Shown piece after piece: positions 1 through 64,000 of a DNA stretch of 64,000 bases. The notes beneath the pieces were generated by a model. That model was not told where the DNA came from. It did no database searches and worked only from the letters and a program-made list of their open reading frames with translations. Numbering within the stretch: position 1 is the stretch's first letter; every line of letters starts with the position of its first letter. The stretch is from Candidatus Poribacteria bacterium (GTDB lineage: Bacteria; Poribacteria; WGA-4E; PCPOR2b): assembly GCA_003635265.1 (NCBI GenBank), contig PYIZ01000038.1:24986-88985 (forward strand). The letters are read 5' to 3'. Position numbers and translations under genes: made by a program.

Positions 1-230
1 TGGTTTAGCAGTGCCGAGTGAGTTTGAGTCGCTGACTCAACAACCTTTCACACCATAGGTACGCAACGCGCTGGGGCGTGGGGTCCACAGACATACGGTC
101 CTTCGTAGGGGTTGGGTTGCCCAATCCCTTGTGGGGTTGGTTGATGAGCACCCCTCAGTGATATGCGACGTGATAAGAAACAATACCCTATACCGTAGGT
201 CGGACCTCTCCCGATGCCGTTCCTGCCTGT

Positions 231-264
231 CCCGATGTATCGGGGAGCATCCCGATCTATCGGG
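231..264. repeat. two CCCGATnTATCGGG palindromes
   Basis: CCCGATGTATCGGG (231-244) and CCCGATCTATCGGG (251-264); related palindromes at 33817, 40271, 57027, 58897. Confidence 0.8.
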
Positions 265-491
265 ACTTGTCGAGGCTCCTCGTTTCGTGGGACCGGATCA
301 GTCGGGATTTTCAATTTTCCGGAACTACAAAGCCCCAGCGGGGTGATAGGTATATAGAAGATCGGTCAACCTAATTGATCCAAGCCCTATGGGGCAACAG
401 GGGTGTCGTCCCTCTGATTAGTTCTGATACGTGCGGATTAGGAAAACTTGACCGACAGACTGTCTAGCAACTTGGGTAACTGTGCATAAGC

Positions 492-532
492 GGTGCGGTC
501 CGATTCTCGTGACCAGGGTTGGAAACCGCACC
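492..532. repeat. GGTGCGGT/ACCGCACC hairpin, 25-nt loop
   Basis: Perfect 8-bp inverted arms read directly from sequence. Confidence 0.85.
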
Positions 533-614
533 TACCGGGTGGGATTGAATTGGGTTTGGACGCTGTTGCATAATTTCTTAAATTGTGGATACGAAGGAGG
601 CTAAGGATTTCGTT

Positions 615-2078
615 ATGCCTACACCTCGACACGACACCCTGTGCTTGCGGCTCATCTTTATCTTAATCCTGCTGATAGGGTTTTGCGTCAGTGGGTGCGG
701 CGATTCGGAGGAAGCTGAAGCTCTCACTGAGGAAGCGGCAGAACCGCTTGTTGTCACAATACTCGATAGCTGGTCTGACAGACCTGCCGTACCCACTCGG
801 TCAGATGCCGAGATTCTGGCGGATAGAATCTTGGAGCGTGAAACAGAGGGTTTCTACTTTGACATCACCCGACGGAACCAGCTCGTCGGTGAGATAGAGG
901 AGGTACTGTCGCTCATTCGCGCGGCGTACCTGCCGATGGGTGAGATTCATGCCAGAGCGTGGTCTGAGCCGGGAATGCTCTGGATCCGTCTGGAGCGAGA
1001 TTTCTCTGAGATACTTAAGGAGCTGATTGAAGATAAGCAGGGGCAAATCCGTTTCGAGACCGGCAATGCTGACTTTGACGCGCTCAACGCAAAGTTGGGG
1101 CTGCAAAACGTCATATTGAGCTGGGACCTCTTCCTTTATTTTGACCGACATCTCAACTTGCGGACGGCAATTGAGGCGTATTCAAAGGTGGAAGGGGTTC
1201 GGCAGGTCTTGCGTAATCCTGCTGTCGGAGATAGTAACGATATTGATGCGTTCAAGCAGGGGGCGACTTGGTATGTTATCTTTCGTAACGGCTGGGGCGA
1301 TTGTCCCTCCGGTTGTATCTATCGTGAACTCTTCTGCTTTACGGTGATGGGTACAGCTGTCGAGCGGATCCCGACTGCACAGGCACAAACGATGCCGCCA
1401 TTCCAAGGGCTTGTGCCCGAAGGAGACTGGGAGCGTCATAATGCGACTCCTTTTGTCAATGCGACTGCCCACAGCTGGTCGTGGCGGGATAGTCGTATTT
1501 CAGATCGTAGTGCCCGTAGTGCTGGCTATGATCTTGGGTGTTCGCTGTTTGGCGAGATTGAAGCGTTCCCGAATCTGCTTAGCGTCTCGTGTGGCTACCG
1601 TGTGGAGTCGTTGCCGCGAGAGGATACGTTCATCGATAATTATGATTTTACCGGCGTGGTTCTGTTGCTCGTAGCGACGCAGGAACGGATGGTGGTCGGC
1701 AACAGCGAAGCGCATTCAAGCGTCGTGGCTTCCAAAACCGTGCTAGCTGCTAAGACCGCAGCGGAGATTGAGCAGCCAGAAAATGTCTACTTTGAGAACG
1801 TCTTGATGCCTATCAACCCGCCGCCGCTTTCTTCGCCATTCGAGCGGTGGTGGGGTGGCGTACACCCCACTTTTGTTGTTTGCTGGGACCGCCCCCAAAC
1901 CGGTCTGCGTGCCTACCAGTTTATAGAGTCAGATATCAGGTACGCAGGCAGCGATGAGGTGAGGAATCACCCCGGCTGCGATAATTTCAGGGATACCGAT
2001 TACATGCAGACCCTTGATGTTTACTTGCCGCTCCTTGATATACGCGACGATATTGATGAGGTGCTGCCACGGCCCTGA
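615..2078 (+). CDS. lipoprotein, paralog 1 of a tandem triplet
   Basis: ORF with signal peptide and lipobox (LILLIGFCVSGCGD); RBS AAGGAGG before ATG 615; aligns along its length with the next two ORFs (e.g. ENVYFENVL, WWGGVHPTFVVCWD, DEVLPRP end). Confidence 0.85.
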   Translation: MPTPRHDTLCLRLIFILILLIGFCVSGCGDSEEAEALTEEAAEPLVVTILDSWSDRPAVPTRSDAEILADRILERETEGFYFDITRRNQLVGEIEEVLSLIRAAYLPMGEIHARAWSEPGMLWIRLERDFSEILKELIEDKQGQIRFETGNADFDALNAKLGLQNVILSWDLFLYFDRHLNLRTAIEAYSKVEGVRQVLRNPAVGDSNDIDAFKQGATWYVIFRNGWGDCPSGCIYRELFCFTVMGTAVERIPTAQAQTMPPFQGLVPEGDWERHNATPFVNATAHSWSWRDSRISDRSARSAGYDLGCSLFGEIEAFPNLLSVSCGYRVESLPREDTFIDNYDFTGVVLLLVATQERMVVGNSEAHSSVVASKTVLAAKTAAEIEQPENVYFENVLMPINPPPLSSPFERWWGGVHPTFVVCWDRPQTGLRAYQFIESDIRYAGSDEVRNHPGCDNFRDTDYMQTLDVYLPLLDIRDDIDEVLPRP

Positions 2079-2095
2079 AGCGGTGGAGTGAATGC

Positions 2096-2116
2096 GGTGC
2101 GGTAACAAACCGCACC
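2096..2116. repeat. GGTGCGGT/ACCGCACC hairpin, 5-nt loop
   Basis: Same arms and flanks as the copy at 3715 but with a loop 20 nt shorter. Confidence 0.85.
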
Positions 2117-2173
2117 TACCGGGCCTGGGGAATCGGTAGAATATTGGATACGAAGGAGGCTAAGGATTTCGTT

Positions 2174-3697
2174 ATGCCTACATCTCAACAGGACCCCCTG
2201 CGCTTGCCGCTCATCTCCATCTTAATCCTATTGATAGGATTTTGCATCAGTGGTTGTGGCGATTCGGAGGATGACGAAGGTCGAATTGATGAAGCGGCGG
2301 AACCGCTTGTTGTCACAATCATCAACAAGCGGTCTGACGGTCCTGCCGTACCCGCTCGCTCAGATGCCGAGATTCTGGCGGATAAAATCTTGCGGCATGA
2401 AATAGAGGCTTTCTTCTTCGACCTCCCGCAACGGAACCAACTCATCGTTGAGATAGAGCGGGGGCTGTCTCTGATTCGCGCGGCGTACCCGCCGATGAGT
2501 GAGATTCGTGCCGGAGAGGAGGTTATACCGGGAATGCTTGCGATCGATCTGGAGCCGGATTTATATGAAATAGTTAAGGAGATGCTCCAAGATAAGCAGG
2601 GGCAAATCCGTTTCGAGACCGGCAATGCTGAATTCGACGCGCTCAACGCAAAGTTGGGGCTGCAAAACGTCAGATTGGGGGCAGGCCTCACCTTTTATTT
2701 TCACCGGCATCTCAACTTGCGGGTGGCAAGTGAGGCGTATTCGATGGTGAAGGGGGTTGGGCACGTTTCCGATTATAGTGGCTATGATCTCGTAGTAAGT
2801 GCCGATATTAATGCGTTCAAGCAGGGGGCGACTTGGTATTTCATCTTTCTCAACGCATGGGGGGATTGTCCTGCCGGTTGTATCTATCACGAACTTTTCT
2901 GCTTTACCGTAACAGGGACAGATGTTGAAATAATCCCGACGGCACAGGCACAAACGATGCCGCCATTCCAAGAACTCGAGGCGACCCAAAGAGACCGGGG
3001 GCCTCATAATGCGACTCCCTTTGTTAATGCGACTCCCCTTGTCAATGCGACCGCCCACACCTGGTCGTGGTGGGATAATCATCGGAGTTGGGAGTATGGC
3101 GGTCGCCTTCCCACCGACGACAATCTTGGGTGCGCGCGCTTTGGCGAGATTGAAGCGTTCCCCAATCTACTGAGCGTCTCGTGTGGATATAGTGTGGAGG
3201 CGTTGCTGCGAGAGGCTGGGAGGTTCGATGATTATGATTTTACCGGCGTGGTTCTATTGCTCGTTGCGACGCAGGAACGGACGATAATCGGCGACGCCGA
3301 GGCGCGTTCAACCGTCGTGGCTTCCAAAACCGTGCTAGCTGCTAAGACCGCAGCGGAGATTCAGCACCCAGAGAATGTCTACTTTGAGAACGTCTTGATG
3401 GCTATCAACCCGCCACCGTCTCCTACCGGATTGGAGCGGTGGTGGGGTGGGGTACACCCTACTTTTGTTGTCTGCTGGGACCACACCGAAATTGATCTGC
3501 GCGCCTACCAGGTTTTAGAGCCAAATTTCAGACACGCAAGCAGATATGAGGCAAGCAATCAGCCAAACTGTGATAAAATCAGGGATACCGATTATATTCA
3601 GATCCTTGATGTTCCGTTTCGTGCTTCGTTCCCGTTCTTCGAGGCATACGGCGATGAGGTATACGACGATATTGATGAGGTGCTGCCGCGGCCCTGA
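2174..3697 (+). CDS. lipoprotein, paralog 2 of tandem triplet
   Basis: Lipobox LIGFCISGCGD; same conserved blocks and same C-terminus DIDEVLPRP as paralog 1. Confidence 0.85.
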   Translation: MPTSQQDPLRLPLISILILLIGFCISGCGDSEDDEGRIDEAAEPLVVTIINKRSDGPAVPARSDAEILADKILRHEIEAFFFDLPQRNQLIVEIERGLSLIRAAYPPMSEIRAGEEVIPGMLAIDLEPDLYEIVKEMLQDKQGQIRFETGNAEFDALNAKLGLQNVRLGAGLTFYFHRHLNLRVASEAYSMVKGVGHVSDYSGYDLVVSADINAFKQGATWYFIFLNAWGDCPAGCIYHELFCFTVTGTDVEIIPTAQAQTMPPFQELEATQRDRGPHNATPFVNATPLVNATAHTWSWWDNHRSWEYGGRLPTDDNLGCARFGEIEAFPNLLSVSCGYSVEALLREAGRFDDYDFTGVVLLLVATQERTIIGDAEARSTVVASKTVLAAKTAAEIQHPENVYFENVLMAINPPPSPTGLERWWGGVHPTFVVCWDHTEIDLRAYQVLEPNFRHASRYEASNQPNCDKIRDTDYIQILDVPFRASFPFFEAYGDEVYDDIDEVLPRP

Positions 3698-3714
3698 AGC
3701 GGTGGAGTGAATGC

Positions 3715-3755
3715 GGTGCGGTCCGATTCTCGTGACCAGGGTTACAAACCGCACC
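3715..3755. repeat. GGTGCGGT/ACCGCACC hairpin, 25-nt loop
   Basis: Same arms; loop CCGATTCTCGTGACCAGGGTTACAA. Confidence 0.85.
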
Positions 3756-3803
3756 TACCGGGCCTGGGGAATCGGTAGAATATTGGATACGAAGGATAGC
3801 GCG

Positions 3804-5243
3804 ATGTTTACCCCTCCAAATAATATCTTGTCTTTGCCGGTCATCTTAATCCTATTGATAGGCTTGAGTATCAATGGTTGTGGCGATTCGGAGGAGGCTG
3901 AGGTTCTCATTGAAGAAGCGGCAGAACCGCTTGTTGTTACAGCCATCAACGGGCGGCCCTCCCCAACCAAGCGTTCGGATGCTGAGATTCTAGCGGATAG
4001 AATCTTGGAACGTGAAACAGCGGATTTCTTCTTCGACATCGCCCAACGGAACCACCTCGTCGTTGAGATAGAGGGGGTGCTGTCGCTCATTCGCGCGGCT
4101 TACCCGCTGATGGGTGAGATTCATGCCGAAGAGAAGGCTATACCGGGAATGCTCTGGATCCATCTGGAACCGGATTTCTATGAGAGACTTAAGGAGATGC
4201 CCCAAGATAAGCAAGAGTCGTTCCATTTCGAGACCGGCAACGCTGAATTCGACGCGCTCAACGCAAAGTTGGGGCTGCAAAACGTCAGATGGACCTCATG
4301 GGGCCTCTTCTTGTATTTTGACCCACGTCTCAACTTCAGGGTGGCAATTGAGGCGTATTCAAAGGTGGCAGGGGTTCGGGAGGTCTGGCGTCATCCCCCC
4401 GTCGAAGTAAGTGCCGATATTAAGGCGTTCAAGCAGGGTGTGACTTGGTATTTCATCTTTCGGAACGGCTGGGGCGATTGTGCCGCCGGTTGTCTCTATC
4501 AGGAATCGTTCTGCTTTACGGTGACGGGGGCGGATGTCGAAAGTATCCCGACGGCACAGGCACAAACGATGCCGCCATTCCAAGCACTTGATGCGACCCA
4601 CAGACTATGGTCGCTTCGTAATAATACTCCCGTTGTCAATGCGCCTGCCCACACATGGTCGTGGTGGGATAATCGGCGCCCTAGTGCCGACTACAATCTT
4701 GGGTGTTCGTTCTTTGGTGAGATTGAAGTCTTCCCCAATCAACTCCGCGTCTCATGCGGATATAGCGTGGAGGAGCTGCCGCACGAGGATAGGTTTTTTG
4801 AAAATTATGAATTTACCGGCGTGGTCTTAGTGTTGAGCGCTATGCAGGAACGGACGGTGGTCGGCAACCCTGAAGCGTATTCAACCGTCGCGGTTTCCAA
4901 AGTCGTGGGACCCGCTAAGACCGCAGCGGAGATTCAGCACCCAGAGAATGTCTACTTTGAGAACGTCTTGATCCCTATCAACCCGCCACCGCTTTCTTCG
5001 CCGTTCGAGCGGTGGTGGGGCGGGGTAATACCCACTTTTGTTGTCTGCTGGGACAACCCCCAAAGCGGTCGGCGCATCTACCAGGATTTAGTGATAAATA
5101 TCATACACGCAGGCAGCGATGAGGCGAGGAATCAGCCCGGCTGTGGTAATTTCAGAGATACCGATTACATTCAGACCCTTGGTGCTTTGTTTGGCAGGCT
5201 TCATGGAGACAAAGGGATTGATGAGGTGCTGCCGCGTCCCTGA
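3804..5243 (+). CDS. lipoprotein, paralog 3 of tandem triplet
   Basis: Lipobox LIGLSINGCGD; the longer ORF start at 3711 lies inside a hairpin repeat, so ATG 3804 is preferred. Confidence 0.83.
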   Translation: MFTPPNNILSLPVILILLIGLSINGCGDSEEAEVLIEEAAEPLVVTAINGRPSPTKRSDAEILADRILERETADFFFDIAQRNHLVVEIEGVLSLIRAAYPLMGEIHAEEKAIPGMLWIHLEPDFYERLKEMPQDKQESFHFETGNAEFDALNAKLGLQNVRWTSWGLFLYFDPRLNFRVAIEAYSKVAGVREVWRHPPVEVSADIKAFKQGVTWYFIFRNGWGDCAAGCLYQESFCFTVTGADVESIPTAQAQTMPPFQALDATHRLWSLRNNTPVVNAPAHTWSWWDNRRPSADYNLGCSFFGEIEVFPNQLRVSCGYSVEELPHEDRFFENYEFTGVVLVLSAMQERTVVGNPEAYSTVAVSKVVGPAKTAAEIQHPENVYFENVLIPINPPPLSSPFERWWGGVIPTFVVCWDNPQSGRRIYQDLVINIIHAGSDEARNQPGCGNFRDTDYIQTLGALFGRLHGDKGIDEVLPRP

Positions 5244-5420
5244 AGCGGAAGATTAACCTGAAGCACTAGTTGGTTAGGGGATCGAAATGAAGGAGGGGAG
5301 TGGCTGGACTTGGCGCTGCCCACTTTTTCTGTGGCAACGAATTTCTTTCTATGAATCCCAATGGTGTGCTAAAATGCTTGCGTCCTATGACCTAACAGGG
5401 GTGAGGAGAGGTGAACAACC

Positions 5421-5501
5421 GTGTCTGAAATGCGATCATTCTTAAAAAGCATTCATGTCGAAAATTTCCGCAGCTTGCGTAAGGTGGATCTGCCACCATA
5501 G
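5421..5501 (+). pseudogene. N-terminal remnant of an AAA (SMC/OLD-like) ATPase
   Basis: GTG 5421 translates to (M)SEMRSFLKSIHVENFRSLRKVDLPP*, the typical start of AAA_15/AAA_21-type ATPases just before the Walker A; stops at 5499-5501. Confidence 0.6.
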
Positions 5502-5532
5502 CCTTTAAGAATTCCAATGTGGAGGAGTCTGT

Positions 5533-6066
5533 ATGCCAACCGTAAGAATCTGGACTTTGGAGCCAAACCATGATGTCCAAGCGATCAAACGTGTGGCAAA
5601 CAAGTTGGTAATAGATTTACAAGTTCGCAATCTGTCCATCCGAACAGCTGACCAAAAGGCATTCTTGAAGTACGACAGAGAAAATGACTCTTTAAGCGAC
5701 ATGCTGACAATGGCGGTTCAACATTGCCTCCAGAAAGATGACTGTGTTATTTTCGTCGTTGATCCAAGCCCCTCGATACCAATCCATCAACAACAAGAAA
5801 AATCGGACTCGCTGATCCACCACATTGAACAGGCCATTGACGACGATAGATTTGCTGGAAGGGTTTTTCTCGCACAGGGTGTTCAGGAGTTGAAAGCGTG
5901 GTTGCCGGTTGTTTGCAAATCCTTCGGAATAGATTCAACGGCTTGGCAGAAAAAGTGGGATCGTGTCGTCGCGCCGTTTCATGAAGCCTTTGCCGACATA
6001 CCAGAGGAAGAAGTAATGCGAGACCTTGAGGAAGCATTGACGGAGGTGAGACGCAAGCAGGTGTGA
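5533..6066 (+). CDS. hypothetical protein, possible partner of the lost AAA ATPase
   Basis: 177-aa ORF with RBS GGAGG upstream, directly after the ATPase remnant; CVIFVVDPSP acidic segment. Confidence 0.65.
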   Translation: MPTVRIWTLEPNHDVQAIKRVANKLVIDLQVRNLSIRTADQKAFLKYDRENDSLSDMLTMAVQHCLQKDDCVIFVVDPSPSIPIHQQQEKSDSLIHHIEQAIDDDRFAGRVFLAQGVQELKAWLPVVCKSFGIDSTAWQKKWDRVVAPFHEAFADIPEEEVMRDLEEALTEVRRKQV

Positions 6067-6514
6067 ACATTGGTGGTGTTTCGACCAAGTAATAACTACA
6101 AAGCGTGGAGATCGGTATTATGACATCGCACCTGATACTGACTCTCGCGCTTTTTTTGTTTGTAGACTTACGAAAAATTGACGCCCGTCCCAAAATAACG
6201 ATATTGGCGATTGCGTAGAATTGTCCTCCATAGTAGAATAGTTTCAAGAGAGTTGCTGCGGCCCTGAACAACCCACCCCTATCAAACCTTAAGCAGTTGC
6301 AGGTGCTTGACTGTACTGCCCTTCGACTCCCTCGCTCCCACCAGACCTGATGCACGTAGCCGTAAGCACCCGGTGTTTGCATATCCGAATAGTTCGAATT
6401 ATAAGCGGGCTCCCACCTGCTGGTTGCAATCCACCGGTGCGAACAGGTCATTCACTCGTGTGTATAAATCCCATTTGTCCATAAGTCATACGGGATCCGT
6501 GAAACGTAATCTGT

Positions 6515-6619
6515 TTATCCACAAGTTATCCACAATGAGTAACGCTCAGAACGCAGTCGTAGAGCGGGTTTACGGCTTGCACAAAAGTTATCCACAATTT
6601 TTTCGGAAATTTTTACACA
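6515..6619 (+). promoter_or_regulatory. cluster of DnaA-box-like 9-mers
   Basis: TTATCCACA at 6515-6523, 6526-6534 and 6588-6596 (all same strand); TTTTACACA at 6611-6619 with one mismatch. Confidence 0.6.
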
Positions 6620-6628
6620 AGAGACAAA

Positions 6629-6829
6629 CTAATACAATGACTTCAATAATGCCGTGGGTCGCGCGATAAACCTTTCAAACCAGACGTTCTGCACCGTCCA
6701 CTCGCGGGCGGCTTGACCTAACTGGAGATTGGGTAGTTTCTGGAACCCTTTTGTCAGCCTCTGGAGCGTCTCGATTACACCGTCAACGGTTTTTGACCCG
6801 AAACCGGGCCGTTCCGCATAGAGATGTTG
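6629..6829 (-). pseudogene. degenerate ORF remnant without start codon
   Basis: Open frame between stops: QHLYAERPGFGSKTVDGVIETLQRLTKGFQKLPNLQLGQAAREWTVQNVWFERFIARPTALLKSLY*; family not recognised. Confidence 0.35.
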
Positions 6830-6902
6830 CTAGCGCGTCTATCCGTTCAATACGCCTAGTTGACATGCTGATCTTCAGGTGAACGCGCCGGTGCGTAACC
6901 GC

Positions 6903-6932
6903 TTGACAATTTTCAAAAGTATCCCCTATAAT
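6903..6932 (+). promoter_or_regulatory. consensus sigma70-like promoter
   Basis: TTGACA (6903-6908), 18-bp spacer, TATAAT (6927-6932). Confidence 0.6.
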
Positions 6933-6934
6933 AG

Positions 6935-6958
6935 CCCATGTACCCACTGCTACATGGG
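6935..6958. promoter_or_regulatory. 8-bp inverted repeat over the predicted start site
   Basis: CCCATGTA-CCCACTGC-TACATGGG immediately after the -10 box. Confidence 0.55.
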
Positions 6959-7257
6959 TTTGCGATGTCTGTCGCGTGGGTGTGGGAGGAATTGGAGGGT
7001 GAATCGGAGTAAAACTGTTTTCGGGTCAATTGCCCGTAGCACTATAATCGTGTATACCACCATCAATAGTATATTCGATCTTCATAGTCTCAGCTGGTCT
7101 GCTGTACTCAGTTTACCCAATCGTGGTCCCTGTGTCGTATTGCATCACCCGCCGATAATAGGTTTCTGAGAGTTCCAGTGTCAAGATCTTCTTACGGAGA
7201 GGTCTCAAATCTATTCATAGCAAGCACACTTTAGCATCAGACAAGAAGGGAAATGCC

Positions 7258-8112
7258 ATGCAAACCTTTGACATTGAACGACATGCAACCGAATTGGAAC
7301 AGGACGGCTATACCGTCATGCACGATGTGATGCCGCCATCGGAACTTGAAGCGACCAAGCAGGCGATCGAGGAGACATTGGATGCCGAAGAAACCATTGG
7401 TCGCAAATACGGCTTGCAGAACGAAAATCTTCGACATGCGTTCAACGTCCAAGGCAAGCATCCACATTTCTACGGGATGCTGCTTCGCAACCCGGCACCG
7501 ATCGACGTAGCCCGTCGCGTGCTCGGTGAGGACATGTTCGCACACGACGTCGTGATACGAACTCCGATGCCGACCGGCAAAAAGGACGCAACCCGATTGG
7601 GAGGCAACCTACACGCTGACTGGGCAGACTTCACCGTGAAGCCTTTCATCGGCGGGGTGCACTATCCGATGGCAATTCAGTCCGTGTGGGCGATAGTCGA
7701 CTTCACAGAGGAAACGGGCGCGCCAATGATCTGGCCCCGCTCGCACCTGTCCCTTGAAATCCCACCCGAAGAACCGGAAACCCTACCACCGGGAGGCCTC
7801 CTCGCTGAAGCACCAGCGGGATCGGTATTCTTGTGGGATTCAAGCCTATGGCACACCGCTGGAACCAACTCCAGTGATAGCCCACGATACGCACTGATTT
7901 TCTACTTCCAGCGGTGGTGGATCAAGGGGTTTAACGATTCCTACCGCTATGTGTCACCGGAGGTTCGGACAGCGATGACGGAAGAGGAGCGGCGTATTTG
8001 GGGACTTGAGGCCGGGATTCCGCCGAACACACACTTCAGAGGCATGACCGAGGAGCAGATTGCCGCGCTAACGCCAGAAGAGAAGGCAGTGCTTAACATT
8101 GCGCCGTTCTAG
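7258..8112 (+). CDS. phytanoyl-CoA dioxygenase (PhyH) family protein
   Basis: HADW, WPRSHLS, GSVFLWDSSLWHTAGTNSS: Fe(II)/2OG dioxygenase His/Asp...His pattern. Confidence 0.88.
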   Translation: MQTFDIERHATELEQDGYTVMHDVMPPSELEATKQAIEETLDAEETIGRKYGLQNENLRHAFNVQGKHPHFYGMLLRNPAPIDVARRVLGEDMFAHDVVIRTPMPTGKKDATRLGGNLHADWADFTVKPFIGGVHYPMAIQSVWAIVDFTEETGAPMIWPRSHLSLEIPPEEPETLPPGGLLAEAPAGSVFLWDSSLWHTAGTNSSDSPRYALIFYFQRWWIKGFNDSYRYVSPEVRTAMTEEERRIWGLEAGIPPNTHFRGMTEEQIAALTPEEKAVLNIAPF

Positions 8113-8195
8113 CTTTGTAGCACCAGCCATAAACGGCTTGGTAAATGTACGGAGATCGGCAGCACCTAACCTCAACTAAGGAAGGTCTAGTCCTA

Positions 8196-8891
8196 ATGAG
8201 CCAACTACAATCACCGCAACTAATCGAAGCACTGCAACAGTACGATAGCGCAACAGTCGCCAATGCAATCGAACACTTCGAAGTACGCGACCCAACTATG
8301 GGCTATGCCAACAATGAATTGGTCTGCCAGATGCCTGAAGTCGGGGCACCGATGGTCGGCTATGCTCTCACCGTGACAGCCGACACCACTACACCCGGCG
8401 ACACAAGAACCTCGCGCGTTGATGATCTGGTGGAGGCGATTGATCTCGCACCTAAGCCGTCGGTACTCGTTGTCCAGCATGTCGGGCATGACCGCAAGCG
8501 GTGCTGCCTGTTCGGCGATATGTTCTGCACGATCGCAAGTAAATTGGGCTGCGTGGGGTTTGTCACGGACGCCAACGGCCGTGACCGAAGTGCCATCCGT
8601 CAACGTACGCCGGATTTTCATGTCTTTTCAACTGGGTGGGTCGTCTCGCACGGTTACGGCGTGTACATCGACTTCAATGTGACGGTGTCGGTCTGTGGTT
8701 TGACCATTTCACCGGGCGACCTGTTACACGGCGACGAAAGCGGTCTGGTCTCCGTCCCAATCGACATCGCCGCAGACATGGTCAAAAGGGCGGAGGCGGT
8801 TCGTGAAGAGGAGGCAGAGTATTTCGATTTTCTTGAGAGTGATCGTTTCAACATGGCAGAACTGAAGCGCCGTATCATCCCCCACGAGTGA
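8196..8891 (+). CDS. RraA-like / dimethylmenaquinone methyltransferase family protein
   Basis: GDMFCTIASKLGCVGFVTDANGRDRSAIR and GDLLHGDESGLVSVP match the RraA-like fold. Confidence 0.85.
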   Translation: MSQLQSPQLIEALQQYDSATVANAIEHFEVRDPTMGYANNELVCQMPEVGAPMVGYALTVTADTTTPGDTRTSRVDDLVEAIDLAPKPSVLVVQHVGHDRKRCCLFGDMFCTIASKLGCVGFVTDANGRDRSAIRQRTPDFHVFSTGWVVSHGYGVYIDFNVTVSVCGLTISPGDLLHGDESGLVSVPIDIAADMVKRAEAVREEEAEYFDFLESDRFNMAELKRRIIPHE

Positions 8892-9033
8892 TTCGCTCCG
8901 AATGCGACTTTTCCTAACACAATGCCCCTCAAATCAAGTATAATGCCGTGCATTCGACTTGGATAAATCAAACGAATAGAATCTTTGGATTTAAGATAAT
9001 CTGCTAAAGTCAAAATAACAAGGAGAAATAATA

Positions 9034-10179
9034 TTGAAAATTACTGATGTTAAGACATTAGTCATGGGCACCAGTTGGCGCAACTTGACTTTTGTTAAAG
9101 TGGAAACCGACGAAGGATTGACCGGTGTCAGTGAGGTCCGGATGAACAACCGCACAGACGCGCTGGTCGCATATCTTGATGGTGCGAAGAAGCGCCACGT
9201 TATCGGTAGCGATCCGTTCAATACCGAAGACCTCTACTTGCGGATGTTCCGTAACGATTATGGACGTGCTGGGGAGATCGTCGCAACAGGAATTAGTGTG
9301 GTCGAAATCGCGTGCTGGGACATCATTGGCAAGGCACTCAACCAGCCGGTTTACCGACTGCTTGGAGGCGCATGTCGTGATAAGATGAAGGCATATGCCA
9401 ACGGTTGGTACAAGGTAGAACGCACCCCTGAAGAATTTCACGCCGCTGCCAAACAGGTACTTGAAAAAGACTACAAGGCACTCAAATTTGATCCCTTCGG
9501 CGCAGGATTTTATGAACTCTCTTACGAGGAGAGACTGAGGTCCGTCTCGCTGGTCGAAGCGGTACGTGATTCAGTGGGACCAGAGGTAGAGATCCTGATT
9601 GAGATGCACGGACGTTTTAGCCCGGCAATGGCTATCCAGATAGCCCGCGAATTGGAACCGTTCGAGCCAAGCTGGGTTGAGGAACCTGTTCCGCCGGACA
9701 ATCTCGCGGCACTGGCTAAGGCAGAGGGAAGCATTAATATTCCCGTCGCCACCGGCGAACGGCTCCACCATAAGTTTGAGTACCGTGAACTGATCAATCT
9801 GCAAGCAGCGGATATCCTCCAGCCTGACATCACACAGACAGGCGGCTTTCTGGAGACAAAGAAAATCGCAGCAATTGGGGATATGTGTTATATGCTAGTT
9901 GCGCCGCACAATGTGGGTGGACCCGTGTCTACCGCAACTGCCCTGCACTTCTCCGCCTGTACGCCTAACTTTAAGATTCAGGAACATTTCAATGATTTCT
10001 CAGAGGCGTGGGTCAAAGAGGCAGCGACCGGGTGTCCCGAAGTGATTGATGGCTATTTCAGTTTACCGAACGGTCCCGGTCTCGGTATGACACTAAACGA
10101 GGATCTAATCGCCGAACACCCCTATCGTGAAGGCTCGTTTAATCTGTGGGAAGATGATTGGCATCGTCGCCAATATTGA
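9034..10179 (+). CDS. mandelate racemase/muconate lactonizing (enolase superfamily) protein
   Basis: MKITDVKTLV...; ALKFDPFG, EEPVPPDN, ATGERLHHKFE, DITQTGG; TTG start with AAGGAG RBS. Confidence 0.9.
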   Translation: MKITDVKTLVMGTSWRNLTFVKVETDEGLTGVSEVRMNNRTDALVAYLDGAKKRHVIGSDPFNTEDLYLRMFRNDYGRAGEIVATGISVVEIACWDIIGKALNQPVYRLLGGACRDKMKAYANGWYKVERTPEEFHAAAKQVLEKDYKALKFDPFGAGFYELSYEERLRSVSLVEAVRDSVGPEVEILIEMHGRFSPAMAIQIARELEPFEPSWVEEPVPPDNLAALAKAEGSINIPVATGERLHHKFEYRELINLQAADILQPDITQTGGFLETKKIAAIGDMCYMLVAPHNVGGPVSTATALHFSACTPNFKIQEHFNDFSEAWVKEAATGCPEVIDGYFSLPNGPGLGMTLNEDLIAEHPYREGSFNLWEDDWHRRQY

Positions 10180-10326
10180 GGCGTGAAACGTGATGCGTAA
10201 TGCATAAGTTGGTTCATTAGTACATTGGTTTGTTAATGAACGAGTGAGCTAATGAACCAATGTACTAAACTGACCCACCTATATTTCGATTCTACCCACT
10301 TCCTAACTAATCTCTCCCCGTACTTA

Positions 10327-11250
10327 ATGCGTGCTAAAACAGTTTATCAAACTAGTCAAACTATTATCCCACCGAGGGTTATCCTTTTTGTCCTGTTTCT
10401 AGCGATGCTCTGGGGCGGCAATGCGGTATCCCTCAAGATTGGGCTTCAAGAATTTTCTCCATTCGCCTCGGCAGGGCTCCGGTTCACGATCGGGCTTGCC
10501 CTTATTGCGAGTTGGGCTTTGGCTAACGGCATATCGATCAAGCCGCAGCGGCACGAACTCCTGCGACTGTTTTTGACTGCCCTCCTATTTATAACGCAGA
10601 TCGCTGCGCTCAATGTGGGGGCGGACTTCACGCGCGCGGGTAGAACCGCCGTCATGACCAATACCTACCCGCTCTTTGTTGCCCTTATCGCACACTTCGT
10701 TGTTCCGGGTGATCACATGACACGGCGGAAGGCGCTTGGATTAGTCTTCGCCTTCGGTGGAGTCTGTTTCGTATTTCGGGATAACTTCATCGGCGGCACA
10801 GGAGAATTTCTGATTGGTGATCTGCTGACACTGCTCGGCGGCTTTCTACTTGGCCTCCTTATCGTCGTCACCAATCGGCTTATCCAGCATATCAATACCT
10901 ACTGTGTATTGGTATCACAGATGGTCATCGGTGTCCCCGCCTTTTTCACCCTGAGCGCAATTTTTGAGGGTAGGGCAGGATACGGGTTCTCGTTCCCCGC
11001 GTTATTTGCGGTTCTGTACCAAGGCGCCGGAATCGCAGGATTCTGTTTCGTCGCATGGACACTCTTGCTAAAGGATTATCCACCGAGCCGACTTTCCGTG
11101 TTCTTTTTTACTACACCACTCTGGGGCATCTTACTGAGCAACCTCCTCATCGGTGAACCGATTACCGTCGGTCTCACTATCGGGGCAGCGTTGGTCGCAC
11201 TCGGCATCTATACCATCAATCGCTCTCCCAAACGTCAATTAGTTCATTAG
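10327..11250 (+). CDS. EamA/DMT-family permease
   Basis: Multiple hydrophobic helices, WGGNAVSLKIGL, TRAGRTAVMTNTYPLFVALIAHFVVPGD; upstream in-frame ATG 10252 lies in repeat DNA. Confidence 0.85.
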   Translation: MRAKTVYQTSQTIIPPRVILFVLFLAMLWGGNAVSLKIGLQEFSPFASAGLRFTIGLALIASWALANGISIKPQRHELLRLFLTALLFITQIAALNVGADFTRAGRTAVMTNTYPLFVALIAHFVVPGDHMTRRKALGLVFAFGGVCFVFRDNFIGGTGEFLIGDLLTLLGGFLLGLLIVVTNRLIQHINTYCVLVSQMVIGVPAFFTLSAIFEGRAGYGFSFPALFAVLYQGAGIAGFCFVAWTLLLKDYPPSRLSVFFFTTPLWGILLSNLLIGEPITVGLTIGAALVALGIYTINRSPKRQLVH

Positions 11251-11399
11251 GCCATCGGTTCATCACGCATTACGCATCACGTTTTACGTTTCACGTTTCA
11301 CGAACTTTTTTCTTGACCCAGGCTCGGATTTGCTTATAATCAAAGCCATATAGCAAACGGTTGTCAAACAGATATTTATGAAACTCGGAGGAGATACCG

Positions 11400-12482
11400 G
11401 TGCGCATCACGCATGTAGAATCTATCGCCCTGAAACACGCATTCGGACTACCCGAAGCGGGAACAAATAGAGAGTGGACAAATGTCCTCATACACACCGA
11501 TGAAGGCTTGACAGGCTTTGGTCGAGGTGGAAGTCCCGACCTGATTTCTCGTGATCTCGCTCCCGTCCTCATCAGTCAGGATCCCCGACAGATCGCCCGG
11601 CTCTGGGATCAGATGTATGAGTCGGCATGGCGATATCGGGGACCGGGACGCGCAGCCATGTCTTCAATAGGTGCGCTGGATATTGCGCTGTGGGATCTGT
11701 ACGGAAAGGCATGTGGGCAGCCGGTGTGGCGACTGCTCGGCGGTTACACGGATACCGTTCCCGCCTATGCTGATGGCATCGGCTATATTGACCAGTCCCC
11801 AGAGGAGGTAGCCGACGAAGTCAAAGAGCACGCAGATTTGGGATATGATGCGATCAAACTTCACTTCAACAGCTGCACCCCCCAAGAGGTGCTGGACAAG
11901 GTACGCCTTTCGAGGGATGCCCTTGGACCGGATAAAAAACTGATGATAGATGTCTCCCGCGCTTGGAGCGGTAAGACAGCGGTGGAAACCGCCCGCCGAC
12001 TCGAACCCTACAAACTGTATTGGATTGAGGAGCCGGTTCGGCTCGACGATGAGCCACTCTACATGCGAATGGTACAAGAAGCCACGAGCGCCATAGTCGC
12101 CGGTGCGGAGGGCGAGGGAACCCTCTACGGCATAAGAAGACTCATCAACGAAGGTGCACTCCAACTGGTACAGACGGACATCCTGATCGGCGGCGGTTAT
12201 ACTGGACTAATGCGAATTGCAGCACTCTGCGAGGCATATCATCTGCCCATCGCACCGCACGGTGCACAGTTCCCGGATGTTAATTGCCATCTTATCGCCG
12301 CAGTGCCGAATGGTCTGATGGTGCCTGCGTGTCCAAGTTGCGAACCGTTCCAGATCTGGTCGAAGCTATACGATCCACCATTCCAAGTCGTAGATGGACA
12401 GATTACCATGACCGATAAACCGGGGTTGGGATTAGAATTGGATTGGGATTTTATCAATCGCCACCGTGTCGATAGTGCATAG
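11400..12482 (+). CDS. mandelate racemase/muconate lactonizing (enolase superfamily) protein
   Basis: MRITHVESIAL..., YDAIKLHF, MIDVSRAW, WIEEPV, GAEGEGT. Confidence 0.9.
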   Translation: MRITHVESIALKHAFGLPEAGTNREWTNVLIHTDEGLTGFGRGGSPDLISRDLAPVLISQDPRQIARLWDQMYESAWRYRGPGRAAMSSIGALDIALWDLYGKACGQPVWRLLGGYTDTVPAYADGIGYIDQSPEEVADEVKEHADLGYDAIKLHFNSCTPQEVLDKVRLSRDALGPDKKLMIDVSRAWSGKTAVETARRLEPYKLYWIEEPVRLDDEPLYMRMVQEATSAIVAGAEGEGTLYGIRRLINEGALQLVQTDILIGGGYTGLMRIAALCEAYHLPIAPHGAQFPDVNCHLIAAVPNGLMVPACPSCEPFQIWSKLYDPPFQVVDGQITMTDKPGLGLELDWDFINRHRVDSA

Positions 12483-12589
12483 GTTCATTAGTGCATCGAT
12501 TCATTACGTTTCACGCATCACGTTTTACGTTTCACGCTATTAACAGTTGAAAACTAGCGCCGTTGGTCATGTATAGGGAGACAAGGACT

Positions 12590-13396
12590 ATGAATCAGGA
12601 AGATATTAAATATTTTCAGCGGTTCGGATTTATTCATTACAAGGGCTTGCTGTCGCCGTCGGAGATGGCGGTAATCTCCGACGCTTTCGACGAGGGGATG
12701 CGGTTGGCACGCAAGGGCGCACCGCCGCCGCAACAGGGAGAGAAAAGACAGCAGATTGTACCCTTCTTCGACTACTACCCAGAAGTGCTTTATCCTCTGC
12801 TAGACCATGAGAAGATTGTAGACATCTTTGAGGGCTTGATGGGCGAAGACTTTATCCTGACCCTCAGCGAAGGGATTATCCATACCGGCGGCACTCAATG
12901 GCATCATGATGCCTATGCCCCGGAAGGTTACTTCAGCATGCGGGCGGCAATCTATCTTGATCCGCTCGGTCCCGAAGATGGCTGTCTGACTGTTATCCCC
13001 GGCAGCCACCTCAAGGAGTTTGGGGAAGCAATCAACCAGATGAGAGATGAACTTGGCGGGCTTCCCGACGAGATGCCGGGACGCTATCCGCTTTGCAACG
13101 AACCGGGGGATGTGCTGTTCATGAATCACAAGACCTATCACTCCGCCCTGAGTGACAAGTACGGCAGACGCGCTATCCACATCAACTGTGTCCCGAACAC
13201 AACGCCTGAGAAGAATCAGGAACATTTTGATTGGCTTATGAACTTCCTCGCCGGGGAGACGAAGGGTTGGGGCCGATTCTATAGTGACCGATTGATTTCG
13301 ACCGCGGGTCCCCGTCGTCAAAGGATGATGGAGCGAGCCATTGAGTTAGGCTTCGGAAATACAGGACCCATCACCCAGTTGCAGGATTTGCGTTAA
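12590..13396 (+). CDS. PhyH family dioxygenase
   Basis: QWHHDAYAPEGYFSMRAAIYLD, TVIPGSHLKEFGE, GDVLFMNHKTYHSALSDKYGRRAIHINCV. Confidence 0.87.
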   Translation: MNQEDIKYFQRFGFIHYKGLLSPSEMAVISDAFDEGMRLARKGAPPPQQGEKRQQIVPFFDYYPEVLYPLLDHEKIVDIFEGLMGEDFILTLSEGIIHTGGTQWHHDAYAPEGYFSMRAAIYLDPLGPEDGCLTVIPGSHLKEFGEAINQMRDELGGLPDEMPGRYPLCNEPGDVLFMNHKTYHSALSDKYGRRAIHINCVPNTTPEKNQEHFDWLMNFLAGETKGWGRFYSDRLISTAGPRRQRMMERAIELGFGNTGPITQLQDLR

Positions 13397-13419
13397 ATTG
13401 CTGGTAGTTCATTAGCATT

Positions 13420-13470
13420 TGTAGGTCGAGATTCATATCTCGACTGTCGATTTTGCAAAATCGACCTACA
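13420..13470. repeat. compound palindrome TGTAGGTCGA..TCGACCTACA, uninterrupted
   Basis: Two inner hairpins (TCGAGATTCATATCTCGA and GTCGATTTTGCAAAATCGAC) inside 10-bp outer arms. Confidence 0.85.
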
Positions 13471-13515
13471 ATCGCTAGGTTGCTGGCGGCGTAGATTGAA
13501 GAAAGGACTCCTATT

Positions 13516-14259
13516 ATGACAGACGAAGAAAAATTCCTCGTCGATCTCGAAGGATATCTGGTTATTAAAGATGTCCTGACGCCCGACGAACTTGACGAAC
13601 TGAATGAAATCATTGATCAGGGGGATCGCTCTGGACATCCGACGCGCTGGGGTGCCCCTTTCAAAAGCCTGATTGACCATCCGAAGATCCTGCCTTACCT
13701 CATTGAATTGCTCGGTCCCACCTTCCGCCTCGATCACGATTACGCTATCTTTATGAGTCAAGGTGAACATCGTGGGAGGCTGCACGGCGGAGAGGATGGC
13801 GGTCGTGCCGGGGGACCTGAGGGGGATCACTGGTACAAATACCGAGATGGGGTCATCCGAAATGGATTGATCGTGATGACCTACTGCCTATCCGATGTCG
13901 GGGAAGGCGATGGCGGATTCTCGTGCATTCCGGGGAGTCACAAGAGTAACTTCTCCACCTGCCTGCCCACAGATGTACGCAGTTTCGAGCGACCCGCGCA
14001 TTACGTTATCCAACCGGCTGCCAAAGCTGGGGACGTGATTTTCTTCACCGAAGCTGTCATCCACGGAACGATGCCGTGGCGTGCTGTGCATGAACGCCGA
14101 TCACTGCTTTACAAATACAGCCCCGGACACTCGGCATGGTCTGGAAACTTCTATAATCTCAGCGAGTTTGGCGAGCTGACGGAGCAGCAGAAGCGGATCC
14201 TATCCCCGCCTTCGATCGGTAATCGTCCCAATGTCATACAGGACGAAACAAACCAATGA
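13516..14259 (+). CDS. PhyH family dioxygenase
   Basis: FLVDLEGYLVIKDVLTPDEL, LHGGEDGG, CIPGSHKSNF, GDVIFFTEAVIHGTMPW. Confidence 0.87.
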   Translation: MTDEEKFLVDLEGYLVIKDVLTPDELDELNEIIDQGDRSGHPTRWGAPFKSLIDHPKILPYLIELLGPTFRLDHDYAIFMSQGEHRGRLHGGEDGGRAGGPEGDHWYKYRDGVIRNGLIVMTYCLSDVGEGDGGFSCIPGSHKSNFSTCLPTDVRSFERPAHYVIQPAAKAGDVIFFTEAVIHGTMPWRAVHERRSLLYKYSPGHSAWSGNFYNLSEFGELTEQQKRILSPPSIGNRPNVIQDETNQ

Positions 14260-14287
14260 ACTCTTGACCCAATTTAGGGAGCTAACT

Positions 14288-15151
14288 ATGCGTTTTGGAA
14301 TGAGCGGAACATTTTTGCCGAGTAATATGGACGACTTCACGCCGGAGATCGCAAGGAAGGTCAGATCATTCGGATTTTCGGGTGCGTTTACCCGTTTTCG
14401 CGAGAATGATCCCTTTGAAACAACAACCGCCCAATGCCACAGGGTCCGCGATGTACTAGCGGATGAGGGCATTCGGATGTATCAGACGACAGGCTATTGG
14501 CAGTGCTTGATTCACCCCGACGAGACAGAGCGGAAGAAAGCGGTTCGCACGGTGCAGGAAGCCCTAAGAGTTGCCGGAGATATCGGTGCGCGGGGCATCG
14601 ACACTGGACCGGGATCGATGAATCCAACGGGACCGTGGAATCCTCACCCTGACAACTGGAGTCAAAGGAGCAAGGATCAGCTAATCAAGAGCCTACGGGA
14701 GTGTGCGAAGGCAGCGGCAGATAATCAGGTTTACCTTAGCTTGGAAGGGCATCAACTTGTCGTGCTTGCAAATGAGAAGGTCACAAAGGAAATCCTTGAT
14801 GCGGTCGATTCACCGTGGGTCAGATCTGATTTGGATCCGGCAAACTGGGTGACACTCAAAACGGTCTACAGGACCGGCGAATACATCGATCGGATATTTG
14901 ACACGCTCGGCACACATATTGTGAGTGGCCATGCGAAGGACGTTACCCTCACCAATGAACATACCCTCCACCTGCCGACCTGTGCAGCAGGAACGGGGAT
15001 GCTAGATTTCGGAGCCTATATCCGCCGAATGGATGCGCTCGATCCAGAGTATCCGTTGATTGTCGAAGGTGCTCAAGAGGCAGAATTGCCGGAGGTCAGC
15101 GATTTCCTACATCGGACAGCAGCAGATCTTGGAATTCAGGTTATTCAGTAG
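14288..15151 (+). CDS. sugar phosphate isomerase/epimerase (AP endonuclease 2-like TIM barrel)
   Basis: LSLEGHQ, SDLDPANWV, SGHAKDVTL, PLIVEGAQEAELPEVSDFL. Confidence 0.8.
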   Translation: MRFGMSGTFLPSNMDDFTPEIARKVRSFGFSGAFTRFRENDPFETTTAQCHRVRDVLADEGIRMYQTTGYWQCLIHPDETERKKAVRTVQEALRVAGDIGARGIDTGPGSMNPTGPWNPHPDNWSQRSKDQLIKSLRECAKAAADNQVYLSLEGHQLVVLANEKVTKEILDAVDSPWVRSDLDPANWVTLKTVYRTGEYIDRIFDTLGTHIVSGHAKDVTLTNEHTLHLPTCAAGTGMLDFGAYIRRMDALDPEYPLIVEGAQEAELPEVSDFLHRTAADLGIQVIQ

Positions 15152-15212
15152 AACGTGACGCGTGAAACGTGATGAGCAAACTTAATGCACTAATGAACCA
15201 ATGAACTAAAGA

Positions 15213-15749
15213 TTAGTTAGACTCTGAGAAATAGAATGATGGGTATGGAAATGGTGTGATTTGCAGGTTGAAGTGTTTTCTTACATCGACCACATTAGAG
15301 AAGATGCGGACAAATGTCCATCCTGACTGTTGGACTATAAAGAAGATGCGTTTGCCGTTTTCTGTGTTAAGCATATATACGGGCCTCCCATCAATCCAAC
15401 TAAACTCGGGCAACTCCCGATAGCCTAACGCATAAATCGCCTCGTGTGGGGTCAGTCGTCTATTGGCATAGAACGAGAGCATTACTACTTTGTCGTTCAG
15501 AATGGCTGCGGTTAATCCTCTGAATCGATATTTATGTCCAAAGTCGTAGGTGGGTGTGTCGTTTTCTATCGTTTTGCGCGCTTCTCCCAGTATGGGTTCG
15601 ATATCGGCATGAAAGGTCAAGAAGTTTTCACCAATCAATTGATCAATCCCGTTCATCTGTTCGGGGGTCAGATCAAGTTGAGCTATGGGAGCAGCACACC
15701 CGGATAGCAGGAGTGACAGGCACGCAACACAAACAAGGCGCAGCATCAT
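15213..15749 (-). CDS. hypothetical lipoprotein
   Basis: MMLRLVCVACLSLLLSGCAAP lipobox; RBS GGAG before ATG. Confidence 0.75.
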   Translation of the reverse strand: MMLRLVCVACLSLLLSGCAAPIAQLDLTPEQMNGIDQLIGENFLTFHADIEPILGEARKTIENDTPTYDFGHKYRFRGLTAAILNDKVVMLSFYANRRLTPHEAIYALGYRELPEFSWIDGRPVYMLNTENGKRIFFIVQQSGWTFVRIFSNVVDVRKHFNLQITPFPYPSFYFSESN

Positions 15750-16717
15750 CACTTCTCCTTTATCTCTCCCCAAAGCAGGGGTACTTTTCCACGCGGCGAG
15801 ACCGGCAAGGGGATCTTCCATTCATGCGGGTAGTAGTCTATGAACTCGCCAAAGGTCAGCTGAATGACTCGCTCGTCCTCAAGATACATGCGATAGATAT
15901 GCCAACGCTTGCCACCCCCATGCCCTGAAAAGAGGATAGATTTACCGTCTGCCCCGAATGTTGGATCCGTAAACCGGATCGGCATCCGTATCTCCTTATT
16001 CGGAACCGCTTGTTTATCATCAAACACAGGATCGACCGTCAGAATGAATAATATCTGCGGATCTAACGGTCCTCCCAGCTGTCGATACAAGATCTGTCTG
16101 CTATCCGGAGACCAACCGCCTAACTCCACATCCTCTTCATCTGAGAGCTGCCGCGGATTTGTCCCATCGGCATTCGCAACCCAAAGTTGATTATTATTCG
16201 ACAGAAAACCAATCCATTTTCCGTCCGGTGAAAAACGAGGGGTGAATGCGTTTGCAATGAATTTCTTGATGTGACCGTCATCTATGCTTATCACATAGAT
16301 ATGCGTTTCTTCAGTCTCCCAAATAAATCTATGAAACGCAATCCGATCTCCGTCAGGATGCCAAGAGGGTGTGTAATCCCATAAGGGATCACGAGCATCC
16401 GCTGGAACATGGCTGGTGAGATTCTGTCGGTCGGTTCCATCGGCATTCATCACCCAGATATCCCAGCCCCGAAATGCGCGTTCATACGCAATGTGATGTC
16501 CGTCAGGAGACCAAGCGGGGTATGATTCGATTCCTCCATCGTGCGTGAGTCGCGTTAAGTCACTCCCATCAGAATTCATCAAAAAAATGTTAGATCCGCT
16601 CGGATCTTTAAATGCAAGTCGAGGACGCGATGAAGAAAACACAATTTTGCCATGGACACCGTCCACGATCAGTAGCCAGAAGCAGGTAATACAGACAAGC
16701 CGCAGCAGCATAATCAT
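15749..16717 (-). CDS. TolB-like beta-propeller protein (PD40/WD40-like)
   Basis: Repeats such as SNIFLMNSDGSDLTRLTHDGGIESYPAWSPDGHHIAY and DIWVMNADGTDRQNLT; signal peptide. Confidence 0.87.
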   Translation of the reverse strand: MIMLLRLVCITCFWLLIVDGVHGKIVFSSSRPRLAFKDPSGSNIFLMNSDGSDLTRLTHDGGIESYPAWSPDGHHIAYERAFRGWDIWVMNADGTDRQNLTSHVPADARDPLWDYTPSWHPDGDRIAFHRFIWETEETHIYVISIDDGHIKKFIANAFTPRFSPDGKWIGFLSNNNQLWVANADGTNPRQLSDEEDVELGGWSPDSRQILYRQLGGPLDPQILFILTVDPVFDDKQAVPNKEIRMPIRFTDPTFGADGKSILFSGHGGGKRWHIYRMYLEDERVIQLTFGEFIDYYPHEWKIPLPVSPRGKVPLLWGEIKEK

Positions 16718-16776
16718 CCCTCCTTCATCGTAGAAAACTGGAACTTGCCACTTCCCTTGAGCACATGAATCAGGAA

Positions 16777-18264
16777 TCACGAAGTCCAATCGCGCGCGAA
16801 CTGTACCAGCAGCCGCACACCATATCCAGTACCACCCTTGCTAGGAACATACGACGAACCTTTGACATCCCACGCCGTGCCGGCGATATCGAGATGTACC
16901 CACGGATAACCTTCCGCAAATTTCTTCAAGAACGCCCCGCCGACAATCGTTCCCGCCGTTCCATCGCCAATATTTTTGACGTCAGCGACATCACTTTTGA
17001 TTAGTTCGTCGTAATCGTCCCATAAGGGGAGTTCCCACACCCGTTCATGTGTTTTCTCTGCAGCGGATCTGACTTTGTCCATCACAGCATCGTCCGTTCC
17101 CATCATGCCACAGGCAATGGTTCCCAATGCGGTGATAACAGCGCCGGTCAGGGTTGCCAGATCTATCGCCGCCTTCGGATTATACTGGGCGGCATAGCCT
17201 AACGCATCCGCTAACACTAATCGACCTTCCGCGTCTGTATTGAGGATCTCGATCGTTTTGCCACCGTAGCTTTCGACAACATCGCCGGGCCGCTGGGCGG
17301 TGGCGCTCGGCATATTTTCGCTCGCCGCGATTAGTCCGACAACATGGAGATCCGGTTTAAGAACCCCGACCACCTGCATCGCGCCAAGCACCGCTGCTGC
17401 GCCAGACATATCGTGCTTCATATCCATCATGCCGGAGCCAGACTTGAGCGACAACCCACCGCTATCGAAGGTGATGGCTTTTCCAACAAACGCAACGGTG
17501 TCCTTCCCTTCACCATCGGGGATATGCTCCAAGACGATAAATCGCGGTTCTTCGATGCTGCCCTGAGACACGCCGAGCAATGTGCGAAACCCTTTCTCTT
17601 GGAGTTGTGCAAGGTCAAACACTTCGCATTTCAACCCAACCTCATTTGCAACCTCAACCGCTTTGTCAGCGAGCATCGTTGGGGTCAAGTGGTTCGGCGG
17701 TTGGTTGCTCAAATCGCGGGCGAGGTTGGTTCCGGTCGCAACCGCATCACCGATAGCAACGCCTCCCTCGACCATTGACCGAGTCGCTTCGTCCGTTACA
17801 AGAAAGGTGATGGAGTCAAGACTCTTGACCTTATCGAGTCCCTCCGTCTTGTGCTCGTTGAATTGGTAGAGCGCGAGTCGGCTAGCTTCGGCGGCAGCCT
17901 GTGCTATCTCTGGTGGGGTTTCTGGTGGCAGCGCAATTGCAATGGTTTTGAGTCCCAAATCCCGAAGTTCTTGGACCACTTTGCCCGCTGCCTGACGCAC
18001 TTTCTCTGGATCTAACTCCTCGTTTTTCCCCAAACCGACCAGCGCAATCCGCGAGGCAGTGATTGCCCCTCTGGTGTAGAGCAGCGCGGTCTGTTTGTGC
18101 TCCCCTTTGAAGTCGCCGGCATCAATCAGTTCGCTAATTGCGCCGTTTGTCGCTGTATCAGCGGCTTCCGCCACGCTGACGAGAGGTTCTCCCTCAAATA
18201 TACCGAATACAATCGCATCGGCGGTTTCTGTTCTGAAATCGCCGCCCTTGACATCAATCTGCAT
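16777..18264 (-). CDS. pepA: leucyl aminopeptidase (M17)
   Basis: NTDAEGRLVLADAL signature, GKAITFDSGGLSLKSG metal-binding block. Confidence 0.95.
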   Translation of the reverse strand: MQIDVKGGDFRTETADAIVFGIFEGEPLVSVAEAADTATNGAISELIDAGDFKGEHKQTALLYTRGAITASRIALVGLGKNEELDPEKVRQAAGKVVQELRDLGLKTIAIALPPETPPEIAQAAAEASRLALYQFNEHKTEGLDKVKSLDSITFLVTDEATRSMVEGGVAIGDAVATGTNLARDLSNQPPNHLTPTMLADKAVEVANEVGLKCEVFDLAQLQEKGFRTLLGVSQGSIEEPRFIVLEHIPDGEGKDTVAFVGKAITFDSGGLSLKSGSGMMDMKHDMSGAAAVLGAMQVVGVLKPDLHVVGLIAASENMPSATAQRPGDVVESYGGKTIEILNTDAEGRLVLADALGYAAQYNPKAAIDLATLTGAVITALGTIACGMMGTDDAVMDKVRSAAEKTHERVWELPLWDDYDELIKSDVADVKNIGDGTAGTIVGGAFLKKFAEGYPWVHLDIAGTAWDVKGSSYVPSKGGTGYGVRLLVQFARDWTS

Positions 18265-18414
18265 CCTATGATTTCCTTTCAATTTATTGGCCCAACCTTT
18301 AGTTGGACGACGGGCGGGGTGACCCCGCCCCTACGATTGGGTGGGCGTGGGAATCCGTAGGGGTTGGGTTTCCCAACCCGTTGGATGTCGTGCCGTAATG
18401 TGCACAAAGGTTAC

Positions 18415-18431
18415 GGCATACGGAGTATGCC
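18415..18431. repeat. GGCATACGGAGTATGCC hairpin
   Basis: Same 17-mer at 37544 and 49119; variant at 60583. Confidence 0.85.
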
Positions 18432-18436
18432 TACTA

Positions 18437-18919
18437 CTATTTATACCTGTCGCGGATTGTTTCGACGAGATCAGTGGTCGATTTGCCCGGCACGTTCAAC
18501 CCAAGGATTACTTTGCCCCCGTTGGATTCGACCGCCTCCCGCTCAATGACCCGCTCGATTGTGTAATCGCCACCCTTGACATGGATGTTCGGCTTGATGG
18601 CTGATAGCAGGTCGATCGGATCAAGTTCGGGGAAAATCGTAACGTAATCAACACACCCCAAGCCTGCGAGCATTTCGGCGCGCTCGTCTTCAGAAACAAG
18701 GGGCCGGTTCTCCCCTTTGAGGACACGGACCGAGTCGTCGCTGTTGACGCCGACCACTAGGATGTCACCGAGCGCCTGTGCGGCTTGCAGGTAACGCAGA
18801 TGACCGACGTGTAGCACATCGAAGCAGCCGTTGGTCGTCACGACAACCTTGCCATCCACTTTCAATTGCTGGACAATTTCGACCAGCTGATTCCGAGGAT
18901 AGATTTTTTCGTTTGGCAT
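18437..18919 (-). CDS. D-glycero-beta-D-manno-heptose 1-phosphate adenylyltransferase-like nucleotidyltransferase
   Basis: TNGCFDVLHVGHLRYLQAAQALGDILVVGVNSDDSVR (HxGH), RAEMLAGLGCVDYV. Confidence 0.88.
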   Translation of the reverse strand: MPNEKIYPRNQLVEIVQQLKVDGKVVVTTNGCFDVLHVGHLRYLQAAQALGDILVVGVNSDDSVRVLKGENRPLVSEDERAEMLAGLGCVDYVTIFPELDPIDLLSAIKPNIHVKGGDYTIERVIEREAVESNGGKVILGLNVPGKSTTDLVETIRDRYK

Positions 18920-19011
18920 GATGGGTTACCTATAAGATAGAAACTGATTTAGTTCATTGGTTGATTTTTCACGTTTCACGCTTTTTGTGTCTTGCGTTGT
19001 GTTTTTTTACT

Positions 19012-19818
19012 TCAAGAAAAATCCGGTACAGGCGTATAGGTGTTGAAACCGTCTGTCCGATCTTCACCGCGTAGGAGATAGATGTGGTGGCTCGGTCTCA
19101 ACGACGGGTCATTGCAGCGGACATCAGCGGGCATATAGCGCATCGTATAGCCGCATCGACGTTTTTGCGATGTGTTTGGTGCGGAACCGTGGATGGTAAA
19201 CGCATCGTGGAAATGGCATTCGCCGACCGCTAACTCTAGATCGACAACTCTTGACTCATCCATATCCTCCGCGATAACCTCACTGCCGAACAGGTGCTTT
19301 TCCCGATCGACCGTCTCGTACCGTCGATCTCTGAGTTTATGGCTGCCGGCGATTACGCGCATACAGCCGTTCTCGACCGTTGATTCGTCCACCGCCAGCC
19401 ACATCGTGATGACACGCATCGGTTGCAGTCGTTCGCCCCAGTAGACACCGTCCTGATGCCACGGTACTGCCAGACCGTCACTCGTCCGTTTGCTGATGAA
19501 GTGGCTTGACCAGAGCAGGATATCGGGTCCGATGAACCGTTCAATCACGTCCAATACGCGCGGGTCCGCAAGGTATTTGAACAGGTAAGGATGCTCGAAG
19601 TGCGGCACATCCATCTGCTCCGGGCGTTTGCCTTCGGGGAGCGATGCGATCATGTCATCGACGTAATCGCGCAGTTCGTCCAGTTCTGGTTGGGTGAAGA
19701 TCTTGCCAAATTTGAGGTAGCCGTTCTCATCGTAGAAAGCCACCTCCTCATCGGTGACCGTCGTTTCGGTGTTCCAATTTTTGTCTGTGTTTGTAAGATT
19801 CATTTTTTTCTCCATCAA
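19012..19818 (-). CDS. PhyH family dioxygenase
   Basis: VPWHQDGVYWG, MRVIAGSHKLRD, GECHFHDAFTIHGSAPNTSQKRRCGYTMRY. Confidence 0.9.
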   Translation of the reverse strand: MMEKKMNLTNTDKNWNTETTVTDEEVAFYDENGYLKFGKIFTQPELDELRDYVDDMIASLPEGKRPEQMDVPHFEHPYLFKYLADPRVLDVIERFIGPDILLWSSHFISKRTSDGLAVPWHQDGVYWGERLQPMRVITMWLAVDESTVENGCMRVIAGSHKLRDRRYETVDREKHLFGSEVIAEDMDESRVVDLELAVGECHFHDAFTIHGSAPNTSQKRRCGYTMRYMPADVRCNDPSLRPSHHIYLLRGEDRTDGFNTYTPVPDFS

Positions 19819-20213
19819 TCAAAGAAAACATTCCACAGTAATAGCGCGATCACAACAACCGCCGTTCCCCCGGCTATCGCAATATACCATTTCACCGTCG
19901 TGGTGAATCGATCTACCGAGTTTTCGAGTCGATCCATTGACTCATTGAGGGAATCGTTTAAGTCGGAGATATCGTCGCGCAACCCCGAAAAGCTGCTATC
20001 TATTTTGGATTGCATCGTGTCCAATTTGTGGGTGAATTGCGATTCCATTTCCAGGAGTCGATGCTCAAGCGGGTTATCAATCACCTTCAGGTTTGGCGAA
20101 TCTTGGTCACGCTGCTCCTCGATTGGCTGAGCGGGTGTGGTATCCGGCAGCTGTGAAGTGGTTTTGCTCGACTGCTCATCGATTTGGGGTTCGGATCGGT
20201 TTTGTGTTGTCAT
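19815..20213 (-). CDS. hypothetical membrane-anchored coiled-coil protein
   Basis: Coiled-coil segment then C-terminal TM helix (WYIAIAGGTAVVVIALLLWNVFF); overlaps upstream ORF by 4 bp. Confidence 0.65.
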   Translation of the reverse strand: MTTQNRSEPQIDEQSSKTTSQLPDTTPAQPIEEQRDQDSPNLKVIDNPLEHRLLEMESQFTHKLDTMQSKIDSSFSGLRDDISDLNDSLNESMDRLENSVDRFTTTVKWYIAIAGGTAVVVIALLLWNVFFD

Positions 20214-20533
20214 GATTTTTCCGCCGCGATGGTTACTTTTCGCACAGGCACCTGATTCTTTTTAATGACCTGAAGCAGGACCTCTGCATCTTCCAGTGTA
20301 ACATCATGAGATTTTTCGATGGCTTCAATGATACGCTGCACCATTGGATTTTTGCCCGTCGGTTTTGATTCTAAACTCTTGGCGATTTCTGGATCACTTG
20401 CCAATTCTTGTGTGGCTTCCCACGCTTCCTTATCTTGCAGATAGGTTAGATAGTCAACCCCCGCTTTCAGCTTTTCTGTCGAAAGTTGTTTGATTAACTC
20501 TACTGCTTGCTGTTGTAAATCTGCTTTTCGCAT
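20210..20533 (-). CDS. hypothetical protein
   Basis: 107-aa ORF with RBS (GGAGAAC) upstream, overlapping the next gene. Confidence 0.65.
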   Translation of the reverse strand: MRKADLQQQAVELIKQLSTEKLKAGVDYLTYLQDKEAWEATQELASDPEIAKSLESKPTGKNPMVQRIIEAIEKSHDVTLEDAEVLLQVIKKNQVPVRKVTIAAEKS

Positions 20534-20603
20534 GATGTTCTCCTTTGGTTCTGTTTGCTCCCTATTGTCTGAATCGCGGATTCCAATCCGTCAGCGGTAA
20601 TAT

Positions 20604-21431
20604 TTATTGCTGGAGCGTCAACATTGCGGCGAGGTCTGCTGGTAGTTTCACGCCATTTCTCCGCTCAAAGTCCGAGACGCTCGCGTATTCGTTACGAAAC
20701 CCGTCGCTGATATCTACCCCCATCCTTACAGCAGCGGTTAGGTTTGATTGGGCGTTCTCCCATTCTCCGAGGTGTAACCACGCTTCGGCACGATTATAAT
20801 AGGCTTCGGCAAAATCGGGTTTAAGTTCTATCGCTTTAGTGTAGTCTACGATAGCACGGTCATAATCCCCTTTTTTGTAGTGAGCCACCCCGCGATTGTT
20901 ATAGGATTGGGGGTCGTTGGGATTCAGGGTTATCGCATTGGTATAGTCTATGATGGCACGGTCATAATTCCCTATGTTCGCGTAAGCACCCCCACGGTTC
21001 CCGTAAGCCTCTCCAAGATCAGGTTTGAACGCTATTGCTTTGCTCAAGTCTTCGATAGCACGGTCATAATCCCCTCTGCGCTCGTAAGCACCGCCACGAT
21101 TGTTATACGCCATGGCGAGGTCAGGGTTCAATTCTATCGCTCTAGTGCAATCTTCGAGGGCGCGGTCGTAATCCCCTTTGTCGCGGTAAGCACCACCACG
21201 GTTGCTATAAGCCATAGCAAGGTTAGGGTTCAACTCTATCGCATTGGTAAACGCTTCAACCGCAAGCTCATAATCTCCTTTGTTCGCGTAAGCAACACCG
21301 CGATTGTTATGGAGGACGGCTTCGCGTCGTTTGTGGCGCGCCTCCGGTCCCCGATGGGTTTCGTCGAGATTTGAAGCGTTTTCCTGCGTATGCGCTTGAC
21401 AGTCAAGTTTCACGTCTTTTGTTCTACTCAC
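20604..21431 (-). CDS. TPR repeat protein
   Basis: Six or more 34-aa units (YNNRGGAYxxxGDYDRAIEDxxKAIELNPD). Confidence 0.92.
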   Translation of the reverse strand: MSRTKDVKLDCQAHTQENASNLDETHRGPEARHKRREAVLHNNRGVAYANKGDYELAVEAFTNAIELNPNLAMAYSNRGGAYRDKGDYDRALEDCTRAIELNPDLAMAYNNRGGAYERRGDYDRAIEDLSKAIAFKPDLGEAYGNRGGAYANIGNYDRAIIDYTNAITLNPNDPQSYNNRGVAHYKKGDYDRAIVDYTKAIELKPDFAEAYYNRAEAWLHLGEWENAQSNLTAAVRMGVDISDGFRNEYASVSDFERRNGVKLPADLAAMLTLQQ

Positions 21432-21511
21432 CGAGCCATCTCCTTTCTACATCAAATGCAGAGGTGGGATCACATCGCTTTGCACTTTCCTTGTACATGA
21501 GACGAAATAAT

Positions 21512-22309
21512 TTAGGGCACTCCTGTGACATCTATGAGCAGCTCACGCCCATTTAATGGCTGTACCGGCCGGTTGTTGCCATGGATAATCGCTTTAAATG
21601 CCGCAATTTGCGATTCAGACATCTCAACGGGCGTTGTTAGCACAATCCATTTGACTCCCTCTGAACAAGGCGGGGTCGTCAGTGAACCGTTGTAGCGGTA
21701 GGTGCTGGGAAAAGCCCCTACTGCTTCGTCGAGTATCTGTCTATTTGGCGACAACATCATAGGTAAATCAATAATGACATTCTCAATACGCTGTGTTTCG
21801 AGCGGGGTGGACGGTAAATCGGTCCAGATTGGATCAAATGCAGGGTGGTGACGACCGTTCTCGATTAACAGACCAACGACTGCTAAATTGCCCGTTTCAC
21901 TTTGGTGAACGAGGTGCATTTCCATGTCAAACGGTTTACCGTCTACCGTATGTTCGCTAGGTGCATGGAAATGGAATTGGAGCAGTTGGTAGTAGGTGCC
22001 ATCGATTTGGATTCCGCTGCCTTCAGGATACGCCACTTCAATCGTATGTCCATTATGGTGGATGTTCACACCCGTTGCAGGGTGGTACTCATAAGAGATA
22101 GGCGGAAGTTCGGTTGGCATGGGGCTCACAATGTCGATCGGTGATTGGTGCGTCCCCTCGCCGCAAAGGATGTATTCCTGACTAAGCTGCCCCCAAACAT
22201 CCGGTCCATTCTCTGCTGTATAACCCCACTTCACCTTAGGAGTATGGCGGGGCAAATTTTTTGCCCTTCCACAACCCGTTATACACATCATAAAACAGAT
22301 AGCCTCCAT
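21512..22309 (-). CDS. alpha-type carbonic anhydrase
   Basis: WGYTAENGPDVWGQL, QSPIDIVSP, QFHFHAPSEHTVDGKPFDMEMHLVHQ, GSLTTPPCSEGVKWIV. Confidence 0.93.
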   Translation of the reverse strand: MEAICFMMCITGCGRAKNLPRHTPKVKWGYTAENGPDVWGQLSQEYILCGEGTHQSPIDIVSPMPTELPPISYEYHPATGVNIHHNGHTIEVAYPEGSGIQIDGTYYQLLQFHFHAPSEHTVDGKPFDMEMHLVHQSETGNLAVVGLLIENGRHHPAFDPIWTDLPSTPLETQRIENVIIDLPMMLSPNRQILDEAVGAFPSTYRYNGSLTTPPCSEGVKWIVLTTPVEMSESQIAAFKAIIHGNNRPVQPLNGRELLIDVTGVP

Positions 22310-22527
22310 GTTTTTTTATCGGTAAAGTTTAGAATTTGTTTGTCTGAATCGCGGATTCGCGCGGATTTAGGGATTATACGCATTGAAAAAACATCGGCGG
22401 CGATACATTATCCTTACACTTGTCTGAATCTGGATTTACTGGATTTTCAGGATTTTCAGGATTTTGGGACCTATTTCCTCTCTGTCTGAATCGCGGATTG
22501 ACGCGGATTGCCCATTGGTGGTAAGGC

Positions 22528-23868
22528 TTATTGCTGGGGTGTCAGCATTTCGATGAGGTCTTCCGGCATCCCTCGGCTGCTCTGAAAGTCCGCAACGCTT
22601 CCGTAATCATCCTGAAATCTAACAGCAATGCCTATTCCCCTGTCTTTAGCAGATGTTAGGTCTCTCCTAGCATTTTCCCACTCTCCTAGGGATAACCATG
22701 CTATACCATGATAGTACTGAGCAGTGGGATTCAGTGAACCCACATGGAGTTGTACAACTTCTCGAAAATCTTTAACAGCAAGCACACGATTCTCTTCCCT
22801 CATGTAGATCATTGCACGATCGTATAACGCAGTGATATGATTGGGATTTAGTTCTATCGCTTTGCCAAAATCTCTAATAGCATAGTCAAATTCACCTTTT
22901 TGGCGGTGAACGCTCCCGCGGTAGCCATATCCATCAGTGCGAATAGTATCATTGTACCCGATTTCTATCAAGCTGGTGAAGTCGTCAATGGCATGCTTAA
23001 ACTCGCCTTTGCGTTGGTAAGCTAGACCACGATGTATATAGGATTGAGTAACCAGATTGGCATCAAAATCCAACTCTATGACCACAGTGTAGTAGGCGAT
23101 GGCATTATCCAATTCCTCTCTTTGGTGAACTTTAATACCGCGCGAAAAATAATCCCGAGCGTCGGGTTCTATGTATGGTTGATTGTGAGCGTGTAGACGA
23201 GCAAATCCATCAAAGTCAGGATACATAGTAGCTTCAGTAATATCTGATAATTCACTCAGGGATTTCAGAATTTCTCGCTTGCTACTTTGTGCGATGATAC
23301 ATTCCTCCTCTGCTTCGATCTGAGCACCACCAAATACAAAAACCGAATGTTGAGCGATAATGCGATTATTCTGAAGTTTGGGTTCCCATTGATATAGCGG
23401 ATATATACCGTCGTTAGCCGGCTGAAAAAAATGGTCAATATCTTTTTTTAACAAACCCGGAGTAATTATTTTGAAACGCGCTATAATATCGCTATAGACC
23501 GCGAATACTTTACCATTTGTTTCTTCCTTTGTGGAACTTTGCTGGCACGCAAACCAGAGTGCGACCTGTGCGCTGCGTGTAAAGTCTATTAGGCATGTAG
23601 CTGCGCCGAAGTGCTGAAGTTCTGCAAGTAGTTCCAGATCAGATAGTTGTTGACCGTTTTTCTGATCGTGTCCCCGTCCCCGCGCGTCGTTTATCAATCC
23701 TCGATTGACTTCGAGAAGTCGAGCAGCAGTTTTGTTAGTTATCAGGCGGCGATAAGCGGAGGCTTCTATTTTGTAGGAAGATTTTGAAACACCACGAAAC
23801 AAATAGTGTCCGTCGTTGAATTGCGACGCCCATTCGATAAATTGACTGACTGTTTCGATGTGCCTCAT
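22528..23868 (-). CDS. FRG domain protein with C-terminal TPR repeats
   Basis: HYLFRGVSKSSYKIEASAYRRL, AELQHFGAATCLIDFTRSAQVALWFAC (FRG); TPR units follow. Confidence 0.85.
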   Translation of the reverse strand: MRHIETVSQFIEWASQFNDGHYLFRGVSKSSYKIEASAYRRLITNKTAARLLEVNRGLINDARGRGHDQKNGQQLSDLELLAELQHFGAATCLIDFTRSAQVALWFACQQSSTKEETNGKVFAVYSDIIARFKIITPGLLKKDIDHFFQPANDGIYPLYQWEPKLQNNRIIAQHSVFVFGGAQIEAEEECIIAQSSKREILKSLSELSDITEATMYPDFDGFARLHAHNQPYIEPDARDYFSRGIKVHQREELDNAIAYYTVVIELDFDANLVTQSYIHRGLAYQRKGEFKHAIDDFTSLIEIGYNDTIRTDGYGYRGSVHRQKGEFDYAIRDFGKAIELNPNHITALYDRAMIYMREENRVLAVKDFREVVQLHVGSLNPTAQYYHGIAWLSLGEWENARRDLTSAKDRGIGIAVRFQDDYGSVADFQSSRGMPEDLIEMLTPQQ

Positions 23869-23948
23869 TTTTTCCCTTTTTAGCAGCATGATCTTCAATG
23901 CCCGAACCACAGACTAACACATATCCGTGATTCAGACAATATGCAGCA

Positions 23949-25151
23949 TCAATCCGCAGAGCGAACCCGCTCGGTCAACTCGTCGTCAACGGTGATCGCC
24001 AGAGGCCCATCGGGACTGAGCATCCTGCTCACCATGAGCGCCTCAAGCTCCCGTTTCTCAAGCTCGGTCAGTTCCTCGACATAGGGACCGTTGATGAACC
24101 GCTTGTACACGCGACTGGTATCCCTGAACGGCAACATATACATCGGGATCACCGCCTGCAACATGGCAGCACGTTTATGCGGGGTACGGTTCACGCCAGC
24201 ACGATGCCACGTCCGAGAATCGTAGAGGATATAACTGCCCGGCGGTGCCTCAACAACATCGGCATCGGGACCGGTGTAGGGCAGCCCCCTCGCTTCACGA
24301 TGTCCTGGCTCCTTGTTTGCGTTTCCGGTTCCCCATTCGACTGGCGGTCCTGCGCCGAGTGCGTGTGACCCAAGTTTGAAACAGGTCGCGCCATTCTCCT
24401 TCCGAAATTCCGACACACACAGGTTGCGCTGAACCCCCATGGCGAACCCATCGACCTGATGCACAGGGATCCGGTCCTTTGTCCTGCCGGCAATGCCCCA
24501 GAGGTACGGGAAATCGGAATGCCAGCCTTGGACGTTCCGTTTGCCGTCGTCTTTGGGGAGTATGGCAAAGCCGGGCGAATGTCCGAGCCGAATGTCTTGG
24601 ACCCCCATATATTCGCGCATCAACCACAAGGAGACCGGCTCCGTCGCGATCTTTGCGACGGCTGAAGTCTGGAGCATCGGTGCAACGCTCCGATCAAACT
24701 CTCCATCGCTTTCCCAACGACCGGTGAAGCTCACCCGCTCCAACTCCTCAATGATATCGGGATCGATGATCGCAGGCACACAGACCCAGCCGTTCTCTCT
24801 GAACGATTTTAGATATGTTGACGGCATGTGCGCGGGACCGTGTCCGGGGACGAACAACGCGGCAACATCGCTAAGTGTGCCATCACTGGCGAGCCATTTC
24901 CCATCATGGCGGAGGTAGCTTCCATCTTTGGAACGGGGCGATTCCGTTTCAACGACAAGACCGGTCCCCACGTGGCGATAGGTCTCTCCATCGGTGTCCC
25001 ATATCGCCTGATCGTCCACATAGTCGAAGGTCGCAAATCCATCATCGGACGCGCCGAGGTAATCCCCATTGGGCGCACGAAGTAACGTATAGTGTGATGA
25101 CGGTTGTTCAACACGAGTAACAGTTTCCTGAAAAATTTCGTCTTTTGGCAT
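23949..25151 (-). CDS. PhyH family dioxygenase with ~100-aa N-terminal extension
   Basis: QGWHSDFPYLWG, CFKLGSHALGAGP, PPGSYILYDSRTWHRAGVNRTPHKRAAM. Confidence 0.85.
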   Translation of the reverse strand: MPKDEIFQETVTRVEQPSSHYTLLRAPNGDYLGASDDGFATFDYVDDQAIWDTDGETYRHVGTGLVVETESPRSKDGSYLRHDGKWLASDGTLSDVAALFVPGHGPAHMPSTYLKSFRENGWVCVPAIIDPDIIEELERVSFTGRWESDGEFDRSVAPMLQTSAVAKIATEPVSLWLMREYMGVQDIRLGHSPGFAILPKDDGKRNVQGWHSDFPYLWGIAGRTKDRIPVHQVDGFAMGVQRNLCVSEFRKENGATCFKLGSHALGAGPPVEWGTGNANKEPGHREARGLPYTGPDADVVEAPPGSYILYDSRTWHRAGVNRTPHKRAAMLQAVIPMYMLPFRDTSRVYKRFINGPYVEELTELEKRELEALMVSRMLSPDGPLAITVDDELTERVRSAD

Positions 25152-25237
25152 CAGTATTCCCTCCCAAATTTGTTCATTAGTGCATGAATTCACTAGTTCA
25201 TTAATGAACCAATGTACCAATCAACTAATGAACTAAC

Positions 25238-26455
25238 TCAAATCTCGTCGGGGGTGTGACCAAACGCTTCACGATAGTCGTCGTGGACCATACCCTCATA
25301 CTTGGTGATCTCCGTTATCGGGAGATCAATAGGCGTCATCCCCGAAAGCGACGATTCATATAGCGCGATACACATCTCCACATCTTTCCGTCCACCGATC
25401 CCGTATTCTGGCTCGCGGTCATATAGCGCCGCGTTGGCGATGCTCATGATTTCTTCAGCGGTCCCGACGTTCCAATCGTCTATCGCATATTCTCTGAACG
25501 GATTCTCGTAGACAATCTGCGGATCGGTATGGACGACTATCTTTGAGAGGACATCGACCCCATCGACGGTATGGCGTTCCCTCTCGATTGGGATATCCGT
25601 CATCTCGCCGTCCACCATCGCACGGAGTGGGAAATCGGAGGTCCAGTAATTAGCGTTCGTCATTACCCCTTTTGTTCCCATAACTTGGTTGTACCGGATC
25701 GTTTCCTCGCCGACCTGCGACGCCTCGTAGACACCGACCGCACCGCTTTCAAACTCGATCAGCGCGTGTCCCCAATCTTCGTACACCCTCTCGGTGTTCG
25801 GGACGAACTGCTTGGTGATTCCCGCTATCCGTTTCGGCTCGCTCTGGGCATAAAGCCGAAGCTGAGACATCCGATGCACGCCCATGTCGATACAGACACC
25901 GGAGTGGGAGCCAAACGTCGAGACAGGGCGAGCAATCCCTTGCGGCTTCGCCCCGTGCACAAACTGTCTGCCTCGCCCAGACGGTTCGATAAAGTGGACG
26001 CGCATGATGTCACCGAGCACCCCTTCAGTAATCAGTTTGATGAGGATCCGATCGTTCGGCATCCGGAAATAGTTCTCGGCAACCTCGAAGTGGACGCCGT
26101 TTTTCTTGCAGGAGTTGATGATCACATCGCAGAAGGCTAGCGTGGGCGCCATCGGTTTTTCGACGATCGGGTGCATCTTATGTTCCGCCACAATCTTCGC
26201 CACCGTATGATGCTCGTAATCGCCGGCGCAGACATCTACGACATCGATATCCTTGTGTTTCTCCAGCATCTCCTCGACATCGGTATAATACGGCAGACCG
26301 TACTCTTTCCCGGTCTCGCTCGCCTTCGTTTCGTCGAGATCGCACACCGCGATGAAATTCAGATCTCCTTTTTTTGTCAACTCAGCGATAGTCGGCAGAT
26401 GCCAGCGTTGTGCCACCGCGCCCAAACCGACCGATGCAATGTTAGCTTTGCGCAT
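25238..26455 (-). CDS. Gfo/Idh/MocA family oxidoreductase
   Basis: ASVGLGAVAQRWHLPTI Rossmann start, HPIVEKPMAPTLAFCD. Confidence 0.92.
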   Translation of the reverse strand: MRKANIASVGLGAVAQRWHLPTIAELTKKGDLNFIAVCDLDETKASETGKEYGLPYYTDVEEMLEKHKDIDVVDVCAGDYEHHTVAKIVAEHKMHPIVEKPMAPTLAFCDVIINSCKKNGVHFEVAENYFRMPNDRILIKLITEGVLGDIMRVHFIEPSGRGRQFVHGAKPQGIARPVSTFGSHSGVCIDMGVHRMSQLRLYAQSEPKRIAGITKQFVPNTERVYEDWGHALIEFESGAVGVYEASQVGEETIRYNQVMGTKGVMTNANYWTSDFPLRAMVDGEMTDIPIERERHTVDGVDVLSKIVVHTDPQIVYENPFREYAIDDWNVGTAEEIMSIANAALYDREPEYGIGGRKDVEMCIALYESSLSGMTPIDLPITEITKYEGMVHDDYREAFGHTPDEI

Positions 26456-26644
26456 AAGCCAATCTCCTTAATGAAAGAAGGCAAAAAATCGTGTTCTTTA
26501 TGATAACTCAAGTTGCCACATGTCGCCCCGCTGGGGCTTTGGGGTTTGTTGATTCAATGTTCTGAGTTTGGACATTCAATTGACTTGCTTTTCAAATTGT
26601 GCTATCATAGAAGCATGTCAAATCACTGAAAAGAAAGATTCATC

Positions 26645-26968
26645 ATGGAATTTTCAATTGCCGAGTTGGTGGCTATTGGTGCGCTCGTTCTAAATGTTAT
26701 TGTGTATTTCTCTCGCGTCCCTACTCGCAAGGATTTGAGCGATTTGCGTATTGAATTACGCAACGAAATTGGGGAATTACGCAACGAAATTGGGGGCGTG
26801 CACAATGAAATGCGGGACGTGCACAATGAATTACGCAATGAAATTACAGAATCACGCCATGAAATGAACGTGAGGTTTAGTAAACTTGATGAGGCATTTA
26901 CGAATCATCTCATGTTTATGCATGGCACCTCTCGTCAACCTCCGACTCAGGGTGAAACCGAACAATAG
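26645..26968 (+). CDS. small membrane-anchored coiled-coil protein with heptad repeats
   Basis: N-terminal hydrophobic segment, then LRNEIGELRNEIGGVHNEMRDVHNELRNEI encoded by 21-bp near-repeats. Confidence 0.6.
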   Translation: MEFSIAELVAIGALVLNVIVYFSRVPTRKDLSDLRIELRNEIGELRNEIGGVHNEMRDVHNELRNEITESRHEMNVRFSKLDEAFTNHLMFMHGTSRQPPTQGETEQ

Positions 26969-27030
26969 GGATCCCCTTTCTTTTTAAAGCAATTGGTAAA
27001 TAAGTACATTAGTCCATTTGAACTAATGTA

Positions 27031-28071
27031 CTAATGAATTACTCCAACCTGTTCGCGCCACGTGTCTAGTAGTCGCATATTTGAAAGCGTATCGTCCCAA
27101 GACATCGCAGGGGCTTGGCGTGCGGCGATGTGATTGGCGACCGTGTCCGCCTCGTAGGTGAAGAGATCGCGATCCACAGTAACCTCAATCTCATTAGGTT
27201 CGCCATCGCCATGGGGTTGGACAATGATCGTCGATGACGGAAAAACAGTATCAAGCGGCAGCGGTTGCTTCGCACCCCGGCACGGCGATGAGGGCAGCCA
27301 CGGGTTCGGGATCGTGATAACCCCCTCCGAGCCGTGGATGGAGACACCCCTCCCAACACTACCCTCGACTGCAGCGATTATATCCCCGACGATGTCGTTC
27401 TCAAACTTAAGCGAGGCTGCGGCGATGTGGTCTACCCCTGTGGGTCCCACCTTCCCGGTCGCTCTTACCACAGTCGGATGGAGAAACAACTTCCCTTCCG
27501 CAGCACCAGCGAAGAGGCGGACGGCGGAAGCGGTATAACACCCCAAATCGAGGATACCACCGCCACCCATCTCGCGGTTATAAATCCGGCCGTTCGGGTT
27601 GAAAGCGACCTGTCCGCCGAACCTCGCCTGAACGATGTGGATATCACCGATCACACCATCCTGTATCAGTTGAACCACCCGTTGGATCTGTGGGTGGCAC
27701 CGATACATAAAGGCTTCCATCAGGAACACATCGTGTTCCCGTGCCGCGTCAACCATCGCCGCGGCCTCGGCATGGTTCATGCTGATCGGTTTCTCGACGA
27801 GGATGTGCTTGCCGGCTTCGGCGCACTTGATCGCCCATTCGGCGTGGAGTGGGTGGATCGTTGCGATATAGATGGCATCGATCTCGTCGTCCGCTAACAG
27901 CGCCTCGTAGCTGGTGTATTGTCGGGGGATATCAAAATCGCTGCCTAGTCTGTCCATACGGGATTGCGTACGGCTCCCTACGGCAAGAATCTGTCCGGAG
28001 TCTGTAAAGCGCATCGCATTGCAGAAGACATAGGCGATGCCGCCGGCGCTCATGACGCCCCAATTTAACAT
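27031..28071 (-). CDS. Gfo/Idh/MocA family oxidoreductase
   Basis: LNWGVMSAGGIAYVF, HILVEKPISMNHAEA, FMEAFMYRCHPQ. Confidence 0.93.
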   Translation of the reverse strand: MLNWGVMSAGGIAYVFCNAMRFTDSGQILAVGSRTQSRMDRLGSDFDIPRQYTSYEALLADDEIDAIYIATIHPLHAEWAIKCAEAGKHILVEKPISMNHAEAAAMVDAAREHDVFLMEAFMYRCHPQIQRVVQLIQDGVIGDIHIVQARFGGQVAFNPNGRIYNREMGGGGILDLGCYTASAVRLFAGAAEGKLFLHPTVVRATGKVGPTGVDHIAAASLKFENDIVGDIIAAVEGSVGRGVSIHGSEGVITIPNPWLPSSPCRGAKQPLPLDTVFPSSTIIVQPHGDGEPNEIEVTVDRDLFTYEADTVANHIAARQAPAMSWDDTLSNMRLLDTWREQVGVIH

Positions 28072-28173
28072 ATGGGTTGCCTCCTAAATTAGTTCATTGG
28101 TTCATCCGTGGGTAGGGAACGCAGATCTGCGTTCCCTACGAAAACCTTTACCAGATCAAAATGGCAGGTTATT

Positions 28174-29373
28174 TTACTCTTTTGCTGCTTCTTCTCGTTC
28201 GTTTGCAAGCGGGTGCATGATACCGGCACCGGGGGGCCAAACGCCTGGCTCTGCCTTGATCCATTCGCACAATTTCTTGCCGTGCGGTGTCATCGTCTCC
28301 CACATCTCATGGGGCATGACCACCTTGAATCCGTCCTGTGTACGCCAAGGGGCAGCATACTCGACGTTTGGCAGCGCCCTGATCTCTTTAGACAGATTGG
28401 GGGTCGCGCCGTGCCACGCTCGGTTATCGCGGAAGACACCTGCGCCCGCTGGAGCACCAACGAGCGTCGAATGTCGCATCCAATCGGGTTCATCGTCGGT
28501 TATCGGTGGTGGCTGTTGGGCAACATGTGTCCCCGGAATCTGGCGGATGGGACCGTTTTCCCAAGTGAGATCTGCCATCAGGAAGTTGATGGTCACCGTC
28601 GGCGGTGTCATTTCCATAATCATTTTGATTGTCGGCACGTCGAAGTTGCCGGAACTGTCGGTCTCGAACTCAACACCGACCCGTCGTGCCTGCTCAATAC
28701 GCGCTTCGGAGAGGTGCTGCCCGTCCCTACCATCGGAGTGGAGGTGTTGATACTCGATTGCGCCCGGCAGACAGAGATCCCCACCAGATCCCCAAACACG
28801 ATAATCGGAAGAACCGAAGATTTCTGTGACAATGGGGGTGGTCGTCGGCAGGTCAATCATGTGCGTCCAAGCGGGATGGTGGAGCATCTGCCTCGAAGCG
28901 GAACAGGTGCCGTAGCTATATCGGTGTGGCAGCCGTCCGGTCTCGGTCATATATTTTCGCTCTCCCGGACCGGGAGTTTCTAAGATCTGTTTCAGTGCCT
29001 CGGCGCAGCCTGCCCTCCAAGTCTCTAGCTGCTCCGCATTGAGTAGGTCACGCACGACGACGAAACCGTCCCGACGGAAAATCCGAGCGGCACGCTCTAC
29101 CTCGCTCGGATCACAGATTTCGAGACCGCGAATCCCGTTATGTTCTCGTAGGTGTTCCCGTAGCGCCTCAACACCCGGATCATCATACACCCTACGTTTG
29201 GGGGATCGATTGTCCGGCACAGACACCACGCCCCGATTGCGTGCCAAGAGGTTGCCGTACTGGTCTAGTGTCTCATTGGGCGGCGTATTTTCGTCCCACC
29301 CAACCAGCGTTTCCTGATGGACAGTCATGCTGTCTAGTTCTGCTTGTAGTTCCTGTTTTCTTGCTTCGGTCAT
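28174..29373 (-). CDS. PhyH family dioxygenase, long form
   Basis: FRRDGFVVVRDLLNAEQLE, HLHSDGRDG, QIPGTHVAQQPPP, GAGVFRDNRAWHGATPN. Confidence 0.83.
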   Translation of the reverse strand: MTEARKQELQAELDSMTVHQETLVGWDENTPPNETLDQYGNLLARNRGVVSVPDNRSPKRRVYDDPGVEALREHLREHNGIRGLEICDPSEVERAARIFRRDGFVVVRDLLNAEQLETWRAGCAEALKQILETPGPGERKYMTETGRLPHRYSYGTCSASRQMLHHPAWTHMIDLPTTTPIVTEIFGSSDYRVWGSGGDLCLPGAIEYQHLHSDGRDGQHLSEARIEQARRVGVEFETDSSGNFDVPTIKMIMEMTPPTVTINFLMADLTWENGPIRQIPGTHVAQQPPPITDDEPDWMRHSTLVGAPAGAGVFRDNRAWHGATPNLSKEIRALPNVEYAAPWRTQDGFKVVMPHEMWETMTPHGKKLCEWIKAEPGVWPPGAGIMHPLANEREEAAKE

Positions 29374-29400
29374 CGCTAAACCTCCTTCACGCATCACGTT

Positions 29401-30453
29401 TTACGTTTCACAGGCTTCGAGGATAAGTCTCAAAACCTCTTGCTGCTGCAACCAAGTGACGGTATGCGTCTCATACGGCTGTGACGAGCCCGGGTAGGGT
29501 GTAGGGTTCATCGCCACGACAAGCGCGTAGCTGGGAAATACAACCACATAATGTCCGCCTGCGCCCCACGCGGCATACCCCTCTCTTGGCAAATCGTGCC
29601 AGAGTTTGCCCTTCTGATTTGTCCAAAATCCGTGTCCGTACCGCCACATATTCTCAGGACTGTTCGCCAGAATATCGGGTGCGACCCCCGTTGCCTCGCG
29701 TAGCCAACTTTCGGGGATCACGGACTTCCCGTCCCACGTGCCCCAGTTGCACCAGAGCCAACCCAGACGTGCCAACGCTCGCAGACTGGTGAGAATCGCT
29801 GAACCCCACCCGAAGATGTGGAGCCGTGCCTTATCGTGCATCTGTTGGGATCTCGATTCATATTCCCAATCCGCGCCAATCACATCGGCGATCTTCTCCT
29901 TGTAGAGCGGCGAGATCTTCGGCGATTCTTCCGGACGGTTGACGTCATACAACCCATACGCTTTCTCAATGCAATGCGAAAGCACACACATCCCGTTGGT
30001 CTGATAGTTGAACACCTGCCCCGGCGCTTCACCCGGCTTCATATATCCCGACACATTGCAGATCAGATGTCGCAGCGTCATCCCACGATTCGCCTCAAAT
30101 GCCCATCGTCCCTCTTTGGGACCTTCACCCTCCGGCACATCCATCAGTTCAGGATAGTAGTCCACAGCGAGATCGTCGGCGCTTCCGATTTTGCCCTCCT
30201 CAACCGCGATGCCCAGCATACTGGACAGAATAGACTTATTGGCAGAGGCGATGTGAAGCTTTTCGGCACTTGGGATATTATGCGTCCATTCCGCCACGAG
30301 ATAGCCGTGCCGCACAACCGCTATGCGGTATCTGTCATCCGCAAACTTTGAATCGAGCCACACCTTGGCAAGATCCAATTTTTCAGAATCCATCCCCACG
30401 TCGGAAGGGGGAGCGACCTGCCAGTCCGCTTTCGGAAATGTCTTCGCTGTCAT
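29401..30453 (-). CDS. serine hydrolase, beta-lactamase/PBP4-like family
   Basis: HIASANKSILSSMLGIAVEEGKI (SxxK), AWGAGGHYVVVFPSYALVV. Confidence 0.85.
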   Translation of the reverse strand: MTAKTFPKADWQVAPPSDVGMDSEKLDLAKVWLDSKFADDRYRIAVVRHGYLVAEWTHNIPSAEKLHIASANKSILSSMLGIAVEEGKIGSADDLAVDYYPELMDVPEGEGPKEGRWAFEANRGMTLRHLICNVSGYMKPGEAPGQVFNYQTNGMCVLSHCIEKAYGLYDVNRPEESPKISPLYKEKIADVIGADWEYESRSQQMHDKARLHIFGWGSAILTSLRALARLGWLWCNWGTWDGKSVIPESWLREATGVAPDILANSPENMWRYGHGFWTNQKGKLWHDLPREGYAAWGAGGHYVVVFPSYALVVAMNPTPYPGSSQPYETHTVTWLQQQEVLRLILEACET

Positions 30454-30493
30454 AGAACTATACCTTTTTGATTATTGCTGTTCTACCAGTGAA

Positions 30494-31429
30494 CTATCCG
30501 AGTGTGATAACGCCTTTGATATAGCTTGGATCTCCCGCTACAAGCCGTTGCATGAGATCCGGGTACTCCTCCAGCGTCGCCGTGTGCGTGACCAGCGGTT
30601 CGAGATCGAACACGCCGTTGTGTATCATGCGGATAGCGGCTTCAAAGGTGTCACGAATCTTCGATGATGGCGATGAATTGACAACCGTAAACCCGCCCAT
30701 ATGCCACTTGGTCGGATCAAAGGTGGCAGTATCGCCCTTGAGCCATCCGAACAGATTAATCCGTCCGCCCCGCTTGACAATATCGGTAGAAAGGTCCAAC
30801 CCGCCCTGATGACCCGATGTATCGACAACCACGTCAATCTCCCGCGCTTTTAGGTCTGCCGCCAGTTCAGCCGTATCGACTTCAGTCGTGTTATACACCT
30901 CGTCCACGCCAAACTGCTTTGCCACATCCAGACGGTTCTGCACTACATCAATCGCAATCAGTTGGTCAAGTGGGTGGTGCAGCAAACCTTGTGTAATCAG
31001 CAAGCCCATGAACCCACAACCGACGACTGCAACCCGATCGCCGCCTCTGATCTGGCAGTGATCAACGCCCGTGACTGCACAGGACACAGGCTCCACAATC
31101 CACTGTTCATCGGGTTTTGCAGATTCTGGGATCTTGTACAATCGTTCCGCGGACAGATTTCGTACCGTCGCAAATCCGCCACCTGCGACGCGGTCGCCTT
31201 CTTTCACGTCGGTGACTTCAGCACCGATCTTGCTCACATAACCGACCCCTTCGTGTCCGGGCGGTGCCATGGGGTTCATCTTATCGCCCAGTTTGGCTGT
31301 AACCAGATCCCACGAACAGATCCCGCACGCTCCGCCTGTGACCTGCACCTCATTTGCGCCCGGATCGGGCACATCCTGTCCAATGACTTCGATCCGACCA
31401 TCGGACAAATACTGCATTGTTTGACCCAT
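30494..31429 (-). CDS. zinc-dependent alcohol dehydrogenase family (MDR)
   Basis: GHEGVGYVSKIG, VAVVGCGFMGLLITQGLLHHP. Confidence 0.9.
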   Translation of the reverse strand: MGQTMQYLSDGRIEVIGQDVPDPGANEVQVTGGACGICSWDLVTAKLGDKMNPMAPPGHEGVGYVSKIGAEVTDVKEGDRVAGGGFATVRNLSAERLYKIPESAKPDEQWIVEPVSCAVTGVDHCQIRGGDRVAVVGCGFMGLLITQGLLHHPLDQLIAIDVVQNRLDVAKQFGVDEVYNTTEVDTAELAADLKAREIDVVVDTSGHQGGLDLSTDIVKRGGRINLFGWLKGDTATFDPTKWHMGGFTVVNSSPSSKIRDTFEAAIRMIHNGVFDLEPLVTHTATLEEYPDLMQRLVAGDPSYIKGVITLG

Positions 31430-31632
31430 GATTAAACTCCTTCTGTTTTTTTACCCGTTTCCACGCTCCAAAGAGAACTTTTTACAATGAGGGTATCTTA
31501 TCACGATCTTGACTCTTTTTCAAGAATGTATTTCGGAGTTGTAGGGACATTTAGTCTTCCGCTTTTTGACCGATTTCGGAATAATCCAAATCCGCAGGCG
31601 GGGCATCTTGTCCCGCTGTCTGTAGTCAAATC

Positions 31633-31733
31633 TGTAGGTCGAGATTCATATCTCGACATCTTCATACGCTATGATCACACGTTGGGAAACCTATGACCAC
31701 GAAAGACCGTCGATTTTGGAAAATCGACCTACA
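31633..31733. repeat. compound palindrome TGTAGGTCGA..TCGACCTACA with ~50-bp central insert
   Basis: Same outer arms and inner hairpins as 13420-13470 but 50 bp longer at the centre. Confidence 0.85.
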
Positions 31734-31868
31734 ACAGGGCAACCACAAGGGTTGCCCCTACAGGAATCAACCCAATGTAGGGGCAAGTTGAGCGTAGTGA
31801 AACCCCGATTCATCGGGGTCTTGTACCTGCCCAAAACACTTGCGCGAGGATAAGAAAACCGCTCTGAA

Positions 31869-33659
31869 CTATCCGGGCGTGACGTAGGACAGATCCCAAT
31901 CGCCGAGTTTACGTAGCTCCATGCGCAAGGCTGGCAAGTCTGATTCGCCCGACGCTCGCCACGCCTCGATTTCGTCCCTGTGTCCAAGTCGCCGTAGTGC
32001 GTTCCACGTATCGCGACAGTTAGCGCGCCCTGATCCACCTGCACAATCCCAAAAGAACATGTGTTCGACACCGGCGCTATAGACTGTCGTGGCACGTTGC
32101 CGAAACTCCTCCGGCGTCATGTGGCGCGGCATGAGATTCGGGGCTAGCACGCATGACGTCCCACGAACCAGATTAACAAAGTACTCAAGTTGTTGTGGAT
32201 CAGTCCAAGCCGTGACGCTGCTGTCGTAGTTCGGGCCCGATGTATACGGGATGAGTGTGTCCACCAAACCTTCGCCTACCCATGCCGCCAAGTCCATTCC
32301 GTTGATGAGGTTCTCCCTCTCAGTGCCACCGACGATTGCTGATATTTCGATACGTTTGCTCCGCTCCTGTGCGCGTCCCTCTTGGTCCATCGCAGCCCGA
32401 ACCTCCCGCATGAACTCCGTCAGAACGCCTGCCCGATACGATAGCCAGCGTGGATCATGTGCGTCCAACCCGTGCGGGTCGTCGCCGAATTCTCGCTTGA
32501 ACCCCTCCACAACCGGTGGCTCGTACTCCACCAACGGCATTCGGCGGTTGTAGAGCAGGCAGATACCGTCAATCGGGCGCTGCGCCATCTCGCGTAACAG
32601 TGAGATAACGAACTGGCGAACCTCTGGAAAGGTGTATGCCATTCGTGGCGTTTGCCGACCCGTCCGATCTACGCCTCGCCACTCTGGATGTCGCTTGTAG
32701 AAACTACTTCCCGTATTGAAATGGTCCAGCGGCGGCGGGTAATGGAAACCTGCCACCCGGTAACTGGCGTGAAACTGAAGTCCGATCTCGTGTGTATGTT
32801 TGAGCGCAACATCGAATGGATCAATCTCCTGTCCCTCGAACTCGCGCCAGCTTTCCACGTGCAGACGATCTCCACGACGACCAAAATCACCGAGATCAAA
32901 CGTGTACCTCCCTCCAATCTGACTGAAGTATGAGGTCTGGTCGCCACCCCCTGCCTCCCAATACATGCGCGAGAAATCTGTGTCACGATACGGCTCAATC
33001 TCGCGCCTGACATCTTCGGGAGTGGTCAGACGATATTGGTAATGGGGACCGTGGGCGTCATTGTGGGCAAACAACCGCTTGGTATCAGTCTGCTGAACGT
33101 CTGATTGAAACGCACGTGTCTCCCCGCCTGTGAGTGGCACGAGTTTGAAGTAAGCCACTCGCGCAGGTGCACACTCAAACGACCCAGCATTATCACCGGG
33201 TGCCACCCGTGCGCCATTCTGTCCAATCTGCAAACCGTGACCCGTCAAGTCAGTGATCCGCCAAAACATCTCGACGATCTCATGATGGTGCGGTCCACCA
33301 TCGCTCTGCGGCGGCAGCGTGAGGGCTGTGAACGTCTCGTCTCCGCTGCGCTTGAGCAGCACTGCAAGCTGGTGTCCTTCTTCAGAACTCGTAATCGGCA
33401 AAACGCCAACGGACACCGCATACAGACCGCGAAGGTTCAACGGATAGGTGATAGTGGGAGCCGCCGTTTCTGGTCCCGCTAGCAACATGGTGCCGGACAT
33501 CGAATCGATCTCGTAAGTCAACGTCCGCCAGCGACGCAGACGGGGTTCCGTGGCAAGTGCATCTGCGGGGGTGCAGCGATCCAAATCCGTCCGATAGATG
33601 GGCTGTTGGCTCAACCAACTGTCGCTAATTCGGTCAATTGTTTTTGCCTCCATGTACAA
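31869..33659 (-). CDS. putative glycoside hydrolase-like TIM-barrel protein (GHL10-like)
   Basis: GLQFHASYRVAGFHYPPP, RPIDGICLLYNRRMPLVEYEPPVVEGFKREFG, AGVEHMFFWDCAG. Confidence 0.55.
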   Translation of the reverse strand: MYMEAKTIDRISDSWLSQQPIYRTDLDRCTPADALATEPRLRRWRTLTYEIDSMSGTMLLAGPETAAPTITYPLNLRGLYAVSVGVLPITSSEEGHQLAVLLKRSGDETFTALTLPPQSDGGPHHHEIVEMFWRITDLTGHGLQIGQNGARVAPGDNAGSFECAPARVAYFKLVPLTGGETRAFQSDVQQTDTKRLFAHNDAHGPHYQYRLTTPEDVRREIEPYRDTDFSRMYWEAGGGDQTSYFSQIGGRYTFDLGDFGRRGDRLHVESWREFEGQEIDPFDVALKHTHEIGLQFHASYRVAGFHYPPPLDHFNTGSSFYKRHPEWRGVDRTGRQTPRMAYTFPEVRQFVISLLREMAQRPIDGICLLYNRRMPLVEYEPPVVEGFKREFGDDPHGLDAHDPRWLSYRAGVLTEFMREVRAAMDQEGRAQERSKRIEISAIVGGTERENLINGMDLAAWVGEGLVDTLIPYTSGPNYDSSVTAWTDPQQLEYFVNLVRGTSCVLAPNLMPRHMTPEEFRQRATTVYSAGVEHMFFWDCAGGSGRANCRDTWNALRRLGHRDEIEAWRASGESDLPALRMELRKLGDWDLSYVTPG

Positions 33660-33856
33660 CCTCCTAGTTTTAGTTCATTAGTTCATTTTTCATAGAAGTC
33701 GTATTCTGTACCACGATCTGTTAGATTGTGATCCGAACACGCAAGCTAACAGTTTACGCTACAGTAATTCACTAGTTCATTAGTTTACTCACGTTTTACG
33801 TTTCACGTTTCACGTCCCGATTTATCGGGATCCTCGGAACGGGCCATCACATCCTA

Positions 33857-35053
33857 TCACAAGCGGAAGAAACTCCCCGCGATGTGGCGTGCACCGCCGA
33901 AGTTGACCCCATCTTTCTCCATGTAGTAGTAAGCGGTGAAGATACGCCCATCGTCCAGTTCCGTGGCGACGGGGTAACCGAGATCCCAATCACTAGCGTC
34001 CGCCCGGATGATTCCCTCTGCCGACCAAGAATCCCCGTCGTCCTCACTGACGATTAACCCGATTCCAAACGGTGCCTTCCGCCGACCGAATAGCACCACA
34101 ATCCGCCCGTCACGCAGCCGTAGCGACCACGGCGATCGGTAGTGGACACCGTTCCGCCTTGCTTCCTCCCAAATGTACCCCTCACGACGCGCCGCCACCC
34201 ACGGAGACTGTCCCCACGCCACAATCGGCTTCGGTTCGCTCCAACTGTAGCCGCCATCGTCAGAATACGCCATTTGGATCGCATTACGGATGCCCCCGAT
34301 GTTGAGCATATAGCACTGTAACCGTCCGCTCGGCAGCAGCAGCAAGTTCGCGTAGGTCGGTCGTCCCAAACCTGTGGGATCGCGCGTGACTTCCCCTAAA
34401 TACTCCCAAGTCAGACCGTTGTCGTCGGTGCCGTATATCCCCACGAAGTTATCATTGGCACTTGGACCCAATGTCGCTGCTGTCATCTGCGTGCTGTCGG
34501 GAAACTGTACCAAGGGCGCTCCGTCCACATGCACATATCTGAGCGGTGGCGGTGGTGCTACTCGCGTCGGAACGGTCTCCCACGTGTGACCCCGATCGGC
34601 AGAACGGAAGGCAAAGCATTCCAGTGTCGGCTGCCCATCATCATCCGCGGGACCCGTTTGGGGACGAGGGAAGTAGATCGCTGCGTCCGGGCTAGCGAGA
34701 TCAATCTGTTCGCGGGTGATTCCCGGCTCATCCGCCTGCCACAAAATGGCGCGCTTCTCCTCCAAGGGGCGTGAATCGTCCCAGATCTCTACGTCGTTTT
34801 CGTGGGACCAAGTCTGACCGTGATCGTATGATCGCTGAAGCAGAATCTTCGCCCGACCTTTGTAACCGGTCTGACCGTGCCGAATGTTTTCTTTTGTTTG
34901 ATAGGTGGCAGGTGCATGGTGGTGGATTACGACAATTTCGCCGTCCCCGTAATTGTAGATTGGGCACTGGCGGGGATGCCCACAGTAGGTGTTTTTGCTG
35001 TAGCAGAGTTTGATATGGTGCAGGTCTGTCAGTTCTGGCACGACACGGTTCAT
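33857..35053 (-). CDS. sialidase/BNR-repeat-like glycosidase
   Basis: Asp-box-like repeats SDDGGYSWSEPKPI, TDDNGLTWEYLGE, SEDDGDSWSAEGII, RSADRGHTWETV. Confidence 0.83.
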   Translation of the reverse strand: MNRVVPELTDLHHIKLCYSKNTYCGHPRQCPIYNYGDGEIVVIHHHAPATYQTKENIRHGQTGYKGRAKILLQRSYDHGQTWSHENDVEIWDDSRPLEEKRAILWQADEPGITREQIDLASPDAAIYFPRPQTGPADDDGQPTLECFAFRSADRGHTWETVPTRVAPPPPLRYVHVDGAPLVQFPDSTQMTAATLGPSANDNFVGIYGTDDNGLTWEYLGEVTRDPTGLGRPTYANLLLLPSGRLQCYMLNIGGIRNAIQMAYSDDGGYSWSEPKPIVAWGQSPWVAARREGYIWEEARRNGVHYRSPWSLRLRDGRIVVLFGRRKAPFGIGLIVSEDDGDSWSAEGIIRADASDWDLGYPVATELDDGRIFTAYYYMEKDGVNFGGARHIAGSFFRL

Positions 35054-35118
35054 TGTGCCTCCTTTCCTCCAACAGTTTCACTTGGCAGCGAAGTCTGGTA
35101 AAATTGGCATAATTGGTA

Positions 35119-37518
35119 CTACGGAGCAACGGTTATAGTAATGATACCGCTCTGTATATCGGCGTGAGGGAAGCGGGCTTGGACAGCGTGGGAACCTGCG
35201 CGAAGATGCCATCGCGTTGTATAAGGATATGAAACTTTTTGAAAGGGTTCCCCATCCACATACCAAACGATCTCCGGAACAGCAGGGGTAACGTTGGCTC
35301 TGAGTGCAATGCTCTGCAACTGCTGTGGGATATCTGGATGGAATCGAAAAACACTCCCATTAACAGGCTCCTCAATGGCAATGCTGACGAATGGAGATTC
35401 GGTTGAAGTTGCAGGCGGTGGATCGTAGCCGTGCACTGCTCCCCAAGCGGTAAAGCGTGGCGGTAGGACGGCATAGCTCCTGATTTCTACCCGCTCCGGA
35501 GGTGTCGTGGAACCCGCCAATGTTCCTGTTCGTCGGTCAACTGCAAACGATTGGTGGACGCCGCAAGAAGCAGTCGGTTCGGTCCCAAGGGGAAGATATT
35601 CCAAGACAGTTTCGGAGCAAGCCTCAGTTGCAAGTTCTCCCGACAGTGGACAGAGTTTGACCAATTGATAACCCACAGAGCGCCCTGAATCCTGACGTAA
35701 CTGAGGCGGCAGAAACGGTGTTTCGTCCACACCTCGACGTTCCTTGGGGTGCAAAAAAAGTAGAATCTCTTTCACCAACTGCGCTGCATCAAGTCCAGCC
35801 ACCCGCTTCATCCGTTCATGATCCGGGTGCCCGATCCATACACCGACGATGTATTTTGAACTGTAAGCCACCGCCCAAGCATCTCGAAACCCCTGAGATG
35901 TACCGGTTTTCACCGCCACCGGGAAGGGATACTCCAACGGTCCCATGCGAGTGAAAGTGGGCAATCGTGCTAGCGGATCGGAAAGAAAGAGCGTGATCTG
36001 CCGGGCAACGTCTTCAGGAATAATCTGAGCCGGCGTCCCCTCATCGGGGGGTTCAAACCAGTGCAGCTTAAACGCCTTGCCATCGTTACCTAATACGCCA
36101 TACGCGGCGACGAGGTCCTCCAAGGTCACATACAGCCCACCAATCGCCAACCCAAGTCCATAAACGCTGGCAGATCTGTCAGCCTTGGCAAGCCCCAACT
36201 GGTGGAATAGATCGTAGGTCTTTGCTAGCCCGACCGTCTTCAGGACATGAACAGCCGGAACATTGCGGCTATTGGCAAGCGCCTTCCGATAAAGCATCGG
36301 TCCGAGAAACCGCTCATCATAGTTGGCGACACTATACTGACCTCTCGAATGCACCAGATTGAACGGTAGATCCGCTAGCACACTGGCGGGGGAGAACACT
36401 CCCGTTTCCATACCCAAAACATAGATGAAAGGCTTCAGAGTACTACCAGCAGATCGTGGAGTTATGGCATAATCAATCGCACCAGCGAAGTCTGTATCGG
36501 CGTAAAATTCGGAACCCAGATAACTCCGAATGGCACCTGTCTCCCGCTCCGCCACGATAACCGCCATATTGCCCGCACCGCGCTGGCGGAGATGTCCCAT
36601 CGCTTTGCTGGCGACACTATCCACAACCTCCTGAAGCGGAAGGTCTAAACTAGTGACTACCGGTTTCGTATAGGAGGCAGTGCCGTTAACCAAGTCTTGC
36701 AGGCGCAGAATGGCGTGATAGCTGTGGTACGGTCGCGATTCCTTAACGGGGATTTTCAAGGACTTTAGTTGGCGTTGGCTGATTGCAAGGTTCTCTGCAT
36801 TGAGTGTCCCGTTTTTGTGGAGGAGATTGAGAATCAGTTTTGCGCGCTCAAACGCCTTTCGACGCCCCTCAAACTGGTAGAGGTTCATTCTGCCCGGTGC
36901 CCTAGGGAGACTCGCTAACACCGCTGCTTCCGCCCAACTCAGATCTGCCAAAGGTTTCTGGAAATACCGCCTCGCTGCGTAGGCGACGCCGTGGATACGA
37001 TTGCCTTGGGGAACAATTTTCAGGTAGTGCCGCAGCACCTTTTCATGGCCGTACTTTTGGTTTATCCATACCGCTGTCCCCATTTCGCACGCTTTTCTCC
37101 ACAGGGTTCGTTTTCCGGGGCGTTGTAGTCGCGCTACCTGCATAGCAATCGTCGAGGCACCCTGCCGTGGTCGTCCACTGAGGTTATTGACCAACGCCCG
37201 AAGAAGGGAACGGAAATCGACACCAAAATGTTCATAGTACCGCTTGTCTTCGACCGCCAATAGGCACGCAACAATGCGTTCCGGCAAGACCGCTGGCGGG
37301 TCCCAGAAACCGAGCGGCGCGTTCTCGTCAGTGGTTCCCTCCGCCAAAAAGGTGCCGTATCGATCGGTAAAAATCGGTGTCGCCGGTGGTGAAGTCAATT
37401 GGCTTCTACCGTGGACTTCGTGCAACAGCAGCAAAGCGACTCCTGTTATCAGAAGACCCGCGACGACGATGAGACATTTTAAGGCGAGTTTGAGGTGTTT
37501 TGAGAGATTTGATTTCAT
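35119..37518 (-). CDS. pbpC: penicillin-binding protein 1C
   Basis: Transglycosylase motifs EDKRYYEHFGVDFRSLLRA and GASTIAMQVARL; transpeptidase SAGSTLKPFIYVL, KTGTSQGFRDAW; BiPBP_C-like C-terminus. Confidence 0.93.
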   Translation of the reverse strand: MKSNLSKHLKLALKCLIVVAGLLITGVALLLLHEVHGRSQLTSPPATPIFTDRYGTFLAEGTTDENAPLGFWDPPAVLPERIVACLLAVEDKRYYEHFGVDFRSLLRALVNNLSGRPRQGASTIAMQVARLQRPGKRTLWRKACEMGTAVWINQKYGHEKVLRHYLKIVPQGNRIHGVAYAARRYFQKPLADLSWAEAAVLASLPRAPGRMNLYQFEGRRKAFERAKLILNLLHKNGTLNAENLAISQRQLKSLKIPVKESRPYHSYHAILRLQDLVNGTASYTKPVVTSLDLPLQEVVDSVASKAMGHLRQRGAGNMAVIVAERETGAIRSYLGSEFYADTDFAGAIDYAITPRSAGSTLKPFIYVLGMETGVFSPASVLADLPFNLVHSRGQYSVANYDERFLGPMLYRKALANSRNVPAVHVLKTVGLAKTYDLFHQLGLAKADRSASVYGLGLAIGGLYVTLEDLVAAYGVLGNDGKAFKLHWFEPPDEGTPAQIIPEDVARQITLFLSDPLARLPTFTRMGPLEYPFPVAVKTGTSQGFRDAWAVAYSSKYIVGVWIGHPDHERMKRVAGLDAAQLVKEILLFLHPKERRGVDETPFLPPQLRQDSGRSVGYQLVKLCPLSGELATEACSETVLEYLPLGTEPTASCGVHQSFAVDRRTGTLAGSTTPPERVEIRSYAVLPPRFTAWGAVHGYDPPPATSTESPFVSIAIEEPVNGSVFRFHPDIPQQLQSIALRANVTPAVPEIVWYVDGEPFQKVSYPYTTRWHLRAGSHAVQARFPHADIQSGIITITVAP

Positions 37519-37543
37519 TGCCCTGTTTCTTTACGCGAATTAC

Positions 37544-37560
37544 GGCATACGGAGTATGCC
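37544..37560. repeat. GGCATACGGAGTATGCC hairpin
   Basis: Identical 17-mer to 18415. Confidence 0.85.
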
Positions 37561-37741
37561 TACTACCTTATTTTATCACACCTGATTCAAATTGTGTAGA
37601 TGTGCTGATTCTCCGTGTTAGTGCTGGAAATTAAACGGGCCCACACTCTATGAATTTCTACCTTGCCAATATGCCGCGAATCGTATATACTTAACGCTTG
37701 AAAGAATCGTGCCACCCCTCTTCATTCGGAAGGAAGTTTTG

Positions 37742-39883
37742 ATGACCGATCTCCTCGAATCCTTGAATCCCGTTCAACGCAAAGCGGTACAGCACACCGA
37801 AGGACCACTCCTCATCCTGTCAGGCGCAGGCAGCGGCAAAACCCGCGTGATTACCCATCGAATTGCCCACCTCATTCATCACCATAGGGTTTCTCCGTAT
37901 AATATTCTCGCGGTAACGTTCACAAACAAAGCCGCAGAGGAGATGAGAACCCGCCTCGAAAATCTTATCGGTTATAGTGAGTTGTGGGTGGCAACCTTCC
38001 ATTCTACATGCGCTCAGATTCTGCGTAGAGACATTCACCATCTCGGCTATGAACGCTCGTTTACAATCTACGACACCTCGGACCAGCAAACCCTGATTAA
38101 GGAACTCATTAAGACGCTTCAACTTCAACTGAATAGCCCAGGCGCAGTCATCGGTGAGATCAGCAGAGCCAAGAGTGATTTCGTCTCTCCTGAAGAGTAC
38201 GCAAAGCGTGCAATAGGCTTTTTCGAGACATCCGTCGCACAGATCTATCCGATGTACCAAGATTTTCTACGCGAAAATAACGCCCTCGATTTTGATGATC
38301 TAATCAAGCTGACGGTTGAGCTGTTTGATGATAATCCGAATGTGTTGGATTATTATCAGGAAAAGTTTCGGTATATCCTCGTTGATGAGTATCAGGATAC
38401 CAATCGTGGTCAGTATTTGCTGGTTCACGCATTGGCGCAGAAGCATCAGAATATCTGCGTAGTTGGCGACGATGATCAAAGCATTTATTCATTTCGGGGC
38501 GCAGACATCAACAATATCCTTGACTTTGAGGAAGATTATCCAGACACGACGGTCCTGCGTTTAGTGCAAAACTATCGTTCAACGAAGAATATCCTTGAAG
38601 CAGCATATCACGTCATCCGCAATAACCAGAAGCGCAAGGAGAAGCAGATCTGGACGGATAACAAAAGAGGAAGTGCAATCACCCTTCATGAAGCGACAGA
38701 AGACATCAGAGAGGCGGACTATGTGCTGCGGCAGATCAGGGAGTGGCGTGGGCGCGGGAGGAAATACGGTGACTGTGTCATCTTTTATCGGATCAACGCC
38801 CAATCCCGTACATTTGAGGATGCGCTGCGCGGCGCAAATGTCCCGTATCAGATTGTGGGTGGCATCCGATTCTACGAGCGGATGGAGGTCAAGGACATCA
38901 TGGCATATATGCGGGTGATCGTCAATCCCGCCGACACCGTTAGCATTAAGCGTATCATCAATGTGCCACGCCGCGGAATCGGCGTTGCGACAGTGCAGAA
39001 GATTGAAGATTTCGCCTACGATGAAGGTATCCCCCTGTTTGAAGCGATCCGGCGGGTCGGGGAGGTATCCACACTCAACAATGGCGCGAAAAACAGGGTG
39101 CGCGAATTCGCTGAATTGATTGCGTCGTTCAAGCCAGATGATCCGCCGTCGCGCACGGCGGCGGACTTAATAGATCGCTCCGGCTATCTCCAAACCTTGA
39201 GGAGCGAAGGTTCCATCGAGGCACAAACCCGCGAAGAAAACCTTCAAGAGTTAGTTGCAGCGGTTACAGAGTATGAAGAGAGTGAGACAGAGCCGACCTT
39301 GTCGGGTTTCTTGGAAAAGATTACATTGGCTTCCGATATCGACAGCATGGAGGATAAGAGCGATGTGGTGACGATGATGACGCTGCACAGCGCGAAGGGG
39401 TTGGAATTTCCGATTGTCTTTATGGTCGGAATCGAGGAAGGGCTGCTACCCCACCAACGTTCTTATGACAGCGAAGCCGAACTTGAGGAGGAACGGAGGC
39501 TGTGTTACGTTGGGCTCACACGCGCACAGGAGCATGTTTACTTGACGTATGCCCGTTCACGGCGGTTGTATCGCGACATCGATTATCGTATCCCTTCGCG
39601 CTTCATTGAGGAGATTCCCCCCGAACTGGTCGAGCAAGGCACCCCCTACGAATCGCCTCGGCGTCCGGTAGTTTCCTCTTACGACCCTGATGAACCTGAT
39701 TATGAGGATGAGGTTTCATTCCCTTACAACGTTGGGGACGTTGTACATCACTCAAAGTTCGGGAGAGGAAAAGTTATCGCTATCGATGGGTACGGATTTG
39801 AGATGCGTATCACGGTACGGTTTGAACGTGGGTCTGAGAAAACTCTCGCCGCGGCGCATGCACGGTTGCAGCGGGTGGGCTGA
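37742..39883 (+). CDS. pcrA: UvrD/PcrA-family ATP-dependent DNA helicase
   Basis: LSGAGSGKTRVITHRIAHL, VDEYQDTNRGQY, GDDDQSIYSFRGAD, MTLHSAKGLEFPIVFMVG. Confidence 0.95.
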   Translation: MTDLLESLNPVQRKAVQHTEGPLLILSGAGSGKTRVITHRIAHLIHHHRVSPYNILAVTFTNKAAEEMRTRLENLIGYSELWVATFHSTCAQILRRDIHHLGYERSFTIYDTSDQQTLIKELIKTLQLQLNSPGAVIGEISRAKSDFVSPEEYAKRAIGFFETSVAQIYPMYQDFLRENNALDFDDLIKLTVELFDDNPNVLDYYQEKFRYILVDEYQDTNRGQYLLVHALAQKHQNICVVGDDDQSIYSFRGADINNILDFEEDYPDTTVLRLVQNYRSTKNILEAAYHVIRNNQKRKEKQIWTDNKRGSAITLHEATEDIREADYVLRQIREWRGRGRKYGDCVIFYRINAQSRTFEDALRGANVPYQIVGGIRFYERMEVKDIMAYMRVIVNPADTVSIKRIINVPRRGIGVATVQKIEDFAYDEGIPLFEAIRRVGEVSTLNNGAKNRVREFAELIASFKPDDPPSRTAADLIDRSGYLQTLRSEGSIEAQTREENLQELVAAVTEYEESETEPTLSGFLEKITLASDIDSMEDKSDVVTMMTLHSAKGLEFPIVFMVGIEEGLLPHQRSYDSEAELEEERRLCYVGLTRAQEHVYLTYARSRRLYRDIDYRIPSRFIEEIPPELVEQGTPYESPRRPVVSSYDPDEPDYEDEVSFPYNVGDVVHHSKFGRGKVIAIDGYGFEMRITVRFERGSEKTLAAAHARLQRVG

Positions 39884-39940
39884 AATGAGGGAAAACCCAC
39901 CGCGCTTAAATCTAAATTAACACGAGAATGGGGAGAACAG

Positions 39941-40231
39941 ATGGCTACAATAACAACTGACGATGTGCAACACGTTGCAACCCTTGCACGTCTTGAATTT
40001 AACGAAGTAGATGTTGAGCAATTCACGCATCAACTCGCTCGGATTTTGGACTATATCGGAAAATTAAACGAATTGGATACAACGGACGTACCGCCAACAT
40101 CGCACCCGCTCCCACTCCGAAATGTCGTCAAAGAAGATGTCGCGAAATCCTCATACGACCGAGACACTGTTTTGGAAGGGGCACCGAATGCGGAAGAGGG
40201 ATATTTTGAGGTACCAAAGGTCATTGAGTAG
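39941..40231 (+). CDS. gatC: Asp-tRNA(Asn)/Glu-tRNA(Gln) amidotransferase subunit C
   Basis: VQHVATLARLEFNEVDVEQFTHQLARILDYIGKLNELDTTDVPPTSH. Confidence 0.95.
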   Translation: MATITTDDVQHVATLARLEFNEVDVEQFTHQLARILDYIGKLNELDTTDVPPTSHPLPLRNVVKEDVAKSSYDRDTVLEGAPNAEEGYFEVPKVIE

Positions 40232-40350
40232 GAGTTCGAGGGCACCTGCAAGTGTTTGCAGCCCGCCTGTCCCGATTTATCGGGGAGTTGTCCCTACTGA
40301 AGAAAGCGGTTGATGTGCTGCTATAATATCCTCAAAGGAGTAGATGTTTC

Positions 40351-41820
40351 ATGCCGTTATATGAATTAACAGCCCATGAACTTCATGAGAAACTGAAAGC
40401 ACGCGAGGTTACTGCTGTCGAACTGACGCAGTCTATGTATGACCGAATCGGCGCGGTCGAAGAACAGATAAAAGGATACTTAACGCTGACCGAAGATATG
40501 GCACTTGAGAGCGCCGCAGCCGCGGACGCAGGCTTTCAGCGCGGCGATGAGATGCCCCCGTTAGCAGGAATCCCGATTGCGATTAAGGATGTGATCTGTA
40601 CCAAAGGCGTATTGACGACGTGCGGCTCTGAGATTCTGGGCAATTTTGTCTCGCCCTACGACGCAACCGTGATGACCAAACTCCATCAGCAGGGAACCGT
40701 GATGCTCGGTAAAACGAACATGGACGAGTTCGCAATGGGGTCATCGACAGAAAATTCGGCTTATCAAACCACGCGCAATCCGTGGAATCTGGAAACTATT
40801 CCCGGCGGATCGAGCGGCGGTTCCTCGGCAGTTGTCGCTGCAGGCGAAGCGATTTGTTCACTTGGATCGGACACAGGCGGTTCGATTCGACAACCTGCCG
40901 CCCTATGCGGCGTTGTAGGGATGAAGCCAACCTACGGACGCGTCTCACGGTTTGGGTTGGTAGCATTCGCATCGTCCTTGGATCAGATTGGACCGTTCTC
41001 AAAAGACGTTACCGACTGCGCCTTACTGCTCAACGCAATCTGCGGCCATGACCCGATGGATTCGACTTCCGCAAATCTACCCGTTCCGGATTTTACCAAG
41101 TCCTTGATTAACGACCTCGAAGGGGTCAAAGTTGGTATTCCGAAAGAGTATTTCACGGCGGGCATTGATCCAGATGTAGAGGAGAGTATTCGGAGTGCAA
41201 TCGAAGTACTTCAGGAAAACGGCGCGATTATCGAAGAGGTCTCCCTTCCACACACCGACTACGCGATGGCTACATATTACATCATCGCCCCCGCTGAAGC
41301 GAGCGCGAATCTAGCGCGGTACGACGGTGTCCGGTACGGTTTCCGTGCAACAAACGCTGAAGAATTGGGTGATATGTATAGAAAGACGCGGAGCGAAGGC
41401 TTTGGCGAGGAGGTTAAGCGCCGCATTATGCTCGGCACCTACGCGCTCAGTTCGGGATACTACGATGCCTACTACCTGAAGGCACAAAGGGTGCGAACAC
41501 TAATTAAGTCCGATTTTGATAATGCCTTTGAGAAAGTCGATGTAGTTGTGACACCGACCTCACCGACAGCGGCGTTTAAGATTGGCGAACGGACAGCGGA
41601 TCCGTTGCAGATGTATCTCTCAGATGTCTTAACAACACCGGCGAGCCTCGCGGGTCTGCCAGGTATTTCTATACCGTGTGGGTTGACGCAGGACGATTTA
41701 CCTATCGGCTTGCAAATCCTTGCCGCCCCGTTTGAGGAGGAGAAAATTCTACGGGCAGCGTATACCTTTGAGCAGAATACCGACCACCATCGAAAGCAAC
41801 CAAACCTGTCCTCAACTTGA
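40351..41820 (+). CDS. gatA: Asp-tRNA(Asn)/Glu-tRNA(Gln) amidotransferase subunit A
   Basis: Amidase signature [64 protein letters not shown]. Confidence 0.97.
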
Positions 41821-41849
41821 TGGGACGCTGTAAAACGTGGAGGGGACTC

Positions 41850-42665
41850 ATGGACACCGTAAAGGATTTTAATTTAAAGCGAAAGAAATATATGCCGGTC
41901 TTTCCAAGGGCAACCGGAAATCCCACGGTTTATATCGAAGGCTATCCCTCGGAGGACGATGAGCCAATGGCTGCAACCGGATTCCACGGCGTGCAGATTC
42001 GGACCTTCAGCGACCAACTTGCACGCTACTTTAGCACTGAATCATCTATCTACATCGGTATTGACAGTTTTATCTACTATTATGAAGGGGAACGGACCAA
42101 ATTCGTCGCCCCGGACATCTACGTTGTCTTGGGTGCGGAGAAGTATCCAGAGCGACGCAGTTTCTACACCTGGGCAGAGGGGGCTTTGCCAACGGTCGTG
42201 TTCGAGTTCCTTTCCGACTCCACCGCCGCTCAGGACCGTGGAGCGAAACTGAAACAATACCTCATTGACATCGGAGTAGAGGAGTATTTTATCCATCAAC
42301 CCGAAGGGGAAAAACCTCCAGAATTTCATGGCTGGCGTCGAAGTCCATCCGGTGATATTGAGGGGATTCCACCCGATGCCGAAGGGGGATTATTTAGTCA
42401 TAGCCTGAATCTATGGCTCCGTTGGGAGGATTACATCGGCAACGTGCGGCTTTTACGACCATACCTACCTGATGGGACACCAATCACCACCTCCGCAGAG
42501 GAGATGCAGCTGCGGAAGGAGGCACAAGCACTTGCTAAAGCAGAAACCGAGCGCAGGCGTGAAGCAGAAGCACGGGCCCAACAGGAAGCACACCGCCGCC
42601 AACAGATAGAGTTAGAATTAGAACAACTCCGTGCACAACTGGCTGCCTCACAGGACGAGGGATAG
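41850..42665 (+). CDS. Uma2 family endonuclease-like protein (DUF820)
   Basis: VAPDIYVVLG, PTVVFEFLSDSTAAQDRGAKLKQYLIDIGVEEYFIHQP. Confidence 0.87.
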   Translation: MDTVKDFNLKRKKYMPVFPRATGNPTVYIEGYPSEDDEPMAATGFHGVQIRTFSDQLARYFSTESSIYIGIDSFIYYYEGERTKFVAPDIYVVLGAEKYPERRSFYTWAEGALPTVVFEFLSDSTAAQDRGAKLKQYLIDIGVEEYFIHQPEGEKPPEFHGWRRSPSGDIEGIPPDAEGGLFSHSLNLWLRWEDYIGNVRLLRPYLPDGTPITTSAEEMQLRKEAQALAKAETERRREAEARAQQEAHRRQQIELELEQLRAQLAASQDEG

Positions 42666-42723
42666 CTAGATAAGCGGAATGGTAGATCTGTGTATCTGAT
42701 TCTCCTCAGAAAGGTCAAACATC

Positions 42724-43209
42724 ATGAACGGCACATATAAATCTCCACGCCACCTCCCTTTCGCACCGTTGGGTGGACTAGTTGGCGCGCTGCTTGGGGG
42801 TGCCCTCTGGGCTAAATATATTCAATGGACAGGGCTTACCGCCGGGTGGGTTGCGCTTGCCATTGGCATCTTCACAGGGATCGGCGTGTTGCTGGTAGGC
42901 AGATCGCGGCAGATTTCTATCAGCCTAGTTGCTGCGCTGTTCGCTGTCGTCGGTATCCTTATCGGGAAATATCTCGATGTTCAATGGAACGCTCCTCAAA
43001 CAGTAACGGTCGCAGTCATCGAGGAACATAGTGGACCATCAGACCAACCAAAGCTGGTGGAGACGCGTGAATACGGCACATCGGTATGGCAGCTCATGCG
43101 CCAACGCATGGAGTGGATTGATGTACTCTTCTATGTGGTCTCAGCATACATTGCGTTTCGTGTATCCTACAGTAGGCGTTTATATCACTTCTTTTTTAGG
43201 ACAGGATAA
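42724..43209 (+). CDS. hypothetical membrane protein
   Basis: Three or more hydrophobic helices; stop immediately upstream of the S41 peptidase. Confidence 0.7.
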   Translation: MNGTYKSPRHLPFAPLGGLVGALLGGALWAKYIQWTGLTAGWVALAIGIFTGIGVLLVGRSRQISISLVAALFAVVGILIGKYLDVQWNAPQTVTVAVIEEHSGPSDQPKLVETREYGTSVWQLMRQRMEWIDVLFYVVSAYIAFRVSYSRRLYHFFFRTG

Positions 43210-43217
43210 GGTTCACT

Positions 43218-44690
43218 ATGAAAAGACGGAAATCGTATCGATGCTACGGATTTAATTTACTGGGGTGTCTCACCGCTTTGGTTTTCATCCTATTTTTGCA
43301 GCCCACCCTAGGACTTACACAGGAAGAAAACGATGCTTCCAAAGATATATTAGATGACGAACTATTAGAAAATATATCGTTGCTCTCAGAAGTGTTGGCA
43401 CACATCCAACAGAATCACTTGGATTCTCCCGATTCCGAACCACTCATGTATGGTGCAATTCGAGGCATGTTGCGGACGCTAGATCCATACAGCCAATTTT
43501 TCCCTCCAGAAAACTATGCGGACTTTCGCACAGAGAGCCGTGGCACTTACGGCGGACTCGGCATGGAGATCGGTATACGGGATGAGCGGCTAACAATCGT
43601 CTCCCCCTTTAAGGGAACCCCCGCCGATAAAGCGGGACTCCAGAGCGGCGATATTATCAGTCATATCGAAGGCAAATCGACAACAAACATGACAACGACT
43701 GACGCTGTCGAACACCTTCGGGGTGAGCCGGGAACACAGGTCACTATCACGATTGTCCGTGAAGGTGAACCGAAACCGCTAGAAGTCACACTGACACGCG
43801 ACGTTATCCAATTTCCTAGTGTCGAATCAAAGGTCCTCAGGACAAATATCGGATATATACGGATTAATCAATTCCGCGATAACACCGCTAGTGACGTGGA
43901 TAAGGTATTCGAAACATTTAACGAACAGGAAATAGAGGGACTCATTTTGGATCTCCGATCTAATCCCGGCGGCTTACTTCGATCTGCGGTTGAGATCGCT
44001 AGCGACTTTTTGGAACCGGGACAATTGATTGTTTATACACAAGGCAAGACCCCGCGCGAAGAATACAACGCAGAGAGAGGCAAACAGCAAAAACGTTATC
44101 CTCTGATCGTCCTTGTCAACGGTGGCAGCGCGAGCGCATCCGAGATTGTCGCCGGTGCAATCAAAGATCACGGACGTGGCTTGGTTATGGGGGAAAAGAC
44201 CTTCGGGAAGGCCTCCGTACAGCAAGTCTTTCCACTGAGCGGTGGTGCCGCCGTCAAACTGACCGTAGCACACTATTATAGTCCGAGTGGGGTTGATATT
44301 CACAAAATTGGCATCGTCCCTGACATTGAGGATCCATGGTTCAGTCGTTCAGAAATTCAGATGTTACGGAAACTTCAAAACCATAAGGAAATCACGGACT
44401 TTATTGAAAAGAACGGGGAGGACATCCTCTCTCAGTTGGAAAAGGCACAACACGCCTCAAAAGAGGACACCGAAGCTGCCTCAACCCTGAGGACATACCA
44501 ACGACTGGTCGATTCGCTTACAGCGGAAGGGATTGTCTTGAGCGACATCGGGTTGAAACTCGCAATTGCGCGTAAGACGGAAAACGATATAGATGAGTAC
44601 GAATATGACCCACGAATCATTCGGGCTATCGACCAATTGCGTGTGTTCAAAATTTATCAGTCAACGTTGAAAACCGACGACTCAGAATAA
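43218..44690 (+). CDS. S41 family C-terminal processing peptidase
   Basis: PDZ segment and [37 protein letters not shown] (Ser/Lys). Confidence 0.95.
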
Positions 44691-44715
44691 CCTATCAGCA
44701 ATTGAGTACGATTTA

Positions 44716-45495
44716 ATGATTACGAAACGAATTATTCCATGCCTCGACGTTCGAGCGGGCAAGGTCACAAAAGGAGTTGCTTTCCAAGGCAATATTGATG
44801 TCGGCGATCCGGTGGCGATGGCGCGTGCGTACTATGAAGGTGGGGTGGACGAGCTTGTGTTTTACGACATCACCGCTAGCAACGAGAGACGCGACATTAT
44901 GATTGATGTCGTTTCAGCAGTCGCGGCAGAGATCTTCATCCCCTTCTCGGTGGGCGGTGGACTACGAACGTTGGATGATATGCGCCGGGTGCTCCTCGCG
45001 GGAGCGGAAAAGGTGAGTATCGACTCCGGCGCAGTGAGAAATCCACAACTCCTCGCGGAGGGCGCAAAAGCGTTTGGTAGTCAGTGTGTCGTGCTAAGTA
45101 TGCAGGTCAAGAGGGTCCCGAAGAGTGATGAAATCCCAAGCGGATTTGAGATCTACATTGACGGTGGTCGTCGTCCGATGGGGTTAGATGCCCTCCAGTG
45201 GGCGCAACGCGGTGTGGAATTAGGGGCGGGTGAAATCGTGGTCAACAGTATCGACCAAGATGGAACGAAAGCGGGGTATGACATCGAACTGACAGGAGCA
45301 ATTGCGGCACTCGTTCCCGTGCCTGTCATTGCGTCTGGCGGGGCTGGCAATCCGCAACATATCCGCGATGTCTTTGTCGCAAGCAACGCCGACGCCGCCA
45401 TTGTCGCTTCAATCACCCATTACGGTGAGTTCTCGATTGAGCATATCAAGCAATATCTTGAGAAAGAAGGGGTCCCGACCCGCAATACATGGTAG
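44716..45495 (+). CDS. hisF: imidazole glycerol phosphate synthase subunit HisF
   Basis: [54 protein letters not shown]. Confidence 0.97.
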
Positions 45496-45531
45496 TACAT
45501 TGGTTGATTGGTTCATTAGTTCACTAGTTCA

Positions 45532-47169
45532 TTAATGTACTAATGAACTACTCTGCCGGAATGTCGGTGCTCTTACACTTTCGATGGCTACGTTGATGCA
45601 CGCAGGCAATCCCGACTCCAGTGCCCGCTCAACCGCCGGGGTGAGATCGCACGGAGGCTCGACAAACTCGCCATGCCCTCCCAGCGCTTCAATCATCTTG
45701 TCGTACCGTGACGGCAACAACTCACAACCGACCGTGCGCTCTTCCCCATAATTTTGAATCTGCAACTGATGCTCTGCATTCCAACGCGCGTCGTTCCCAA
45801 CAATGGCAACGATAGGCAGATTGTAGCGTAACGCGGTATCAAACTCCATTGCATGGTAGCCGAATGTGCCATCGCCCAAGAAAACGAGGACGGGTCGTTG
45901 CGGATGGGCTAGTTTTGCCGCAAGTCCCAACGGAACAGAACTACCGATTGAGCCTGCCGGACCATTGATAAGGCGATGTTCCGCTTCCAACCCCGCCTGT
46001 ACCCACTGCCCAAACTCCCCACCATCACTGACAAATACCGCACCATCATCAAGGAATGGCTGCAGTGCCTCACACACACGCAATGGATGAATAGGTCGAT
46101 CCGCAGTGTTACGTATCTGCTCCCATTCAGGAGGGGTAGCCCTTCGTGCTGCCATCACCTCTGCTCGCCAAGAGCCACACTGTCCTTCCCTTTGCGAGTC
46201 TTCAAGGGTTTGTGCTGCGGTCGTCAACTGACGCACTATTCCCGTCGGTTCGGCGTGTATCGTCAGAACAACTCGGCTTTCTGTGCGTAGCTGCGACGCA
46301 TCGGCATCGATCTGGATGAAGCGGCATCCTTCAGAAAAAAAAGGTGGCTGTCCGAACCGTAGCGAGAAGTCTAATTTCTTACCCACCAACAACACGAGGT
46401 CTGCTTTGCTCAAGCAATTTGTCGCCTGATGCAGCCACGGATCGTTGACCCCACGCGGACTTTCCATCGGGAGGGCGGGAATACCCGTTGCTTCGGATAG
46501 CTGCTCCACTTCCACCCATCGCAAGGGACGTCCCATAGCGGGACCCGCCAAGATGAGTGGGTGCTTTGCTTCGGTCAGTTGGCGGAGTATATCGTCCACG
46601 TCGCTTGTTGGAGGGATACCTGTGGATGTATTATCTTTATCCGCTCCATGAAGGGGTTGGGGAGAGACGATAGCTTCTAAGACATCGGAGGGTAGACTCA
46701 GGTGAACTGGCCCGGGGCGTCCTTCGCACGCCAGAGAGAGGGCGGTAGCGATTGCCTCGTCCAAGTGGTCGGTGTCTTCCACCAGCCATGCTGCTTTTGT
46801 AACCGGCTCGGTGGTAGCGACCTGATCTATCTCCTGAAATGCGCCGCTGCCGATTTGGGCGTGAGGAGCATGTCCGCTTAATAGGACCACCGGCGATTCT
46901 GCCATCAATGCCCCATATAGCGCGGAGATAGCGTTGCAGTGACCGGGTCCCGCGGTCAGCAGTGCGACACCCGGCTGCTCGGTCAAGCGTCCCCAGCCAT
47001 CTGCCATGTGCACCGCTGCTGCTTCGTGGCGTGTGTGGATAAGATTAATATCGCGCCCGATGCTCGCATCATATAGGGAAAGGATCTGGTTGCCAGAGAG
47101 CGAGAAGAGATGCTTAACTCCCGCAGCAATCAAGGAATCTATCAGCAGTTCTGCACCGGTTTTTGACAT
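45532..47169 (-). CDS. thiamine pyrophosphate-dependent enzyme (acetolactate synthase large-subunit-like)
   Basis: SKTGAELLIDSLIAAGVKHLF, HEAAAVHMADGWGRLTEQPGVALLTAGPG, FLGDGTFGYHAMEFDTALRYNLPIVAIVGND. Confidence 0.92.
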   Translation of the reverse strand: MSKTGAELLIDSLIAAGVKHLFSLSGNQILSLYDASIGRDINLIHTRHEAAAVHMADGWGRLTEQPGVALLTAGPGHCNAISALYGALMAESPVVLLSGHAPHAQIGSGAFQEIDQVATTEPVTKAAWLVEDTDHLDEAIATALSLACEGRPGPVHLSLPSDVLEAIVSPQPLHGADKDNTSTGIPPTSDVDDILRQLTEAKHPLILAGPAMGRPLRWVEVEQLSEATGIPALPMESPRGVNDPWLHQATNCLSKADLVLLVGKKLDFSLRFGQPPFFSEGCRFIQIDADASQLRTESRVVLTIHAEPTGIVRQLTTAAQTLEDSQREGQCGSWRAEVMAARRATPPEWEQIRNTADRPIHPLRVCEALQPFLDDGAVFVSDGGEFGQWVQAGLEAEHRLINGPAGSIGSSVPLGLAAKLAHPQRPVLVFLGDGTFGYHAMEFDTALRYNLPIVAIVGNDARWNAEHQLQIQNYGEERTVGCELLPSRYDKMIEALGGHGEFVEPPCDLTPAVERALESGLPACINVAIESVRAPTFRQSSSLVH

Positions 47170-47279
47170 GGGATCCCCTCTATAGTTATTAATCAATAGT
47201 GCTAGTTCACAGTTGTTGATACGCTCTCTGGTCAAAGACCAAAAGTGAAACGTGAAACGATAGGTCGGGGATTGCAATT

Positions 47280-47753
47280 TTAGCGGGATTTTATTTTTTC
47301 AAGCCCTAAGTATCGCGTCTCTGGAAATCCTGCCTCAAGGTCGTCCCAAAAGCGATTTTTTAGAATTGTGGGACGCACAGCCAAGCCTTCCATATCCGCT
47401 TTTGAAAAGAAACGCGCATTGACGAGAAAAGCCTCCCCTTGCTCCCGGTTGGCAAGGGTGAGATCGCCGTCGAACCTTTTGCACCGAATGAAAAATTTGC
47501 AGAAGTGATAACCCGGTTCAGCATATTCGACGATATAGACGATACGATCCAGTACAACGGATAGCCCTGTTTCCTCCATCGTCTCACGCCGTGCACAGTC
47601 GAAGATGGATTCACTCCCCTGTAATTTCCCGCCCGGCGGCACCCAAAAATCGTACTGTCCTCGCTCCCTGTGATTGACTAGCAGTAGTCGATCGTGGTGC
47701 GTGATCAATGCAGCGGCACTGATTCCATATCTCATTGGTTCGGTCTCTGCCAT
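47280..47753 (-). CDS. NUDIX hydrolase
   Basis: PGGKLQGSESIFDCARRETMEETGL NUDIX box. Confidence 0.93.
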   Translation of the reverse strand: MAETEPMRYGISAAALITHHDRLLLVNHRERGQYDFWVPPGGKLQGSESIFDCARRETMEETGLSVVLDRIVYIVEYAEPGYHFCKFFIRCKRFDGDLTLANREQGEAFLVNARFFSKADMEGLAVRPTILKNRFWDDLEAGFPETRYLGLEKIKSR

Positions 47754-47765
47754 TAAACCGCGCCA

Positions 47766-48620
47766 CTATACGGCTGGCGGTCGTCGGGGTGCCATGGGTT
47801 CAATAATAGTACGCCTATCCGGGGTCAAACGCCCTAACAGTGCTTCGGAAGTCTGATAGTTGAATCGCTCACGCACATATTTTGGGGAGTAGCGGTAAAC
47901 AACCGTTCGACGATAGCCGGGATTGGTGCGTTCCGCAGAACCGTGCGTTATTGCATCAGTAAATAGCAAAACGTCCCCCGCCTTCAGATACATCTCCTTC
48001 ACAGCAACTGCTGTCCCAGCGGGTTTACCGCTCACACCGTCATAAACCAAGCCCCGTCCGTCCACATGTAGCCGAGGGTGGATTTCGGTGCATTTGTGGC
48101 TGCCCGGTATGAGGACAGGTGGTCCGTCGCCTTCACCGATATCGTGGAGCGCCATCAATACGTTGATCTGACCCACCAGCCATTCCCCGGTATTGTTCTG
48201 GCGAAACGTCAAATAGCTCAACGGGACATGTCCACCGCAGTGAATGTGGATGAAACCACCGGGACCACGCATATTAAGAAAGTTCTCGTGAATCGAAAGC
48301 CCATTGACGACGGAGTGGATGTACTTCTTGACCAAGTCAATCCAAGCGGGATAGTCTATCAACCGCTCAAAGACGGAACCACCCTCAACAATATTCTGAA
48401 AGTTGACACCGTTTTCTTCGTTGTATGTGTGCGTCTCCACATTCCCAATCCAACGGCTTCTTTCACGTGGATTCGCATTGGCGACCCACGGCTCCTCGAC
48501 ATAAGCCTCGTGGTCATCTATCCACTGATTTATCTCGTCCAGATCTGCTGATGAGATTGCGTTTTCTAAGACTAGATAACCTTGCAGGTCAAATAGATAG
48601 TCCTGTACGTTTCCATCCAT
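47766..48620 (-). CDS. PhyH family dioxygenase
   Basis: FDLQGYLVLENAISSADLDEIN, HIHCGG, VLIPGSHKCTEIHPR, GDVLLFTDAITHGSAERTNPGYRR. Confidence 0.88.
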   Translation of the reverse strand: MDGNVQDYLFDLQGYLVLENAISSADLDEINQWIDDHEAYVEEPWVANANPRERSRWIGNVETHTYNEENGVNFQNIVEGGSVFERLIDYPAWIDLVKKYIHSVVNGLSIHENFLNMRGPGGFIHIHCGGHVPLSYLTFRQNNTGEWLVGQINVLMALHDIGEGDGPPVLIPGSHKCTEIHPRLHVDGRGLVYDGVSGKPAGTAVAVKEMYLKAGDVLLFTDAITHGSAERTNPGYRRTVVYRYSPKYVRERFNYQTSEALLGRLTPDRRTIIEPMAPRRPPAV

Positions 48621-48768
48621 CTTTTGCTCCTAATTTACCACATTCAAAATAGATCCCTGCGTTCCACCCATCACATCTTCATCAATTTTTGCACAAGGTT
48701 TGATTTTAGATTGACCTATCTGCTGATTCCGTTCGCAAGTGAGCAGAAATCGGTAATTGAAAAAACTC

Positions 48769-48954
48769 CTAACGTAATAACCGCGTAGAAAAAAACAGAA
48801 CCTCAAGATTTTCGATTTCGTCAGTCTCAGGATTTAGTCGTGCGATGACTTCATCTGCAAGTTCCTCACTCTCCTGCTCTAGATACGGGGGGCAGGTATT
48901 TATGTAAAGAATATCCGCTTCACGGTCATACTGAAATGTTAGGTGCGTTCCCAT
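48769..48954 (-). CDS. DUF2283 family protein
   Basis: FQYDREADILYINTCPP...EELADEVIARLNPETDEIENLEVLFFSTRL. Confidence 0.75.
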   Translation of the reverse strand: MGTHLTFQYDREADILYINTCPPYLEQESEELADEVIARLNPETDEIENLEVLFFSTRLLR

Positions 48955-49118
48955 TCAATGTCTCCTCCCGCAGTCAGCACAGAACTTCAGATGTCAACTA
49001 AACCAGTTGCACATGTCGCCCCGTTGGGGCTATGTTGGTTCACTCTGACTAATTTTGATTCATTGGTGTTGGGTTTCGCTGGCGCTTAACCCAACCTACG
49101 GGGGTGTGTGCAAGTTAC

Positions 49119-49135
49119 GGCATACGGAGTATGCC
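49119..49135. repeat. GGCATACGGAGTATGCC hairpin
   Basis: Identical 17-mer to 18415. Confidence 0.85.
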
Positions 49136-49234
49136 TACCACTATTAATTTGGGTAATTATAGTGTCATAGCAGAAGTTTAGTCAAGGAGATAAACAGAGA
49201 TGAGATTATCAAGAAACACAATCCGCCTCATCTT

Positions 49235-50944
49235 TCACGGCGTGTACTCGTGACCGTAACGGATGGTGTATCGGTAGCCCTGCTCGGTGAGGAAGAGCTG
49301 ACGGTTGATTGCAAACTCCTGATCTCGTGAATCGCGGGTAACGATTGAGTAGAAGTGCGCGAGCGAGCCGTCAGTTTTGGGACGGAGGATGCGTCCGAGA
49401 CGTTGAGCCTCTTCTTGGCGCGAACCGAACGTGCCAGAAATTTGAATCGCGACATTCGCATCGGGGAGGTCAATCGCAAAGTTGGCGACTTTGGAAACAA
49501 CGAGCAACTTAATCTCGCCCTGCCGAAACTGTTCGTAGAGTTCGCCGCGCTCACGGTTCGGGGTTTGTCCCATAATCAGGGGTGCGTTTAGACTTGTAGC
49601 GATCTCCTTGAGTTGCTCGATATATTGCCCAATTACAAGTATCTGATCCCCTTCGTGTCGCTCGATCAGTTCGCACACGACGGGAAATTTGTCCGGATTC
49701 TCGGAAGCGATGCGGAACTTCTGCCTGGCACTGGCGACAGCGTAACTCATGCGCAGGTGTTCGGGTAGGTCTACGCGGATTTCGGTGCACTCAGCGGTCG
49801 CGATCCAGCCCTGCTGTTCCAACTCGCGCCAAGGCACATCATACTTTTTCGGTCCAATCAAGCTGAACACATCATCTTCCCTGCCATCTTCTCGCACCAG
49901 TGTTGCGGTCAATCCGAGGCGACGTTTCCCCTGAATCTCCGCAGTCATCCGAAAAACAGGAGCGGGCAACAGATGAACTTCATCGTAGATAATCAAGCCC
50001 CAATCCATCTCGGAGAAGAGTCCCAAATGAACGAAGTCCTCCGATTTGCGCCTGCGATAGGTCAGGATCTGGTAGGTGGTCACTGTGATTGGACGGATTT
50101 CCTTACGGTCACTGGTGTATTCGCCGATCTCCTCCGGCGCAATCGTCGTCTTATCAAGAAATTCATCAATCCACTGGCGCACAGCGATTGTATTTGTCGA
50201 AAGGATCAGCGTGTGACATTTGGTCTCGAACAAAATACCAAGCCCGACGATGGTCTTACCCGCACCACAAGGGAGGACAATTACGCCGCTGCCGCCGCGC
50301 ACATCGCCTCCCAGATGAAAAACCTCTGCTGCATCGCGTTGATAGTCACGCAGATTGAAATCCGTCCCTGATAGTGTTGTAGGTCGAGGCGCAATCTCCA
50401 GATAACTTCCGCTGACGTAGCCCGCAAGATCTTCAACCGGAAAGCCTATTTTGATTAACGCCTGCTTGATGTGTCCGCGAAGTTGGTAGGGAACGGAGAC
50501 AGTCTGAGGATCTACCTGCTTGCCCAGCAGATTTTTCACCGATTCGCTGTGAGCAATTTCAGCCATGAGCACCGGATCTTCGGCGTGCAAAACCAAGTCG
50601 TGATCCCCGGCGCGATCGGGATTCAGGTCGGCGTGCTTCATCAACTTAACCCGCCCGTAGCGAGACACATAATCAATTATCTCAGCGATGATATTTTGTG
50701 GCACATCATATTTGGTGTACTCATCGAGCGCGTCCAAAATGTCCCCGACTTCCATCCCTGCAGCGGCAGCATTCCACAACGAAAGAGGTGTGATGCGATA
50801 GGTGTGGATATGTTCGGGACTCTTTTCCAACTCCGCAAAGCTGGCGAGTGCGTCTCTTGCCCCCTCATAAAGTGGACTGTCAACTTCGAGGAGCACTGTC
50901 CGATCGCTCTGGACGATCAACGGGTTTTGTGGATTGTATGGCAT
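49235..50944 (-). CDS. XPB/Ssl2-like DEAD/DEAH helicase
   Basis: VIVLPCGAGKTIVGLG (Walker A), IIYDEVHLLPAPVFRMT (DEVH), GLTATLVREDGREDD, QRLGRILRPK. Confidence 0.9.
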   Translation of the reverse strand: MPYNPQNPLIVQSDRTVLLEVDSPLYEGARDALASFAELEKSPEHIHTYRITPLSLWNAAAAGMEVGDILDALDEYTKYDVPQNIIAEIIDYVSRYGRVKLMKHADLNPDRAGDHDLVLHAEDPVLMAEIAHSESVKNLLGKQVDPQTVSVPYQLRGHIKQALIKIGFPVEDLAGYVSGSYLEIAPRPTTLSGTDFNLRDYQRDAAEVFHLGGDVRGGSGVIVLPCGAGKTIVGLGILFETKCHTLILSTNTIAVRQWIDEFLDKTTIAPEEIGEYTSDRKEIRPITVTTYQILTYRRRKSEDFVHLGLFSEMDWGLIIYDEVHLLPAPVFRMTAEIQGKRRLGLTATLVREDGREDDVFSLIGPKKYDVPWRELEQQGWIATAECTEIRVDLPEHLRMSYAVASARQKFRIASENPDKFPVVCELIERHEGDQILVIGQYIEQLKEIATSLNAPLIMGQTPNRERGELYEQFRQGEIKLLVVSKVANFAIDLPDANVAIQISGTFGSRQEEAQRLGRILRPKTDGSLAHFYSIVTRDSRDQEFAINRQLFLTEQGYRYTIRYGHEYTP

Positions 50945-50947
50945 TGG

Positions 50948-51466
50948 TCAAATCCTTGCATCAATTTTTGGTGGAGGTGTCACGAGTTTGACGGTTTTCT
51001 GGTCATTTAGGTTGGAGAGCAGGGTTCGGATATTTTCTTGAAGGACTGGATGAAGGACCTCCGGAGCGATCTCGGCGAATGGGACAAGGACAAAACTGCG
51101 CTGGTGCATTTCGGGGTGCGGTACGATAAGATTCGGTGTATTGATGCAACACTGGTCGTAGATTAGCAGATCCAAATCTACCTCTCGTGGTCCCCAACGT
51201 GCTCGATGCTTTCGTCCAACTGCCCGCTCAATTTCCTTCAGCAACGCCAACAACCGATGGATCAGCAAATCAGTTTCGACAGCGATGACACCGTTCAGAA
51301 ACCAATCCTGTTTCTCATAGCCGACGGGTTCGGTTTCGTAGAGGGAAGAGATCTGTATCAGCGAGACGCTATCTGCTTCTAACAGCAGCCGTAACGCTTG
51401 AGTGATATAATTGAAGCGGTCGTCGATGTTCGATCCAAAACCGATGTATGCGTGTGCCATATTCAA
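50948..51466 (-). CDS. folK: 2-amino-4-hydroxy-6-hydroxymethyldihydropteridine diphosphokinase
   Basis: AYIGFGSNIDDRFNYI, SSLYETEPVGYEKQDWFLN, RWGPREVDLDLLIYD, PHPEMHQRSFVLVPFAEIAP. Confidence 0.95.
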   Translation of the reverse strand: MNMAHAYIGFGSNIDDRFNYITQALRLLLEADSVSLIQISSLYETEPVGYEKQDWFLNGVIAVETDLLIHRLLALLKEIERAVGRKHRARWGPREVDLDLLIYDQCCINTPNLIVPHPEMHQRSFVLVPFAEIAPEVLHPVLQENIRTLLSNLNDQKTVKLVTPPPKIDARI

Positions 51467-51649
51467 GAGTTCATTTGTGCATTAGTTCATTGGTTCATTA
51501 ATAGTAAAACGTGATGCGTCAGAAGAATAAGGAAAATAATCATGTCAAAATAGCCGAGTGTATTACCTGTTGAATGTGCGTTTGCGATTACACTAGGTAT
51601 ATTCAGTTTCACCGTTTCTGTTCGGCAAGCTATAGGAGAAGTTAACAGT

Positions 51650-52465
51650 ATGAAGAACAAGAACGATTTGCAAAGCTCCCAAATGTGTAAGGCGTCACCT
51701 CCAAGCAAACTGGTGGGCGTGGGTGGCCACCAGTTGTATATCCACTGCATCGGCGAAGGCAGCCCGACCGTGGTGTTGGATGCCGGGCGAGGCGGCAGCT
51801 CAAATGACTGGCGGAACGTACAGCCTGACCTCGCAAAATTTACCCGGGTCTGTTCATATGATCGTGCCGGTTATGGCTTCAGCGAACCGGGTCCCAAACC
51901 CCGTACGGGACAGCAGATTATCAATGAACTCCATAAATTACTGGTCAACGCAGGAATTGAAGGTCCCTATGTTCTAGTGGGGCACTCGTCTGGCGGATTG
52001 CATGTTCGCCTTTACGCCAGTCAGTATCCGGACGAGGTCGTTGGGATGGCACTAATTGACCCATCACACGAAGATCAACGTCTACGCATACCCGCGGAGA
52101 TTTGGAAAGTTGCCGCGCCCACACCGGAACCGGGAACCGCAGATTATGATGAATTTGTTGCCCGCCCAGAGACGGACGTACAGGTACGCGCCAATCGTGC
52201 CTTACCTCCAAAGCTGAGAGATATACCGTTAATAGTGCTGACAGGCGATCAAAGACCATCTACGCTACCGGGCATCTCAGAGGCATTACTGAATCAAGCG
52301 TGGCAAACTATCCAAGAAATGTGGGCGGAACTACCCCTTCTCTCGTCCAACGGAAGACGGATCACCGCTAAAAAGAGCGGTCACGACATTCCAAGAGACC
52401 AGCCTAAAACCGTAATTGAAGCAATTCGGCAAATTGTCGAGGAGGTTCGGCGTGAACAGAAGTGA
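51650..52465 (+). CDS. alpha/beta hydrolase
   Basis: VGHSSGGLHVRLYASQYPDEVVGMALIDPSH; ends with KKSGHDIPRDQP. Confidence 0.9.
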   Translation: MKNKNDLQSSQMCKASPPSKLVGVGGHQLYIHCIGEGSPTVVLDAGRGGSSNDWRNVQPDLAKFTRVCSYDRAGYGFSEPGPKPRTGQQIINELHKLLVNAGIEGPYVLVGHSSGGLHVRLYASQYPDEVVGMALIDPSHEDQRLRIPAEIWKVAAPTPEPGTADYDEFVARPETDVQVRANRALPPKLRDIPLIVLTGDQRPSTLPGISEALLNQAWQTIQEMWAELPLLSSNGRRITAKKSGHDIPRDQPKTVIEAIRQIVEEVRREQK

Positions 52466-52506
52466 AATATCTACCTGACCCCCTGTCTGAGAACGGAGGA
52501 ATTGAG

Positions 52507-53130
52507 ATGCTTAAATACATTAAACGTGGACTGATCGTTTGTATGTTAGCCCTTGTATTTCTCGTGCTGGCATATCTCCTTGGTGTAAAGACATACGATG
52601 CTCCCAAAAAGGAGAAGACTCAGGTTTATGAGAAGGATTCTACTATTCTTCGTTCAACAAAAACCGAACGTCTTTCTCACTTTAAATCAACGCTGGAAAA
52701 AGTGCAACAGTTTGGCGGAGGTCAGGTCATCTTTGAAGGCGGAAAGGGATTTGTCCTTTTTCGAGTTCGCAAAGATGGCAGTCTTGTGGCAATGGTCCCA
52801 GTTTTTGCATCGATTCCACATATTTCCTCCACCACCCTGTTTAGGCTTATTCTCCTATCAAAGAGATACTATACCATCAGGTTAACCTCTTGGGACAAGG
52901 AACAACTGGATCAGATAGCAGCCCTCCAAGACGCACCTGAGCGGGAAGTCCCATATCCGAAAACGGATCCACATATATTCCGTGAGGCAGAACTGGGAAC
53001 GGATACATCAGCTGCTGCTGCGTTGACAGAAGCAGTCTTGACAAAGGTTTTTCACCTCAAGAAGGGTAGAATAACAATCTACGCCGGAGATTACCGTGAG
53101 TTCCGTTCGGCCGCTCCACTCGGCGGGTAG
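52507..53130 (+). CDS. hypothetical protein with N-terminal TM helix
   Basis: YIKRGLIVCMLALVFLVLAYLLGV; GAGGAATTGAG upstream. Confidence 0.65.
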   Translation: MLKYIKRGLIVCMLALVFLVLAYLLGVKTYDAPKKEKTQVYEKDSTILRSTKTERLSHFKSTLEKVQQFGGGQVIFEGGKGFVLFRVRKDGSLVAMVPVFASIPHISSTTLFRLILLSKRYYTIRLTSWDKEQLDQIAALQDAPEREVPYPKTDPHIFREAELGTDTSAAAALTEAVLTKVFHLKKGRITIYAGDYREFRSAAPLGG

Positions 53131-53308
53131 GGGCGGTGAGATGGTGGACGTAGATATGTTGTTTTCCGTAGAAATCGAGTGTGAGTATAAACCACAATTG
53201 ACATAGAAGGATGTTTATTCTACCCAACTGTAAAACTGCTGTAAAATATGAGATGGTACTTTGAGTGATACAGCTTGACGCACAGCGAGTAGAATCTGAC
53301 CTATTTTT

Positions 53309-53399
53309 TGTACTGCCATCGGAAATTAGGGCCACCCTCTAAACCAAGATTGTGATACAATGCCAATCCGATTGAAAGGAGATTTCCGATGGCAGTACA
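53309..53399. repeat. 91-bp element with perfect 18-bp terminal inverted repeats
   Basis: TGTACTGCCATCGGAAAT (53309-53326) and ATTTCCGATGGCAGTACA (53382-53399). Confidence 0.75.
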
Positions 53400-53454
53400 G
53401 GTTCAATGAGTTGTTCATAAATCTGTTGAGGTTCTGCTTGTTTAAGAAAATCAA

Positions 53455-53931
53455 CTACTTCCTTTGATATTTTTGTTCAACTTGTAAAAATTCGGAGATT
53501 TTTGTGATAGCTGCTTCGTCCCCCGAACAACGGCTCCATATATGAAGCCCCGCTTGACTCTCTCCAAATGGGCTGCCCCATTCCATACCTATCTGGGAGC
53601 GTGTAAGAAAACGGAATTTCACCTTCAGACCGGGATTATTGGTTCGCAATTCCCAATGGTGGTTGATCGCATCAATCACTTCTGGAGATCTGAGTGTGAT
53701 ATTGTGTTGTGTGTCTTTGACCTGTACTACCGTAGCGGTTTCAGGCGATATTCTATCAAAGTCTTCCGCACCTTCCAGATAGAGCACCTCATCGTCGGCA
53801 AGGTCCAGCCAAGAATCTACACTATGCCAGATTTGATAGAGGTATCCTCTTAGCTGGGCATGTGCCTGACGTTTGGGGTTTGCCTTTAGAGGGTGTCTTT
53901 TGCGTTGTTTTTTTCTCTGTTTCTTTGCCAT
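53455..53931 (-). pseudogene. truncated dsDNA nuclease-like N-terminal domain (DUF4297/Cap4-like)
   Basis: RGYLYQIWHSVDSWL...LEGAEDFDRISPETATVVQVKDTQHNITLRSPEVIDAINHHW...FRFLTRSQIGME; reading continues in a shifted frame beyond the stop. Confidence 0.55.
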
Positions 53932-54034
53932 TTCTGTCCCTAATACTGGAAGGCGATCAAATTAGAGGTTAATTACACAGAGTTTTGCTGCTGTTTGATG
54001 TGTTGATAATAAAGTCGTTCTCTTATTGAAAACA

Positions 54035-54337
54035 CAAGTTGCTAGACAATCTATAAGTCGAGTTTTTCACACCCGCTCCCTATTAGAAATAACCAAATAG
54101 ACGACACACATGTCGCCCCTCTGGGGCTTGGAGGGTGGGTCCTATCGTCGGCTATAGACATGTCGCCCCTCTGGGGCTTTAAGACTTGGATTAGACATCC
54201 TCTACGACACACGTTGCGCTCTGCCCCAATGAATCCCCGATAAATCTCCGATAAATCGGAACAGGCGGGACTGGGGAGGCCCAACCTACGGGTATAGGGG
54301 GTTGGTTTCTATCGTGCCGCACACCACTAGCAACTTG
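54035..54337. mobile_element. candidate MITE-like element with CAAGTTGCTAG/CTAGCAACTTG inverted ends
   Basis: 11-bp perfect inverted ends, two ACATGTCGCCCCTCTGGGGCTT hairpins inside. Confidence 0.5.
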
Positions 54338-54384
54338 CGTTATTATAACCTATTTTCTGACCAAGTGCGTCAATCCTACAGTTT

Positions 54385-54804
54385 TTAGATAGGTTGTAGT
54401 AACTCTGTGTGTTGTCCGAGTTCAGTAGATATTGACTCATAGATAACTCGTGCTTGTTCAACAGCCGCATTTGCTTCTGCGCCTGTAGCTTCCGTCCAGT
54501 TCCCTGGATAGCGGGCTTCAACCGCCCATTGGGTTAAGCTAGCCAAGTCCGGACACATTTCTTTGAATTGCCAGCCATCGGGCACCAGATTGCGTAGGAC
54601 GTCTAGGTCATGGGTTCGTGGAAAATCAATCTGTAGAAAGACTAATACTGCCTTTAATGCTTTTTCGGCAGCCTGTTGAGCAAACCAGCAGACATGACGT
54701 GGGACAATATGTGGCTGTCTTAACAAAGTTTCAGCTGTTGTCAAATCTTCTTCGGCATAACGCAACCAGCGATCTGTTTCTGCAAGTTGCTCAGTTGCGT
54801 TCAT
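54385..54804 (-). CDS. HEPN domain protein
   Basis: WLRYAEEDLTTAETLL, VCWFAQQAAEKALKAVLVFLQIDFPRTHDLDVL. Confidence 0.9.
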   Translation of the reverse strand: MNATEQLAETDRWLRYAEEDLTTAETLLRQPHIVPRHVCWFAQQAAEKALKAVLVFLQIDFPRTHDLDVLRNLVPDGWQFKEMCPDLASLTQWAVEARYPGNWTEATGAEANAAVEQARVIYESISTELGQHTELLQPI

Positions 54805-55105
54805 AAAGTATTTCCCCTTCTCGTTGGGCGGCACGTAGGATTGTGCCCACCTGATCGCGCTGACGTACTAATTCTTCAGGTGTTGCTACGAGAATATCTT
54901 TAGCCATGGGTAGGTCAGCAAGGGCACGTCGGATGTCAACGGCAGTTTTCCGTTTATCAGCGAGTTCGGAGAAGACTACAAGCAGATCTATATCGCTTTG
55001 CGGGTGGGCCTCGCCGCGGGCATGTGAACCGAAGAGGATAATCTGCATGGGGTGAAAGTCGCGCACGATGCGTTCTGTCATGGTTGAGATGATTTCGTTA
55101 TTCAT
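54791..55105 (-). CDS. MNT-type nucleotidyltransferase
   Basis: IILFGSHARGEAHPQSDIDLLVVF; overlaps the HEPN gene start. Confidence 0.93.
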   Translation of the reverse strand: MNNEIISTMTERIVRDFHPMQIILFGSHARGEAHPQSDIDLLVVFSELADKRKTAVDIRRALADLPMAKDILVATPEELVRQRDQVGTILRAAQREGEILYERN

Positions 55106-55273
55106 TTGTTCGATCCTTTCCATTTTCACGCTGATACGGCGCGGGGTCACAAAAATGAGAGATCTAATTTATTGTCTTTGACGTTCATCCGCCTCAAGGG
55201 GTGGATCAAATTTTAACGGAACGGGCAATAAATTGCCCTACTACAAACGAAGCTACGGTGATCTGATGGTCTA

Positions 55274-56914
55274 CTAGTCTTCAATCGACAATCGAACCGG
55301 CAGTTTGCCTTGAGCTGCCTGTGCCCCGACAATCACATCGACAGCTGCGGACACGGAAGCGTCATGGGTATCGTAAGCAGCGAGGGACACTGAGACAGCG
55401 GGGCAGTCCCGGAGCGTGTAAGGTGAACCGAGCGCAATCACAATAATGGGAGTTTTAGTCTCTAAACTAATCCGTTGGACGAGTGCTGCCTGTTCATCGT
55501 TTATGATTCCGGCAATAACCGCATCGGCGTTTTCTGCTTGCAAGATCAGTTGTGGCAGGATACCTTCCACCTCCGATTTCTCTGGGATTCGCGCCTCAAC
55601 CGTGTTCGGGTGATGCGCTTTGAAGCTCTCGAATAAGCTCAATGATTTACTCAGAATTAGGACGGAGGTTTCCGGCTTTAATTTTAAGGGTAGAAGGTTA
55701 TCTCGATTCTTTACCACTGTAATTGCCTGCGATGCGATTGTTTGGGCGAGTTGCTGATGTGCATCTGTCCCGACAGTCCCTCCCACCGCATCGAGATCAA
55801 CAAAACGCTGGTTGAACGCTGCCGCTTTGTTTTTTAGGATGCGCTTGACAGACTGGTCTAACCGGGCTTGGGAGATGCGCCCACTTTTGACCGCGGATAG
55901 CAGTGCATCAAAGACCTCAATCTGCTTTGTGGGGGACCAGAGCACCATCACGATGTCCGCCCCGGCTTCAACCGTCATAACCGCAGCTTCGCCCGATCGG
56001 TAGCGGTCATCAATCGCTTTCATTTCCATGTCATCGGTAATGATTAAGCCGTCAAAGCCGAGTTCCTTTCGCAAGAGATCTGTTAGGATAGTCGGCGAGA
56101 GCGTGGCAGGTCGGTCGGCGTCAAAGGCGGGATAGACGATATGCGCTGTCATGATTGCAGCGACATCGGCATCAATCGCGGCGCGAAAGGGGTGCAGCTC
56201 AAGGGCGTGGATACGCTCTCGGTCATGGTTCACCGTTGGTAGGTCGAAGTGGGAGTCAACGGTGGTGTCTCCGTGTCCGGGGAAATGCTTTGCGGTCCCC
56301 AAAATGCCGTTGTCCTGTAACCCGTGGATGTAAGCAACACCCAAGCGGGAAACGAGTTCTGCCGATTCACCGAAGGAACGGCGATCAATAACGGGATTTT
56401 GTGGATTGTTGTTGACATCCATGACCGGCGCGAAGTTGAGGTTGACCCCCACCGCGGCGAGTTCGACGGCGGTGACTTCTCCGGCGCGCTCCGCCAACTC
56501 GGTCGAATCGGTCGCGCCCAACGCCATATTGCCGGGCAGCACCGTCGCACCTTCCTTTAAGCGGATGACCCAACCGCCCTCTTGATCTATTCCAATGAAC
56601 AGCGGAATCTGACGCGCTGTTGCGCTCGCCAATCGCTGGAGTTCGTTTGTTAGTTCCGCTGTCTGCTGTGGGGATTGGATATTCCGACTAAAGAGGACAA
56701 CCCCACCGACAAACCGCTCACGGATATGGGTTTCGATGGTTTCGTTGGGTTGTGTCCCCTCGAAACCGACCATGATAAGCTGTCCGACCTTTTCCTCGAT
56801 TGTCATTTCGGTTATCATTGTGTCAATTTCCGGATCGGTGAGGGCGAAAGTTTGGGAAGATATCACCCCGATCAGCAGTGCGACAGACAGGTATAAGAGC
56901 AGCGCGTCGTGCAT
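55274..56914 (-). CDS. nagZ: glycoside hydrolase family 3 beta-N-acetylhexosaminidase
   Basis: FIGIDQEGGWVIRLKEGATVLPGNMALGA, AKHFPGHGDTTVDSHFDLP, GFDGLIITDDMEMKAI. Confidence 0.93.
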   Translation of the reverse strand: MHDALLLYLSVALLIGVISSQTFALTDPEIDTMITEMTIEEKVGQLIMVGFEGTQPNETIETHIRERFVGGVVLFSRNIQSPQQTAELTNELQRLASATARQIPLFIGIDQEGGWVIRLKEGATVLPGNMALGATDSTELAERAGEVTAVELAAVGVNLNFAPVMDVNNNPQNPVIDRRSFGESAELVSRLGVAYIHGLQDNGILGTAKHFPGHGDTTVDSHFDLPTVNHDRERIHALELHPFRAAIDADVAAIMTAHIVYPAFDADRPATLSPTILTDLLRKELGFDGLIITDDMEMKAIDDRYRSGEAAVMTVEAGADIVMVLWSPTKQIEVFDALLSAVKSGRISQARLDQSVKRILKNKAAAFNQRFVDLDAVGGTVGTDAHQQLAQTIASQAITVVKNRDNLLPLKLKPETSVLILSKSLSLFESFKAHHPNTVEARIPEKSEVEGILPQLILQAENADAVIAGIINDEQAALVQRISLETKTPIIVIALGSPYTLRDCPAVSVSLAAYDTHDASVSAAVDVIVGAQAAQGKLPVRLSIED

Positions 56915-57026
56915 TGTGTTTGGTTCATTAGTTCATTGGTTCACTAGTTCATTGAACCGTTTTTTCGTCATCGCATTAAGATATGCTTGACGTATCACGT
57001 TTCACGCAAGCACATATCGCCCCGCT

Positions 57027-57052
57027 CCGATAAATCGGGATTCAAAGCAACT
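57027..57052. repeat. CCGATAAATCGGG-type repeat nested inside a CGCCCCGCT/GGGGCT hairpin
   Basis: CCGATAAATCGGGATTCAAAGCAACT between GCCCCGCT and GGGGCT; uninterrupted hairpin nearby at 57089-57110. Confidence 0.8.
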
Positions 57053-57338
57053 GGGGCTTAGGTGTTGGGCGGTTCGCTGTTTCTATAAACATGTCGCCCC
57101 GCTGGGGCTAAAGAGCCTGTCTATAGACATGTCGGTCCGCTGGAGCGAAGGATAACAGTGCTTGACCTTAATCGCGAACGGTTGGTTCTTTTAACACTAG
57201 CGACTTGCGTTATATCAAGAAATAGTGCGAAGAAATCGAGTTTTCAAGTCCCGATTATCGGGATGCTCCCCGATAGATCGAGGCAAGCTGAGTCGGCAAA
57301 AAAACTCGGTTTCTGTGAGCGGGGAGGCACTGATAACG

Positions 57339-58082
57339 CTACGAGTCGTCTTCGTCATCTTTAGCGGCGTATGATTGACCCGCGAAGGCAGCGCGGACGT
57401 CCGCTGCGGTTTTCGCAGTTTTCAGCGCATTAATTCGCGTCTCTTCTTCCTGCAATAACGCCTTAACGTTGGTCAGAACCGCTTCCGCCTTATCGGCTGG
57501 AAACTTGCACGCACCATTTTCATCCATGTGGATAAGCTCACCCGGAGAGACATCCATCCCGCCCACCGAAACCGGCACGTTGACCGCCTGTACAGCCATA
57601 TCGCCGTGTCCGGGCGTGATGCCACTGAGCATATACTGAAATTTCATGGGACGAATTTCATCGATGTCTCGTGACGGACCGTTGGATATGGCACCGACAC
57701 AACCGACGGCTTTCATCGCAGCAGTCATGTTTCCGCCCGCTAGTCCCGCTTTAGCGTGGAGTTCGGGCGGCCATTTTTGCTGGAAAACCAGAATTGTCGG
57801 TTTCCCCGATGCGTCGAGTGCATCAATGACATCCATAAAGGTTAAACGTGAGTAATTCGGGTCGGGCAATCCATACACGCATGTTACAGCGTATCCGACG
57901 AGTGGACCTAATTCGGGATACATACAACGGATGGATTGGTCGGTATACCAGTTCTCCGTCCAAGGGTTATAAAGCCCAAGACAGAGGGGGTTTTTGGGGT
58001 AGGTGGCAACAACGTTGGTGATTGATGGTGTGTCGTAGTTTCGCAATTCTTCTAAAATTTCTGATTCTGTCAATTTTGCCAT
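57339..58082 (-). CDS. RraA-like family protein
   Basis: GGNMTAAMKAVGCVGAISNGPSRDIDEIR, GELIHMDENGACKFP. Confidence 0.88.
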   Translation of the reverse strand: MAKLTESEILEELRNYDTPSITNVVATYPKNPLCLGLYNPWTENWYTDQSIRCMYPELGPLVGYAVTCVYGLPDPNYSRLTFMDVIDALDASGKPTILVFQQKWPPELHAKAGLAGGNMTAAMKAVGCVGAISNGPSRDIDEIRPMKFQYMLSGITPGHGDMAVQAVNVPVSVGGMDVSPGELIHMDENGACKFPADKAEAVLTNVKALLQEEETRINALKTAKTAADVRAAFAGQSYAAKDDEDDS

Positions 58083-58341
58083 AAGTTACCTCTTCGTAAG
58101 TACACTGTCTGGCAGATGAGGAGGGAGCCGACAGTTAGTACTTGTGAAAATCGTTACGCATCGGCTAGATAATAAATGATAGTGAATTAAAAAAATACAT
58201 TAACACGTCTTCTGTAGGGGGCGTACCCCCCGAATCGCGACTGAATGTCCGCTAGTCGGGAATTGGAATTCCCTCCTACAACCCAATAATGTCAAGTTAA
58301 TTGTAAAATCCACCATAAACGCAAACAGTGAAATATGTTCG

Positions 58342-58758
58342 CTACGGATTCGGCGGTGAGGTACAGATGAGAACCTCCATCGTCTCGTTTCCTGTGTTCT
58401 CAATGCCGTGTTCGCACCATGGCGGCAGATGGATAAAGGTGCCTTCCTCCACATCAATTTTCTCGCCGGCAAGTGTCATGACGCCTTTTCCACGTATAAC
58501 AACGTAGCACTCTTCGGTGTGGTGGCTGCCCGGTTCTAGCACAACGTGCGGGGGAATATAGAACATCACCAATCCAAGATTCTGAGCGGGCGCCTTGGGA
58601 TTGGCGGGGTGGACGATACGCACACCAATTCCTTCGCAGTCGGGATATTTCACCGGCACACCGTCTTGTGCTCTGACAACATTGGGGAGTACCTTTTCTC
58701 TCGGCTTGGGAAATGGTGGCTCGCCTTGGTAACCTTTGAACATAGTAATCTTTGCCAT
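58342..58758 (-). CDS. cupin domain protein
   Basis: LEPGSHHTEECYVVIRGKGVMTLAGEKIDVEEGTFIHLPPWCEHGIENTG. Confidence 0.92.
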   Translation of the reverse strand: MAKITMFKGYQGEPPFPKPREKVLPNVVRAQDGVPVKYPDCEGIGVRIVHPANPKAPAQNLGLVMFYIPPHVVLEPGSHHTEECYVVIRGKGVMTLAGEKIDVEEGTFIHLPPWCEHGIENTGNETMEVLICTSPPNP

Positions 58759-58895
58759 TGTTATTACCTCACTTGTTGGTTCATTAGTTCAGTGGTTCAT
58801 TGGTTCATCAAACCAATAAATCCTATACTTAGTAATAAAACGTAAAACGTGATGCGTAAGAAGAATAATTCGTAAGCTATGCACATTGCGCTCCT

Positions 58896-58923
58896 CCCCG
58901 ATAAATCGGGATCCAAAGCAACT
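58896..58923. repeat. CCCCGATAAATCGGG-type repeat nested inside a GCTCCT/GGAGC hairpin
   Basis: CCCCGATAAATCGGGATCCAAAGCAACT between GCTCCT and GGAGC; related uninterrupted copy ACTCCTCTGGAGC at about 58962-58975. Confidence 0.8.
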
Positions 58924-59084
58924 GGAGCGTAGGATTGCCCCATCATTGTTCTATAGACATATCACTCCTCTGGAGCGAAAGACACGTCAACTTCGATAGA
59001 AAACCGATGGATCTTCAACGTCTAGCAACTTGGGGTATGATAGCATAAATCTTCTATTCCGATCAATGTTAAGATAACACTCGC

Positions 59085-59453
59085 TCAACCTCTGATTGCC
59101 ACCCACAAGAGACAGCCCCAACCGATGATAAAGGCAACTCCGCCGATCGGTGTTATTGCACCGAGCCAGCGGACACCGGTTAGTGATAGGATATAGAGGC
59201 TGCCCGAAAAAATAACGATGCCCGCCACGAATAACCACCCAGAGGCGGTGATCAGTTGGCTACTCCACTGCGACGCAGCCCAAGCGCCGGCGATCAGGCC
59301 CAGCGCATGATACATCTGATAGCGCACTGCAACCTCAAAGACTTGGAACATATCTGGTGATAGTCGTGTTTTCAGGGCATGGGCAGCAAAGGCACCTGTT
59401 ATCACAGCGATCAGTGCAAAACCAGAACCGAACGCAAAGAAAAGGCGTGACAT
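59085..59453 (-). CDS. DUF423 family membrane protein
   Basis: GAFAAHALKTRLSPDMFQVFEVAVRYQMYHALGLI, FSGSLYILSLTGVRWLGAITPIGGVAFIIGW. Confidence 0.92.
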   Translation of the reverse strand: MSRLFFAFGSGFALIAVITGAFAAHALKTRLSPDMFQVFEVAVRYQMYHALGLIAGAWAASQWSSQLITASGWLFVAGIVIFSGSLYILSLTGVRWLGAITPIGGVAFIIGWGCLLWVAIRG

Positions 59454-59572
59454 ATCTTCTCCTTCTCCAATTATCAATCATAGGGACACGATGAAACCCG
59501 CGTCTATACAAATATTCACAGAAGAACGCAGTCAGATTCAAACAAAAATCCTTCCCATTGTCTCAACAGCTT

Positions 59573-60439
59573 TCAAAACGGTGTGTTCGCTCCCGCCTCC
59601 GAACCTTCAGACGGTGTCTCTGAATCGGCGTATTCTGAATCAGCACCTTCCTCATTCAGTGTGAGAGGAGGTTCAGGACTTGCGGGGACCTCACTGGTTT
59701 GTGCGGCAGCCTCCAGTTGTTGGATACGCTCCACCAACTCCTTGAAAAGCTCTGGTGTGGAAGCACCAGCTTGTAATTCCGCAGAGAGTTGGGTCCACTG
59801 TAACTCGGTCATATCGTTACGGGATTCAACAGCGTAGCGACGTTTGACATAGTTCCAAAAATCGGACTTTGTGATACCCTGTTCTTCCAGTTTACCTTCC
59901 AGTTTGGTAGCCATTGAAAACGCTGCTTTCTGCGCGTTAGAAATCTGGCCCGTCGAAGCTGCGCTCGGTAAGCCCATCTGAGCCGTTTCACCCCCTGCTT
60001 GCCGATGGAGGTAGAAGTTCAGTACCTCCTTGATGACCGTGACGGGGAGTAGCTGTTTGACGGCGTTGCGCTGCGCTTTGTGGATCGCCTTCGTGAACGC
60101 ATGGGGATCCTCGCGATTGCCCATCCGTTTGGGCTGCTCGTACGCCCCGTAGCGTGATGAACCAGTTACGGTATCTGTCGCCTTGGCGGTAGCAAGCCAA
60201 GAATGTTCCCGTTCTTCGTACTGCACATCGTCAACCTGAATTCCGCCTCGACGATTTGCAGCTTCGTTTATCCCCGCAAGCGTTAATCCCTCAACCGTCT
60301 TCCCACCTTGCTTAAACGAGTAGACGTAATCTTGAATGGATTGCCCCGTCATCATTTCGACAATCGCTTGGTCATCGACCTGATCTAAGACCTCGTAGTC
60401 CGCGACAGGCACAAGCTCATTTTTCATATCTTCAGCCAT
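59573..60439 (-). CDS. hypothetical protein, possible ssDNA-annealing-like
   Basis: VEGLTLAGINEAANRRGGIQV, DTVTGSSRYGAYEQP, HAFTKAIHKAQRNAVKQLLPVTV. Confidence 0.6.
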   Translation of the reverse strand: MAEDMKNELVPVADYEVLDQVDDQAIVEMMTGQSIQDYVYSFKQGGKTVEGLTLAGINEAANRRGGIQVDDVQYEEREHSWLATAKATDTVTGSSRYGAYEQPKRMGNREDPHAFTKAIHKAQRNAVKQLLPVTVIKEVLNFYLHRQAGGETAQMGLPSAASTGQISNAQKAAFSMATKLEGKLEEQGITKSDFWNYVKRRYAVESRNDMTELQWTQLSAELQAGASTPELFKELVERIQQLEAAAQTSEVPASPEPPLTLNEEGADSEYADSETPSEGSEAGANTPF

Positions 60440-60582
60440 TTTTCTCCTCCAGTAAATTGGTTCATTAGCCCATTGGTTCGTTAGATTGATGAATTTTATA
60501 ACCTAGCAAAACCTGAAACGTGATGCGCAAAAAGCAACGGAGCGGGCCAGATGCCCAACCTATAGGTACGTGTACAGGTCAC

Positions 60583-60599
60583 GGCATACGGCATATGCC
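60583..60599. repeat. variant GGCATACGGCATATGCC hairpin
   Basis: Same flanks (ACGGCATA...TATGCCTAnTACTA) as the other three copies. Confidence 0.8.
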
Positions 60600-60762
60600 T
60601 ATTACTAGGATAGGAACATGGAATATTGTAACAGATATTATAACAAATGTCAACATAAAGTTCCCATCTGTTAAAAGCGTTCCATATATACTAACAGCTT
60701 GTTGTCACGTCCAATCGAATCGAAAACTTGGTAACTTCCGGAGTGATTCTGTGGTTGAACGT

Positions 60763-61323
60763 TCACCACCGCATCGCAGCCTCACGATAGAGCGCAATCT
60801 GCTGCATACTGCGACGGATCTCAAGCTGGATTGACTTCCGTTGTCGGTTGGCATCTTTGATGATGATCGGCGCACGGAGTATATTGGTCATTGTAACCGC
60901 TCCCGACTGAAAGAAAATCCACATCTGCTGCTCGGTGTAGGGATTGACAATGTACTCCTGATCCGGCTCAAAGAAATCATACTTCGGGTATTCCAGTTCA
61001 ATTGTTTTGTCGTACCCGTCTAACACCAATTCTGGCGGTGCGGACTTCGGCGAATAGCCGCTGAGTTTGCATCGCTGAATCCGTATCGGGCTGCCGGATT
61101 TGTTGATAAGCCGCAGGGACACAATGATTGCAATACGATGATTATCATCACGGTTGATAAACCACGTATCATCTGTAATGGCTTCAATGGTGAATCCGGG
61201 AATCTGGCGTTTCTGATGATAGACAGCCGCAAACGCAATGACTGCTCCGATGCCAACAAGTGTCCAGAGACCGGTCGGCGTCGATAGGAATTCGAGCAGC
61301 TGTTTGAATATTTGTTCTAGCAC
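60763..61323 (-). CDS. hypothetical membrane-anchored protein
   Basis: TM helix GLWTLVGIGAVIAFAAVYH; no recognised domain. Confidence 0.7.
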   Translation of the reverse strand: MLEQIFKQLLEFLSTPTGLWTLVGIGAVIAFAAVYHQKRQIPGFTIEAITDDTWFINRDDNHRIAIIVSLRLINKSGSPIRIQRCKLSGYSPKSAPPELVLDGYDKTIELEYPKYDFFEPDQEYIVNPYTEQQMWIFFQSGAVTMTNILRAPIIIKDANRQRKSIQLEIRRSMQQIALYREAAMRW

Positions 61324-61436
61324 CTCGCCTCCTCTCCTTAGTTCATTAGTTCAAGAGTTCACTAGTTCATTAATGAACCCATGCACCAATACTATCAACA
61401 GTTGCAAACTCGCACCATTGGTTATGATTTCACTCC

Positions 61437-62114
61437 TCAATCAGGGGCACCGGTCATCGGTACAAAGCGAACGCCGCTAACGGTTTTGCACTCAATACCG
61501 TGCTCGGTCCTGTGAATCCGAACCAGATCTTGATGATAGTCACCGATCGGCAGTATCATGAGGCCGCCCTCCTCCAACTGCTTGATGAGACGATTCGGTA
61601 GCTTCTTCGGAGCAGCGGTCACAATTATCCGGTCGTAGGGCGCGTATTTTTCCCAACCGTAGTAGCCGTTGCCACATCTTTTATGGATATTTCGATAGCC
61701 GAAATCTTCAAACCGTTTCGACGCACTCTCCGCAAGTTCGGGGAGAATCTCGACGGTGTAGACCTGTTCAACTATTTCCGCTAAGACAGCGGTTTGATAC
61801 CCGCACCCTGTGCCGATCTCCAACACTTTTGACGATGTGTTCAACTCCAGCAGCTCGGTCATCAGCGCGACGATGTAGGGCTGAGAGATTGTTTGGTCAC
61901 ACTGAATTGGCATCGCATTGTCTTCGTAGGCAGCGTTCATGCTATCTGGATCGACGAATAGATGCCGTGGCACCTTCCGCATGACCTCTAGCACCCTTTT
62001 GTCTTTAACCCCGCGCTTTCGGATCTGTTCATCCACCATCTTCTCGCGCAAATCGGCGTAGTCGTCACTCACTAGTTCGTTCTGTGGATTTTTACGGCGG
62101 AAAAACATTGTCAA
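61437..62114 (-). CDS. pcm: protein-L-isoaspartate O-methyltransferase
   Basis: DQTISQPYIVALMTELLELNTSSKVLEIGTGCGYQTAVLAEI, YDRIIVTAAPKKLPNRLIKQLEEGGLMILPIG. Confidence 0.96.
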   Translation of the reverse strand: MTMFFRRKNPQNELVSDDYADLREKMVDEQIRKRGVKDKRVLEVMRKVPRHLFVDPDSMNAAYEDNAMPIQCDQTISQPYIVALMTELLELNTSSKVLEIGTGCGYQTAVLAEIVEQVYTVEILPELAESASKRFEDFGYRNIHKRCGNGYYGWEKYAPYDRIIVTAAPKKLPNRLIKQLEEGGLMILPIGDYHQDLVRIHRTEHGIECKTVSGVRFVPMTGAPD

Positions 62115-62216
62115 TTACCTGACTTTTTGGCGACGTTCGAGAGATTGGTTTCTATTTTTTCTTTTTCGTATCCTGCTACAGATGAAGAACTCTAAAGGTT
62201 AAGCGGAAATCGGAGA

Positions 62217-62840
62217 TTACTGGAGTATGATTATTTTGGATGTTACTCCACCAACAAGGTCCCTAATCAATTCACCGTACAATCTTTCCGCATTTTTTTC
62301 GACGAAATATGGCATCCCATCTTCGATCCCTATTGATGCCGTTCCTCCCCTGCCAAATGTTCTGTTCCGACTGCTTAATCGCTGCCATAGTCTCTCACCT
62401 GTCTCGGTAGAAAACAGCTTGGCTGTGCAAACAACTTTGAGCTCCACTATATGACCGCCGCCACTGCCGCCATCTATTTCTGCTATTTCCATGAAATTAG
62501 ATGCAGAAATAGTCCCGACGAGTACAGCGGGGACTTTAAATTGTTCTCCAATGGCTTTGATGGTTGCAGCGTCGAGTGCTTGCCGATTGACTGCTTCTAG
62601 CACGGTATCCAAATCTCCTAACGCAAGGATTTCTATTTCGCCTTGCGTCTTGGAGATTGATTCTATGAAGTATTGCGTTGCCAGTGTACCGATTGAACCT
62701 TTTACATTCTTTAGGGTAAATGAAACGACCCCTACCCGTTTATATGGCGTGAGATCTAGGTTGGGGCGATACTCAATTTCTTTCGTTCCACAGCCACATA
62801 CTAACAAACATAGCATAAAACCAATAAACCGTTTCACCAT
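62217..62840 (-). CDS. hypothetical lipoprotein
   Basis: MVKRFIGFMLCLLVCGCGTKE lipobox. Confidence 0.75.
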   Translation of the reverse strand: MVKRFIGFMLCLLVCGCGTKEIEYRPNLDLTPYKRVGVVSFTLKNVKGSIGTLATQYFIESISKTQGEIEILALGDLDTVLEAVNRQALDAATIKAIGEQFKVPAVLVGTISASNFMEIAEIDGGSGGGHIVELKVVCTAKLFSTETGERLWQRLSSRNRTFGRGGTASIGIEDGMPYFVEKNAERLYGELIRDLVGGVTSKIIILQ

Positions 62841-62854
62841 TGTCTCAGTTCCTT

Positions 62855-63178
62855 TCAATGGCTACTAGACTCTCTTCCGGTCGGGCATTGGGCTCGCAAC
62901 ATGCACTTCTCACACTGGGGTGTCTTTTGGCATACCCGGGCACCGTGACGTACGATCAGGGCATGATATTGATTGAACAACTGGAAGTCGTGAGGGAGGT
63001 TTTCCATGAAAACCCTTCGCAGCCTGCCGTAATGGAACTTGCCGCTGAACCACCCCAACCGTTCCAATAAACGGTAGGTATAGGTATCAACGACGAAACT
63101 CGGCTTTTTAGCAGCGTAAAGCAGAATCGAGTCGGCTGTCTCTTCACCGATACCATAAATCGAAAGCAGCTCTTCCCT
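62855..63178 (-). pseudogene. endonuclease III-like (HhH-GPD, Fe-S) DNA glycosylase, 5' part lost to IS insertion
   Basis: Open frame REELLSIYGIGEETADSILLYAAKKPSFVVDTYTYRLLERLGW...CQKTPQCEKCMLRAQC running into the IS end at about 63181. Confidence 0.82.
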
Positions 63179-63180
63179 GA

Positions 63181-64000
63181 GAGCCTGTTTTAAAAGTCAT
63201 TTGATACGGTTTTGCATCAAGTAAATGGAAGCAATGTACACCATCGCTTCAGCGGTTTCGGCAGAGCGTTCATAGTCCAAAGTCAATCGGCGAAACCGAC
63301 CGAACCAAGAAAAGGTGCGTTCCACAATCCAACGTAATGGAACGACCACAAATCCCGATTGCCTAAGAGATGGGGCAATGTCCAATTGACACTGATGCGC
63401 CATATATAACCAGTCGCCTAATTTTCCACGATAGCCAGCATCGGCGCAGACTAACTGAATCGTTATGTGCCACCTAAAGATTTCTGTTAATAACTCTATT
63501 GCGACTCGGTTATCACTGATATTTGCATCAGTGACCTTCACCCGCAATGGAATGCCAATTGTATCGGTGACTATGTGGCGTTTACGACCTTTGACTTTCT
63601 TATGTGCATCAAAGCCGCGAGTATCTGCCAGTTCGGTCGTTTTAACGGATTGGCTGTCAATGATAGCTACTGTCGGTGAAGGTGCTTTGCCAATATCACA
63701 ACGGATTTGCTCGTGAAGTGCTTGATGAATCATAAGCCATGTGCCATCAGTTTTCCATTTTCTGAAATGGAAGTAGACCGTTTGCCATGGCGGCATCTGA
63801 TGCGGGAGCATTCGCCATTGACACCCTGATTTGACTATATAAAAGATAGCGTTGATAATTGCACGCATCTTCCACTTGAGAGGTCTACCTACCGGCGAAG
63901 GTTTTGGCAGATAAGGTAACAGTCGGCACCATTGGGCATCCGTCAAATCCGTGGGATAGTTTGTTTGGGTCATGTTTATGCCTTTCATTGGAGTTGGATT
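63181..64000 (-). mobile_element. IS5-family-like insertion sequence (continues past window end)
   Basis: Left end GAGCCTGTTTTAAAAGTCAT abuts the broken glycosylase gene; transposase inside. Confidence 0.8.
63197..63973 (-). CDS. IS5-family transposase
   Basis: YPTDLTDAQWCRLLPYLP, RAIINAIFYIVKSGCQWRMLP, AIIDSQSVKT, GRKRHIVTDTIG, WIVERTFSWFGRFRRLTLDYER. Confidence 0.95.
   Translation of the reverse strand: MTQTNYPTDLTDAQWCRLLPYLPKPSPVGRPLKWKMRAIINAIFYIVKSGCQWRMLPHQMPPWQTVYFHFRKWKTDGTWLMIHQALHEQIRCDIGKAPSPTVAIIDSQSVKTTELADTRGFDAHKKVKGRKRHIVTDTIGIPLRVKVTDANISDNRVAIELLTEIFRWHITIQLVCADAGYRGKLGDWLYMAHQCQLDIAPSLRQSGFVVVPLRWIVERTFSWFGRFRRLTLDYERSAETAEAMVYIASIYLMQNRIK

Follow-up and report, generated by a model that had tools for sequence, protein, structure and literature searches.

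A hairpin in the window, the whole 64-kb stretch of DNA analysed here (G000:C38:24986-88985, from a Candidatus Poribacteria MAG), holds a second palindromic repeat in its tip and raises the question of whether the inner repeat was inserted there as a separate element. The sequence GCCCCGCT-CCGATAAATCGGGATTCAAAGCAACT-GGGGC was located at 57019-57057, exactly as an earlier note on this DNA had claimed, and the intact copy of the outer hairpin which that note placed downstream (ACATGTCGCCCCGCTGGGGCTAAAG) was found at 57089-57113, 38 bp from the interrupted site (site A, Table 1). The nested arrangement was also present at a second site that the earlier note had not listed (site B, 58890-58928), where the outer stem is altered in both arms relative to site A (GCTCC/GGAGC vs GCCCC/GGGGC), and a third nested copy was found on contig C52 of the window genome. 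We consider it very probable that these sites represent a REP-like hairpin, of the family that flanks IS200/IS605-type TnpA, with a separate 26-27 nt mobile element inserted at its tip. The genes around the nested sites are ordinary ones (a family 3 glycoside hydrolase, an RraA-like protein, a cupin and a DUF423 protein).

Table 1. Interrupted and uninterrupted copies of the outer repeat in the 64-kb window, with the inserted elements.
Feature	Position in window	Strand	Basis
Site A, REP-like outer hairpin broken at tip: GCCCCAG / 26-nt insert / CGGGGC	57019..57057	-	Sequence and comparison with uninterrupted copies
Site A, inserted element TTGCTTTGAATCCCGATTTATCGGAG, 26 nt	57025..57050	-	Boundaries from filled/empty comparison and 181 copies
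ACATATC, conserved 5' lead of outer repeat (consensus ACATGTC)	57012..57018	+	
Uninterrupted outer repeat ACATGTCGCCCCGCTGGGGC, unit 2 of pair	57089..57108	+	
Diverged third outer repeat ACATGTCGGTCCGCTGGAGC (family D14)	57127..57146	+	
Site B, second interrupted outer hairpin, stem GCTCC/GGAGC	58890..58928	-	
Site B, inserted element TTGCTTTGGATCCCGATTTATCGGGG, 26 nt	58896..58921	-	
Site B, uninterrupted partner ACATATCACTCCTCTGGAGC (family D14)	58957..58976	+	
Uninterrupted outer-repeat pair ACATGTCGCCCCTCTGGGGC, 50-bp period	54108..54177	+	
Lone uninterrupted outer repeat	26518..26537	+	
Lone uninterrupted outer repeat, GTT loop	49011..49030	+	

The outer and inner repeats

Chance does not account for either of the two nested sequences: CCGATAAATCGG gave 10 matches with at most 1 mismatch vs 0.5 expected and GCCCCGCTGGGGC gave 6 vs 0.06 expected. 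The outer hairpin (ACATGTCGCCCCGCTGGGGC) is a dispersed repeat in its own right, and genome-wide GCCCCGCTGGGGC had 70 exact copies vs 0 for the reversed control. The commonest form was ACATGTCGCYCC-NNN-GGRGC, frequently arranged as two direct copies with a spacing of about 51 bp. Y1 transposase genes (approx. 170-220 aa) lie between inverted pairs of the outer repeat in several genomes. The two Y1 genes of the window genome scored 76-78 bits against the IS200/IS605 model NF033573 (cut-off 55) and 30-32 bits against the REP-associated tyrosine transposase model NF047646 (cut-off 80). As they pass the first cut-off and fall below the second, we have named the outer hairpin a REP-like repeat of an IS200/IS605-type TnpA, a RAYT/REP status not being proven. 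One 8-kb region (G000:C6:1-8000; loci L001, L002, L132 and L137) held 15 exact outer-hairpin copies and two TnpA genes.

On the minus strand the inner element reads TTGCTTTGAATCCCGAT-NN(N)-ATCGGGG, that is TTGCTTTGAAT, a hairpin CCCGAT-NN(N)-ATCGGG and a final G, with a length of 26-27 nt, rarely 30, among 181 copies. At site A the element hairpin is CCCGAT/ATCGG with one arm mismatch. Across the six genomes of the genus, a 19-mer search allowing up to 2 mismatches returned 385 matches, vs 0 with the reversed control. Near-exact 17-mers numbered 39-81 per genome in the genus (n=6); three sister genera had 2-6 of them, and 0-1 were present in other members of the order. The complete genome G001 contained 119 copies with 2 mismatches allowed, and the copy number per genome was overall about 40-120. 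Named genomes searched with the element core yielded 56 stretches, all from Poribacteria but one; an exact match in a Chitinophagaceae MAG was without the hairpin arm and was taken as chance. Copies of the element have unrelated flanks and lie in several unrelated hairpins, nesting in the REP-like repeat and in others. The three palindromes that the earlier note had counted as independent inner copies (33817, 40271-40272 and 231-232) share only CCGATNNATCGG, lack the 5' half TTGCTTTGAAT and belong to other repeats; genuine independent copies of the whole unit occur elsewhere in the window genome.

The 6-bp hairpin of the element was paired in 91-98% of copies, depending on the position. Five compensatory cells were counted, vs a shuffle mean of 0.9 and a largest shuffle of 5, and one of the five was the false positive at L264. 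The 5' sequence of the element is TTGCTTTGAAT, the foot of the hairpin is GAAT, and no GTAG/GTGG or CGTC tag was found there. The element has no terminal inverted repeats, only one internal hairpin which lies at one side, with none at the other end.

No Y1 gene was found consistently beside the element. The earlier note had suggested looking for a RAYT/TnpA-like transposase, and a Y1 transposase is indeed present; it is tied to the outer hairpin and showed no link to the inner element. A 219-aa Y1 gene at L142 (G004:C55, 1150-2100) lies between GTAG-tagged repeats, one of which bears a 26-nt element right after the GTAG, at the hairpin foot and not the tip. A RAYT-type gene linked to the element through this locus was considered and dropped, as the other Y1 loci are without the element.

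Precise insertion and choice of target

Orthologous filled and empty sites differed by exactly 26, 27 or 30 nt with no target duplication, and in the outer repeat, copies with and without the element differed in length by exactly 26 nt, the junction being GCCCCAG^CGGGGC. At one locus common to two species, with flanks 94-98% identical, three neighbouring hairpins were empty, empty and filled in G003 and filled, filled and empty in G004, a reciprocal pattern that a single ancestral long form cannot produce. The inner element is mobile, and the suggestion in the earlier note that a separate repeat had been inserted into the hairpin is borne out by the precise filled and empty sites, the reciprocal hairpins and the many independent copies. 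Site A is common to the window genome and G004; in the G004 orthologue (L323, approx. 2500-2580, G004:C81) another palindrome interrupts the insert, so that three levels of nesting can be seen. The whole repeat pair of site B is missing from the other five genomes.

At 106 non-coding, non-REP sites the four bases 5' of the element were C (.83), A (.72), A (.62) and G (.83), and the 5' tetranucleotide at coding sites was much the same. When the target ended in A the base after the arm was still G in 12/17 sites. The element goes in as a unit and always the same way round, immediately 3' of a CAAG-like tetranucleotide which is kept, and without target-site duplication.

The sites were also examined for hairpin tips. 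The flanking stem scored 7 or more at 24/117 non-redundant sites vs 6.5 in shuffled flank pairs, and at a score of 8 the figures were 15 vs 2.5. The enrichment held outside the REP-like repeat, where 14/104 sites lay in tips vs 2.2% at equal tetranucleotides in the same loci (p=1e-7), and for non-coding non-REP sites, with 9/57 vs 3.9% in the control (p=0.001). At scores of at least 9 the numbers and the excess were small and the non-coding excess was not significant. The hairpins targeted are unrelated in sequence (e.g. GGCGGGGCA/TGCCCCGCC, CCGAATTC/GAATTCGG, GGGCAACC/GGTTGCCC and GGCACG/CGTGCC). Tips are therefore preferred 4-6 fold over equal tetranucleotides elsewhere, yet they account for only about one fifth of the sites, the remaining copies lying in ordinary sequence after a CAAG-like tetranucleotide, many of them in genes. 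The rule of the earlier note, insertion at hairpin tips, accordingly holds as a preference and not as an exclusive target.

Several variant copies were seen. In G003 and G004 (L102, L108, L109 and L115) the outer repeat holds shorter forms of the element, with GTTTTGAAT, GTTTGGAAT or GTTTCGAAT ahead of its hairpin, and in these nested repeats the bases on either side of GTTT seem to co-vary. Eight copies of the element (L007, L038, L064, L073, L235, L281, L323 and L335) are opened by a sequence with a second palindrome; several of these inserts start with GCCTG and end with CCCGATNNATCGGG, and they may represent another mobile family of very small size that targets the first.

Copies inside protein genes

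Long open frames held 49/181 copies, mostly of the 27-nt form, which add nine residues reading VALNPDxIG, PxxxRDSKQ or xPIxSGFKA by frame and strand. Empty orthologues were found for 5/6 genes tested. The gene for a P1-family peptidase was filled in G000 and empty in G005, in that for a halogenase-like flavoprotein the insert was present in G001 and absent from four others, and in those for a sialidase-like protein and a sulfatase the insert was likewise species-specific with empty orthologues. In one further gene G000 and G005 have an insert of 30 nt that three others lack. Alignment of the halogenase-like flavoprotein with solved structures of homologues placed a 9-residue gap at the insert, and for the peptidase and a penicillin-binding protein the gaps in solved homologues matched the insert roughly. 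L264 was rejected as a coding insertion, the sequence being native in all orthologues.

Our first frame test (27-nt copies in 40/49 open frames; Fisher p=3e-7) was biased by construction, because a 26-nt insert would break the open frame that was being required. In an unbiased test on empty-site frames the proportions were 41/93 for frame-keeping loop lengths vs 13/62 for frame-breaking ones (p=0.0035), and most of the 13 frame-breaking cases look like non-coding hairpin or repeat sites. The surviving gene copies are in frame. The element is thus a route by which proteins of Poribacteria acquire short inserts, and serves as a warning that some strain-specific nine-residue loops in these proteins are mobile DNA.

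Related elements and possible mechanism

Compared by description, we judge the closest known kind to be the small dispersed repeats (SDR) of cyanobacteria, on the grounds of size, hairpin, precise target and nesting. In work attributed to Elhai et al. 2008 the SDR are said to be 21-27 nt long, with compensatory changes and nested insertions. Passages in PMC3116915, PMC4390886 and PMC2884548 cite these repeats, and a passage in PMC4390886 places SDR5 between bases 3 and 4 of HIP1. Like the SDR, the element measures in the twenties of nucleotides (about 20-30 nt), is dispersed in many copies, has a small hairpin, inserts precisely at a short target with filled and empty sites, and nests in other repeats. 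It is unlike them in being from Poribacteria, in using CAAG and hairpin tips, not HIP1, and in its in-frame gene insertions with orthologous empty sites.

Other palindromic repeats share some of these features. Rickettsia palindromic elements (RPE) and intragenic REPs are also palindromic and in frame in protein genes (PMC10969869, PMC3733652), but RPE are about 150 bp (PMC10969869; 100-150 bp was our criterion) vs 26-30 nt here, and intragenic REPs are single or paired and GTAG/CGTC-tagged (PMC3733652) whereas the element is without a tag. The element was not classed as a REP, as it has no tag, is not only extragenic (49/181 copies in open frames) and has no linked RAYT. REPs within palindromes are known from Thermomicrobium roseum (GTAG-23), Anabaena (GTAG-15) and Halothiobacillus (CGTC-1), with free copies of the target palindrome in T. 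roseum (PMC3733652). There too a palindromic repeat lies inside another palindrome, but what is inserted is a GTAG/CGTC-tagged REP or dimer and not one untagged hairpin that enters several unrelated hairpin families. The palindromic repeats of Volvox carteri organelles are likewise short and often inserted in one another, but these belong to organelle DNA, average about 50 nt and are not reported there in protein genes (PMC2670323). IS1397, ISKpn1, IS621 and other insertion sequences that target REP hairpins are full-size autonomous members of the IS3/IS110 families (PMC1525189), in contrast to an element of 26 nt. With IS200/IS605 and RAYT/REPIN systems the element shares one hairpin, a short flanking tetranucleotide that is kept and the lack of target duplication (PMC6006769, PMC3116915), but it is without a second end, a linked transposase or a GTAG foot. 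The same applies to an IS200/IS605-derived element of PATE type, since insertion is 3' of a fixed short sequence without duplication but the two end hairpins were not found, and a MITE of a DDE insertion sequence would have terminal inverted repeats and a target-site duplication which the element does not show. The combination of 26-27 nt, unrelated hairpin tips, CAAG, in-frame genes with empty orthologues and Poribacteria was not found in the literature consulted.

The loops of extruded hairpins are single-stranded. From this, the hairpin of the element, the conserved stretch before it and the flanking tetranucleotide we infer Y1 single-strand transposition, in which a Y1/HUH transposase supplied in trans would cut and join the element as single-stranded DNA, a proposal we put forward tentatively, as our best guess and at somewhat less than even confidence. 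The element hairpin would be the binding site and CAAG both the cleavage and the target site, assignments to which we attach the same reserve, and exposure of CAAG in a single-stranded loop would account for the preference for tips. Known Y1 transposases cut single-stranded DNA at a left-end tetranucleotide, which is selected by a guide immediately upstream of a small hairpin (PMC6006769). Against this mechanism, the element has one hairpin vs the two ends of IS200/IS605, and no linked Y1 gene. No guide-target covariation was seen between the tetranucleotide and element positions 4-8. In a look at replication-strand bias, element positions along the complete genome G001 were uneven, with a skew from the sampled loci too weak to place the origin or terminus. 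The interrupted hairpins may spread further as part of the outer repeat pair. Some nested copies may stem from gene conversion or from being carried along by the outer repeat, and conversion between REPs could account for a share of the nested copies in REPs. That the element stands for a new class of autonomous-looking 26-27 nt mobile DNA, directed to hairpin tips where a tetranucleotide is exposed in single-stranded form, moved by an undescribed single-strand activity and adding nine codons to proteins with each insertion, is more doubtful, though we take it as a serious prospect.

Spread through a short RNA copy that enters the DNA by reverse splicing or by target-primed reverse transcription has reportedly been proposed for the cyanobacterial SDR (Elhai et al. 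2008), and here we regard it as rather unlikely and as the main rival to the Y1 route. The stable 3' hairpin, the lack of terminal inverted repeats and of target duplication and the single orientation relative to a short target would all suit an RNA route, but no direct sign of one (A-tail, 5' truncation) was seen, and Rfam gave no family match across window positions 54000-60000, around the nested copies. A single ancient nested insertion, later spread by REP gene conversion or by the TnpA of the outer pair with tips of no special importance, would explain the exact junction common to the nested copies, and it is in keeping with the presence of site A in G004 and with site B being a whole repeat pair absent from five other genomes. 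We nevertheless hold it improbable: the element is also in unrelated hairpins and at non-hairpin sites, conversion tracts would have to be very short to leave filled and empty hairpins in reciprocal order at a single locus, and the tip enrichment holds at non-REP sites, where this explanation is largely refuted.

Two further explanations dispense with movement. The strong conservation and dispersal of the 26-27 nt sequence could be those of a protein-binding site that recurs by selection, but the exact 27-nt presence and absence among orthologous genes refutes this for the tested loci, and the in-frame copies in unrelated proteins and the strict preference in the 5' tetranucleotide speak against it generally, so that we give it very little credence; a regulatory role may have been gained later. 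Long hairpins often suffer deletion between their arms, which lends something to the idea that the long form is ancestral and the short hairpin its deletion derivative. The earlier note had itself named an ancestral longer repeat as the case against insertion, and this is excluded by the independent inner copies and the filled and empty sites. In the window genome 80/81 repeat matches were of the short form, the inner unit is independent in hundreds of other places, and homologues, including solved structures, share the empty form of the genes; the chance that the long form came first is close to negligible.

The inserted element, from a little-studied phylum, is among the smallest mobile elements seen. 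It is a good case for learning how elements too small for a gene move, a question that dates from the description of small dispersed repeats. With exact junctions, filled and empty orthologous sites in six genomes, a defined tetranucleotide, a measurable tip preference and a recognisable nine-residue peptide, candidate machineries are testable with short oligonucleotides.

Other repeats were observed in the window. A GTAG-tagged hairpin family (GTTACGGCATACGGAGTATGCCTACTAC) occurs at 18410, 37539, 49114 and 60578, and hairpins related to it bear the element near the tip at L175, L189, L200, L216 and L232. Tandem octamer arrays of the type TTAGTTCATTGGTTCA lie at 10201-10269, 25161-25245, 45492-45560, 51458-51518, 56920-56966, 58768-58822 and 61330-61390, those at 56920-56966 and 58768-58822 being intergenic. 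Three direct repeats of about 1.58 kb each, 80-85% alike over most parts, lie within 581-5268, and at 20791-21300 a 102-bp unit is present in 5 tandem copies which are 64-71% alike and codon-phased.
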